DNA of 34,254 nt. Origin: Candidatus Gastranaerophilales bacterium (GTDB lineage: Bacteria; Cyanobacteriota; Vampirovibrionia; Gastranaerophilales; JANQFW01). The notes beneath the pieces are model-generated. The model was not told where the DNA came from and searched no databases. It worked only from the letters and a program-made list of their open reading frames with translations. A program made the translations under genes and the position numbers. The stretch is taken from contig JANQHM010000040.1 in assembly GCA_028282645.1 (NCBI GenBank), positions 1 through 34,254 of the forward strand, read 5' to 3'. Positions 1 through 34,254 of the stretch are shown one piece after another (position 1 is the stretch's first letter; each line of letters starts with the position of its first letter).

Positions 1-98
1 AATTGCGAAGCGGGAGCGTTAAAAAATGAAATGGTCAATTTTATTTTTTATAAGCTCATTCCAAAGAGAAATCTGAAATTTAATTTAGAACCAGTATA
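1..98 (+). repeat. MITE-like repeat, type A copy 1 (left end cut by window)
   Basis: This is the first of four type A copies (others near 11567, 30511 and 31053). The shared core runs from TTGCGAAGCGGGAGCGTT through the segment ending TCATTCCAAAGAGAAATCTG. The right end reads AAATTTAATTTAGAACCAG then TATA, which is the inverted match of the left ends seen in complete copies. A 16-codon micro-ORF lies inside. The element stops 19 bp before the ATG of the gene at 118, so it probably supplies that gene's 5' leader. Confidence 0.85.
26..76 (+). CDS. Micro-ORF inside MITE copy 1 (16 aa, speculative)
   Basis: An ATG with a GGAG Shine-Dalgarno at 13-16 (9-nt spacing) opens a 16-codon frame, MKWSILFFISSFQREI, ending in TGA. 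The same frame is intact in the copies at 30597 and 31073, with single residue changes (S to N and S to L), and lost in the copy near 11567. The peptide has a short hydrophobic core (ILFFI) that could touch membrane. Translation is not demonstrated; the conservation may simply reflect recent spread of the repeat, and the changes seen are not silent. Confidence 0.25.
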   Translation: MKWSILFFISSFQREI

Positions 99-100
99 AA
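73..100 (+). promoter_or_regulatory. Possible outward promoter at the MITE right end
   Basis: CTGAAA at 73-78 and TATAAA at 95-100 are separated by 16 bp, a fair sigma-70 fit (4/6 and 5/6). They face the gene at 118, whose ATG lies 17 bp further on. The same CTGAAA-16-TATAAA or TATATA arrangement occurs in the copies near 11694, 30669 and, on the minus strand, 26801. Promoter activity is inferred. Confidence 0.4.
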
Positions 101-117
101 AATATAACAGGGGCATC

Positions 118-609
118 ATGAAAATTAAACTGAAAAACTTGCTAATATTGTTGATAGCGGCTTTTATTTTTATGCAGGGCGGGTGTGTTGAATCTTTAGC
201 TAAAAGAAAAAAGAAAAAAGATGATAAACCCGCCGGTATATCTGAAGCAGAAGTAAAAAAAATAAATGAATCTATAAGCTCATTAACAAAAAAAATCTAT
301 GCTTTGGCTTTGTTCTCTCCTGAGGATAATGAAAAGCTTGTTGAATTAAAGTTTAAACTGGATGATGCTATGGAAGCCAGTGATCACAACCCTGCCTTGG
401 CTAAACTGTACTATAATGCCGGCTACATTTACAGGAAAAGAGAATACAATGAGTTGGCAGTACAATGTTTTCAGAGTGTTTTGATGAATTTTCCTCAATC
501 TACTTACGCAAAAAGAGCCAAGTTTGAACTAAAACACCTTGGTATAGAACCCGCAACAAAAGAAAAACATACAAAAGAGCATTCGGATAAGGGAAAAAAA
601 TACCCTTAA
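118..609 (+). CDS. Probable TPR-containing lipoprotein
   Basis: This is a 163-residue protein. Residues 1-23 form a lipoprotein-type signal peptide: basic MKIKLK, then a hydrophobic core, then a lipobox-like FMQGGC with Cys23 as the likely lipidated residue. A strongly basic patch (AKRKKKKDDK) follows. Around residues 97-140 there is one or a pair of TPR-like helices (YYNAGYIYRKREYNELAVQCFQ), as in outer-membrane assembly or tol-pal-associated TPR proteins. The C-terminal tail is charged and probably disordered. AGGGGC precedes the ATG. The gene stands alone: a MITE abuts its 5' side and repeat B with a terminator hairpin follows it. The specific role is unknown; envelope localisation is inferred from the signal peptide. 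Confidence 0.75.
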   Translation: MKIKLKNLLILLIAAFIFMQGGCVESLAKRKKKKDDKPAGISEAEVKKINESISSLTKKIYALALFSPEDNEKLVELKFKLDDAMEASDHNPALAKLYYNAGYIYRKREYNELAVQCFQSVLMNFPQSTYAKRAKFELKHLGIEPATKEKHTKEHSDKGKKYP

Positions 610-633
610 TTTTTTGGTGACAGTCATCTGAGC

Positions 634-742
634 ATCACCAGTTTTGGTAGTGGTCAGTTGAGTACTGATGCTTACAAGTGAACTCAAGTTATATCAAAAG
701 CTTACAGCAATGACATAAGAAAGGTGATGACCATCACCCCGG
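634..742 (+). repeat. Repeat B, copy 1
   Basis: This segment of about 105 bp matches 3152-3256 in inverted orientation almost base for base. Shared landmarks are GGTAGTGGTC, GAGTACTGATGCTTACAAG, TTATATCAAAAGCTTACAG and TGACATAAGAAAGGTGAT. Shorter relatives lie near 27093, 29161 and 33479. The distal end is a perfect GGTGAT/ATCACC hairpin. Confidence 0.85.
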
Positions 743-749
743 TTTTTTT
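721..749 (+). terminator. Rho-independent terminator within repeat B
   Basis: The stem GGTGAT (723-728) pairs with ATCACC (733-738) around a GACC loop. It is followed by CCGG and seven T residues. It lies about 110 bp past the stop of the lipoprotein gene at 118-609, so the repeat appears to double as that gene's terminator. Confidence 0.6.
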
Positions 750-845
750 ATGTTACAAATTAATAAAAATAATTTACATAATTATTAATTTTTGATATTT
801 ATTGCTTTAAAATAATTGACAACAAAACATGAAGGGATGAGATAA

Positions 846-1373
846 ATGTCTGTTAATAATTACGGTAGTCCTTATACTAACTATCCGCAGTCTTATGCCT
901 ATGCTCCGCCTTATCCGGGACAATATACGCCGCAGCCTGCCAAAAAGAAACATCCTGTAAGAAACGGCATGTTGACTGGTGGTGTTATAGGTGCGACGCT
1001 AGGTGCGTTAAGCCATACCGACAAAGCTATTAATAGCTCTATTGAATCTGTGTTGTCTAAATTTGCAGAAAATCTGCCTAAAAATAACAAGTTTGACTTC
1101 CCTATAACGGCCGGTTTTATAAAGCTTGAAGAGTCTACGGTTCAGAATATAAAAGATGTTGCTAGTGAGCTAAATACAGGGGGCTTCCCGCAATTAATCA
1201 AAAATGATTCTATAAAAATAATAACCGAAGAAAATGCATTAAAACTGAGGGAAAAGCTTGTGGCAAAAGACTTTACTGCATTAAAAGCTGCAGGTGTAAT
1301 CGGTTTGGCAGGGGCTTTGTCCGGTATTGTTGCCGGATGGTTATTCTCTTTATTAAAAAAAGATAGAAATTAA
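846..1373 (+). CDS. Small membrane protein with glycine-zipper helices
   Basis: This is a 175-residue protein of unknown function. Residues 1-33 are Pro/Tyr/Gln-rich and disordered (AYAPPYPGQYTPQPAKKK). Residues about 41-57 form a glycine-rich helix (NGMLTGGVIGATLGAL), followed by a mixed soluble region. Residues about 145-168 form a second Gly/Ala-rich transmembrane helix (AAGVIGLAGALSGIVAGWLF) ending in a basic tail, KKDRN. There is no signal peptide, so the N-terminus is probably cytoplasmic. A GGGATGAG stretch precedes the ATG, and a strong terminator lies 40 bp past the stop, so the gene is a single transcription unit. It is similar in style, though not alignable by eye, to the small tail-helix proteins at 16785-19115. 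Confidence 0.7.
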   Translation: MSVNNYGSPYTNYPQSYAYAPPYPGQYTPQPAKKKHPVRNGMLTGGVIGATLGALSHTDKAINSSIESVLSKFAENLPKNNKFDFPITAGFIKLEESTVQNIKDVASELNTGGFPQLIKNDSIKIITEENALKLREKLVAKDFTALKAAGVIGLAGALSGIVAGWLFSLLKKDRN

Positions 1374-1412
1374 TTGGATTTTATAAAATACGACTTTTTT
1401 TTTATACATAAT

Positions 1413-1448
1413 AAAGGAGCTGGCATGAACCATTGCCAGCTCCTTTTT
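1413..1448 (+). terminator. Strong Rho-independent terminator
   Basis: A perfect 12-bp stem, AAAGGAGCTGGC (1413-1424) with GCCAGCTCCTTT (1435-1446), has a 10-nt loop and ends in a run of five T residues. It ends the transcription unit of the gene at 846-1373. The rest of 1449-1609 is AT-rich with no other feature seen. Confidence 0.9.
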
Positions 1449-1609
1449 ACCCTGGAGGAAGTAATTTTTTTGTAAATACTATGGTTGTGTAAATATTAAT
1501 AATTTTATTTAGTGGTTTTATAGTTAATGTCAAAATAAATTTTTTCTTCTAATATGTTTATCACATAAAGATAAATATCAAGATATACTTTATTAAGAGG
1601 ATATAGGTA

Positions 1610-3130
1610 TTGCTAAATCCACTACTATACAATAGAAATATTATTAATAAACAAAAAAATCACACGCATAACAAATTGTTAGCATTTAAAGGAGATCTTG
1701 AAAATCTTGAACCAAAGGATATTTGGAATAATTTTGAAGAAATATCAAAGATATATAGAGAATCAGGTCACTGTGAAGACATCAGCAACTTTTTAGAAAA
1801 GAAACTTAATCAATCAGGGTTTGAAACATATAAAGAAACCAATGGTATAGGCAAAAATAATATATATGCATCAAGGAATATTAATGCTAATAATGCTGTT
1901 ATTCTTCAGGCTCATATGGATATGGTTGCAATATCAGATGATAATAATCCTAAAAAGCCTATTAAGTTAAAAAAAATAGGAGACAGGATATATGCAAATA
2001 AAAGAACCCTAGGCTCCGACAATGGTATAGGGCTTGCAACTGCTTTAGCTGTGGCACAAAATCCCAAATTTAAAGATATGCCCTTGAAGATAATTTTTAC
2101 TGTAGATGAAGAAACTTCTATGAATGGTGCAAAAGCGGTAAAAGCCGAATATCTTGCAGGAAAATATTTGATAAACCTGGACTCTGAAGAGTACGGCATA
2201 GTAACAAACGGTTGTAGCGGAAATAATACATATAATGTGGAAGAATCAATTCCTTTTACCCCTTTAAATAAAAAAAATTATAAAAAGGTAAATATAGATA
2301 TATCTCACGCCAGCGGCGGGCATTCCGGCGAAGATATAGGCAAAGGAAAATTAAATCCCTTAAAAAGTTTGTTGGAAGAATTAAATAAAACTGATAACAT
2401 TCATATTGTAAGTATTAATGGGGGAGATAAGTTTAATTCAATTCCCAGAAGTGCTAAAGCCGAATTTCTTATGTCTCAAAGTCAGTTTAAAGGATTTTCC
2501 CAGCGTATTAATAAATTTTTTAAAAACATAAGGGAAAAACACTGCAAAACCGATCCTGACCTGCAAACAGCTTTATCAATATCAAAAGAATATGTGCGGC
2601 CAAACACTAAAGTTCTGCAAAAAAAGTTTCAAGACAAACTATTAAAGAATTTTAGCGAAAAACTGATAAATGGTGTTTTATCAAGAGATATGCACGGAAA
2701 GCCGCGAACGTCTCAAAACCTTGGTGTTTTAAACCTTGGCGACGGACAAATAAGCCTTTCAATTATGGAAAGGAGTTCAAGCAAGGGAGAAGACAAGCAA
2801 TTAACAACACATACTCAAAAACTACTTAAAGATACTTTTAATAAAAATTATAGTCCTTCTGATATTTCTCCTATCTGGGAACCTAAAGTAAATTCTACGC
2901 TTACGCAAAAAGCAATACGGGCATTTGAAAAACAGGAAGGCCAAAAGCCTAAAATATCTATAAGTCACGGCGGTACAGAAAATTGTATGTTCGAAGATAA
3001 AATTAAAGAACAAATATCAATCGGGCCAAATATAGAACAACCTCATACTATTAACGAAAACGTTAGTGTCTCTAGTGTGCAAAAACTTTATAAATTTCTT
3101 GGAGATTTGTTGCTGTGGAGAGATAGGTGA
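1610..3130 (+). CDS. pepD: PepD-like aminoacyl-histidine dipeptidase (M20 family)
   Basis: This is a zinc metallopeptidase of the M20/PepD group, which hydrolyses Xaa-His and other dipeptides in the cytoplasm. At 506 residues it is close to E. coli PepD (about 485). The expected metal ligands are present: His102 and Asp104 (LQAHMDMV), Asp137 (TLGSDNGIG), Glu167/Glu168 (FTVDEETSMNG), Asp191 (INLDSEEYG) and a C-terminal His479 (EQPHTINE). HASGGHSGEDIGKG in the middle marks the dimerisation/lid region. The start is TTG at 1610, because the next in-frame ATG lies inside the catalytic domain; AAGAGG lies 9 nt upstream. The N-terminal 30 residues (with LLAFKGD) are an extension beyond the catalytic fold. 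The gene converges on the efflux operon with repeat B between them. Confidence 0.9.
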   Translation: MLNPLLYNRNIINKQKNHTHNKLLAFKGDLENLEPKDIWNNFEEISKIYRESGHCEDISNFLEKKLNQSGFETYKETNGIGKNNIYASRNINANNAVILQAHMDMVAISDDNNPKKPIKLKKIGDRIYANKRTLGSDNGIGLATALAVAQNPKFKDMPLKIIFTVDEETSMNGAKAVKAEYLAGKYLINLDSEEYGIVTNGCSGNNTYNVEESIPFTPLNKKNYKKVNIDISHASGGHSGEDIGKGKLNPLKSLLEELNKTDNIHIVSINGGDKFNSIPRSAKAEFLMSQSQFKGFSQRINKFFKNIREKHCKTDPDLQTALSISKEYVRPNTKVLQKKFQDKLLKNFSEKLINGVLSRDMHGKPRTSQNLGVLNLGDGQISLSIMERSSSKGEDKQLTTHTQKLLKDTFNKNYSPSDISPIWEPKVNSTLTQKAIRAFEKQEGQKPKISISHGGTENCMFEDKIKEQISIGPNIEQPHTINENVSVSSVQKLYKFLGDLLLWRDR

Positions 3131-3151
3131 ATATCAATCACCCTAAAATTT

Positions 3152-3256
3152 GGTGATGGTAATCACCTTTCTTATGTCATCGCTGTAAGCTTTTGATATA
3201 ACTTGAGTTCACTTGTAAGCATCAGTACTCAACCGACCACTACCTAAAATTGTTAG
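3152..3256 (-). repeat. Repeat B, copy 2 (between convergent genes)
   Basis: This is a near-identical inverted copy of 634-742. It contains GGTGAT (3152-3157) and ATCACC (3162-3167) followed by TTTCTT on the plus strand, so it may help end the pepD transcript. A second partner, ATCACC at 3137-3142, allows an alternative hairpin. It sits between the stops of pepD and the RND gene. Confidence 0.85.
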
Positions 3257-3278
3257 TGGCCTATCGAGTTATCACCTA

Positions 3279-6200
3279 CTAGAATTTAACTTTAAAAAAT
3301 ACACTGTACAAAACCGGCACGCAAAACAAAGTTAAAACAGTAGCAAATGCCAATCCAGATATTATACTTATTGCCATCGGCTCCCAAATAGGCCCGCCTC
3401 CTATCCATAAGGGTACTAATCCTAGAATGGTAGTTACTGTAGTAAGTAATATAGGCCTTATTCTTTTTTGTGCAGCTATTATTATTGCATCATGAGGTGT
3501 TTTACCACATACGTTTATTTCAAATTTTATTTTTTCAAGTAAAACAACGGCGTTATTTATGACAATGCCTGAAAGAGAAACCATTCCCAGCAATGTCATA
3601 AATCCAAAGTAAGATTTGGTAAGAAATAAACCACCGATAACTCCTATAGTTCCTAAAGGAATAGTTAAAATGATTATCATTGATTTTCTAAAAGAGTTAA
3701 ATTGCGCAACTAGAACTAATATAATTATTAGTGCCGCAATGCCCAATTTATCTTTTATAGAATTAATACCACGCTTTGCACTGTCAGCCTCTCCTCTTAA
3801 ATTCCAATTATAGCCTATACCCCAATCTTTTTCTTGTTTTTCCAGCCACGGGAGCATTTGGTTTATAACTCCAGCGGCAGTTACATTTTCTTCCAGTTCG
3901 GATTGAACTGTTATTGTTTTTGTCGAATCTATCCTGAATATTTGAGTAGATTGCCACACGGGGGTTATATCAGCAAGTTGCGCTAATGGCACTGAATCGC
4001 CTGTTTCCTGCGAAAATACACTGATTGATTTTATATCATCAAGATTAACTCTATAATTCTCGGTTGCTCTTAATATTATTGGTATTATCTTATCTTCTTC
4101 CCTGTATTCCGAAATTTCATAACCGCTAAGGGATGCCAGCATTGATACTGCAATATCTTCATTGGTAATACGAGCTCTTAATGTTCGTGGCTTATTTATG
4201 TTTATTACAAATTTCTTGCCGGGAGGTCCCCAGTCGTCTGTTATGTTGTAGGTACCGGATATGCTTGCAAGTTGGTTTTTTGTTTTGTTGGATATTTCGT
4301 ACAATTTATCAATGGATTTACCTGATATTTCTATTTCAATAGGTGCATCATAAGATGCTCCAAGCTGTACCAGTTTTGTTTTTACCCTTACATCAGGAAA
4401 ATTATTGTAAACGTGATTTCTTATTTTTTTCATCATATCCGGAATAATTTGATAATTAGTTGTGTTTACTATGAATATTGCGTACTTGGGGTCTATTGAC
4501 CCGGGTGTGTAGGTTAGCACAAATCTTGGAGCACCTGAGCCAATAAATACAGACCAGTTTATTATGCCTTGTCTTCTTTTTTTATTTACCATAAAGGTAT
4601 TTTTTAAATAGTTTTCCAGCTGTGTTACTGCTCTTTCGGTTGTTTCCACGGCTGTTTCTTCCGGTAATTCTATTTCTATCATAAATTTGGCTTTGTCAGA
4701 CAGGGGCATAAATATATTAGGTATAAATTGAAAAATATAAAGAGAAAATAAAAATAAAAAACTTAAGATTAAAATTAATTTATAAGGATGTTTTAGGGTA
4801 TAGTTTAACATCTTTGCGTATCTTCGGCAGAATTCAAAATCGCATACGTTTAAATTTTGTGTGTGGCTATCTATTTTTAAAAATTTTAAACATAAAAAAG
4901 GAGTCATAGTTAAAGAAAGAAACCAGGAAGAAAACAAAGTTATACTAACTACAATAAATATAGGTGCTGTGTACTCACCAACTTGTGACTGAGCAAGGTA
5001 AATAGGCAAAAATGCCACTGAAGTAGTCAATGTGGATGTTAAAAGCGGTATAAACAATTCTTGGGTAGAATCCAAAGCTGCTTTGTAGAGGTTTTCCCCG
5101 CCCTGAACATGTACAATGATTGACTCTGAAATAACAATGCTGTTGTCAACAAGCAGGCCCAGTGCAATTATCAAAGAGGCAAGAGACATTTGATCAAGCC
5201 CCACCCTAAACCAGTGCATAAAAAGAAAAGATAAAAGTATAGATACAGGTATTAAACTGGCTGCGATAAAGCCTGTCCTGATACCCAAAACAATCATCAT
5301 TACTGTGATTACTACAATAATACTCTGTGAAAGATTAAAAATAAATTCTCTTATCTTTTTTTGTACATCATCAGGCTGAAAAATAGGAATATAAAAGTTT
5401 ATTCCGTAAGGATAAGTCTTTTGTAATAGATTAACCAGGCTTTTAAGTTCTTTTCCAAGCTTGATAATATTTCCTCTTTTTTTCATAGAAATCGCAAGCA
5501 TTAGGGCTGAATTGCCATTGTATCTTGTTTTTATAACAGGAGGATCAATATAACTTCTTTTTACCTCTACAATATCTTCCAGGTAAATAAAGTCATTACT
5601 GTCCGGTAATGAAATCAATGTTTTTTTAATTTGGTCTATTGATTCAAAGTTACCGGAAGGCTCCATATATATCCTGTTATTTTGAACTTTTATATCGCCT
5701 CCGGGAATAATAATATTTGTTTGCTCAATTATATTTTTTAATTGCTCTGCCGAAATTCTTAATTCAGTAAGTTTAGGGTTTGTAAACTCAACAAAAATAC
5801 GTTCATCCTGAGCACCGTATATATCAACCTTTGCAACTTCAGGTATTTTTAGGATTTCATCCTTAACATCATCAGCAATATCTTTTAGTTGGGCATAATC
5901 ATACTCTTCTCCTTCAATAGCAATAATGCTGCCGTAAACATCCCCGAATTCATCGTTAACCACAAGGTCAGTGATTTCTTTAGGCAAGAAGAAAAGCACT
6001 TTCTCTACTTTTCTCCTCAGCGCATCCCAGATAGGCCGCATGTGCTTATATTCTTCTTTTATATTTACATAGACAGTTGATACTCCTGTTCTTGAAACAC
6101 TTTCAATATAATCAAGCTCGGGTATTTCCTTAACAACTTCTTCAATTTTATCTGTTACAAGGTTTTCAACCCTATCAGGGCTTGCTCCGGGAAAGCTGCT

Positions 6201-6344
6201 TGTTACGGTTGCTGTTCTGATTATAAATCCCGGATCTTCATTTCTGGGCAGGGTAAAATAACTTGCTATACCGCTTATTATAATTATAACAAGCATAACT
6301 ATAGTTAAAACTTGTTTATTTAGAGCAATTCTAGTCAAAAGCAT
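3279..6344 (-). CDS. RND-family efflux pump, inner-membrane permease
   Basis: This is the proton-driven transporter of a tripartite efflux system, 1021 residues as usual for AcrB/HAE-type RND proteins. TM1 (KQVLTIVMLVIIIISGIASYF) is followed by a first porter domain, a TM2-6 block including SLIIALGLLVDNSIVISES, a second porter domain and a TM8-12 block including VSLSGIVINNAVVLLEK. The TM4 motif is LVDN, where AcrB has two consecutive Asp; the first Asp is kept and the second is Asn, as in many non-AcrB RND pumps. I place the start at the ATG at 6344, because GAGGAG lies 7 nt upstream. The longer TTG start at 6359 would overlap that ribosome-binding site. It overlaps the adaptor gene by 14 bp, so translation is coupled. 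The substrate is not predictable from sequence alone. Confidence 0.93.
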   Translation of the reverse strand: MLLTRIALNKQVLTIVMLVIIIISGIASYFTLPRNEDPGFIIRTATVTSSFPGASPDRVENLVTDKIEEVVKEIPELDYIESVSRTGVSTVYVNIKEEYKHMRPIWDALRRKVEKVLFFLPKEITDLVVNDEFGDVYGSIIAIEGEEYDYAQLKDIADDVKDEILKIPEVAKVDIYGAQDERIFVEFTNPKLTELRISAEQLKNIIEQTNIIIPGGDIKVQNNRIYMEPSGNFESIDQIKKTLISLPDSNDFIYLEDIVEVKRSYIDPPVIKTRYNGNSALMLAISMKKRGNIIKLGKELKSLVNLLQKTYPYGINFYIPIFQPDDVQKKIREFIFNLSQSIIVVITVMMIVLGIRTGFIAASLIPVSILLSFLFMHWFRVGLDQMSLASLIIALGLLVDNSIVISESIIVHVQGGENLYKAALDSTQELFIPLLTSTLTTSVAFLPIYLAQSQVGEYTAPIFIVVSITLFSSWFLSLTMTPFLCLKFLKIDSHTQNLNVCDFEFCRRYAKMLNYTLKHPYKLILILSFLFLFSLYIFQFIPNIFMPLSDKAKFMIEIELPEETAVETTERAVTQLENYLKNTFMVNKKRRQGIINWSVFIGSGAPRFVLTYTPGSIDPKYAIFIVNTTNYQIIPDMMKKIRNHVYNNFPDVRVKTKLVQLGASYDAPIEIEISGKSIDKLYEISNKTKNQLASISGTYNITDDWGPPGKKFVININKPRTLRARITNEDIAVSMLASLSGYEISEYREEDKIIPIILRATENYRVNLDDIKSISVFSQETGDSVPLAQLADITPVWQSTQIFRIDSTKTITVQSELEENVTAAGVINQMLPWLEKQEKDWGIGYNWNLRGEADSAKRGINSIKDKLGIAALIIILVLVAQFNSFRKSMIIILTIPLGTIGVIGGLFLTKSYFGFMTLLGMVSLSGIVINNAVVLLEKIKFEINVCGKTPHDAIIIAAQKRIRPILLTTVTTILGLVPLWIGGGPIWEPMAISIISGLAFATVLTLFCVPVLYSVFFKVKF

Positions 6345-7482
6345 TTTTTTGCTCCTCAAGTTTTACAATATCTCCAGGACTTATAATATTTAAACCTGTT
6401 GTTACTATTTTATCTCCCGCATTTAGCCCTGTTTGTATTTCTAATCCTTCTGCAAGTAATCTGCCTATTTCCACGTTTTTTCTTTCAACTATCCATAAGG
6501 AACGATTTTCATCATAACCGGCCAGTACAAAAACATAGTTTCCCTTTTCATCCTTTAAAACATAATTAGAAGAAATAACATAAGGACTGACTATATCTTG
6601 ACGGATAAATCTGAAAATAACTTCTGTACTTAGACCTACCCTGTATTCTGGTGGCGGATTTACAAGTTTGATTTTTACAGGAAAAATAGTTGATGCGCTA
6701 CCTGAGGTATAGCCTACTTCTTCAACAGTTCCGTCAAATAGAATAGTTGGTAAAATATCGAATCTTACTTTAACCTCGTCCCCTTTGTTAATCCTAAATA
6801 TATATATTTCAGGTATAGAAACCTTGACAGACGGTTCTCCTATAGAGCTTAAAAGCATTACAGGAGTTCCGACCTTAACGTTTTCATTGGGATTTTTATA
6901 TAATTCGGAAACAGTAGAATCCATAGGCGAGTAAAGCTTGGTATAGTCCAAATTTAATGCAGAGAGCTTAACAGCTTCTTGTTGAAATTTAAGTTCCGCT
7001 TCCGCAATTTCTGTTTGATATCGTGCATTATCCAGCTCCTGTTTTGCTATATGCCTTTGTATATATAATTTTTTTGCTCTTTCATATATTATAGATTTAT
7101 TTTTTTTATTAGATTCAGCTTTTAATAATGAAAATTTTCTCTCTTGCAGCTCTATCATATAAATTTGCGGGTCAAGAGTTACTACTAATTGGCCTTTTCT
7201 TACAAAATCACCCAGATTAACCGTTATTGTATCAATTTTTCCGCTAACTTTAAAGCTTAAAACAACCTCGTCACCTGCTTCCGTAACCCCGGCAAAGCGT
7301 TTAAATTCTATGTTTGAAAATTCTTTTAATTCAATATAATTTACAGAACGATAAAGTTTTGCTTCTATTTTTTTCAGAGGCTTAAAAAATTCTCGTAGAA
7401 ACGTGTTGCTTATTATAAAGATTAAAATAATTAATAAAAACAAAAATAAATTTGTTTTATTTATAAATGATTTTATTTTCAT
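6331..7482 (-). CDS. HlyD/AcrA-type membrane fusion protein (efflux adaptor)
   Basis: This is the periplasmic adaptor linking the RND pump to the TolC-like channel, 383 residues. Residues about 11-30 form an N-terminal membrane anchor (NLFLFLLIILIFIISNTF). A biotinyl-lipoyl-like half follows (VSFKVSGKIDTITVNLGDF, residues about 74-110), then an alpha-helical hairpin of about 80 residues rich in Glu/Lys/Ala (ERKFSLLKAESNKK to LSALNLDY). The second lipoyl half (YSPMDSTVSELYKNPNENV) and beta-barrel domains (KVSIPEIYIF, GTVEEVGYTSGSAS) complete it. There is no lipobox, so it is anchored by the uncleaved helix. It overlaps the TolC-fusion gene by 4 bp (ATGA) upstream and the RND gene by 14 bp downstream. 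Confidence 0.92.
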   Translation of the reverse strand: MKIKSFINKTNLFLFLLIILIFIISNTFLREFFKPLKKIEAKLYRSVNYIELKEFSNIEFKRFAGVTEAGDEVVLSFKVSGKIDTITVNLGDFVRKGQLVVTLDPQIYMIELQERKFSLLKAESNKKNKSIIYERAKKLYIQRHIAKQELDNARYQTEIAEAELKFQQEAVKLSALNLDYTKLYSPMDSTVSELYKNPNENVKVGTPVMLLSSIGEPSVKVSIPEIYIFRINKGDEVKVRFDILPTILFDGTVEEVGYTSGSASTIFPVKIKLVNPPPEYRVGLSTEVIFRFIRQDIVSPYVISSNYVLKDEKGNYVFVLAGYDENRSLWIVERKNVEIGRLLAEGLEIQTGLNAGDKIVTTGLNIISPGDIVKLEEQKNAFD

Positions 7483-9914
7483 TTTTGACTATGCTTTTTT
7501 ATAAAATAATACTCAAAATTATCTACAATTTTTTTATTTACTTTTTTTTCTTTTAAATAACAATAAAATTCCTGTACAAATCGTTGTTTTTTATTACAGG
7601 AAGCCTGAAGGCTCATATCTGAAAGTGCCCTTTTTAACTCTATTACATCAATCAAAAAATTATAAAAAGCATTTTCTGAGCGTTCTTTAGAAATAAAAAA
7701 GTTATTCTGAGCGTCAATAAGCTCGATAATATGTCTTGTTCCGTTTAAATAAGCATCTGATACAAGTTCAAGGTTCTCTTTTGCAGACTCAAAAGCTTCA
7801 CGAGTAAACTCAATATTTGGATAGGAAGCCATTATTCTGAATACTGCGTTTCTTGTTCTTTGTGCTATTTTTAATGCAGTATTTTTTTTCTGATATTTTA
7901 AGTCTTCCAGCTCTCTATCAGCTTTTTGAATACTAAAAACTTTATCCCCGCCATCAAGCACGGAAATATCGCCGTCAAGCTGAAGTCTGTAAAAGTTTAC
8001 GCTTTCGCCTTTAGTGCTTTCAGTTGAAAATACTGTCCTAAAGTTTACAATAGGCAGATAAAATTCCCTTTTAAGAGTTTTTAATTCTCTTATTTTTACT
8101 TTTATTTTTTTATCAAATTTTTTTAATTCAGGGGCGTTTTCTAAAGCTTTTTCCACTAAAAAATCTCTAAATAAATCTAAAATCCACGGATTACTAAAAT
8201 ATTTAATGACATCTTCGCTTAAATGCCCTTTCAGGGCTGTCTTTAATTCTAATTTCCTTAACCTGAACCTTTCCTCCAGAGGCCTATCCATTATTCTGTT
8301 TAATTCAACCTTTGCGCTTTTATAAGTGGAATTTGCTATTAAGGCTTTGCCTTTTCGTTTTGCAATATTGCTTTTCCATCTGTATACGTCCGAAGCATCC
8401 GAAGCACCTGCTTGTTCTCTGGAGATTGCAAATTCAAGATTACGCTTTGAAAGCTTAAGTGTTTCCACTGAAATTTGCAGATCGTTTTCGTACCTAAGTA
8501 CATTAAGATAAGCAGTAGCTGCTAATGCTGCAATATCAAGCTCTAAGGCTTTAAGATCAAATACATCTGCGCTGTATTTATACTTTTCTATTAAATATTC
8601 TCCTATTCTTTCATCAGAAAATATTAACTGTCTTGCAAAAATACCTTTACTCACGGTAGTTCCTTGAAATAATGTAAAGTTAGACGGATTTCGGTCTCCT
8701 TGTGTCCTTACGGCTCTTGCAAATACGTCAACTCTTGGTAAAAAAGCCGAGAACGCCTTGCCTATATTTTTTTCACTCGCCGCAACAAAAAATCTTCTTG
8801 ATAAAACTTCCAGGTTTGCTATTAATACAGCATTAACAACATCCTGCATTGTTAAAATTCTTTTAATAGCTTTATCTTCCACATTGATAAAGTCTGATTC
8901 TATTAAAAATTTCCAAGCCGGAGTATATTTTAAATTTCTTGCTACTCTTAAATTTAGTATAAATTCATCTTTTTTATCTGTTTCAGTTAATAATTTTGAA
9001 GGCTTATGGCCTGATAAAATGCTATGTAAGTTTATTGCTACAAGTCTGCCGTATTTTATATCCAGGTCTTCTTCTGTTGCACTGGCCAATAGTTGTCGGT
9101 CTGTTTTCAGCTCGTTAAAAAGTGCGACAACCGGTATTTGATTCATTGTTGCGCATTTTAGTATACAGTTTAATGTCGGTTTATCTATATTATTAATATT
9201 ACCAAGCACTAGCAGATCTGTATTGCGATTAACACAGCTCATTACATTGGTACAATTATTAACCAGAGGCATTATCGTAATATATGCCCTGATTTTACTT
9301 ATTTTATTCATTATCAATTGTTTATAACCGGGATCTTTTAAATAATGATCATTGGCTAGATAAACCATTTGTCTAAAAGGAGTTATTTCTCTTATATTTT
9401 CAATGTCCTCCTGTGCAAAAACTTCGTATTTTACAGTATTTACATTTTCCGGTATTTTTCTATTTCTTAATATAGCCTCGGGTATATCCATTGCAATAAC
9501 CGGTTTATCTATTTTTTTTTTGTTTATAATATAAGTAGAGGCGTAATACCCTGCAGTTAAAAGTATATCTATGTTATCATCCTCTAAAAGTTCATCAATT
9601 CGGCTATGTATAACAGATTTATCCCACTTGCCATCTGTCAATGCGTGCCTATCTATTACCAGATTATATTCTTCCGCGTATAATTCCTTAAACTCCTTTT
9701 TAAAGTGCTCATATGTTTCACGATTAAACGGAGATATTTTATCAAAAACTACCCCAATTCTTATATCTCTTGGGGGTTGAGCAAAAACGGAACCGCAACA
9801 TAATATTATACTTATAAAAAATAAAAAAATTATTATAAGTTTTTTCGTAAATAAAAGTTTTTTATTTCTTATATTGTATTTATTATGATTCAAAATTAAA
9901 ATTATTCTTTTCAT
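7479..9914 (-). CDS. TolC-like outer-membrane channel fused to a periplasmic binding domain
   Basis: This is an 811-residue two-part protein. A long basic N-terminus leads into a signal peptide (LIIIFLFFISIILCCGSVFA, cleavage near residue 46). Residues about 50-320 look like an ABC-transporter substrate-binding domain of the TrpX type (PF04392-like): DIRIGVVFDKISPF, DILLTAGYYASTYIINK, KPVIAMDIPE, TDLLVLGNINNIDKP and IPVVALFNELK. Residues about 345-780 are an outer-membrane efflux (TolC) domain with two long helical repeats (YLNVLRYENDLQISVETLKL and ISKERSENAFYNFLIDVIEL). Ordinary TolC proteins are 450-500 residues with no binding domain. It is the first gene of the operon. No clear Shine-Dalgarno precedes the ATG, so translation may start a few codons inside. 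A half MITE lies about 20 bp upstream. The domain calls are from motif recall. Confidence 0.82.
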   Translation of the reverse strand: MKRIILILNHNKYNIRNKKLLFTKKLIIIFLFFISIILCCGSVFAQPPRDIRIGVVFDKISPFNRETYEHFKKEFKELYAEEYNLVIDRHALTDGKWDKSVIHSRIDELLEDDNIDILLTAGYYASTYIINKKKIDKPVIAMDIPEAILRNRKIPENVNTVKYEVFAQEDIENIREITPFRQMVYLANDHYLKDPGYKQLIMNKISKIRAYITIMPLVNNCTNVMSCVNRNTDLLVLGNINNIDKPTLNCILKCATMNQIPVVALFNELKTDRQLLASATEEDLDIKYGRLVAINLHSILSGHKPSKLLTETDKKDEFILNLRVARNLKYTPAWKFLIESDFINVEDKAIKRILTMQDVVNAVLIANLEVLSRRFFVAASEKNIGKAFSAFLPRVDVFARAVRTQGDRNPSNFTLFQGTTVSKGIFARQLIFSDERIGEYLIEKYKYSADVFDLKALELDIAALAATAYLNVLRYENDLQISVETLKLSKRNLEFAISREQAGASDASDVYRWKSNIAKRKGKALIANSTYKSAKVELNRIMDRPLEERFRLRKLELKTALKGHLSEDVIKYFSNPWILDLFRDFLVEKALENAPELKKFDKKIKVKIRELKTLKREFYLPIVNFRTVFSTESTKGESVNFYRLQLDGDISVLDGGDKVFSIQKADRELEDLKYQKKNTALKIAQRTRNAVFRIMASYPNIEFTREAFESAKENLELVSDAYLNGTRHIIELIDAQNNFFISKERSENAFYNFLIDVIELKRALSDMSLQASCNKKQRFVQEFYCYLKEKKVNKKIVDNFEYYFIKKHSQK

Positions 9915-9933
9915 AAAAGTATCTAATTTATTA

Positions 9934-9985
9934 AATTTAACAGGGTCGAATAATCTGATCTGAAAAGTATTTTTTGGCTAGTATA
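9934..9985 (-). repeat. Half MITE (type E left end) upstream of the efflux operon
   Basis: On the minus strand this begins TATACTAGCCAAAAAATACT and contains CTTTTCAGAT and GATTATTCGACCCTGTTAAA, matching the left half of the complete type E copies at 18385 and 32633. The right half is missing. CAGAT is duplicated internally (AGATCAGATT). It lies about 20 bp before the start of the TolC-fusion gene. The remaining sequence to 10193 is AT-rich with no other feature seen. Confidence 0.65.
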
Positions 9986-10193
9986 TTTATGAATTTTTTA
10001 TCAAAATATAAAAATTTTAAAAATTAGGCTTGGGAATAAAATTTTTAAACAGTAAGACTAGTGTAAAGGACTATATTTAATAATTCTTTAATAAAATTAT
10101 CCTGTGGCATGTATTTTTTTTTCTTTTTTAATTGTTAAAATTAAGGAAGAAAAATCATATAAGCATATTAATTAATAAAGAGGGGAGTTTAAG

Positions 10194-11546
10194 ATGGAAC
10201 ATATTATAATAATAGGAGGAGTCGCAGCAGGCGCAAAAGCTGCATCTAAAATCAGAAGAGAAAATCCTCACGTTAAAATAAGTATATACAACGAAGGTAA
10301 ATTTATTTCTTATTCTGCTTGCGGATTACCTTATTTTATAGAAAACTTGATAGAAAAACCTGAAAAATTATTAATTCGCAGCCCCAAAGATTTTGAAAAT
10401 AAATATAAAGTAAACGTTTTTACGGAACATAGAGTAACAAAAATATTACCAAATAAACATCAAGTAGAAATTATTGATCTTAAAACTAGTGAAAAAAGTA
10501 CTGAACAATATTCAAAACTTTTGATTGCAATGGGTGCTCACGTTTGTATTCCGGATATAGAAGGAACTGACCTAAAAAATGTACATATATTAAAATCAAT
10601 TGAAGATGCAATAGCTATAAAGGATAAAGTGCCTAAGTGTAAAAAAGTTATTATAGTAGGTGGCGGGTATATTGGAATTGAATTGGGTGAAGCATTTGTT
10701 TACGGCGGTATGGATACTACAATAATAGAGATGGGACCTGATATATTATCTCACCTGGATGATGAAATGTCTCAAGAAGTTCATACCTATTTAACTCACG
10801 AAAAAAATATGCATATAATAACAAATAACAGGGTAACCAAGCTGGTCGACAATTCAGAAGGAAAAGTATGCGGGGTAGAAACCGAGTCAGGTAAAAAACT
10901 TGAATGCGATTTGGTTATTTTATCGGCAGGTGTAGGACCTAATATTGATATTGCTAAAGATGCAGGTATAGCAATAGGTAAAACAGGTGCAATAAAAATA
11001 GACAGCAGAATGCAAACTAATGTTAGAGATATCTATGCAGCAGGTGACTGTACTGAACAAATAAATATGATCACAAACAAGCCTGTGTGGGTTCCTCTTG
11101 GATCGACAGCAAATAAACAAGGTCGTATTGCCGCAATAAACATGACAGGAGGCGATGCGGAATTTAAAGGTATACTTGGCTCTTCAATAACAAAAGCTTT
11201 TGAGTACTCTATGGCTAAAACAGGCATAAATGCAAAAGAAGCTGAAAATTTAGGATATAACTATGTTTGTGAAACTATTACAAACAAAGACAGGTCCGGT
11301 TATATTCCCGGGGCTGAAAATATAACTATTAAGCTAATTGCGGATAAAGACAGCAAAAAGCTTCTAGGCGCTCAAATTATTGGTAAAGGTGACACTGATA
11401 AACGTATTAATGTAATTGCGACTGCCTTAACCGCCGGTATGACGGTTGAAGAATTCCAGCATATTGATTTAACCTATTCACCGTTATTCTCTACATCAAT
11501 TGATCCAATTATTGTTGCGACTTATGAGCTGTTAAAAAAGCTATAA
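10194..11546 (+). CDS. CoA-disulfide reductase / NADH oxidase family flavoprotein
   Basis: This is a cytoplasmic FAD- and NAD(P)H-dependent disulfide oxidoreductase of the single-cysteine class, 450 residues as usual. The N-terminal FAD-binding motif is IIIGGVAAGAKAA (residues 4-17). The redox-active Cys43 sits in SYSACGLPYF, the pattern of CoA-disulfide reductases and related NADH:polysulfide or peroxide reductases rather than of two-Cys glutathione reductases. The second nucleotide motif is VIIVGGGYIGIELGEAF (about 153-169). The second FAD motif is DIYAAGDCTE (about 280-289), and a dimerisation domain follows. GAGGGGA lies about 8 nt before the ATG. There is no operon partner; a MITE follows the stop by about 20 bp. 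It probably maintains thiol redox or removes oxygen or persulfides. The exact substrate is uncertain within this family. Confidence 0.9.
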   Translation: MEHIIIIGGVAAGAKAASKIRRENPHVKISIYNEGKFISYSACGLPYFIENLIEKPEKLLIRSPKDFENKYKVNVFTEHRVTKILPNKHQVEIIDLKTSEKSTEQYSKLLIAMGAHVCIPDIEGTDLKNVHILKSIEDAIAIKDKVPKCKKVIIVGGGYIGIELGEAFVYGGMDTTIIEMGPDILSHLDDEMSQEVHTYLTHEKNMHIITNNRVTKLVDNSEGKVCGVETESGKKLECDLVILSAGVGPNIDIAKDAGIAIGKTGAIKIDSRMQTNVRDIYAAGDCTEQINMITNKPVWVPLGSTANKQGRIAAINMTGGDAEFKGILGSSITKAFEYSMAKTGINAKEAENLGYNYVCETITNKDRSGYIPGAENITIKLIADKDSKKLLGAQIIGKGDTDKRINVIATALTAGMTVEEFQHIDLTYSPLFSTSIDPIIVATYELLKKL

Positions 11547-11566
11547 AAATAAAAATATAAGCAAGT

Positions 11567-11694
11567 TATACTAACTCAAAAATACTTTTCAGATTCTTTA
11601 ATTGCGAAGCGGGAGCGTTAAAAAAAATGGTCAATTTTATTTTTTATAAGCTCATTCCAAAGAGAAATCTGAAATTTAATTGAGTACCAGTATA
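11567..11694 (+). repeat. MITE-like repeat, type A copy 2 (complete)
   Basis: This is the most complete type A copy, 128 bp. The left end is TATACTAACTCAAAAATACT then TTTCAGATT; the right end, read inverted, is TATACTGGTACTCAATTAAA then TTTCAGATT. The terminal inverted repeats are therefore about 29 bp and imperfect. A 3-bp deletion in the A-run removes the micro-ORF start found in the other copies. Flanking TA dinucleotides would fit a TA-duplicating (IS630/Tc1-like) source, but that is inference. It lies between two convergent genes. Confidence 0.85.
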
Positions 11695-11698
11695 AAGA

Positions 11699-11720
11699 CA
11701 GTACATAACCAAATGTACTG
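11699..11720 (-). terminator. Possible terminator for the TPR gene
   Basis: A perfect 8-bp stem, CAGTACAT (11699-11706) with ATGTACTG (11713-11720), has a 6-nt loop. On the minus strand it is followed by TCTTTATA, a weak T-tract. It lies about 30 bp beyond the stop of the TPR gene. Confidence 0.45.
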
Positions 11721-11751
11721 CCTAACTAATTAAATTTGAACAAGTTAATGT

Positions 11752-13638
11752 TTATAGCTCCGTGTATTTTTTAAGCTTTTTATTTTTTTGTTGAGCACTT
11801 TGTATTTTTCTTTTTAGCCTGTTAATTTTTTTAACATATTTATTACTGTCATTTTGAGTAAATGCATTAAGAGAACTCAAATCTATATAAGCATTATAAT
11901 GCTCCAGCGCATTAAAATAAAATCTCTTTTTTTCATAAGCTTTTGCTATTAATAGCTGTGCATCAAGGTTGTAAGGGTTTAAATCAAGACTTTGTCTCAG
12001 TATGTCTATTGATGCTATCTTTTGACCTTCGTTATAAAAAGCTTTTGCTTTATTATATTTTAATATAGCTTTATGTTCATTACTTCTAAGCTTGTCAAGA
12101 TATTTTAAAGCCAATGAGTTATCAGGATCTTTATTTAATATTTTTTGACATGCCAATCTTGCTGAAGGATAAGCTCTATTCGATATTAAAATTTCACTTA
12201 TTTTTAATAAATCACTTGTATTTGATATTTGGTTAACTGCAATATCAAAATGTTCTTGAGCTTTTTTATAATTTCTGAAACTCAAATGAGCTTCACCCTT
12301 AATAACGTTGGAGACAGGCTTATAAGATGAATTTGTAATGATTTTATTTAAGTATGCACCAGCCTGACTATCATTATTATTCAATCTTGAAATCTTTAAT
12401 AATGCAAGGTAAAGTTGCAAATTGTCAGGAGTATAACTGATTGCCTGTTTGATTAAGCCCTCTACGTTTGAATAATCAACATCTGTCGATAATTCATTAT
12501 AAACTTTAGCTTTTTGAGCCTTTTTAAAATACGCATCAGACAAGCCGTTTAAGGCAATAGCTGTATACTGCGGAGAACGCAATGCTTGATTATAATAATC
12601 AATAGCTTGATCTATCTTGTTATTATTCAATGATAATTCAGCTATTTTTAACTTTCCTTCCGTAAACCCGGGCATTAACTGTATTAAATTTTTTAACTGA
12701 GAAATAGCCAACTCTCCATCGTCTCTTCTCTGGTAAATATTGGAAAGATTCATATGTGCATCGGTATCTTCGGGCTTTATCAGCGCTGCTTTCTGGTATT
12801 GGCTTATTGCTGCTATTTCGTTGCCCTGCAATTCATACGCTTTGCCTAGCATATTATGAACCGGTGCGCTGTTTGGAAATAAATACAGAGATGTATTCAA
12901 GGATTTTATGGCTTCGCTGTATTTGTCCTTTTTAATTAAAGCTTCACCTAAATGATAGTGAGCTGTAGAATTCTTGGAATTTCTGCTGATTGCTCGTTTA
13001 AACTTGTTTATAGCTGCATCTGTTCTGCCATATGCAAGGTCAATCTGGCCCAAGCCATCTAAAGCCTTTGAACTACCCGGTTCTAAGTCTAAAACTTTAC
13101 GGAAATAATATTCGGCTTCTTCATAGCTTTTTAGCTGCAAGAAGACTTTTGCTACGTTGTAATACGCCGGATGATAATTAGGAGCTATTGCAATCGCTTG
13201 TTTAAACGATTTAAAAGCATCCTGGTAATATTTATCAATGTTTCTTCTTACTTCCATATCTGAAGAGGCTGTTCTTTTATAATGAACTTCGCCCAATCCG
13301 TTCAAGGCAGCTGCGCTATCAGGATTTCTTGATAAAATTCTTTTGAATTCTCTTTTTGCAGCATCCAGTTTATATTGTTCAGAATAAATTTGCCCCAGGT
13401 AAAGCCTTGCACGCTGATCATGCGGTCTGTCTTTTAATATGCTTAAGCATTTCTGTTCGGCCGTTTTATAACTTTTTCTTCTTATTAAATTTTGTATTAC
13501 GGAATAATTTCTTGATATTTTGGCATTATAAATTTTGCCTGAACTTCTTGCTTCTACTGCCGGCGTGCAATAATGCAAGCCGGTGATAATTAAAGTGCTA
13601 AAAGCTAATGCTAAAAATTTTTTTGAATTTATACTCAT
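11752..13638 (-). CDS. Exported multi-TPR protein
   Basis: This is a 628-residue protein made almost entirely of tetratricopeptide repeats, likely a periplasmic or envelope-associated scaffold. Residues 1-30 form a signal peptide (KKFLALAFSTLIITGLHYC, cleavage near VEA-RSS). TPR units then run from about residue 45 to 600. Clear examples are ARLYLGQIYSEQYKLDAAKR, AYYNVAKVFLQLKSYEEAEY, ALDGLGQIDLAYGRTDAAIN and AHYHLGEALIKKDKYSEAIK; I estimate about 14. The C-terminus is Lys-rich and hydrophilic. AGGGG lies 9 nt before the ATG. It stands alone and diverges from xerC. TPR proteins of this kind often organise envelope biogenesis machinery; nothing here specifies the partner. Confidence 0.9.
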   Translation of the reverse strand: MSINSKKFLALAFSTLIITGLHYCTPAVEARSSGKIYNAKISRNYSVIQNLIRRKSYKTAEQKCLSILKDRPHDQRARLYLGQIYSEQYKLDAAKREFKRILSRNPDSAAALNGLGEVHYKRTASSDMEVRRNIDKYYQDAFKSFKQAIAIAPNYHPAYYNVAKVFLQLKSYEEAEYYFRKVLDLEPGSSKALDGLGQIDLAYGRTDAAINKFKRAISRNSKNSTAHYHLGEALIKKDKYSEAIKSLNTSLYLFPNSAPVHNMLGKAYELQGNEIAAISQYQKAALIKPEDTDAHMNLSNIYQRRDDGELAISQLKNLIQLMPGFTEGKLKIAELSLNNNKIDQAIDYYNQALRSPQYTAIALNGLSDAYFKKAQKAKVYNELSTDVDYSNVEGLIKQAISYTPDNLQLYLALLKISRLNNNDSQAGAYLNKIITNSSYKPVSNVIKGEAHLSFRNYKKAQEHFDIAVNQISNTSDLLKISEILISNRAYPSARLACQKILNKDPDNSLALKYLDKLRSNEHKAILKYNKAKAFYNEGQKIASIDILRQSLDLNPYNLDAQLLIAKAYEKKRFYFNALEHYNAYIDLSSLNAFTQNDSNKYVKKINRLKRKIQSAQQKNKKLKKYTEL

Positions 13639-13845
13639 TTCTCAAACCCCTAAAATCTATCTTCTCTACTGAAAATATATCATGATTAATTTTAAAATTT
13701 ATTTTTATTACCCATTTTACTATTTTACTTTTACAATTGGGTATGCTTAATTGTATAATCAAGATAGTAAATAATACAAAATTAAATAGTCTGAAAAATG
13801 TTTTTAAGTTATTATAATATTGGCTAAAAAACGGGGAAATGATTG

Positions 13846-14802
13846 ATGGATAAATCATTAATAAGGCCGGAATCTCTGAAATTGCTTGAAGAATTTAAGC
13901 TATACCTGGAAGTGGAGAGAAATTTATCTGTTCACACTGCTAAAGCTTATACCGGCGATATAACAGTATTTTTAACATGGACGCAAAACAGGCTTCCGCA
14001 AGATTTTACCCATAAAGAACTTAAGAAATATCTTGCGTTTATTCAAACACAAAATTACTCTAAAACCACTGTTTCAAGAAAAATAGCAGCACTGCGCACT
14101 TTTTATAAATTTTTGTACAGAGAAAAGCTGGTATCTTCAAACCCTGCTAATAATATTAAAACACCTAAAAAAACAAAAAAATTGCCTGATTTTTTAACAG
14201 AAGAAGAAGTTGATGAAATATTGGATCACATTGATATAACTACCCCCTCAGGCTATAGAAACAGAACTATTTTTGAGGTTCTATATGCTACAGGTATACG
14301 AATTTCTGAGCTTTGCAGCCTTAATTTTGAAGATTTAAATCTGGAAAGCAATGAAATAACTGTTTTTGGTAAAGGCGGAAAAGAAAGGATTGTATTAATA
14401 AACAATAGAGCAAAGCAATACCTGGAAAAATATATTGAGATTATGCGTCGTCAAGTATGCGGAGATAGCTATTGCTCGCCTTCATCCCCTGTTTTTATAA
14501 ATAATACGGGTTTTAGGCTCCAACAAAGGAGTATAAACAGAACCCTAAACCAACTTTCCCAAAAGCTAAACCTGTCTAAAAAATTATCACCTCATGTATT
14601 TAGGCATAGTTTTGCCACCAAACTTTTGGAAAAGGGTGCTGATTTACGTATAGTTCAAGAGCTTTTAGGGCATGCAAACATAAGTAATACACAAATATAC
14701 ACGCATGTTTCTACTGAAAGATTACGCCAGACTTATATAAAAGCTCACCCAAGAGCTAAAATGAACCTCCTCGACCCAAGGGTCGAGGTATCAGCCCCAT
14801 AA
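13846..14802 (+). CDS. xerC: Tyrosine recombinase XerC/XerD
   Basis: This site-specific recombinase probably resolves chromosome dimers at dif. It is 318 residues from the ATG at 13846; a TTG three bases earlier is an alternative start. The N-terminal SAM-like DNA-binding domain covers residues about 10-95 (FKLYLEVERNLSVHTAKAYT). The catalytic residues are all present: Arg152 (ATGIRISEL), Lys176 (FGKGGKERIV), His250 and Arg253 (SPHVFRHSFATKL), His276 (LLGHANIS) and Tyr285 (IYTHVS). Normal Xer proteins end near HPRAK (residue 305). Here 13 further residues, MNLLDPRVEVSAP, and the stop codon are encoded by dispersed repeat C. XerC and XerD cannot be told apart from this sequence alone. No transposase or phage genes accompany it, which favours the housekeeping role. 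Confidence 0.93.
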   Translation: MDKSLIRPESLKLLEEFKLYLEVERNLSVHTAKAYTGDITVFLTWTQNRLPQDFTHKELKKYLAFIQTQNYSKTTVSRKIAALRTFYKFLYREKLVSSNPANNIKTPKKTKKLPDFLTEEEVDEILDHIDITTPSGYRNRTIFEVLYATGIRISELCSLNFEDLNLESNEITVFGKGGKERIVLINNRAKQYLEKYIEIMRRQVCGDSYCSPSSPVFINNTGFRLQQRSINRTLNQLSQKLNLSKKLSPHVFRHSFATKLLEKGADLRIVQELLGHANISNTQIYTHVSTERLRQTYIKAHPRAKMNLLDPRVEVSAP

Positions 14803-14857
14803 CTTTAAACGCAAAGCTTTGCTTTGCATAAGTTAGCTCGGGGTATTCTATCGAATA
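14761..14857 (+). repeat. Hairpin repeat C, copy 1 (encodes the XerC tail)
   Basis: This element of about 97 bp starts ATGAACCTCCTCGACC and ends GGTATTCTATCGAA. It is built of nested inverted repeats: TCGACCC/GGGTCGA near the left end, then CCCC..TAACTT..GCAAAG paired with CTTTGC..AAGTTA..GGGG, which would fold as one long stem-loop. Other copies are at 27791-27886 (-), 32261-32362 (-) and 33377-33417 (+, interior deleted). Its first 42 bases are translated as the end of xerC. Confidence 0.9.
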
Positions 14858-14899
14858 AACAGTGGAATTTCAAGTTAGGATAGAGGCAAATTAAACTAA

Positions 14900-16030
14900 A
14901 TGACTAAAAATTCTAATAAATTTTTATTTAATTTTATTTTCTTTATTTTATGTTGTTTAATAACATCTGGCTGTAGCAAATTTGATTTAAACATAAAAAA
15001 TGTAAATTTTTTAAATAAGCTGTCGCCCGGCCAATATCGCTATAAATACATAAGTAAAGGAAATGTGCCTTCCGGCAGATTATTATGGAAGTTTGATACT
15101 AAAACACAAATAAGTTCTACGCCGGCAGTTGATAAGCATTATTTATATATTGCGGCTAAAAACGGTTATGTCTATGCTATCAATAAATATACCGGGGCAT
15201 TATGCTGGAGAACATCTTTAGGTTATAATATTTCAAAATCATCACCGGAAATTTATTCCAGTTATATTGCCATAGGCACGGATAAAGGCATTTTATTTTT
15301 GTTAGACAAATCAAACGGCAATATTTTCTGGCGATATAAAGCTAATGATTCAATTTTTTCTACGCCTGAGGTTTATAATACTAATATTTACTTTGGATCC
15401 AGAGATAGAAACCTTTATTCAATTAATCTTTCCAGCGGGCGTAAAAACTGGGTATTTTCTACTAATGGACCTATAGAATCTTCACCTACAATTTTTAAGA
15501 ATATGCTTTATTTTGGCTCTTATGACGGTAATTTATATGGTGTTAACCTTTTAAATCCTAAAAAAAACTGGATTTTTAAAACAGAAGGGCACGTGGTTTC
15601 CAAGCCAGTGATATCCGGTAACAATATTTACTTTGGTTCTACCGACAATTATCTTTATGCGATTTCATTAAAAACATTTAAGCCTGTATGGAAAAAATGG
15701 TTAAAAGGCATCGTGGCATCTACACCGGCATTTTATAAGGGAAATATTTTTGTTGGAGACGGAAAAGGCTATTTTTATTCAATAAATGCTAAGAACGGAA
15801 ACGTAAACTGGCAAGTCCGAACAAGTGGTGCTATATTAGGATCTGCCGCGGTTGTTGATGATCATGTTTATATTGGGTCCGGGGATAAAAATTTATATTC
15901 GTTTAATACAATAACCGGAAAGCTTGTATGGGCATTTAAAACAGACTTTCCTTTGTTTGCTTCGCCGGTTGTTAATGATAGTATTGTATTTATAGGTACA
16001 AAAGAGGGAATTATTTATGCACTCAGGTAA
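14900..16030 (+). CDS. BamB-like PQQ-type beta-propeller lipoprotein
   Basis: This is a 376-residue lipoprotein. The signal peptide has a lipobox, LITSGC, with Cys25 as the likely lipidated residue. Residues about 60-376 contain around eight WD/PQQ-like beta-propeller blades, each with the pattern SSPxxxxxxxYFGSxDxNLYxIN and a following Trp (for example YFGSYDGNLYGVN, YFGSTDNYLYAIS and YIGSGDKNLYSFN). This is the fold of BamB, a scaffold of the outer-membrane beta-barrel assembly machine, and of other PQQ-repeat proteins; no enzyme residues are evident. The start is the ATG at 14900, with GAGG about 13 nt upstream, a weak site. It overlaps kdsB by 14 bp, so the two are co-translated and share an envelope role. 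Confidence 0.85.
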   Translation: MTKNSNKFLFNFIFFILCCLITSGCSKFDLNIKNVNFLNKLSPGQYRYKYISKGNVPSGRLLWKFDTKTQISSTPAVDKHYLYIAAKNGYVYAINKYTGALCWRTSLGYNISKSSPEIYSSYIAIGTDKGILFLLDKSNGNIFWRYKANDSIFSTPEVYNTNIYFGSRDRNLYSINLSSGRKNWVFSTNGPIESSPTIFKNMLYFGSYDGNLYGVNLLNPKKNWIFKTEGHVVSKPVISGNNIYFGSTDNYLYAISLKTFKPVWKKWLKGIVASTPAFYKGNIFVGDGKGYFYSINAKNGNVNWQVRTSGAILGSAAVVDDHVYIGSGDKNLYSFNTITGKLVWAFKTDFPLFASPVVNDSIVFIGTKEGIIYALR

Positions 16031-16751
16031 TATTGCAATTATAATACCGGCTCGTTACGGATCAACCAGATTACCCGGCAAGCCTTTGTTAAAGGTCAAC
16101 GACAAGTCTATAATTCAATTGGTATGGGAAAAAGCTATTCAGTCAAAATATGCTAATAAAGTTATAGTTGCAACAGATAACGATGATATTTATCAAACCG
16201 TTAAATCGTTTGGAGGTATGGTAAAAAAAACATCACCTCACCATCAAAGCGGCAGTGACAGGATTGCTGAAGTTGTTAAAAACAATCCTGATATAAAAAT
16301 AGCTGTTAACGTGCAGGGAGACGAGCCTTTAATTACATCTGAGAGCATAGACAGTGCCATAAAATGCTTGGTTGACGACAGCAGTGCTGATATTTCCACT
16401 TTAATTAGAAAAATTGATGATAAGTCCGAAGTAAACAACCCTAATCTGGTTAAGGTTGTTACGGACGTGCGAGGCAATGCTCTTTATTTTTCCAGGTCGC
16501 CTATACCTTATGAAAGAGAGAATGCGAGTATGGATTTTTATGCTCATATTGGCTTGTATGTATATAGAAGAGAGAGTTTACTTAATATGACGGCTTTAGC
16601 GCAGGCCAATATAGAAAAAGCCGAGTGTTTGGAACAATTAAGAGCTTTATATAATGGTATAAAGATAAAAACTGTTGTTGTTAATTACAAGCCAATTGGA
16701 GTTGATACGCCGGAGGACCTGGACAAGCTAAGAGAGATGCTTGTAGTATAG
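16017..16751 (+). CDS. kdsB: 3-deoxy-manno-octulosonate cytidylyltransferase
   Basis: This cytoplasmic enzyme joins Kdo to CMP (CTP + Kdo to CMP-Kdo + diphosphate), supplying Kdo for the inner core of lipopolysaccharide. It is 244 residues, typical for KdsB (about 245-250). The nucleotide-binding signature IIPARYGSTRLPGKPLL is at residues 9-25. Other family motifs are VIVATDNDDI, SGSDRIAEV, NVQGDEPLI, YFSRSPIPYER and HIGLYVYRRE, ending with VDTPEDLDKLREML. GAGGG lies 7 nt before the ATG inside the end of the BamB-like gene. Its presence implies a diderm, LPS-bearing cell. Confidence 0.96.
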   Translation: MHSGNIAIIIPARYGSTRLPGKPLLKVNDKSIIQLVWEKAIQSKYANKVIVATDNDDIYQTVKSFGGMVKKTSPHHQSGSDRIAEVVKNNPDIKIAVNVQGDEPLITSESIDSAIKCLVDDSSADISTLIRKIDDKSEVNNPNLVKVVTDVRGNALYFSRSPIPYERENASMDFYAHIGLYVYRRESLLNMTALAQANIEKAECLEQLRALYNGIKIKTVVVNYKPIGVDTPEDLDKLREMLVV

Positions 16752-16757
16752 ATATAG

Positions 16758-16787
16758 ATAAGGAAGGCATATTATTTCCTGTTTTTA
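16758..16787 (+). terminator. Possible terminator after kdsB
   Basis: A short AGGAA (16761-16765)/TTCCT (16776-16780) stem is followed by GTTTTT. It sits in the 33-bp gap between kdsB and the convergent gene at 16785. The short stem makes it uncertain. Confidence 0.4.
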
Positions 16788-17336
16788 AAGTCCGCTTAAA
16801 AGCATAAGAGAAGCAAATCCGGCAATTACAGCCGTTACAACTTTGCCCCCTTTAATTTTAGTGAGTGATGGTTTTCCATCAGAATGAAAGGTATCAGCAA
16901 AAAAACCTTTTTCCCGTAAAAATCTATCACCACTTTTGTTGACATATTCATCTGTTTTAGCCCCATTTTCAAGGATTCGCTTTAAACCTACCGAGTTTTC
17001 AGGTCCTTCTGATGTCTTGACTATTTTATGACCACCAGGTAGTTTTTCATAAGTTTTTTTATAATATTCATACTCTTGAGCTCCTGTGTCCGGATTAATT
17101 ACTCTTTTAACATAATACAATGTTTTTTCATTTCCCTGCTTCATATATCTATATGTATCTGGATAGCTATTACTTGGCACAGCTATTGAATTTTCCGGAA
17201 GTCCTTCAATTCCAACCGGATTAAAGTATTTAGAATAAAGCTCTCCAGTATTACGATGAAAGTATACTCTGGTTAAATTATCTGAATCTCTTATTGGCAC
17301 TAAATAAGCTGGTCTCGTTGTTGTAGGTTCTGGCAT
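16785..17336 (-). CDS. Small repeat protein with C-terminal membrane helix (paralog 1)
   Basis: This 183-residue protein is unknown to me. It is the last of four related minus-strand genes. The soluble part is built of short Tyr/Lys/Gly beta-hairpin-like units (TYRYMKQGNEKTLYYVKRV, YEYYKKTYEKLPGGHKIV, KTDEYVNKSGDRFLREKGFF). The last 20 residues, KVVTAVIAGFASLMLLSGL, form a single hydrophobic tail helix with no signal peptide before it, so the protein may be tail-anchored. EGPENSVGLK...NGAK...FADTF aligns with paralog 3, and KTYEKLPGGHKIV with KTYNKLPDGFKIV of paralog 2. GGAGGAAAAGTGA precedes the ATG. The upstream spacer is homologous to the one before paralog 2, indicating tandem duplication. 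Confidence 0.7.
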   Translation of the reverse strand: MPEPTTTRPAYLVPIRDSDNLTRVYFHRNTGELYSKYFNPVGIEGLPENSIAVPSNSYPDTYRYMKQGNEKTLYYVKRVINPDTGAQEYEYYKKTYEKLPGGHKIVKTSEGPENSVGLKRILENGAKTDEYVNKSGDRFLREKGFFADTFHSDGKPSLTKIKGGKVVTAVIAGFASLMLLSGL

Positions 17337-17407
17337 TCACTTTTCCTCCTATTTATAAATAATCTAAAAAAAATCCTATAATAACTTCTAATACTCTTAA
17401 AACTCTA

Positions 17408-18046
17408 TCAGCCTCCGCCTAAGAGCGTAATAGCAGCCAATGCGACAAGCACAGTCGCTACAACTCTGCCCCATTTGGTTTTAGAGAATGATTTTCCGAT
17501 ATCATCACCAATACCTTCATATGTATTAGCAAATATTCCCTTTGATGTACGTTCAAATACTTCACCATGTTCATTCTGAACCATTTTATTTCCATTCCGG
17601 CTTGAGATTACTTTTAAACCTTCTGAGCTTGCTTCAGCAGCTTTCCGTACTGTTTTTTTTGTAATTGCTACAACATTATAAGGAAATTGATGAGTAGCTG
17701 CTGGGGTCTGATTTATTTTAGCTCCTCCTTCCTGAGGTAAGACTATTTTAAATCCATCAGGCAGCTTATTATAAGTTTTTTGTAGCAAAGTTCGACCGCC
17801 ATTTTCATATTTATAATAAAAACCTGTTTTTTTCTTTTCACCAATTTTTTCCCGTAAGGGAAAATAACCACTTTTGTTCTTCTGACATAGAGTTAAATCT
17901 CTTAGTTCAACCAATCTTCCTAAAAGATCTTCTGGTCGTGAATAATTTTTTTGATATAAACTCCTTGTTCCTCTCTGAGTGTATACTTTATTTCCATCTA
18001 TAGTTCTTCCTATTGGAGTCAAGTCTTCTCGCTTTACTGCCGGCAT
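17408..18046 (-). CDS. Small repeat protein with C-terminal membrane helix (paralog 2)
   Basis: This 212-residue protein of unknown function is the longest of the four paralogs. The N-terminal half has Tyr/Lys/Gly repeat units (GNKVYTQRGTRSLYQKNY, GFYYKYENGGRTLLQKTY). A central Pro/Gln/Ala segment follows, then another unit (GNKMVQNEHGEVFERTSKG) and the family signature IFANTYEGIGDDIGKSFSKT. The final helix is RVVATVLVALAAITLLGGG. It has no signal peptide and only one Cys. AGGAGGGGAATGA lies before the ATG. The spacer before it (GGAAGTTATTGCAGGATTTT and onward to ATAAATAGGAGG) is nearly the same as that before paralog 1. Nothing in the sequence indicates an enzymatic function. Confidence 0.7.
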   Translation of the reverse strand: MPAVKREDLTPIGRTIDGNKVYTQRGTRSLYQKNYSRPEDLLGRLVELRDLTLCQKNKSGYFPLREKIGEKKKTGFYYKYENGGRTLLQKTYNKLPDGFKIVLPQEGGAKINQTPAATHQFPYNVVAITKKTVRKAAEASSEGLKVISSRNGNKMVQNEHGEVFERTSKGIFANTYEGIGDDIGKSFSKTKWGRVVATVLVALAAITLLGGG

Positions 18047-18098
18047 TCATTCCCCTCCTATTTATAAATCTAAAAAAATCCTGCAATAACTTCCAATA

Positions 18099-18368
18099 CT
18101 AGCAAATACTATCAAAAAATACATAACCTGATGCTATCACAGCTAGAGCACCAAGCGTTCTGCCCGGGCATGCCTTAACCAAAGATTCACCAGTTTTACC
18201 GGCTAATGGCTTATATGTATTTGCAAACAAACTTCGCGCTTTTTGATATCTTGCACCATTTTTCATATATTCTTTAGCTCCTGTTTCCACGTTCCATCTT
18301 GACTTTATACCTACTGAATTTGCCGGTCCCCAATCTGTGTTTACGCCTAAAATTCCTAATAATGACAC
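18099..18368 (-). CDS. Small tail-helix protein (paralog 3, short form)
   Basis: This 89-residue protein corresponds to only the C-terminal half of paralogs 1 and 2. WGPANSVGIKSRWNVETGAK matches EGPENSVGLK...NGAK of paralog 1, SLFANTYKPLAGKTGESL matches GIFANTYEGIGDDIGKSF of paralog 2, and it ends in the helix RTLGALAVIASGYVFFDSIC. It starts with GTG at 18368, supported by GGAGGAGGAG 6 nt upstream. A complete MITE ends 16 bp upstream of the GTG, so the original N-terminal half or leader may have been displaced by the insertion. It could be a truncated member or a natural short form. Confidence 0.65.
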   Translation of the reverse strand: MSLLGILGVNTDWGPANSVGIKSRWNVETGAKEYMKNGARYQKARSLFANTYKPLAGKTGESLVKACPGRTLGALAVIASGYVFFDSIC

Positions 18369-18384
18369 AACATACTCCTCCTCC

Positions 18385-18490
18385 TATACTATTTCTAAAA
18401 TACTTTTCAGATTATTCAATCGTGTTAAACCTAATAAAGTAAACTAAACTCTGAAAAGAGTAATCTAAAATTTAATTTAGAACCTGTATA
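18385..18490 (+). repeat. MITE-like repeat, type E copy 1
   Basis: This 106-bp element has long imperfect terminal inverted repeats. The left end is TATACTATTTCTAAAATACT then TTTCAGATTATTC; the right end, read inverted, is TATACAGGTTCTAAATTAAA then TTTTAGATTACTC. The interior (GTGTTAAACCTAATAAAGTA and onward to CTCTGAAAAGAG) differs from type A but recurs at 32633 and 26801. It abuts the Shine-Dalgarno of the gene at 18099-18368. Confidence 0.85.
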
Positions 18491-18545
18491 TTAACCCCGG
18501 AATAAAAAATTTCTCATTAAAATATTTTTGAGTTGTATACTTCGC

Positions 18546-18581
18546 TTTATATATATAAAAACAAAAATATTCAAAAATTGC
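18546..18581 (-). promoter_or_regulatory. Conserved T-rich box D (minus copy 1)
   Basis: The minus strand reads GCAATTTTTGAATA then TTTTTGTTTTTATATATATA. The same box occurs on the minus strand at 19330 (and, less completely, 19230) and on the plus strand at 29335, 29829 and 30362. Here it lies between the terminator of paralog 4 and the MITE before paralog 3, reading towards paralog 3. A promoter or regulator-binding role is inferred from position and recurrence. Confidence 0.5.
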
Positions 18582-18619
18582 CTTCAATTTATAAAAAAAA
18601 TAAAAATAAAATTTTAATT

Positions 18620-18655
18620 ATAAAAAGAAATCGACTCCAAAAAATCGATTTCTTT
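18620..18655 (-). terminator. Rho-independent terminator of paralog 4
   Basis: A perfect 11-bp stem, AAAGAAATCGA (18624-18634) with TCGATTTCTTT (18645-18655), is followed on the minus strand by TTTATAATT after the stem T residues. It lies 35 bp beyond the stop of the gene at 18690-19115. Confidence 0.8.
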
Positions 18656-18689
18656 GGCTAGGATAAAAATTTAAATTCTATATAATTTA

Positions 18690-19115
18690 TTATATTTGCG
18701 TAGGATCAGGCTTTTTACCGCCAAAGAGCGTACCTAAGAGCAAACCGCCCGCGATTATACCGGCTCCTATAATACCGCCTTTTTGCCATTTACCAAGGTT
18801 TTTCCACCAACCGCCCTTTGCAGCGGTTTCAGTAGCTTCAGTTGCGGTTTTTTCTACATAACTTTTTGTATATACATCTCCACCTTTTAAGTAGTATTCT
18901 GTTTTTCTAAATCCATCCGCAGGATCAAGTATTCGAGCATACGCTCCTCCTTGTGGCTTTGATGATGTCTTTGTTACTCTTGTATTAAGACCTTCAGGTG
19001 TATCTATTTTGGTAAATTTTCTTTCAAAAATTTTACCATCCTTAGCGTAGGACTTAGATCCATCTTCTGCTATCGACCTGGTGTATCCTGCTGCATTTAT
19101 TCCATTTACTGGCAT
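18690..19115 (-). CDS. Small glycine-zipper tail-helix protein (paralog 4)
   Basis: This 141-residue protein of unknown function is the first gene of the small-protein cluster. Two Tyr/Lys/Gly hairpin units are visible: SYAKDGKIFERKFTKIDTPE at residues about 22-41 and RKTEYYLKGGDVYTKSYVEK at about 70-89. After a Thr/Ala/Glu linker and a Trp/Lys patch (GGWWKNLGKWQKGG), a glycine-zipper helix, IIGAGIIAGGLLLGTLFGG, spans about 114-132, ending with a short polar tail, KKPDPTQI. AGGAGG lies 9 nt before the ATG. It has its own terminator and two upstream copies of box D, so it is probably transcribed separately from the other three. It is more diverged than paralogs 1-3. Confidence 0.72.
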   Translation of the reverse strand: MPVNGINAAGYTRSIAEDGSKSYAKDGKIFERKFTKIDTPEGLNTRVTKTSSKPQGGAYARILDPADGFRKTEYYLKGGDVYTKSYVEKTATEATETAAKGGWWKNLGKWQKGGIIGAGIIAGGLLLGTLFGGKKPDPTQI

Positions 19116-19229
19116 AATTTACTTCCTCCTATATTCCACTTCCTAAAATCAAATTTAAATTACTTTGCTTTCTATACTGTTACTCCATTAAGTTTTAAGT
19201 TTTCAACGTTTAATGTACTTAATTCTTTC

Positions 19230-19258
19230 CTTACATATATAAAAACAAAAGTATTTTT
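19230..19258 (-). promoter_or_regulatory. Box D (minus copy 2) upstream of paralog 4
   Basis: The minus strand reads AAATACTTTTGTTTTTATAT then ATGTAAGG, matching the core of the other boxes but lacking the GCAATTTTT head. It lies about 115 bp before the ATG of the gene at 18690-19115, in the same orientation, a reasonable position for a promoter with a long leader. Confidence 0.45.
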
Positions 19259-19329
19259 TTTATTTACGCACTTTTATCTAAAACATATCAGCTTTTTAAT
19301 TATTTCAAACTTACTTATTTATTCCCGTA

Positions 19330-19362
19330 CTTATATAAAAACAAAACAAAATAAAAAATTGC
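19330..19362 (-). promoter_or_regulatory. Box D (minus copy 3) after the glyS terminator
   Basis: The minus strand reads GCAATTTTTTATTTTG then TTTTGTTTTTATATAAG. It lies between the glyS terminator and paralog 4, reading towards paralog 4. With the copy at 19230 it makes a double arrangement. The rest of the 339-bp gap 19116-19454 is AT-rich with nothing further recognised. Confidence 0.45.
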
Positions 19363-19399
19363 TCAAAGATAAACTTTTTATTGTGCTTGCAGCGTTAAA

Positions 19400-19430
19400 C
19401 AAAATAGCCGCTAACGATATAGCGACTATT
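19400..19430 (-). terminator. Terminator of the glyS operon
   Basis: A 10-bp stem with one G-U pair, AATAGCCGCT (19403-19412) with AGCGACTATT (19421-19430), has an 8-nt loop. On the minus strand TTGTTT follows. It lies about 25 bp after the glyS stop. Confidence 0.65.
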
Positions 19431-19454
19431 GATTTTTAAAATTCAAGCCTATAC

Positions 19455-21512
19455 CTAAAAAACTATTTTGCTAAAATCAGCTATTTTTGAGAATTTTAAT
19501 TTAAGATTACCCAGTAGTGCTATCCTGTTATTTTTGATTTTTTTGTCAGGATCCATTACCAGTACGTCATCAAAAAATTTTTGAATTAAAGGTATTGAAT
19601 CTTCAAGCTTTTTGACCAGCTCGTTATAGGTTATTGACTCTGTATCAATCCTAGAGACCGCATCCCATAATTCGCATTCTATATCCTGGGTAAACAAGTT
19701 CTTTGATACCTCTAAAGAGTATTTTTCGGATTTTATAATTCTGTGTACCCTGTTTGCACTTTCGTGGAAAAGGTTATAATTCTCTTTTTTAAGCAGATTA
19801 TCTAATATTATTAATCTTTCTAAATCGTCTTTTAAGTTTGCTAAAGGATCATTAATTTCTAAAACTGCATCAACAATGTCATATTTATAGCTGTCAGTTA
19901 AGTATATTCTTAATCTTTGGATTATAAATTCCCTTATACTCTTTTGTATTTTATCTTTATCATCAATTTTTAAAGGTATTACAGCCAAAGCTTTTTCAAT
20001 AAGTGCCGATAAGTTAAAGCATATATCTTTCTTTAATATTGTTGTGATTATACCAAGAGCTGCTCTTCTTAGGCCCAAAGGATCAGCGGAGCCGGTTGGA
20101 GATTTACCCAATGCAAAAACTCCGCAAATAGTATCAATTTTATCAGCAATACCGACTACCTGGCCGGTTATAGAGTCAGCAAGTTTACCGTCCGCGGATA
20201 GAGGGTAGTAATGTTCTTTTATACCTGTACATACTAAATCATTTTCGTTATCCAGCTTTGCATATTCTGCGCCGATGGAACCTTGAAGTTCTGTAAATTC
20301 AAACACAAGGCTGGTTACCAGGTCATTTTTACAGAGTTGCGCTGTTCTTTTTACTGACTGGATTGTTTTATTATCAAGTGATAATTCTTTTGCAATAAAG
20401 CCGGACAACTCTTCAATTCTCTTAGATTTGTCATAGAGAGTACCTAAACCTTTTTGAAATGTTATACCCTTTAAATCTTCTGACTTTGATTCTAAAGATG
20501 TCTTTTTATCTTCATTATAAAAGAATATAGCATCGTCAAGGCGTGCTGTTATTACTCTTTCGTTGCCTTTATTTATGTTCTCAAATTTATCACCTACATA
20601 GTTTGTTGTGGTTATAAAGTAGTTTAACAAGTTCTTCCGCTCTGTATCATAGACAGGGAAGTAACGTTGGTGCGTGGCCATAACCGTAATAATTACATCA
20701 TCAGGTATTTGAAGATATTTTTTATCAAAATACCCGACAGCCGCAACCGGCCATTCTACCATATAATTAACCTCTTGAAGCAAGTCTTTATCAATGGATA
20801 CACTGCCTTTTTCGGATTCTGCTGCTTTTTGAGCCTGTTTTTTTATTTCTTCTTGTCGTTTGTCGGGTTCTACTATTACGTTAACTTTTAGCAGGTCCTC
20901 TATATAGGTTTCTGATGATTGTATTTCAACCTCTTTAATCGGAGAAAACCTATGTCCCTTAGATATCTTAGATGATACAGCATTACCGATTTGTATTTTA
21001 ATCTCTTCTTTGCCCAGTATTGATACTATCCATCTTATGGGGCGAGAAAAGCGGATATCCAAGTCTCCCCATCTCATAAAATGTGAGCCCTGAAGCTTTA
21101 ACACACTTTTCGGAACTATCTCTCCAAGCACTTGTTTTGTTAACTGCCCTTTTTCTGTTATATTTGCAAACAGGTATTCTATCTTGCCTACTTTTTCTTT
21201 ATAAAAATCTTCTTTAGCTATATTATTTCTTTTAGCAAAGCCTTCACCGGCTTTTGTCAGATTGCCGTCTTTGTCTAATGCTACGTGAACAGGCGGACCT
21301 TTTACTTTTTTTGTTAAATCCGGCTGACATTCTGATATATCTTCTATTATTAAGGTTAATCTTCTTGGTGTGCCGTATGTTTGTATATTTTTATATTCTA
21401 TTCTGCTTTCTTCCAGAGCTTTAGAGGTTATTTCCCTTAATTGATTCATTGCTGACGGGATAAATTTATACGGAAGTTCTTCGGTTCCCAGCTCTAATAA
21501 ATAATTAACCAC
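19455..21512 (-). CDS. glyS: Glycyl-tRNA synthetase beta subunit
   Basis: This is the beta subunit of the bacterial alpha2-beta2 glycyl-tRNA synthetase, which recognises tRNA(Gly) while the alpha subunit (glyQ, not in this window) carries catalysis. It is 685 residues, typical of GlyS (about 690). Family landmarks are LLELGTEELPYKFIPSAM at the N-terminus, YGTPRRLTLII, KGPPVHVALD, FMRWGDLDIRFSRPIRWI, VMATHQRYFPVY, ARLDDAIFFYNEDKK, VGIADKIDTICGVFALGKSP, TGSADPLGLRRAALGI and FFDDVLVMDPD near the end. It starts with GTG at 21512, with AAAGG 8 nt upstream. It is the last gene of a six-gene operon otherwise made of iron-sulfur redox proteins, 49 bp after its neighbour, and is followed by a terminator. 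Confidence 0.97.
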   Translation of the reverse strand: MVNYLLELGTEELPYKFIPSAMNQLREITSKALEESRIEYKNIQTYGTPRRLTLIIEDISECQPDLTKKVKGPPVHVALDKDGNLTKAGEGFAKRNNIAKEDFYKEKVGKIEYLFANITEKGQLTKQVLGEIVPKSVLKLQGSHFMRWGDLDIRFSRPIRWIVSILGKEEIKIQIGNAVSSKISKGHRFSPIKEVEIQSSETYIEDLLKVNVIVEPDKRQEEIKKQAQKAAESEKGSVSIDKDLLQEVNYMVEWPVAAVGYFDKKYLQIPDDVIITVMATHQRYFPVYDTERKNLLNYFITTTNYVGDKFENINKGNERVITARLDDAIFFYNEDKKTSLESKSEDLKGITFQKGLGTLYDKSKRIEELSGFIAKELSLDNKTIQSVKRTAQLCKNDLVTSLVFEFTELQGSIGAEYAKLDNENDLVCTGIKEHYYPLSADGKLADSITGQVVGIADKIDTICGVFALGKSPTGSADPLGLRRAALGIITTILKKDICFNLSALIEKALAVIPLKIDDKDKIQKSIREFIIQRLRIYLTDSYKYDIVDAVLEINDPLANLKDDLERLIILDNLLKKENYNLFHESANRVHRIIKSEKYSLEVSKNLFTQDIECELWDAVSRIDTESITYNELVKKLEDSIPLIQKFFDDVLVMDPDKKIKNNRIALLGNLKLKFSKIADFSKIVF

Positions 21513-21561
21513 AGTTATTGCCTTTCTATAACTCCATTTATATACATTATGCCCTTTATTA

Positions 21562-22686
21562 TTAAATTATTGCAGTAGAGAGAGAATGAACCTTCGGCTC
21601 TACTCTTTTTCTTCTTTTTAATAAGTCAACAAATGCTTCTAAACGAGTAATATAACCGGCTCGTCCCATATGTTCATCTAAAACAAGTGATAAAACAGGT
21701 ATATCCTCTTTACATCTCACGTTAGGCAAAATATTTTGAGCAACGATTTCCGGCATACAGGTAAACGGTAATAAATGTACAACTCCATCCGCCGAATGAT
21801 GTTTTCCTGCTAAAGCTACGTCTCCTATTGATTCAATTGCGTCACCGCCAACATCTCTTTTAAGAAAAGATCTAGCTGAACTGCGGGCTTTTTCTTCATG
21901 CGTTTTTCCAAACCTTAAAACAGAAGGCATTATAGAAGCTTGTACCCAATCGCTTAGATTAATTTGCCTGTTTACGTGCACTCCTAGTCGCCCAAGTTCT
22001 TTTTCTATATCAAGGTTAGAAAATTGATCAAGTACAACATAAACTTCTCCTACAAGATCTATGGTTACAATCTCCTTATTCTTATCTATAGGCGTTGATT
22101 TGATATATTTAATTGTATTATTTTTAGCTTTTAGAGCTTCTTTATAGCCAAGAGCAGCTTCTATCTCGCCTAAGCCTCTGAAGTAACGTTTATCCGCATC
22201 ACCCTCTTTTAATTCTCTTGCCCTGTAATACGCAAGTACTCTATCAACGTCATCGAGAATTTTAATTTTTAATAACGCCATGTTGATAGCCCTTATAAGG
22301 GTTATAGGATTTGCGTTTCCCGTAGCCTCTTTAAACTTGATATACAGCTCTTTTAACTTACCTTTATATAAATCAAAATTTATAAATTTAACATCATAGC
22401 CCAGGTCTGTTAAAGTAGTTCTTAACGAAGTACTATATTGGCCTAAACGGCAAATACCCGGACTATCAATCATTAACACTGCTTCTGCACCGTTTTCAAT
22501 AGCTTCCATATAATTACCAAGGACTAATTTATATGGAAAGCATACAGCTTCGGGGCTGTTAAGACTACCTAATTCCAGTGTGCGCTTGTTGTTATAGGGG
22601 GGTACAACTACCTCACCGCCAAGTATTTCTATGGCTGTACCAAGAGCTATATACAGTTTGCCCATATGAGGAAATGCAATTTTCAT
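21562..22686 (-). CDS. HgdB-like iron-sulfur protein (CoA-dehydratase superfamily), copy 2
   Basis: This 374-residue protein belongs to the HgdB/BcrC-like superfamily (2-hydroxyacyl-CoA dehydratase D component, benzoyl-CoA reductase and double-cubane proteins). Three well-spaced cysteines match likely [4Fe-4S] ligands: Cys49 (PEAVCFPYK), Cys79 (PGICRLGQY) and Cys310 (LPFTCMPEIV). The C-terminal motif DEHMGRAGYITRLEAFVDLL is shared by all three proteins of the set. It starts with AFPHMGKLYIALG. It aligns throughout with the gene at 23783-24910, so the two are paralogs. AGAGGT precedes the ATG. The usual ASKHA ATPase activase domain is not encoded in or next to this protein. The substrate is unknown; the proteins may act in low-potential electron transfer rather than dehydration. 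Confidence 0.82.
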   Translation of the reverse strand: MKIAFPHMGKLYIALGTAIEILGGEVVVPPYNNKRTLELGSLNSPEAVCFPYKLVLGNYMEAIENGAEAVLMIDSPGICRLGQYSTSLRTTLTDLGYDVKFINFDLYKGKLKELYIKFKEATGNANPITLIRAINMALLKIKILDDVDRVLAYYRARELKEGDADKRYFRGLGEIEAALGYKEALKAKNNTIKYIKSTPIDKNKEIVTIDLVGEVYVVLDQFSNLDIEKELGRLGVHVNRQINLSDWVQASIMPSVLRFGKTHEEKARSSARSFLKRDVGGDAIESIGDVALAGKHHSADGVVHLLPFTCMPEIVAQNILPNVRCKEDIPVLSLVLDEHMGRAGYITRLEAFVDLLKRRKRVEPKVHSLSTAII

Positions 22687-22708
22687 TATATAATTGACCT
22701 CTTATTTG

Positions 22709-23755
22709 TTACTCAACGCCCACAAGTTTTTTTTCTTCTTCTTTCTTGGGGACTTGTTTTTTAAGGCTATTAACAATACTAGTACGTTTTTTCCTGATCA
22801 ACATATCCGTGAATGCTTCTATTCTGGTAACAAAACCAGCTTCCCCGGTATGCTCATCCGTAGTTAAATTTAATAACGGCTTGTTAAATCTCTTTGCGTA
22901 GCGAGTGATTCTCTCTATCATAAGAGAATCAGGGCCACAACCAAATGCCGTAAGAGTAATTAAACCGTCAATGTTATTATCTTTTAGATAATATCCCGCT
23001 GCGCCTGTCATTTCATGTTCATTAGCCCAGTATAAAAGTGTATCAAGATTTCTAATCCCTTGCTCCATTTGTTCCGTAGTTAAATTATAAGCAGTATAAG
23101 CTTCTATATCTAATTGCTTAAGCTTTTTAAACATTTTCATGCTTACTTGCTCGTCATAGATATTATAGCCATGAGAAATCACGGCAACTTTTACCATGCC
23201 CTCTTTTTGTGTAGAGACAAGTGAAATTTTACCATTTATAGCATTTCTCATTGCAGTAGGTACATCAACACCGGATCTTGTCATTAGAGTAAAGTTATTC
23301 ATACACTCCCAGCCCGCTTTTGAGGCTTTTTTTATAAGCTTTTTATTTGTTATGCCCAAAGGCGCTACTGATTCGTATAAATATTGATAAAAACCTTGTT
23401 TAGGCTCTGATTTATCCAAAGTTGGCTCTATCAAAAGAAAGTTTTTATTTACAACGTTTCTGATTAAGTCAGGTAATCCTCTTAGCTTGGAACAATTATA
23501 AATTTTAGGTGCAATTGATTGAATGCTGGGTGAATAAATTACATCTATACCTTTATCAAGGAGGTTTAACACATGTCCTGCATATACTTTTACAGGTAGA
23601 CAAGTCTCGGAAACAACAAGTGAACTACCCGCAGAAACTAGTTTCTTTGTAGTTTTATCAGATAAAACAAGCTCTATTCCCAGTTCACTAAAAAATCCAT
23701 GCCAAAATGGATAGTAATCATAATAACTTAAAGCTCTTGGTATACCAATTTTCAT
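22709..23755 (-). CDS. DUF2229-like CoA-enzyme-activase-associated protein
   Basis: This 348-residue protein begins with the DUF2229 (PF09989-like) signature IGIPRALSYYDYYPFWHGFF and continues SELGIELVLSDKTTKK. Cysteines Cys52 (SETCLPVKV), Cys88 (IYNCSKL) and Cys273 (AFGCGPDS) occupy positions equivalent to those of the flanking HgdB-like proteins, and the ending TDEHTGEAGFVTRIEAFTDML matches theirs. In many anaerobes this domain is the C-terminal part of a giant activase that begins with ATP-binding BcrA/BadF domains; here it stands alone with no ATPase part. GGAGG lies 10 nt before the ATG. It lies 27-28 bp downstream of one HgdB-like gene and 22 bp upstream of the other. The three probably assemble; that is inference. 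Confidence 0.82.
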   Translation of the reverse strand: MKIGIPRALSYYDYYPFWHGFFSELGIELVLSDKTTKKLVSAGSSLVVSETCLPVKVYAGHVLNLLDKGIDVIYSPSIQSIAPKIYNCSKLRGLPDLIRNVVNKNFLLIEPTLDKSEPKQGFYQYLYESVAPLGITNKKLIKKASKAGWECMNNFTLMTRSGVDVPTAMRNAINGKISLVSTQKEGMVKVAVISHGYNIYDEQVSMKMFKKLKQLDIEAYTAYNLTTEQMEQGIRNLDTLLYWANEHEMTGAAGYYLKDNNIDGLITLTAFGCGPDSLMIERITRYAKRFNKPLLNLTTDEHTGEAGFVTRIEAFTDMLIRKKRTSIVNSLKKQVPKKEEEKKLVGVE

Positions 23756-23782
23756 ATTTATTTAACCTCCATAAAAATCAGC

Positions 23783-24910
23783 TTACGCTGTTTTTTTAGA
23801 TCTTCTACGTCTATTAATTAAATCTACGAAAGCCTCAAGTCTTGTCACAAGACCGGCTTTTCCTGTCATTTCGTCCATAGAGAATGATATTACAGGAATA
23901 TCCTCTAATTTACTGACATTAGGAAGAATACACTGCGTTACAATTTCCGGATTGCAGTTAAAAGGCCCAACGTGGATTACGCCGGCAATATTTTTATCAG
24001 CAGCATATATAACATCGCCTACAGATTCTAAACACTCTCCGCCAATGGCTCTTTTTATATATTTTTTAGCCATTCTTGCAGATCGGTCTCTATGAGATTC
24101 TTCTTTTTGCAAAAACCTGGGCATTAAGGTGTTGTTGCTCCAGTGAGAAAACATTATCTGCCTTTCGACTTCTACACCAAGCTTTCCAAGCTCTCTTTCT
24201 ATTTCCATATTGGTAAACGGGTCAAGTTGTACAAAAAATTCGCCCGTTAAATAAACCTTTAATATATCCTTTTTAGAATCGTGACTAACTTCATCATATT
24301 TTTTATTTATGTTTTTTAAAGCAGCTTTTAATTCTTTAATTGTATCTGCTTTATGTATTTCTTTTTTTGCATAATTATAAACGTTTTCTGCGCTGCCTTT
24401 TTGATATTCTCTCGGCCTTAGGTACAAAAGTTTGTTTTCAACTTCGTCCAGTGCATTTATCTTGGCTAATGCTATTCTTATGCCTCGAAGAGTTTTTAAA
24501 ATATTTGTGCTGCCTGTTGCATAACTGAATTTTTTGGCTACTTCTTTTAATTTGCCTTTATACATGTCAAACACAACCATTTCAAACTCATACCCGAGTT
24601 CTTTTAGTTTCGCTTCCGCCATTGTCGCATAATTGCCCAACCTGCAGCTGCCAGGCGCCTGAAACATTAACAAAACATTTGCACCTGATTCCAGGGCCTG
24701 GATGTAATTTCCTAAATTTAGTTTATATGGCAGGCAAACCGTTTCTATACTATGCCTTGTCCCTATTGTTAATGTTTCAGAATTATTCTCAGGGGGTAAC
24801 AGAACCTCTGCCCCCATTGTTTTTAGCATAGCACTCACCGGTATATATATGTTTCCCATATGAGGAAATGCAACAACTCTTTTTGATTTATACTTTGATG
24901 TTTTTTGCAT
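23783..24910 (-). CDS. HgdB-like iron-sulfur protein (CoA-dehydratase superfamily), copy 1
   Basis: This 375-residue paralog of the gene at 21562 has the start FPHMGNIYIPVSAMLKTMGA, Cys59 (IETVCLPYK), Cys89 (PGSCRLGNY) and Cys319 (GPFNCNPEIV), plus an extra Cys327 (TQCILPN) absent from the other copy. The ending is DEMTGKAGLVTRLEAFVDLI followed by a basic tail. Motif spacing is conserved between the copies, supporting binding of one [4Fe-4S] cluster per protein. The gene begins 3 bp after the ferredoxin stop with no obvious Shine-Dalgarno, so it is probably coupled to ferredoxin translation. The ferredoxin is a plausible direct electron donor. The reaction is unknown. Confidence 0.82.
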   Translation of the reverse strand: MQKTSKYKSKRVVAFPHMGNIYIPVSAMLKTMGAEVLLPPENNSETLTIGTRHSIETVCLPYKLNLGNYIQALESGANVLLMFQAPGSCRLGNYATMAEAKLKELGYEFEMVVFDMYKGKLKEVAKKFSYATGSTNILKTLRGIRIALAKINALDEVENKLLYLRPREYQKGSAENVYNYAKKEIHKADTIKELKAALKNINKKYDEVSHDSKKDILKVYLTGEFFVQLDPFTNMEIERELGKLGVEVERQIMFSHWSNNTLMPRFLQKEESHRDRSARMAKKYIKRAIGGECLESVGDVIYAADKNIAGVIHVGPFNCNPEIVTQCILPNVSKLEDIPVISFSMDEMTGKAGLVTRLEAFVDLINRRRRSKKTA

Positions 24911-24913
24911 AAT

Positions 24914-25117
24914 TTATTTTGTTACCAATTCTTTAAATTCTCCAGGTCCGCCAACTGTACATGCCTCAGGGCAAATACTTTGGCACGCTTGACAATCTAC
25001 GCATTCATTTGCGTTTATTTGATATACAGTATCTTTTTTGTATATAGCATCAACCGGACATGCAGTACTACACGTCCCACATCCGATACAATTTTCTTCA
25101 AGTATTTGTCTTGGCAT
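24914..25117 (-). CDS. 2[4Fe-4S] ferredoxin
   Basis: This 67-residue low-potential electron carrier has two complete cluster motifs, CIGCGTCSTACP (from residue 10) and CVDCQACQSICP (from residue 39), as in clostridial-type ferredoxins. It is slightly longer than the classical 55-residue form because of a C-terminal GGPGEFKELVTK. TGGAG lies 7 nt before the ATG. It lies 18 bp after the radical SAM gene and 3 bp before an HgdB-like gene. It could donate electrons to either the radical SAM cluster or the HgdB-like set. Confidence 0.95.
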   Translation of the reverse strand: MPRQILEENCIGCGTCSTACPVDAIYKKDTVYQINANECVDCQACQSICPEACTVGGPGEFKELVTK

Positions 25118-25135
25118 TTGTGCGCTCCATTTTAG

Positions 25136-26722
25136 CTAGACACCAACAGTTTCTTCTTCTTTAATTTCATCGTTAAGCTTTTTAACGGCGCTTAAATCTT
25201 TACCGCAGCTACAACATCCTGCTGTTTCGCATCCGCCGTGTATACCACCGTGAGGTGTTTTACTGCTGCAAAGAACGTTTCTGTCGTGATAATATTCGCC
25301 AGGTAGTGGGAATAATGTCATATAGTAATCATTTTCCCAGCTTTCATTGGTAATTTTTTCAACTTTTTCTGCGTATTCGTCTATTTGTGACATAATTTCA
25401 GGTTTTGTCAAATAGTCAGCAGCACCTCTATGAGTTTCATAAGGTTTAAATTTCTTATAATAACCTCTAAGCACCCAAGGTCTGTCAACAATCATACAAG
25501 GTCTAAGCATGTTGCCGTCGTATGGCGCACCTTTTCTGACAGCAGTCATAAACGGACTTGCCAAGGCCTCTGTTAATGTTGAATCTTTAACATTATGTGT
25601 TGCAAGATGTACAAAAGTACAAGGCTCAACATCACCTTTGGCATTAACGTGAATATATTGTCTTCCGCCTGCAATACAACCCATCATTTCAGGACCGTCC
25701 CCCCAGAAGTCAACGGTCATCATTGGCAGTGTATTTCTTGCATTGTATAGTGCTTTTTTTATATCTTCTCTTTGCTCAGCAGTAGGCATTACAGAAGGAT
25801 CAGGATTTTCACCCACCGGTACGTAGTGGAAACCCCAGGTCCACAAGCTGCCTTTGTCTGATAACATTTTCATATACTCATCAGAAATAGTTTCTTCAGT
25901 ATTTTCTTTTGTCATAGTCAAACTTACACCAAAAAAGATACCAGCTTCTTTAAGACGGTCCATTTTTTCCATAACCATCTTAAATGTACCTTTCCCTCTT
26001 ACTTTGTCGGTTGACTCTTCCCAACCGCCTAAACTAAACATAGGTGCTACGTTACCAAGCTTTTTAAGCCTTTCAATCCTCTCATCAGTTAATAAAGACC
26101 CATTTGTAAATGCCAGGAATATACAATCAGGATACTCCTCAGCCAAGTCTAAAAAGTCCTTTCTGATAAATGGCTCACCGCCTACAACAGGCATTATATG
26201 AATACCTAATTCATCTCTTGCTTCGTCAAAAAGTTTTTTCAATGTTTCATAAGACATATCTTCTTTTTGCTCGTAATTATGAGCCCAGCAGCCAGCGCAG
26301 GTAAAGTTACACTTTTGAGTAACACTTGTCAACAGAACTGTTGGCGGGTAGAACCCGTTATTTTCAAAAAATCTTGCACGTTTTCTCTGGTTATCACCAT
26401 AGTACCCGTGAACAAAAAAGTTTAGTAAAAACTTATTTCTACAGTTGGGATGTAAATCGTTAATAATTCTCTGCCACCAGGCTAAATGCGGGTGATCAGT
26501 TTCAAACAACCATCTCATTCTTTTGGCGTGCCTTACGGACCCTTCTGACCCGGCTATCTTTTCAAATAACTTTGTTAAATTAATAAGATTTCTTTTACTA
26601 GAAGTTCCTATTAAGTTAACTATTTGCCCAACTACAAATTCCATACCTGCTTGTTTAAGGTGATCAATATAACCTCTGCCGCCTCTTGCCTTCCACATTA
26701 AATCTTGGGGTAAAACTCTCAT
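25136..26722 (-). CDS. Radical SAM protein with SPASM-like C-terminal region
   Basis: This 528-residue enzyme is expected to cleave S-adenosylmethionine reductively. The canonical CxxxCxxC motif is Cys138, Cys142 and Cys145 (TQKCNFTCAGCW). Supporting motifs are MPVVGGEPFIRKDFLDLA (the GGEP strand) and FLAFTNGSLLTDERIERL. Further on, MGCIAGGRQYIHVNAKGDVEP followed by CTF resembles SPASM or HpnH-type auxiliary regions. The last 50 residues are His/Cys-rich (GGIHGGCETAGCCSCGKDL), a possible extra metal site. The first 120 residues are a helical extension before the barrel. AAGGAG lies 9 nt before the ATG. It is the first gene of the operon, with a MITE right end 79 bp upstream carrying a promoter-like CTGAAA-16-TATATA. 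The substrate is unknown. Confidence 0.88.
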   Translation of the reverse strand: MRVLPQDLMWKARGGRGYIDHLKQAGMEFVVGQIVNLIGTSSKRNLINLTKLFEKIAGSEGSVRHAKRMRWLFETDHPHLAWWQRIINDLHPNCRNKFLLNFFVHGYYGDNQRKRARFFENNGFYPPTVLLTSVTQKCNFTCAGCWAHNYEQKEDMSYETLKKLFDEARDELGIHIMPVVGGEPFIRKDFLDLAEEYPDCIFLAFTNGSLLTDERIERLKKLGNVAPMFSLGGWEESTDKVRGKGTFKMVMEKMDRLKEAGIFFGVSLTMTKENTEETISDEYMKMLSDKGSLWTWGFHYVPVGENPDPSVMPTAEQREDIKKALYNARNTLPMMTVDFWGDGPEMMGCIAGGRQYIHVNAKGDVEPCTFVHLATHNVKDSTLTEALASPFMTAVRKGAPYDGNMLRPCMIVDRPWVLRGYYKKFKPYETHRGAADYLTKPEIMSQIDEYAEKVEKITNESWENDYYMTLFPLPGEYYHDRNVLCSSKTPHGGIHGGCETAGCCSCGKDLSAVKKLNDEIKEEETVGV

Positions 26723-26800
26723 TTTGTTCGTCTCCTTATCGTCCCAACGTAATTTTACTAATTAATTATAAATATAATTAAATTTTATTTATACTGATTA

Positions 26801-26909
26801 TATACAGGTTTTAAATTAAATTTCAGACTTACTCTATTTCTGAAGATAGCCTGTTTTATTAATTTTAGTACGACTGAATTATCTAATAAAGTATTTTTGA
26901 GATATTATA
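26801..26909 (-). repeat. MITE-like repeat, type E copy 2 (diverged)
   Basis: On the minus strand this runs from TATAATATCTCAAAAATACT to GTCTGAAATTTAATTTAAAA then CCTGTATA. Both terminal repeats are recognisable against 18385-18490 and the interior is diverged. Its right end faces the radical SAM operon, placing CTGAAA and TATATA (16-bp spacing) about 80 bp before the start codon. The remainder of 26723-27092 is AT-rich and shows nothing else I can name. Confidence 0.75.
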
Positions 26910-27092
26910 TTTTTCCCATAAAAAAAATAAAAAATACAGTAGGATTGGATAAATTTATCTGATTTGTTAATAAATATTTAAAATGCAGCTTGTGTAGTAA
27001 TTAATAGTCTTAATTGCATAATCAAATTCTATAAAATAATAAAATAAATAAATATAACTTACCTGAGCGGAAGTAAATTATATTTGAAATCT

Positions 27093-27147
27093 GGTAATAC
27101 TCATCACCTTTCTTATGTCATCGCTATAAGCTTTTGATATAACCAGC
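27093..27147 (-). repeat. Repeat B, partial copy 3, next to an unoccupied repeat C target
   Basis: This contains ATCACCTTTCTTATGTCATC and TAAGCTTTTGATATAAC as in copy 2, then diverges into CCAGCTTTTATTTTTTTAAC. That junction matches both flanks of repeat C copy 3 at 32261-32362, so it appears to be the unoccupied form of the same target. It lies just beyond the queH stop. Confidence 0.75.
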
Positions 27148-27173
27148 TTTTATTTTTTTAACCAGATAGGCTC

Positions 27174-27722
27174 TTAGTCAATACTATAAATGCAGCCGCA
27201 ATAACTTTGTCGATACATTTTATATTTACGAGACAGCTCAGTACTTTTTTGAAAACCGTTGTTTTTTTTAAAATTCGCTTGTAAGAAGCTTAAATTATAC
27301 TTTTTAGCTAATTCAATGCCTATTTTATTTATTATTTCAGCATTTTTATGGGGACTAACCGTTAATACTGTTGTAAATGTATCAAATCCACTTTTGCAAG
27401 CGTATTTAGCCGTTTCTTCCAATCTTATTTTATAGCATATCTTGCAGCGTTTACCTCCTTCTTGACAGTCTTCCAGGCCTTTAACCCGCTCAAACCAAGT
27501 ATCAACCGAATCTTCTTTTAAAATCGGGGGATACTTTTTTATCTCTGAAAAAGATATTAGTTCTTCCAGGCGCGTTTGATATTCATCCAGTGGATGAATA
27601 TTAGGGTTATAAAAAAAGCCATGCGGGATAAAGTTATTATCTGTTAAATATTGAAATACATATGTGCAACAAGGGGCACAACATGTATGAACCAGTATAT
27701 TTTTCTTTTCTGTTTTACTCAT
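27174..27722 (-). CDS. queH: Epoxyqueuosine reductase QueH
   Basis: This is the cobalamin-independent enzyme that reduces epoxyqueuosine to queuosine in tRNA anticodons. It is 182 residues from the ATG at 27722, close to characterised QueH (about 190); a GTG 15 nt upstream is an alternative start without better support. The cysteine pattern is diagnostic: VHTCCAPCC (Cys14, 15, 18, 19), an internal RCKICYKIRL and a C-terminal SYCGC, providing cluster and metal ligands. Other family motifs are FFYNPNIHPLDEY and TVLTVSPHKN. No queuosine synthesis genes are nearby, so salvage or distant genes must supply the precursor. It is downstream of the VKOR-DsbA gene on the same strand but 132 bp away. Confidence 0.93.
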   Translation of the reverse strand: MSKTEKKNILVHTCCAPCCTYVFQYLTDNNFIPHGFFYNPNIHPLDEYQTRLEELISFSEIKKYPPILKEDSVDTWFERVKGLEDCQEGGKRCKICYKIRLEETAKYACKSGFDTFTTVLTVSPHKNAEIINKIGIELAKKYNLSFLQANFKKNNGFQKSTELSRKYKMYRQSYCGCIYSID

Positions 27723-27790
27723 TTTGTAATACCGCACTATAAGTATTCTGGTGCAAGATTAAATTTTAGATTCTCTTATGTTTATTTTAT

Positions 27791-27886
27791 TTCGATAGAA
27801 TACCCGGACCCCTGGGGCACTAACTTATGCAAAGCAAAGCTTTGCGCTTAAAGTTACGGGGATGATACCTCGTCGAGGAGGTTCAT
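27791..27886 (-). repeat. Hairpin repeat C, copy 2 (encodes the VKOR-DsbA tail)
   Basis: On the minus strand it starts ATGAACCTCCTCGACGAGG and ends GGGTATTCTATCGAA, matching copy 1 at 14761-14857 apart from a 12-base shortening of the left hairpin and an expanded GGGGTCC near the right end. The nested TAACTT/AAGTTA and GCAAAG/CTTTGC stems are kept. Its first 33 bases are the last ten codons and stop of the upstream gene. Confidence 0.9.
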
Positions 27887-29116
27887 TTGTTTTAAACTTT
27901 TTTCAACTTCTTGTTTAAGCTCTTCATAAGGCATAATTCCTTCATATTTTTTCATACCTATATAAAAAGTCGGAGTAAGCTTTATTCCCATTTTAACCCC
28001 TTTACCTGCTTCTTTTTTTAATTTTTCCAAATTACCAGGGTCGTTTATATAAGATTTTAGTTTAATAATATCAAGATTTAAACTTTTTGCAAGAATTAAC
28101 AGGTTTTCATCACTTAAATTTTTCTGATTTTTAAATAACAAGCTTACCATATCCCAATATTTTCCTTGCTCTTTTGCTGCACGTGCGTATAATGCTGCTT
28201 TGCAACTATATTTATGGCCTGTGCTTTTTACATAAGGATTACAATTTGAGCTTAATGGGAAGTCGTAATGTAAAATCATTATATTATCAAAGTCTTTAGC
28301 CAGTTTTATAAAGTATCCGTTTAATGTAGCGCAGTAAGGGCATTCAAAATCAGAATAATCTTTTATTATTAAAGCAGGTTTTTTTGAACCTAAAATGTTT
28401 CCTAAATTTTCTGTTTCTGTAATGAGTTTTATTGATGTTTTAAGTTCTTGTTCAGGCTTTAAAATCAATATGTTACTTTGGCTTGTAAATATTAATACTG
28501 CAATAGCGCAAAGAATTCCAAATATAACAAGATTTCCTAATATTTTATCTGCTAGAACACTAACAGTATCTTTTTTGAAGTTATTTAAATGAACAATCAG
28601 TTTATCGTCAATTCTGGTAACAATAAACAGGAACAGGTTTACAAAATAAGTGGCAAAACATAGAATACAAAGCTTTTTGATAACTACATAAGAAATAAAT
28701 GCTAATATTATTGATATAAGCAATGAAATAAGAGACAAAATGCATATAAAACTGGTCGGATGATTAAAAGATTTAAATAATTTAAACTTTTTAAAAGGAA
28801 ATACGCTAATTCCAAAAATTAAAGTATAAAAAAATAGTCCATAAAGGGCCAATGGAATACCTAAAAAGTGTGAAAAATTTGTTTTTGCTACACCATCGCA
28901 GTCTATATAGTCATTTACGCTGCAAAAACTTTTAGTTACAACTTCTCCAAAATTAACATCAAAGAAAATAAAAGCTAATTTTAAGCTTACTAAAAAACCT
29001 GCAATGGAAAATAAAGGAATTAAATAGCGTACAATTAACTTTTTAATGCTGTTATTCTCTGTTTGAATCGTATCAGCAGGATTATTTGCTGTTTTTTGTC
29101 TTTTTTTCTTGCCCAT
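27854..29116 (-). CDS. VKOR-DsbA fusion, disulfide-bond formation protein
   Basis: This 420-residue membrane protein combines the two halves of a periplasmic disulfide-forming system. Residues about 28-210 are a vitamin K epoxide reductase-like domain with five or more membrane helices, loop cysteines Cys65 and Cys73 (CSVNDYIDCDGVAKTNFSHF) and the quinone-proximal CxxC at Cys150/Cys153 (KKLCILCFATY). Residues about 245-410 are a thioredoxin-fold DsbA-like domain with CPYC at Cys259-262 (SDFECPYCATL) and the cis-Pro loop LTPTFYIG. VKOR linked to a thioredoxin-like domain is known in cyanobacteria and other bacteria. The last ten residues, MNLLDEVSSP, and the stop are encoded by repeat C rather than by the ancestral gene. 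The Shine-Dalgarno is weak (AAGG about 12 nt upstream). Confidence 0.93.
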   Translation of the reverse strand: MGKKKRQKTANNPADTIQTENNSIKKLIVRYLIPLFSIAGFLVSLKLAFIFFDVNFGEVVTKSFCSVNDYIDCDGVAKTNFSHFLGIPLALYGLFFYTLIFGISVFPFKKFKLFKSFNHPTSFICILSLISLLISIILAFISYVVIKKLCILCFATYFVNLFLFIVTRIDDKLIVHLNNFKKDTVSVLADKILGNLVIFGILCAIAVLIFTSQSNILILKPEQELKTSIKLITETENLGNILGSKKPALIIKDYSDFECPYCATLNGYFIKLAKDFDNIMILHYDFPLSSNCNPYVKSTGHKYSCKAALYARAAKEQGKYWDMVSLLFKNQKNLSDENLLILAKSLNLDIIKLKSYINDPGNLEKLKKEAGKGVKMGIKLTPTFYIGMKKYEGIMPYEELKQEVEKSLKQMNLLDEVSSP

Positions 29117-29160
29117 ATTATCACTTTACCTTTTTATACTTCCATCTTAATTTTAATTTT

Positions 29161-29220
29161 GGAGGATTGTCATCACCTTTTTTATGTAATCACTACTAAC
29201 TTTGATATAGTTTAAGCTTG
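29161..29220 (-). repeat. Repeat B, diverged copy 4
   Basis: CATCACCTTTTTTATGTAAT and CTTTGATATAG recall the conserved half of repeat B (ATCACCTTTCTTATGTCATC, CTTTTGATATAAC). It lies just upstream of the VKOR-DsbA gene. The hairpin is imperfect here. Confidence 0.55.
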
Positions 29221-29233
29221 CTGCCAAAACACA

Positions 29234-29273
29234 CGATTGAATAATCTGAAAAGTATTTTGGAAATAGTGTATA
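29234..29273 (-). repeat. Half MITE (type E left end)
   Basis: GATTGAATAATCTGAAAAGT and TTTTGGAAATAGTGTATA match the terminal segment at 32703-32739. No right end is found nearby, so it is a solo end marking the border of the gene-free region. Confidence 0.65.
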
Positions 29274-29334
29274 CATATTAACATATATCCCTGTATTTAT
29301 AAATAAGTAACAAAATGTATATTATATCAGATAA

Positions 29335-29703
29335 GCAATTTTTAAAGCTTTTTTGTTTTTATATATATAACAAACTATATTTTTATATTAACAAATAGCA
29401 CAATTATCAGTTGAATAAGCATTACAAAAAAATTAAGAGTTATTTAAATAAAGTATAAATAAATTTTAGACTCCGCAATAATTTATAATATTAAATTATA
29501 AATTAATAACTAATTTAAAGCAGTCTATTCAGTAGTATATACAGAATCACAATCATCGTTACGCACATTTATTTCTCATTTTTATCATATCCAGACAGAA
29601 GCAGGTACGTTTTATTCGTACTTTATCTTCTATTTTATATTTATTCATATAGATATCTCTTATTTAACAGTCGGTATTTTAATAAATATCGACTATTTTA
29701 TTG
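29335..29703 (+). ncRNA. Gene-free unit 1 (possible non-coding transcript)
   Basis: Box D (GCAATTTTTAAAGC, then TTTTTTGTTTTTATATATAT, 29335-29373) opens the unit and an intrinsic terminator closes it. No ORF of convincing length or ribosome-binding site is present. Internal landmarks shared with units 2 and/or 3 are ATCATCGTTAC near 29555, an AGAAG element near 29600 and TCTCTTAT just before the terminator. A small GTACG/CGTAC hairpin lies near 29605-29622. If box D is a promoter, this would be an RNA of about 330 nt. Confidence 0.35.
29669..29703 (+). terminator. Terminator of gene-free unit 1
   Basis: An 11-bp stem with one G-U pair, AGTCGGTATTT (29669-29679) with AAATATCGACT (29684-29694), has a TAAT loop and is followed by ATTTTATTG. 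Its stem shares AGTCG with the terminators at 30255 and 30829. Confidence 0.7.
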
Positions 29704-29828
29704 TGTTTTAGTATTTTAAATTTTTAAATTTTAATATCTATATCCTTTTTAAGGATTTAATATTTTAAATAGACTAATTATAAAGAAATATAGCCTAAAA
29801 AAAATTTTTATTTTTTTATAAGATTATA

Positions 29829-30280
29829 GCAATTTTAAATTTTTATTTGTTTTTATATATATAACAAACCAAATTTTTATTTACCAAATTTTAAAATCAA
29901 AAATAAACAACCCACTATATTAATTGAATTTTAGCACAAATTAATTGTATAGCCAGCACAATATTTATTCATCATTCATTCATCATTACCATCGTAAAGC
30001 ATATAATCAGGAGATTTAAAACATGATAATTAATATTTTATATTTAGTTACTTTTAAGTAATTAAATATAGATTATATAATATTTTAAACTATAGAAGTA
30101 ACCATTTTTTAAATCATCATAGTCCAATTTAAGCAGGTAATTAAAACTAACCCTCACTCTCAACACTCACACTCTCTGTAGAAGTTCCCGTTTCGGTTAA
30201 TATTCGATACTTAATATTCTTTCTCTTTCCTTTATATAAATGTCTCTTATCTGGCAGTCGTTTTTCGACTGTTTTATTTT
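29829..30280 (+). ncRNA. Gene-free unit 2 (possible non-coding transcript)
   Basis: Box D (GCAATTTTAAATTTTTA, then TTTGTTTTTATATATATAAC) at 29829-29868 opens the unit and the terminator at 30255 closes it. Only a 12-codon frame with a good Shine-Dalgarno (CAGGAGA, then ATG at 30023; MIINILYLVTFK) is present, too short to weigh. GTAGAAGTTCCC at about 30178 and TCTCTTAT before the terminator recur in unit 3. The predicted RNA would be about 400 nt. Confidence 0.33.
30255..30280 (+). terminator. Terminator of gene-free unit 2
   Basis: A perfect CAGTCG/CGACTG stem (30255-30260 and 30266-30271) with a T5 loop is followed by TTTTATTTT. TGTCTCTTAT lies just upstream, as in the other two units. Confidence 0.75.
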
Positions 30281-30317
30281 GCGAGACAGTCACTATCCTC
30301 GACAAATCATTATTATT

Positions 30318-30352
30318 CCGATTATCAATTAAATTTCAGATTACTCTTTTCA
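30318..30352 (-). repeat. Solo MITE right end
   Basis: TCAATTAAATTTCAGATTAC and TCTTTTCAG match the right terminal repeat of the type E MITEs read inverted. No left end accompanies it. It sits between the unit 2 terminator and the box D of unit 3. Confidence 0.6.
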
Positions 30353-30510
30353 GTTTTTTTAGCAATTTTTAAATACTTTTTGTTTTTATATATATAACAC
30401 ATTACATCCTATTATAAAACATACTATTATATATAACCAAATTTTTTTTTATTAAATCTATTAACATATCCATCAGTATATCAGCACAACCATTATTAAA
30501 TTTTTATTCA

Positions 30511-30669
30511 TTGAATTAGATAAACATTTCAGATTCTTTAATCAGATAAAAACTAATAAAATTGTTCTCTGAATTGCGAAGCAGGAGCGTTAAAAAATGA
30601 AATGGTCAATTTTATTTTTTATAAACTCATTCCAAAGAGAAATCTGAAATTTAATTGAGGACCAATATA
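30511..30669 (+). repeat. MITE-like repeat, type A copy 3
   Basis: The left end is diverged (AATTAGATAAACATTTCAG) and the right end is TTTAATTGAGGACCAATATA. Between the left repeat and the type A core it carries about 40 bp (ATCAGATAAAAACTAATAAA and onward to GTTCTCTG) that resembles the type E interior, so it links the two subtypes. Confidence 0.85.
30597..30647 (+). CDS. Micro-ORF in MITE copy 3 (16 aa, speculative)
   Basis: The same frame as at 26-76, MKWSILFFINSFQREI, with AGGAG 9 nt before the ATG. It differs from copy 1 by one residue (Ser to Asn). Translation is not demonstrated. Confidence 0.22.
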   Translation: MKWSILFFINSFQREI

Positions 30670-30828
30670 AAAAGTTTCAAAATCATCATCGTTACACATA
30701 TTAGTTAGCTCAATACTTAGTTTTTTCTCAAATCCAATAGAAGTTCCCCCAGCCGTATATTATTCTATTAATTTAGCCTTTTATTTATTTTAGTTCTCTT
30801 CTTTTTCCAAATAAAAGTCTCTTATTCA

Positions 30829-30867
30829 CAGTCGGTATTCAAGAATACCTTGACTGTTTATTTTTTT
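30829..30867 (+). terminator. Terminator of gene-free unit 3
   Basis: CAGTC plus GGTAT (from 30829) pair with ATACC and GACTG (to 30856), with a two-base TT bulge. TTTATTTTTTT follows. It is the strongest T-tract of the three related terminators. Confidence 0.8.
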
Positions 30868-31207
30868 GTTTAGGGGTAAGTTAAATAAAAATTTATATTT
30901 AAATATCTTAATATTTGTCGTTTAAATGTCAATAAAATAAAGAGACATTTTTTAATATATATATATAGCATATTATGTACAGAATTTGAATCATCAATAA
31001 AATAATTAGTAGTTATTTAAATAAAATTAAAAATAGTTTATTTAAATTATGTCTTTGCGGGAGCGTTAAAAAATGAAATGGTCAATTTTATTTTTTATAA
31101 GCTTATTCCAAAGAGAAATCTGAAATTTAATTGAGGACCAAAATATTTATTATTTAGATTAGAAGTGCATATTGTCAGTTAATCCAGGCAAAAATAGGAG
31201 AGTTAAT
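30868..31207 (+). other. Leader region of the Cys-rich protein gene
   Basis: This stretch of 340 bases has no gene. It holds a degenerate box D-like tract (CATTTTTTAATATATATATA near 30950) and a truncated type A MITE at 31053-31145. A Shine-Dalgarno at 31197 serves the gene at 31208. It resembles a fourth gene-free unit that runs into a real gene instead of a terminator. Confidence 0.5.
31053..31145 (+). repeat. MITE-like repeat, type A copy 4 (5' truncated)
   Basis: It starts at CTTTGCGGGAGCGTT, lacking the left terminal repeat, and ends TTTAATTGAGGACCA. Its micro-ORF at 31073-31123 reads MKWSILFFISLFQREI (Ser to Leu relative to copy 1). The promoter-like TATAAA at the right end is changed to AAAATATT here. 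It lies 60 bp before the gene at 31208. Confidence 0.85.
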
Positions 31208-32212
31208 ATGGTACTTACTGATAATGGACCGAATTTTATAAATTATTATTCCAGAGTCAGCGGACCGGGGCGATCCGTTAGCTTTAATTTCGAATCCGAC
31301 GAATATGAAGAATCAATCTGTTTTTCTTATGAAACAGATACAGATCAAGGTGACTTTTTTGACTGTGATAAAAAAAATGACTGTAATTGTGATAGTTTGT
31401 TTGGATGCTCCGACGAATGTTCGGATGAAACTTGCAATGCCAAAAGTGACATTTGGGGAGGAGGCCGATTAGGCGGCTTTATGCAAGATTTATTTGGAGG
31501 AATAAATAACATGCTCGGAAGCATATCAGGACCCGTGCAATGCCAAAATAGCTTAAACGGTGGAGGATCACGTCAAAAATCCGGGCAAACACAAGAGAAG
31601 CAAAACGTCGAAAGTGGTGGTGCCGCTCAAGGTGGAGCTGCCGGGCAAGGAGCACAGGGAGCTATAAAAGGTGTAGATAATTATATTAAAGGTGGTGGAG
31701 GTAAACCACAAACTTATAATGTAGGCGGCTTAGGCAAAAATAAACAAAAAATAGTAGCAGCAGCAAAAAACTCCGGGGCCGATGATAAAACAATAGCAGC
31801 ATTGTTAGCAATAGCAAATCAGGAAACTCAAAAAATGGATACTAATTATAATCATGGTGATGGTAAAGGCGGAGATTCAGCTTGTTTTACACCATTTAAA
31901 TGTAACGCGTCCATGATTAAAGAAGCAGCAGAAGATGGGGCAATCGATAAAAAATATATAAATGACCCTGCATCTATAAATAATAACCTTGAAGATGGTG
32001 TAAAAGTAATGACCTCTTTAATGAAAAAGTATGGAATGAAGAAATTTATAGATTATCTAAGAGGAGGAACTTCAGGACGAGACGGAAACTATCCCAGATC
32101 AAAAATTGATGACTATGATCAGGCCATGCAGAAATTAATTAGCGCATATGCCAACAATAAAGATCTCTGGACTAACGATGAAAGAGTGAAAAGTGACGTT
32201 AAAGCAATTTAA
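31208..32212 (+). CDS. Cys/Asp-rich protein with possible lysozyme-like C-terminal domain
   Basis: This 334-residue protein is unknown to me. The start is the ATG at 31208, with GGAG 7 nt upstream; an in-frame TTG 36 nt earlier lacks such a site. Residues 34-76 are rich in Asp, Glu and Cys (Cys38, 53, 59, 61, 67, 71 and 76, e.g. DCDKKNDCNCDSLFGCSDEC), suggesting disulfides or metal binding. Residues 84-110 are Gly-rich and mildly hydrophobic, and 117-170 form a Gly/Gln/Ala linker. The C-terminal 160 residues are a helical domain with IAALLAIANQETQKMDTNYN, GDGKGGDSACFTPF and a pair Cys226/Cys232. The Glu206 plus GDGKxGD arrangement recalls lysozyme-fold glycan hydrolases, but this is a weak resemblance from memory. 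No signal peptide is seen. A role at cell wall or host glycans is speculative. Confidence 0.65.
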   Translation: MVLTDNGPNFINYYSRVSGPGRSVSFNFESDEYEESICFSYETDTDQGDFFDCDKKNDCNCDSLFGCSDECSDETCNAKSDIWGGGRLGGFMQDLFGGINNMLGSISGPVQCQNSLNGGGSRQKSGQTQEKQNVESGGAAQGGAAGQGAQGAIKGVDNYIKGGGGKPQTYNVGGLGKNKQKIVAAAKNSGADDKTIAALLAIANQETQKMDTNYNHGDGKGGDSACFTPFKCNASMIKEAAEDGAIDKKYINDPASINNNLEDGVKVMTSLMKKYGMKKFIDYLRGGTSGRDGNYPRSKIDDYDQAMQKLISAYANNKDLWTNDERVKSDVKAI

Positions 32213-32260
32213 CAGATTTGCCAGGTAATGAGCCTTTATTATTGATATAACCAGCTTTTA
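32213..32260 (+). other. Repeat-B-like flank of repeat C copy 3
   Basis: TTGATATAACCAGCTTTTATT here matches 27134-27154 and ends where repeat C copy 3 begins. The other flank, TTTTTTTAACCAGA with GCTCT, continues after 32362 and matches 27153-27173. No gene is present. Confidence 0.6.
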
Positions 32261-32362
32261 TTCGATAGAATACCCCGGCCTCCGGGTCGCTAACCTATGC
32301 AAAGCAAAGCTTTGCGTTTAAAGTTATGGGGCTGATACCTTGACTCAAGCGAGGAAGTTCAT
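32261..32362 (-). repeat. Hairpin repeat C, copy 3 (insertion with known empty site)
   Basis: On the minus strand it starts ATGAACTTCCTCGCTTGAG and ends CCGGGGTATTCTATCGAA. The interior TAACTTTAAACGCAAAGC is identical to copy 1. In the frame that is coding in copies 1 and 2, this copy reads M-N-F-L-A then TGA, and no gene runs into it. Confidence 0.9.
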
Positions 32363-32399
32363 TTTTTTAACCAGACATGCTCTGAATTTAATTGATGGG

Positions 32400-32632
32400 T
32401 AGTATAAATTTATGTCAGTCCACAAGCTGCTGTAAGTCAATATTTAGGATAATCATGCACTGACAGGAGTTTAAGGTGTCATGACTATTACCTGAAAGAC
32501 GATTGTAAGACAAAATTACAAATGATAAAAATAGAGCTAATAAAAAAAACTGACTACCTGTGACAAGCAAGTAGAGATTAAACTACCGCCACTATTCATT
32601 TATTCATTTGATAGTGGGCAGGATTGAGGCTT
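32400..32632. other. Gene-free segment with hairpins, unexplained
   Basis: No ORF with a start signal is seen. The segment is less AT-rich than the other intergenic stretches. It contains GTCAGT/ACTGAC and CTAC/GTAG pairs and a perfect CCACTAT/ATAGTGG hairpin (32589-32595 with 32611-32617, 15-nt loop). No T-tract follows, so it is not a terminator. It may be remains of a lost gene or a structured leader. Confidence 0.35.
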
Positions 32633-32739
32633 TATACCAGGTTCTCAATTAAATTTGAGATTTCTCTTTTCAAAGTTTAGCTTATTTTATCAGATTTAAC
32701 AGGATTGAATAATCTGAAAAGTATTTTAGAAATAGTATA
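32633..32739 (-). repeat. MITE-like repeat, type E copy 3
   Basis: This 107-bp element is the inverted counterpart of 18385-18490: TATACCAGGTTCTCAATTAA at one end and AAGTATTTTAGAAATAGTAT at the other, with a matching interior (TTATCAGATTTAACAGGATT). It ends 31 bp before the ATG of the acetyltransferase gene. Confidence 0.85.
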
Positions 32740-32770
32740 CCAGGCGCAGCAAGAAAATAAGAGGTAAAAA

Positions 32771-33322
32771 ATGAAACGATTTTATGAGGGGAAAAAAGTA
32801 AACCTGCGAGAAGCAGAGGTAAGCGACGCTGAATTTATCCTAAGCTTAAGACTGGATGACAAGTTAAGCCGATTTATAAGCAAAGTAGATAATGACCTTG
32901 AAAAACAAAAGCAGTATATACTTAACCATCAACACAAAGGCGAAGACTGTTATTTTATTGCTGAAGGCAAAGATGGTGAAAAGTATGGTACGGCAAGAAT
33001 TTATGATGTTAGAGGTGACTATTTTCAAGGCGGCAGCATGATTACAAAACATGGCACACCGTTTTACATTGTATATTGTGGCTATTTTGCATTTTTTGAT
33101 TATGCTTTTTTTGAGTTAAAGAAAAAATGTTGTGAAATTGAAGTTACAAAAGGTAATGATAGCGTTATTAATCTCCATAAAAGAATGGGAGCCACGCTAA
33201 TAAATGAAGATTTTGAAAAGGTATATTTTGTTTACCCCAAAGAAACGTATATTGAATCAAGAAAAAAGTATTCAAAATATACGCTGGAAAGAGAAATTAA
33301 AGAGTTGGCTTACAGCAAGTAG
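32771..33322 (+). CDS. GNAT-family N-acetyltransferase
   Basis: This 183-residue protein has the fold pattern of Gcn5-related acetyltransferases, which transfer acetyl from acetyl-CoA to an amine. It begins with the beta-1/alpha-1 pattern VNLREAEVSDAEFILSLRLD. DCYFIAEGKDGEKYGTARIYD provides the antiparallel strands, and the C-terminal part includes CCEIEVTKGNDSVINLHKRM then GATLINEDFEKVYFV, the usual N-x-x-x-x-x-x-x-x-G position for CoA contact. The organisation resembles sugar-amine acetyltransferases such as PseH and RimJ/RimL-like enzymes; the substrate cannot be fixed. AGAGG lies 6 nt before the ATG. A MITE forms its leader, and a repeat C remnant plus a terminator follow it. Confidence 0.82.
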   Translation: MKRFYEGKKVNLREAEVSDAEFILSLRLDDKLSRFISKVDNDLEKQKQYILNHQHKGEDCYFIAEGKDGEKYGTARIYDVRGDYFQGGSMITKHGTPFYIVYCGYFAFFDYAFFELKKKCCEIEVTKGNDSVINLHKRMGATLINEDFEKVYFVYPKETYIESRKKYSKYTLEREIKELAYSK

Positions 33323-33376
33323 TTATTTGGAAAATGATCTGGGAGCAAAAAATTATAATCCTTTAGAGATATGTAA

Positions 33377-33417
33377 ATGAACCTACCTCGACCCAAGGGT
33401 CGGGGTATTCTATCGAA
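33377..33417 (+). repeat. Hairpin repeat C, copy 4 (internal deletion)
   Basis: ATGAACCTACCTCGACCCAA joins directly to GGGTCGGGGTATTCTATCGA, about 41 bp in all. The long central stem present in the other copies is missing, which fits loss of a palindrome between short direct or inverted repeats. Confidence 0.85.
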
Positions 33418-33420
33418 TAA

Positions 33421-33456
33421 AAAGAGATTAGAAAAAACTCCAATCTCTCTTTTATT
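33421..33456 (+). terminator. Rho-independent terminator after the acetyltransferase gene
   Basis: The stem AGAGATT (33423-33429) pairs with AATCTCT (33442-33448) and a TCTTTTATT tract follows. It lies about 100 bp after the GNAT stop, immediately beyond repeat C copy 4. Confidence 0.65.
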
Positions 33457-33478
33457 AATATTCAAATAAATCTTTTGC

Positions 33479-33530
33479 TTACAAGTAAACTTAACTTATA
33501 TCAAAAGCTTACAGTGATGACCCTCACCCG
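33479..33530 (+). repeat. Repeat B, partial copy 5
   Basis: TTACAAGTAAACTTAACTTA then TATCAAAAGCTTACAGTGAT matches the middle of copy 1, and GATGACCCTCACCC replaces the perfect end hairpin. It lies between the convergent acetyltransferase and small-protein genes. Confidence 0.75.
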
Positions 33531-33554
33531 TTGATTTTTGAAATTCCGGAGCTT

Positions 33555-33764
33555 TTAGCCAAATATAGATTGAAATTGAGCGCTTATATCATTATCTGTA
33601 GACTTGGTATGGCTATTATTCTGAGACTCTACAGCTTTTTGTTGAGCGACCATAGCATCATAATCTGTTCCGCCACTTCCTGGTGGATTAGTATTCTCAG
33701 TCTTCGGCTTTGTCTGAGTATTTGGCTTTTTTGCCCCTGCATTTAATTTTGGTATTCCACTCAT
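33555..33764 (-). CDS. Small disordered protein of unknown function
   Basis: This 69-residue protein starts MSGIPKLNAG at 33764, chosen because AAGGAG lies 8 nt upstream; an in-frame ATG 48 nt earlier has no such site. The composition is Asn/Thr/Lys/Pro/Gln-rich with a Gly-Ser turn (TNPPGSGGTDYDAMVAQQK), so it is probably mostly unfolded. It ends in a short amphipathic FQSIFG. There is no signal peptide, membrane helix or Cys. It could be a small secreted or partner-binding peptide; no family is recognised. Confidence 0.55.
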   Translation of the reverse strand: MSGIPKLNAGAKKPNTQTKPKTENTNPPGSGGTDYDAMVAQQKAVESQNNSHTKSTDNDISAQFQSIFG

Positions 33765-33957
33765 AATATTTCTCCTTATGTTTTTGCAATAAACCTGTAA
33801 ATAAACTTGCATGGTTTTATATTATAATATTTCCTTAATATATTAATTTTTTTTTATTAATACAAAAATATATTAAATATACAATATTTGCAAACTTGCT
33901 TTCATATTTTTATTTATTTTACTACTATGTTGATTCTTCTTAAATAGTAGACTAATC

Positions 33958-33998
33958 TCTGAAAAGAGTAGTCCAGGTTTTAATTTATAATCAGTATA
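33958..33998 (+). repeat. Solo MITE right end
   Basis: TCTGAAAAGAGTAGTCCAGG then TTTTAATTTATAATCAGTAT resembles the right end of the type E copy at 18451-18490. The region 33765-34254 is very AT-rich and otherwise shows no gene. Confidence 0.6.
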
Positions 33999-34114
33999 TA
34001 ATTTTTGCTAATGGTTTATTTCTATTATTATAAAAACATCGAGACATTTAAAATTGCTTTTTATTCTCAAAAATAATTTTAAATCTTGTATAATATTTAT
34101 CTTAAATATTATAC

Positions 34115-34148
34115 GGAGTAATCTGAAAAGTATTTTTGAGGGACTATC
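34115..34148 (-). repeat. Solo MITE left end
   Basis: GAGTAATCTGAAAAGTATTT then TTGAGGGACTAT matches the type E left terminal repeat read inverted. No partner right end is found before the window ends. Confidence 0.6.
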
Positions 34149-34254
34149 TATGAATTTAGTAACGATTTCTTAACAATCGCTTAAATTTTATGCAAAATTT
34201 TAATAAATAAACTATAATATATATTAAAGAGATATAATTTATATTGAATTAAAA

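Follow-up and report, generated by a model that had tools for sequence, protein, structure and literature searches.

Repeat C, a dispersed hairpin repeat of a Candidatus Gastranaerophilales genome, inserts at the hexamer AATAAA. It is very probably a short, noncoding, nonautonomous palindromic mobile element whose placement at gene ends follows the availability of that hexamer, and the best reading of the data is that it is a small parasitic repeat kept where it is harmless, rather than a purpose-built gene-end cassette. The copies that drew our attention, together with the genes that two of them terminate, lie in a window of 34,254 nucleotides (contig JANQHM010000040.1), by which we mean the whole stretch of DNA that was analyzed:

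13843..14802, + strand: xerC-type tyrosine recombinase gene, 319 aa; native sequence through HPRAK, then an element-derived tail
14760..14859, + strand: repeat C, long form, lacking 10 bp within hairpin 3; forms the 3' end of xerC, giving it MNLLDPRVEVSAP and TAA
14760-14762 and 14854-14859, + strand: boundaries of the xerC copy, AAT and the right target AATAAA, respectively
27786..27887, - strand: repeat C, long form, diverged, with a shortened left hairpin; forms the 3' end of the VKOR-DsbA gene, giving it MNLLDEVSSP and TAA
27854..29116, - strand: VKOR-DsbA (thioredoxin) fusion gene, 420 aa
32257..32362, - strand: repeat C, long form, third copy in the window, intergenic
33377..33421, + strand: repeat C, short form plus one extra base, fourth copy in the window, intergenic, between convergent genes

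Repeat C at the ends of xerC and the VKOR-DsbA gene

Translation confirmed the proposal of the sequence-only reading that repeat C gives both genes their C-terminal codons and stop in one frame: it terminates xerC with the tail MNLLDPRVEVSAP-stop and the VKOR-DsbA gene with MNLLDEVSSP-stop. The XerC catalytic domain had been taken to be finished before the repeat, and PF00589 indeed occupies residues 117-292 (profile positions 2-171 of 172) and is complete upstream of the junction; the VKOR and DsbA/thioredoxin domains of the fusion protein are likewise complete upstream of theirs. When aligned with their repeat-free orthologs from G001, the one same-genus relative in the comparison, both proteins were seen to have native ends in the relative, XerC finishing in HPRAKMQEANQTR and VKOR-DsbA in RQIKRD. 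Because G001 is without the repeat at either place, each in-frame junction arose from its own insertion, as had been suggested. If G001 keeps the old ends, insertion would have replaced roughly 7 residues of XerC and 4 of VKOR-DsbA. Across the order, other XerC orthologs end at HPRA or within about a dozen residues, and VKOR-DsbA orthologs stop shortly past the thioredoxin domain; in a protein search, the closest match of VKOR-DsbA was from the MAG PL23b_bin.2 (Candidatus Gastranaerophilales, JANQFW01), at 81% identity.

Family size, forms, and spread

Collection of all copies, which had been proposed as a check, showed that the draft genome (3.1 Mb) has 46 left and 49 right ends, far beyond chance, with the best copies outside the window matching down to an E value of ~1e-38. 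The family has two forms, a short one of 44 bp and a long one of ~109 bp; the latter has two ~19-bp direct repeats, GACCCAAGGGTCGRGGTAT, and carries an extra 65 bp finishing in the second of them. The long form is probably the older because the few diverged cousins of repeat C in G001 and in G004, another genome of the order, contain the second hairpin, and the short form is probably a product of deletion between the direct repeats.

A scan for the right end across the order gave 46 matches in this genome and 0 to 1 in each of 240 others, where nearly all matches had two mismatches and were near the level of reversed-pattern controls, the exception being the real G004 cousin. The burst of repeat C is nearly confined to this species. 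A search of a collection of genome contigs for the exact pattern found no match, which is consistent with a species-specific family, and an Rfam search with repeat C found no match. The cousin repeat of G001, which was traced as a route to an autonomous partner, was present in three copies, all at contig ends, and its interior was not recovered.

Insertion at AATAAA

Every left end (46/46) begins with AAT (A-ATG), and AATAAA is found at almost all of the 49 right ends; outside of these bases, the flanks are merely AT-rich and unbiased. Empty sites hold a single preexisting AATAAA; filled sites consist of AAT, the element, and AATAAA and are longer by 39 bp (short form) or ~104 bp (long form). 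Several copies reside in other repeats that are also present element-free, and reconstruction of the empty sites gave matches to real sequences, most of which have AATAAA intact at the junction and no gap there. The best empty site, in a second stretch on contig C240, had 97% identity over 104 bp; the two near-identical stretches of this natural filled/empty pair, both on C240, are those at L005, about 2491-2594, and near 40460-40568 of the contig. The sequence adjoining the copy at 32257 (GGTTATATCAATAATAAAGGC) gave the same empty-site reading against a copy on C247, and one empty host lies in the window:

18397..18478, + strand: element-free version of the host repeat CTAATAAAGTAAAC; the version on contig C33 holds a short element at the same AATAAA

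Two further genes, on C192 and C55, have G001 orthologs that end AAA-TAA-G and GAA-TAA-A, respectively; here they read AAA-TGA and GAA-TGA, with the last residue unchanged. The fixed short target is accordingly found in the empty state, as AATAAA in most empty sites and in the G001 ortholog of the C55 gene, and as AATAAG at C192. At the xerC and VKOR sites, the target is taken from the repeat family, since the G001 orthologs there lack AATAAA and read AATGCA and AATTAA, respectively.

Insertions fall at gene ends because in this genome, with its GC content of 31.6%, AATAAA is frequently found over or next to a TAA stop. Insertion into an AATAAA lying over a TAA stop produces AAT-G... and a TGA stop: when TAA starts at the T of AAT, the leading G of the element restores the stop as TGA, and the protein is unchanged. 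In the register in which a codon opens with AT, the protein gains an MNLLD... tail, as is seen in xerC and VKOR-DsbA.

Genomic context and reading frame of the copies

The copies were compared with a null set of 3443 AATAAA sites, two strands included, in 610 kb of this genome, on contigs picked for carrying copies; a hexamer-based gene caller placed 526 genes there (83% coding). Gene interiors held 62% of the null sites, gene 5' ends 2.6%, and the sense 3'-terminal 30 nt 2.8%, the remainder being intergenic, antisense 3'-terminal, or at contig edges. With 27 contig-edge copies omitted, 39 copies were classified, and none lay in a gene interior or at a 5' end (0/39, versus 67% expected). Elsewhere, observed and expected numbers were close: 20 versus 19.6 between tandem genes, 9 versus 12.0 between divergent genes, 4 versus 3.3 between convergent genes, 5 versus 3.5 at sense 3' ends, and 1 versus 0.6 at antisense 3' ends. 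The context of the copies thus fits that of AATAAA sites outside gene bodies (multinomial Monte Carlo, p = 0.75); given the number of copies (39) and the simple, purpose-written gene caller, a modest 3'-end preference is still compatible with this result. The five sense gene-end copies comprised none in the long-tail frame, three in the TGA frame, and two in the MNLLD frame, versus 39, 38, and 19 null sites, respectively (p = 0.15). Selection for gene ends or for the MNLLD frame is not apparent in these data. What stands out strongly is that the repeat is absent from genes, where purifying selection would have purged insertions.

Folding of the RNA gave -42.9 kcal/mol for the long consensus (z = -5.5), -36.0 for the xerC copy (z = -5.3), and -27.8 for the VKOR copy (z = -1.9). 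The strong stem-loop of the sequence-only reading is therefore borne out as a stable fold. Its suggested action as a terminator is not: no run of T residues follows the hairpin on either strand, so such a role is unlikely, and that of a canonical intrinsic terminator was rejected. As judged from the fold and the aligned copies, the hairpin is subterminal and the ends of the element are not inverted repeats.

These results bear on two other accounts of the gene-end copies. In the first, repeat C is a mobile gene-end cassette, with insertion in the MNLLD frame selected for a benign tail, a stop, and a hairpin that protects or terminates the mRNA. The occurrence of two in-frame junctions within one window speaks for it, as does the stable fold; however, context and frame fit the AATAAA expectation, three of the five sense gene-end copies are in the tail-free TGA frame, and the majority of copies are intergenic, nine of them between divergent genes, while the missing T-run argues against termination. 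With sense 3' ends only slightly above expectation and the MNLLD frame in just 2 of 5 cases, we consider a cassette very unlikely. Within the power of 39 copies, then, no bias for gene 3' ends or frame was found, an outcome that the sequence-only reading had itself named as a refutation, and of the earlier proposal that gene-end insertions are tolerated, or selected, tolerance stands and selection does not. In the second account, repeat C would be a coding palindrome akin to the Rickettsia palindromic elements, retained in reading frames as protein. Its translation in frame in two genes fits such a role, but the consensus has stops in all six frames, no classified copy is interior to a gene, and only last codons are translated, leaving this account with hardly any credibility. 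We therefore favor the small parasitic repeat with AATAAA as its target.

How repeat C may move

On the opposite strand, where the target reads TTTATT, the element lies 3' of TTTATT, starts with CGATAGAATACCCC, forms the hairpin, and ends with GGTTCATT. It thus finishes in TTCATT, which is similar to TTTATT, and its termini around the hairpin are nonidentical; inside the element, directly 5' of the hairpin, is GAATA, complementary to TATTC at the junction. Traits such as these belong to IS200/IS605 single-strand transposition. Given the target-like 3' end, the unlike termini, the hairpin, and the complementarity of GAATA to TATTC, the mobilization of repeat C may resemble that by IS200/IS605 Y1 transposases, a likeness to which we would give a little less than an even chance. 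The traits of the IS200/IS605 and REP families have been described (PMC7290912, PMC2817692).

In the draft genomes searched, the present one being broken at repeats, no Y1 transposase (PF01797) with the same ends was found in this genome or a relative, a TnpB domain search gave none, and no RAYT gene flanked by inverted copies was found. The sole Y1 match was a Y1_Tnp-like stretch (33 bits; G000:C149:7033-7332) within a large open frame; that frame looks like a DNA methyltransferase/PglX-type protein. An IS200/IS605 origin, of the PATE or REP type, is perhaps the case, and membership in that family is not claimed.

The same element and target could instead be moved by an enzyme that duplicates AAT, either a DDE transposase that makes a 3-bp duplication or an enzyme of the IS110/serine type, with AAT as the core of the exchange; this would replace Y1 at the mobilization step only. 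From the sequence, AAT at both ends of complete copies fits either a 3-bp target duplication or an element-borne, target-like end, and such an enzyme would agree with the failure to find a Y1 or TnpB gene. Nevertheless, the bases at the very ends of the element do not form inverted repeats (GAACC... versus CGATA...), and the conserved AAA lies outside one AAT only, which indicates one-sided target recognition, as in Y1 elements. We regard an AAT-duplicating enzyme as a possible, somewhat doubtful, mover of repeat C. It can also be envisioned that AATAAA and the first base G amount to a "stop-safe" insertion rule (TAA to TGA), favored for its harmless occupation of stops, with the target set by base-pairing of GAATA with the site; we think this improbable.

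Comparison with known repeats

Repeat C is reminiscent of the PATEs and other nonautonomous elements derived from IS200/IS605 (Halanaerobium hydrogeniformans, PMC7290912), which are also short and hairpin bearing, lack true terminal inverted repeats, insert 3' of a fixed short target, and have a target-like 3' end. Unlike the case with PATEs, TnpA/TnpB was not detected for repeat C, which also has a short form with one shared hairpin and a hexamer target, TTTATT. Likewise, REP/BIME sequences mobilized by RAYTs (PMC2817692) are dispersed, mostly intergenic palindromes; in contrast, a RAYT was not found for repeat C, a GTAG-type head is absent, and the empty sites point to a strict AATAAA target.

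A precedent at gene ends comes from Coxiella burnetii, in which several functional genes have 3' ends overlapped by QMITE1 or QMITE2; in the EnhC protein of the Dugway isolate, QMITE2 supplies 33 C-terminal residues, followed by a stop, and QMITE2 is a hot spot for IS1111 (PMC5896051). The QMITEs share with repeat C their small size, their position over gene 3' ends, and the donation of C-terminal codons, but their sequence is different, and for repeat C the gene-end effect is explained by the AATAAA target, as tested against a null. Repeats that donate C-terminal codons are therefore already known; repeat C stands apart in its AATAAA target and its TAA-to-TGA rule.

Rickettsia palindromic elements lie within reading frames. 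Like repeat C, they are palindromic repeats translated in the frame of the host gene; with repeat C, however, terminal codons alone are affected, and interior insertions number 0 among the classified copies. A literature search on Gastranaerophilales found no description of such repeats.

Other repeats and an insertion sequence

Repeat C is itself a site of insertion. For an insertion sequence with the terminus CAGACTGTGTAAAAA, the bases immediately preceding each exact end (15/15) were CCAAG, CCTTG, or a close variant of them, and in almost every case this motif was the center of the repeat C hairpin:

L292-L306 (contigs C16, C55, C57, C77, C98, C144, C145, C178, C236, C239, C287, C294, C295, and C301): ends of the CAGACTGTGTAAAAA insertion sequence

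The ends lie at the center of a CCWWG-type palindrome, with an apparent CAAG/CTTG duplication. A transposase fragment gave a weak match to DDE_Tnp_1_6 (E = 0.014, below the family cutoff), and the insertion sequence is perhaps IS1182/IS1272-like, which we offer as no more than a lead; within the IS1182 family, IS1272 is known to target inverted repeats (PMC5678879).

An abundant repeat family, AAAATACTTTTCAGATTATTCAATC...CTAATAAA...CTGAAAAGAG, hosts repeat C insertions and is present in the window at 18375-18486, 32638-32749, and 29231-29271, as well as on many contigs. A further dispersed repeat, GTTATATCAAAAGCTTACAGC...AAGGTGATGACCATCACC, occurs in the window at 637-738, 3152-3253, 27087-27143, and 33476-33521.

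Implications

With nothing more than a fixed target hexamer, unrelated genes can repeatedly acquire C-terminal tails in frame or exchange one stop codon for another, which is easily misread as the work of adaptive gene-end modules. Caution is needed with such proteins, whose last ~13 residues are not to be taken as conserved or functional. For the Gastranaerophilales, repeat C is a mobile palindrome whose filled and empty sites can be cleanly compared.

Follow-up and report, generated by a model that had tools for sequence, protein, structure and literature searches.

Three iron-sulfur proteins of a Gastranaerophilales operon most likely form two versions of one ATP-powered reductase, one of them linked to radical SAM enzymes

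Anaerobic reduction of lipid acyl esters has been described for PlsA/PlsR and Ger (plasmalogen synthase and glycerol ester reductase; PMC9702350, PMC12838417, PMC13274423), and the radical SAM enzymes Tes and Mss occur together with reductases of the PlsA/Ger type (PMC13274423). A characteristic fold, three-cysteine cluster sites and an ASKHA activase are found in HadBC/HadI, HgdAB/HgdC and the class I benzoyl-CoA reductases (BzdNO, MbdONPQ), and a homologous activase serves the double-cubane cluster protein and its reductase (DCCP/DCCP-R). A further point of comparison is a cassette of stand-alone proteins (D-H-A), annotated by PGAP as acyl-CoA dehydratase activase-related protein, 2-hydroxyacyl-CoA dehydratase and acyl-CoA dehydratase activase, for example in Monoglobus pectinilyticus.

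We analysed a window of 34,254 nucleotides from Candidatus Gastranaerophilales bacterium (contig JANQHM010000040.1, positions 1 to 34,254), for which the computations covered homology and fold, the conserved cysteines, the gene for the activase, orthologous relationships and co-occurrence. An operon in this window encodes, in nearly abutting ORFs, a radical SAM enzyme (rSAM1), a ferredoxin, H1, D, H2 and then glyS (Table 1). The ORF list and Pfam bore out the five ORFs before glyS as placed in an earlier note made from the sequence alone. The hairpin past glyS plausibly marks the end of the transcription unit. In those loci of relatives that were read, glyS did not adjoin genes of the set and the ferredoxin was absent, the latter belonging to this operon only.

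Table 1. Features of the operon and its flank (window coordinates)
Feature	Coordinates	Strand	Basis or remark
rSAM1: radical SAM/SPASM-type enzyme, 528 aa	25136..26722	-	ORF; Pfam Radical_SAM + SPASM
2[4Fe-4S] ferredoxin, 67 aa	24914..25117	-	ORF; Pfam Fer4
H1: HgdB-like catalytic-type subunit, 375 aa	23783..24910	-	Pfam HGD-D; H tree
D: stand-alone DUF2229 subunit, 348 aa, single copy	22709..23755	-	Pfam; D tree
H2: HgdB-like paralog, 374 aa	21562..22686	-	sub-cut-off Pfam HGD-D; H tree
glyS (glycyl-tRNA synthetase beta)	19455..21512	-	passenger, last gene of transcription unit
Terminator-like hairpin directly past glyS	19403..19430	-	consensus scan, weak

D matched Pfam DUF2229 at 2e-50, whilst HGD-D was matched by H1 at 4.7e-9, above the cut-off, and by H2 at 2e-4, below it. 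Three cysteines are invariant in H1 (59, 89 and 319) and in D (52, 88 and 273), each across its own 54-row alignment, with equivalents at 49, 79 and 310 in H2. A C-terminal motif recurs in all three paralogs (DEMTGKAGLVTRLEAF, DEHTGEAGFVTRIEAF and DEHMGRAGYITRLEAF), and the alignments confirmed both the equivalent cysteines and the common motif that had been read from the sequence. This motif (DE..G.AG..TR.EAF) is a trait of the superfamily and is visible in the DCCP structure too. AlphaFold models of D and H1 (pLDDT 92) were used for fold searches of the PDB. The 16 matches of H1 at E<=0.001, and likewise the first 17 of D, were all DCCP, HadBC, BzdNO or Mbd; DCCP ranked first for D and near the top for H1. 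Identity of D and H1 to solved structures was 9-16 % (12-16 % for DCCP); a single-sequence search of the PDB with D returned no match, whereas profile and fold searches did. By fold, three-cysteine sites and activase partner, D, H1 and H2 belong to the benzoyl-CoA reductase/2-hydroxyacyl-CoA dehydratase (BCR/HAD) superfamily of reductases, which upholds their earlier family assignment and iron-sulfur character. By analogy with that superfamily they are predicted to carry out ATP-dependent electron transfer and reduction. A third HgdB-like fragment was found on another contig of the window genome (C55), so the count of H subunits in this genome is not final.

Membership in the HGD-D and activase families of Pfam and folds matching HadBC and BCR would also be expected of an ordinary 2-hydroxyacyl-CoA dehydratase or benzoyl-CoA reductase serving amino-acid fermentation or aromatic degradation. 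We regard this explanation as improbable. Scores against the NCBIfam equivalogs were 15.8 bits for benz_CoA_red_C (cut-off 421) and 17.9 bits for double_cubane (cut-off 350), identities to solved structures are low, and the window subunits are far more divergent when set against HadBC, HgdAB, BzdNO and MbdONPQ. DCCP differs further in being a single gene product, whereas D and H are distinct here. No CoA-transferase, ETF or acyl-CoA dehydrogenase, nor other CoA-metabolism gene, was recognised among the neighbours read. The partner genes instead encode radical SAM enzymes, a PHP-type hydrolase and a lipid kinase (see below), and none of the co-occurring genes found is of an amino-acid fermentation or aromatic-degradation type.

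The earlier note had described the set as ATPase-less and proposed a search for a distant ATPase gene. The description is true of the operon but wrong for the genome: the search located a canonical acyl-CoA-dehydratase activase on another contig (G000:C1:22621-23625), scoring 190.9 bits against TIGR00241 (cut-off 125.4), with Cys130 and Cys169 falling in activase motifs and with MbdQ (8.5e-43), HadI (3e-35) and HgdC (3.8e-35) as PDB homologs. A missing ATPase is ruled out by this gene. Activase and D were found together in all 48 genomes sampled from the order. The activase is unlinked in the window genome (contig C1, with D and H on C15) and lies in a separate place in relatives too; in one genome (G013), A, D and H are adjacent. 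The note had itself named a co-conserved activase encoded elsewhere as a finding that would refute its reading and make this a standard dehydratase; the activase is indeed elsewhere and co-conserved, but the second part does not follow for proteins so remote from characterised ones.

In most of 80 named loci from Bacillota, Thermotogota and Calditrichota, D, H and A make up a compact cassette of three genes; the genes are adjacent in 67 of these loci, plus near-variants, and a second H (D-H-A-H) is present in three. The cassette comprises the same three stand-alone proteins with the same invariant cysteines, but its activase is adjacent, whereas in the window genome the activase is unlinked, two H genes flank one D, and rSAM1 and ferredoxin lead the operon. 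Consistent neighbours of the Bacillota cassettes were not found. D, H and activase were 36, 34 and 51 % identical to those of the Monoglobus cassette (199, 207 and 335 bits), compared with best scores of 106, 47 and 172 bits against fused PlsA-like proteins, the references here being Listeria and Collinsella homologs rather than the characterised proteins. By these scores, D, H and activase have their closest relatives among the stand-alone proteins of the cassette, with the fused PlsA/Ger type clearly more distant. This bears on the possibility that the three genes are a PlsA/Ger ortholog cut into separate genes and making ether or vinyl-ether lipids. The fused proteins contain the same three domain types, with two domains each for activation and for reduction (PMC12838417, PMC13274423), and additional PlsA homologs without activation domains occur in Bacillota, their role being called unclear (PMC13274423); a YegS-type lipid kinase and a PAP2 phosphatase also co-occur perfectly in the sister-family cluster described below. 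Given that activation and reduction domains are fused in PlsA/Ger but every domain is a separate gene here, and that the cassette proteins are nearer in sequence, we consider a split ortholog possible but doubtful.

In the H tree, H1 grouped with the H subunit of a radical SAM-linked set (set B) of a sister family and H2 with that family's set A H subunit (support 100/97 in both cases). In the D tree, the window D fell outside the sister family's Da and Db (99/88). D is duplicated in that family, and the counterparts of H1 and H2 there are two separate H subunits at two loci. The window D branched off ahead of this duplication, and the window retains the ancestral arrangement, in which a single D would serve two alternative H subunits. 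Orthology of H1 and H2 to separately located H subunits, together with a pre-duplication D, makes two alternative D:H pairs likelier, and the complex of three related subunits proposed in the earlier note is accordingly unlikely; we infer the D:H pairing from superfamily precedent and the duplication history. An ATPase-independent iron-sulfur complex of those three subunits with a radical SAM partner would fit an operon that lacks an ATPase, holds three adjacent paralogs and carries rSAM1 and ferredoxin in the same unit. It is rendered highly improbable by the activase, which is co-conserved in all 48 genomes sampled from the order and in most other phyla lies beside D and H, and by the separate loci of the H1 and H2 counterparts in relatives, where D has duplicated to match. 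The likeliest reading of the three iron-sulfur proteins is a low-potential, ATP-powered reductase that exists in two versions and has D as its common subunit.

rSAM1 contains CxxxCxxC at residues 138-145, auxiliary cysteines at 349, 368 and 409, and a Cys-rich C-terminal tail (C485, 498, 503, 504 and 506) that, as confirmed here, is conserved in orthologs and is absent from outgroup radical SAM proteins. Orthologs with 62-65 % identity were present in 20 sister-family genomes. rSAM1, a second radical SAM enzyme (rSAM2) and a PHP hydrolase had identical distributions, with 21 of 117 genomes carrying all three, the window genome included, and the others none. Within the sister family, rSAM1, Db, rSAM2 and PHP shared the same 20 of 47 genomes (Fisher p = 1e-13, kinship uncorrected), as did the lipid kinase and PAP2 phosphatase, and these co-inherited genes lay mostly within one eight-gene cluster. 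Presence and absence of set B were mixed inside at least six genera. Co-occurrence of rSAM1 with D/H outside the phylum was assessed in the 80 loci retrieved with D, where no radical SAM protein of its family was found near D-H-A, and a close rSAM1 ortholog was absent from all 27 relatives carrying set A only. Both results would suit an unrelated radical SAM neighbour beside a merely generic D-H-A reductase. Such an arrangement is nonetheless most unlikely, since rSAM1, Db, rSAM2 and PHP match in presence and absence across the 117 genomes, even inside genera of mixed carriage, and are clustered together in relatives. The functional link between the set and the radical SAM enzyme suggested in the earlier note is supported by this matching co-occurrence, and D:H1 most likely acts alongside two radical SAM enzymes in a co-inherited pathway that has yet to be described. 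A search of the literature for DUF2229 with radical SAM proteins found nothing, and no reductase genes lay beside plasmid relatives of rSAM1 in E. albertii and Methanosphaera. Of the lipid-coupling radical SAM enzymes, Tes was matched by rSAM1 (1.3e-5) over residues 132-262 only, in the generic radical SAM core, and SkfB scores better.

Taken together, we consider it probable that a low-potential, ATP-dependent reductase of the BCR/HAD superfamily is split in this genome, its catalytic half being encoded in the window and its activase elsewhere, with D common to H1 and H2, and D:H1 acting in a radical SAM pathway. Reduced ferredoxin, the presumed donor, would pass one electron to the homodimeric ASKHA activase, whose ATP hydrolysis would drive it into a D:H heterodimer, to the [4Fe-4S] clusters that the two subunits would each bind through three cysteines. 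The D:H pair would then reduce a recalcitrant bond in its substrate. With D common to both H subunits, one activase could power two reductases, of which D:H1 would act with rSAM1, rSAM2 and the PHP-type metallohydrolase, joined in the sister family by the lipid kinase and PAP2 phosphatase.

The likeliest guess at a substrate, by analogy with the ester-to-(vinyl)ether chemistry of PlsA/Ger, would be a lipid-linked compound undergoing lipid acyl-ester reduction. This reasoning carries over to the window genome only in part, as no ortholog of the lipid kinase or of the PAP2 phosphatase was detectable there; its sole DAGK-family hit proved to be an NAD kinase and was rejected as a lipid kinase. 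The sister-family cluster also carries polysaccharide-export genes (an SLBB/Poly_export protein and often Wzz); a glycan or a glycolipid may therefore be the substrate instead. We tentatively suggest that rSAM1, rSAM2, PHP and D:H1 constitute an undescribed pathway for a chemically unusual membrane lipid or for the lipid anchor of an exported polysaccharide, which might be ether-linked, cross-linked or otherwise C-C modified, in these non-photosynthetic cyanobacterial relatives, with D and the activase also serving the more widely conserved D:H2. Nothing relevant was found in the literature on this lineage with ether lipids, and a look for lipid data on it likewise yielded none.

Anaerobes commonly carry stand-alone DUF2229/HGD-D reductases, for which we found no assigned substrate. 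This lineage amounts to a natural experiment, in which one activase and a single shared D were followed by a duplication that supplied every H with a D of its own. A perfect profile of presence and absence connects one of the reductases with two radical SAM enzymes and a hydrolase, as well as with lipid-phosphate enzymes in the sister family. On this basis the role of such reductases can be put to the test with a defined set of genes, and the outcome may point to a membrane lipid or glycolipid of an unusual kind.

Six genes, the last of them glyS, made up the operon and were separated by gaps of 3-49 bases (see table). ORFs, Pfam matches and alignments confirmed the gene content, shared cysteines and common C-terminal motif described in the earlier note. 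Three cysteines per subunit were invariant in a 54-row alignment of HgdB-like (H) proteins and in a separate 54-row alignment of stand-alone DUF2229 proteins (D), and equivalents of these were present in H2. The motif common to D, H1 and H2 is a superfamily trait, also seen in the structure of the double-cubane cluster protein (DCCP). Of the loci read, only the window operon contained the ferredoxin. On the same strand, immediately upstream of the operon, queH (epoxyqueuosine reductase) adjoins a VKOR-DsbA fusion (27174-29116). At 16785-19115, four short tandem ORFs share a related core (Y.K.G.R..R.K..FA.T-type) and have hydrophobic C-termini; they resemble a small set of paralogs of unassigned function.

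Genes of the operon, in order of transcription, and the hairpin beyond it
Feature	Position	Strand or location	Remarks
rSAM1 (radical SAM enzyme)	26722-25136	minus	first gene transcribed; Pfam Radical_SAM+SPASM
ferredoxin	25117-24914	minus	second gene; Pfam Fer4
H1 (HgdB-like)	24910-23783	minus	third gene; Pfam HGD-D, above cut-off
D/DUF2229	23755-22709	minus	fourth gene; Pfam DUF2229
H2 (HgdB-like)	22686-21562	minus	fifth gene; Pfam HGD-D, under cut-off
glyS	21512-19455	minus	last of six genes
terminator-like hairpin	19430-19403	3' of glyS	weak evidence

The system is not ATPase-less, contrary to what had been proposed, since an activase ATPase (A) is encoded elsewhere in the genome, is co-conserved with D and is physically linked to it in other phyla. 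The one strong activase gene was on a different contig (G000:C1:22621-23625); its product scored 190.9 bits against NCBIfam TIGR00241 (cut-off 125.4 bits), had the activases MbdQ, HadI and HgdC as closest PDB relatives, and carried Cys130 and Cys169 in the motifs VCAAGTG and GRCGVFAE, which correspond to the cluster-ligand positions of HgdC. D and an activase of this type were both present in the window genome and in all 47 genomes sampled from its sister family; among the other 69 genomes, five had either gene and three of these had both. The order was exactly D-H-A in 67 of 80 D loci returned from other phyla, most others being near-variants (including three D-H-A-H), and A-D-H lay in a row in one phylum relative (G013). 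A contig labelled Candidatus Gastranaerophilales (L158, 1-3867) carried an adjacent D-H-A cassette of Clostridia type, representing either a second system in the order or a mis-binned contig.

In sequence, D, H1/H2 and the activase resembled a stand-alone Monoglobus D-H-A cassette (D 36%, H 34% and activase 51% identity; 199, 207 and 335 bits) far more than they did the fused PlsA-like proteins found in Listeria or Collinsella (at best 106, 47 and 172 bits). Confident AlphaFold models of D and H1 (mean pLDDT 92.2 and 91.8) strongly matched only DCCP, HadBC, BzdNO and Mbd in the PDB, at 9-16% identity. Plasmalogen synthase (PlsA) and glycerol ester reductase (Ger) have the same domain set as the window system, but fused; on both features tested, fusion and closeness of sequence, the window proteins do not qualify as PlsA or Ger, but they may work like them.

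The proposed radical SAM partnership proved real, with matching presence/absence and a shared cluster in relatives. Orthologs of rSAM1 (62-65% identity), a second D copy (Db), a second radical SAM enzyme (rSAM2) and a PHP-type metallohydrolase (PHP) occurred in the same 20 of the 47 sister-family genomes, as did a lipid kinase and a PAP2 phosphatase (Fisher's exact test within the family, 1e-13, not corrected for kinship). These 20 genomes were scattered across genera also holding genomes that lacked all of rSAM1, Db, rSAM2 and PHP, and the tested cluster members were wholly missing from the rest of the family. In most of those among the 20 genomes that were read, eight genes formed one cluster, Db-PHP-HgdB1-like-rSAM2-SLBB export protein-lipid kinase-rSAM1-PAP2 (set B; G088:C2, G003:C8, G075:C5 and others, L097, L101, L110, L223-L234), often beside a Wzz-type gene. 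The Cys-rich tail of rSAM1 was kept among these orthologs and not in outgroup radical SAM proteins. The window genome also has rSAM2 (C197) and PHP (C5); a lipid kinase and PAP2 phosphatase were sought there and not found, its DAGK-family match being an NAD kinase. Relatives of rSAM1 (33% identity) were seen on an E. albertii plasmid (L117, 2254-3633) and a Klebsiella plasmid; no reductase genes lay near the former, whose neighbour is a hypothetical gene.

The sister family's set A comprised a stand-alone Da, present in 47/47 genomes, and an HgdB2-like gene at another place. In the H tree, window H1 fell into the set-B group and window H2 into the set-A group (both 100/97), whilst in the D tree window D split off before the Da/Db divergence (99/88) and is thus a pre-duplication copy, not Db. 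The simplest history would be a single ancestral D serving two H subunits, a state kept in the window, with later duplication giving each H its own D. That history, and the finding of just one activase of this type in almost all genomes of the order, speak for D:H1 and D:H2 as alternative heterodimers rather than for a joint D:H1:H2 complex, so that two reductases with a common D are more probable than the three-subunit complex envisaged earlier. Another contig ends within the gene for a third HgdB-like protein, leaving a C-terminal fragment (G000:C55:5595-5816, L221), so that three or more H subunits, against one known D, are probable in the window genome.

By analogy with the superfamily, ferredoxin would hand an electron to the activase, and ATP hydrolysis would raise it to the energy needed to enter D:H. 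PlsA/Ger convert acyl esters reductively into vinyl or alkyl ethers (PMC9702350, PMC12838417, PMC13274423), and this activity in enzymes of like domain set, together with the set-B genes for lipid kinase and PAP2 in relatives, suggests a lipid substrate. However, the latter two genes are missing from the window genome, the cluster also has polysaccharide-export genes, and no consistent lipid genes surround the Bacillota D-H-A cassettes. Bacillota also have PlsA homologs without the activation domain, of unclear role (PMC13274423). Photosystem I genes were present in 48 genomes of the phylum sample and absent from the window genome and the listed members of its order; the host is therefore a non-photosynthetic member of Cyanobacteriota, presumably Gastranaerophilales-like. 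A literature search returned no description of the pathway served by the window reductase(s). Of the undescribed redox system first suggested, the redox function and the radical SAM partner stand, but it would be driven by ATP through an unlinked activase and probably consists of two reductases with a common subunit. Its interest lies in a pathway undescribed in the literature found that now has a defined gene set.
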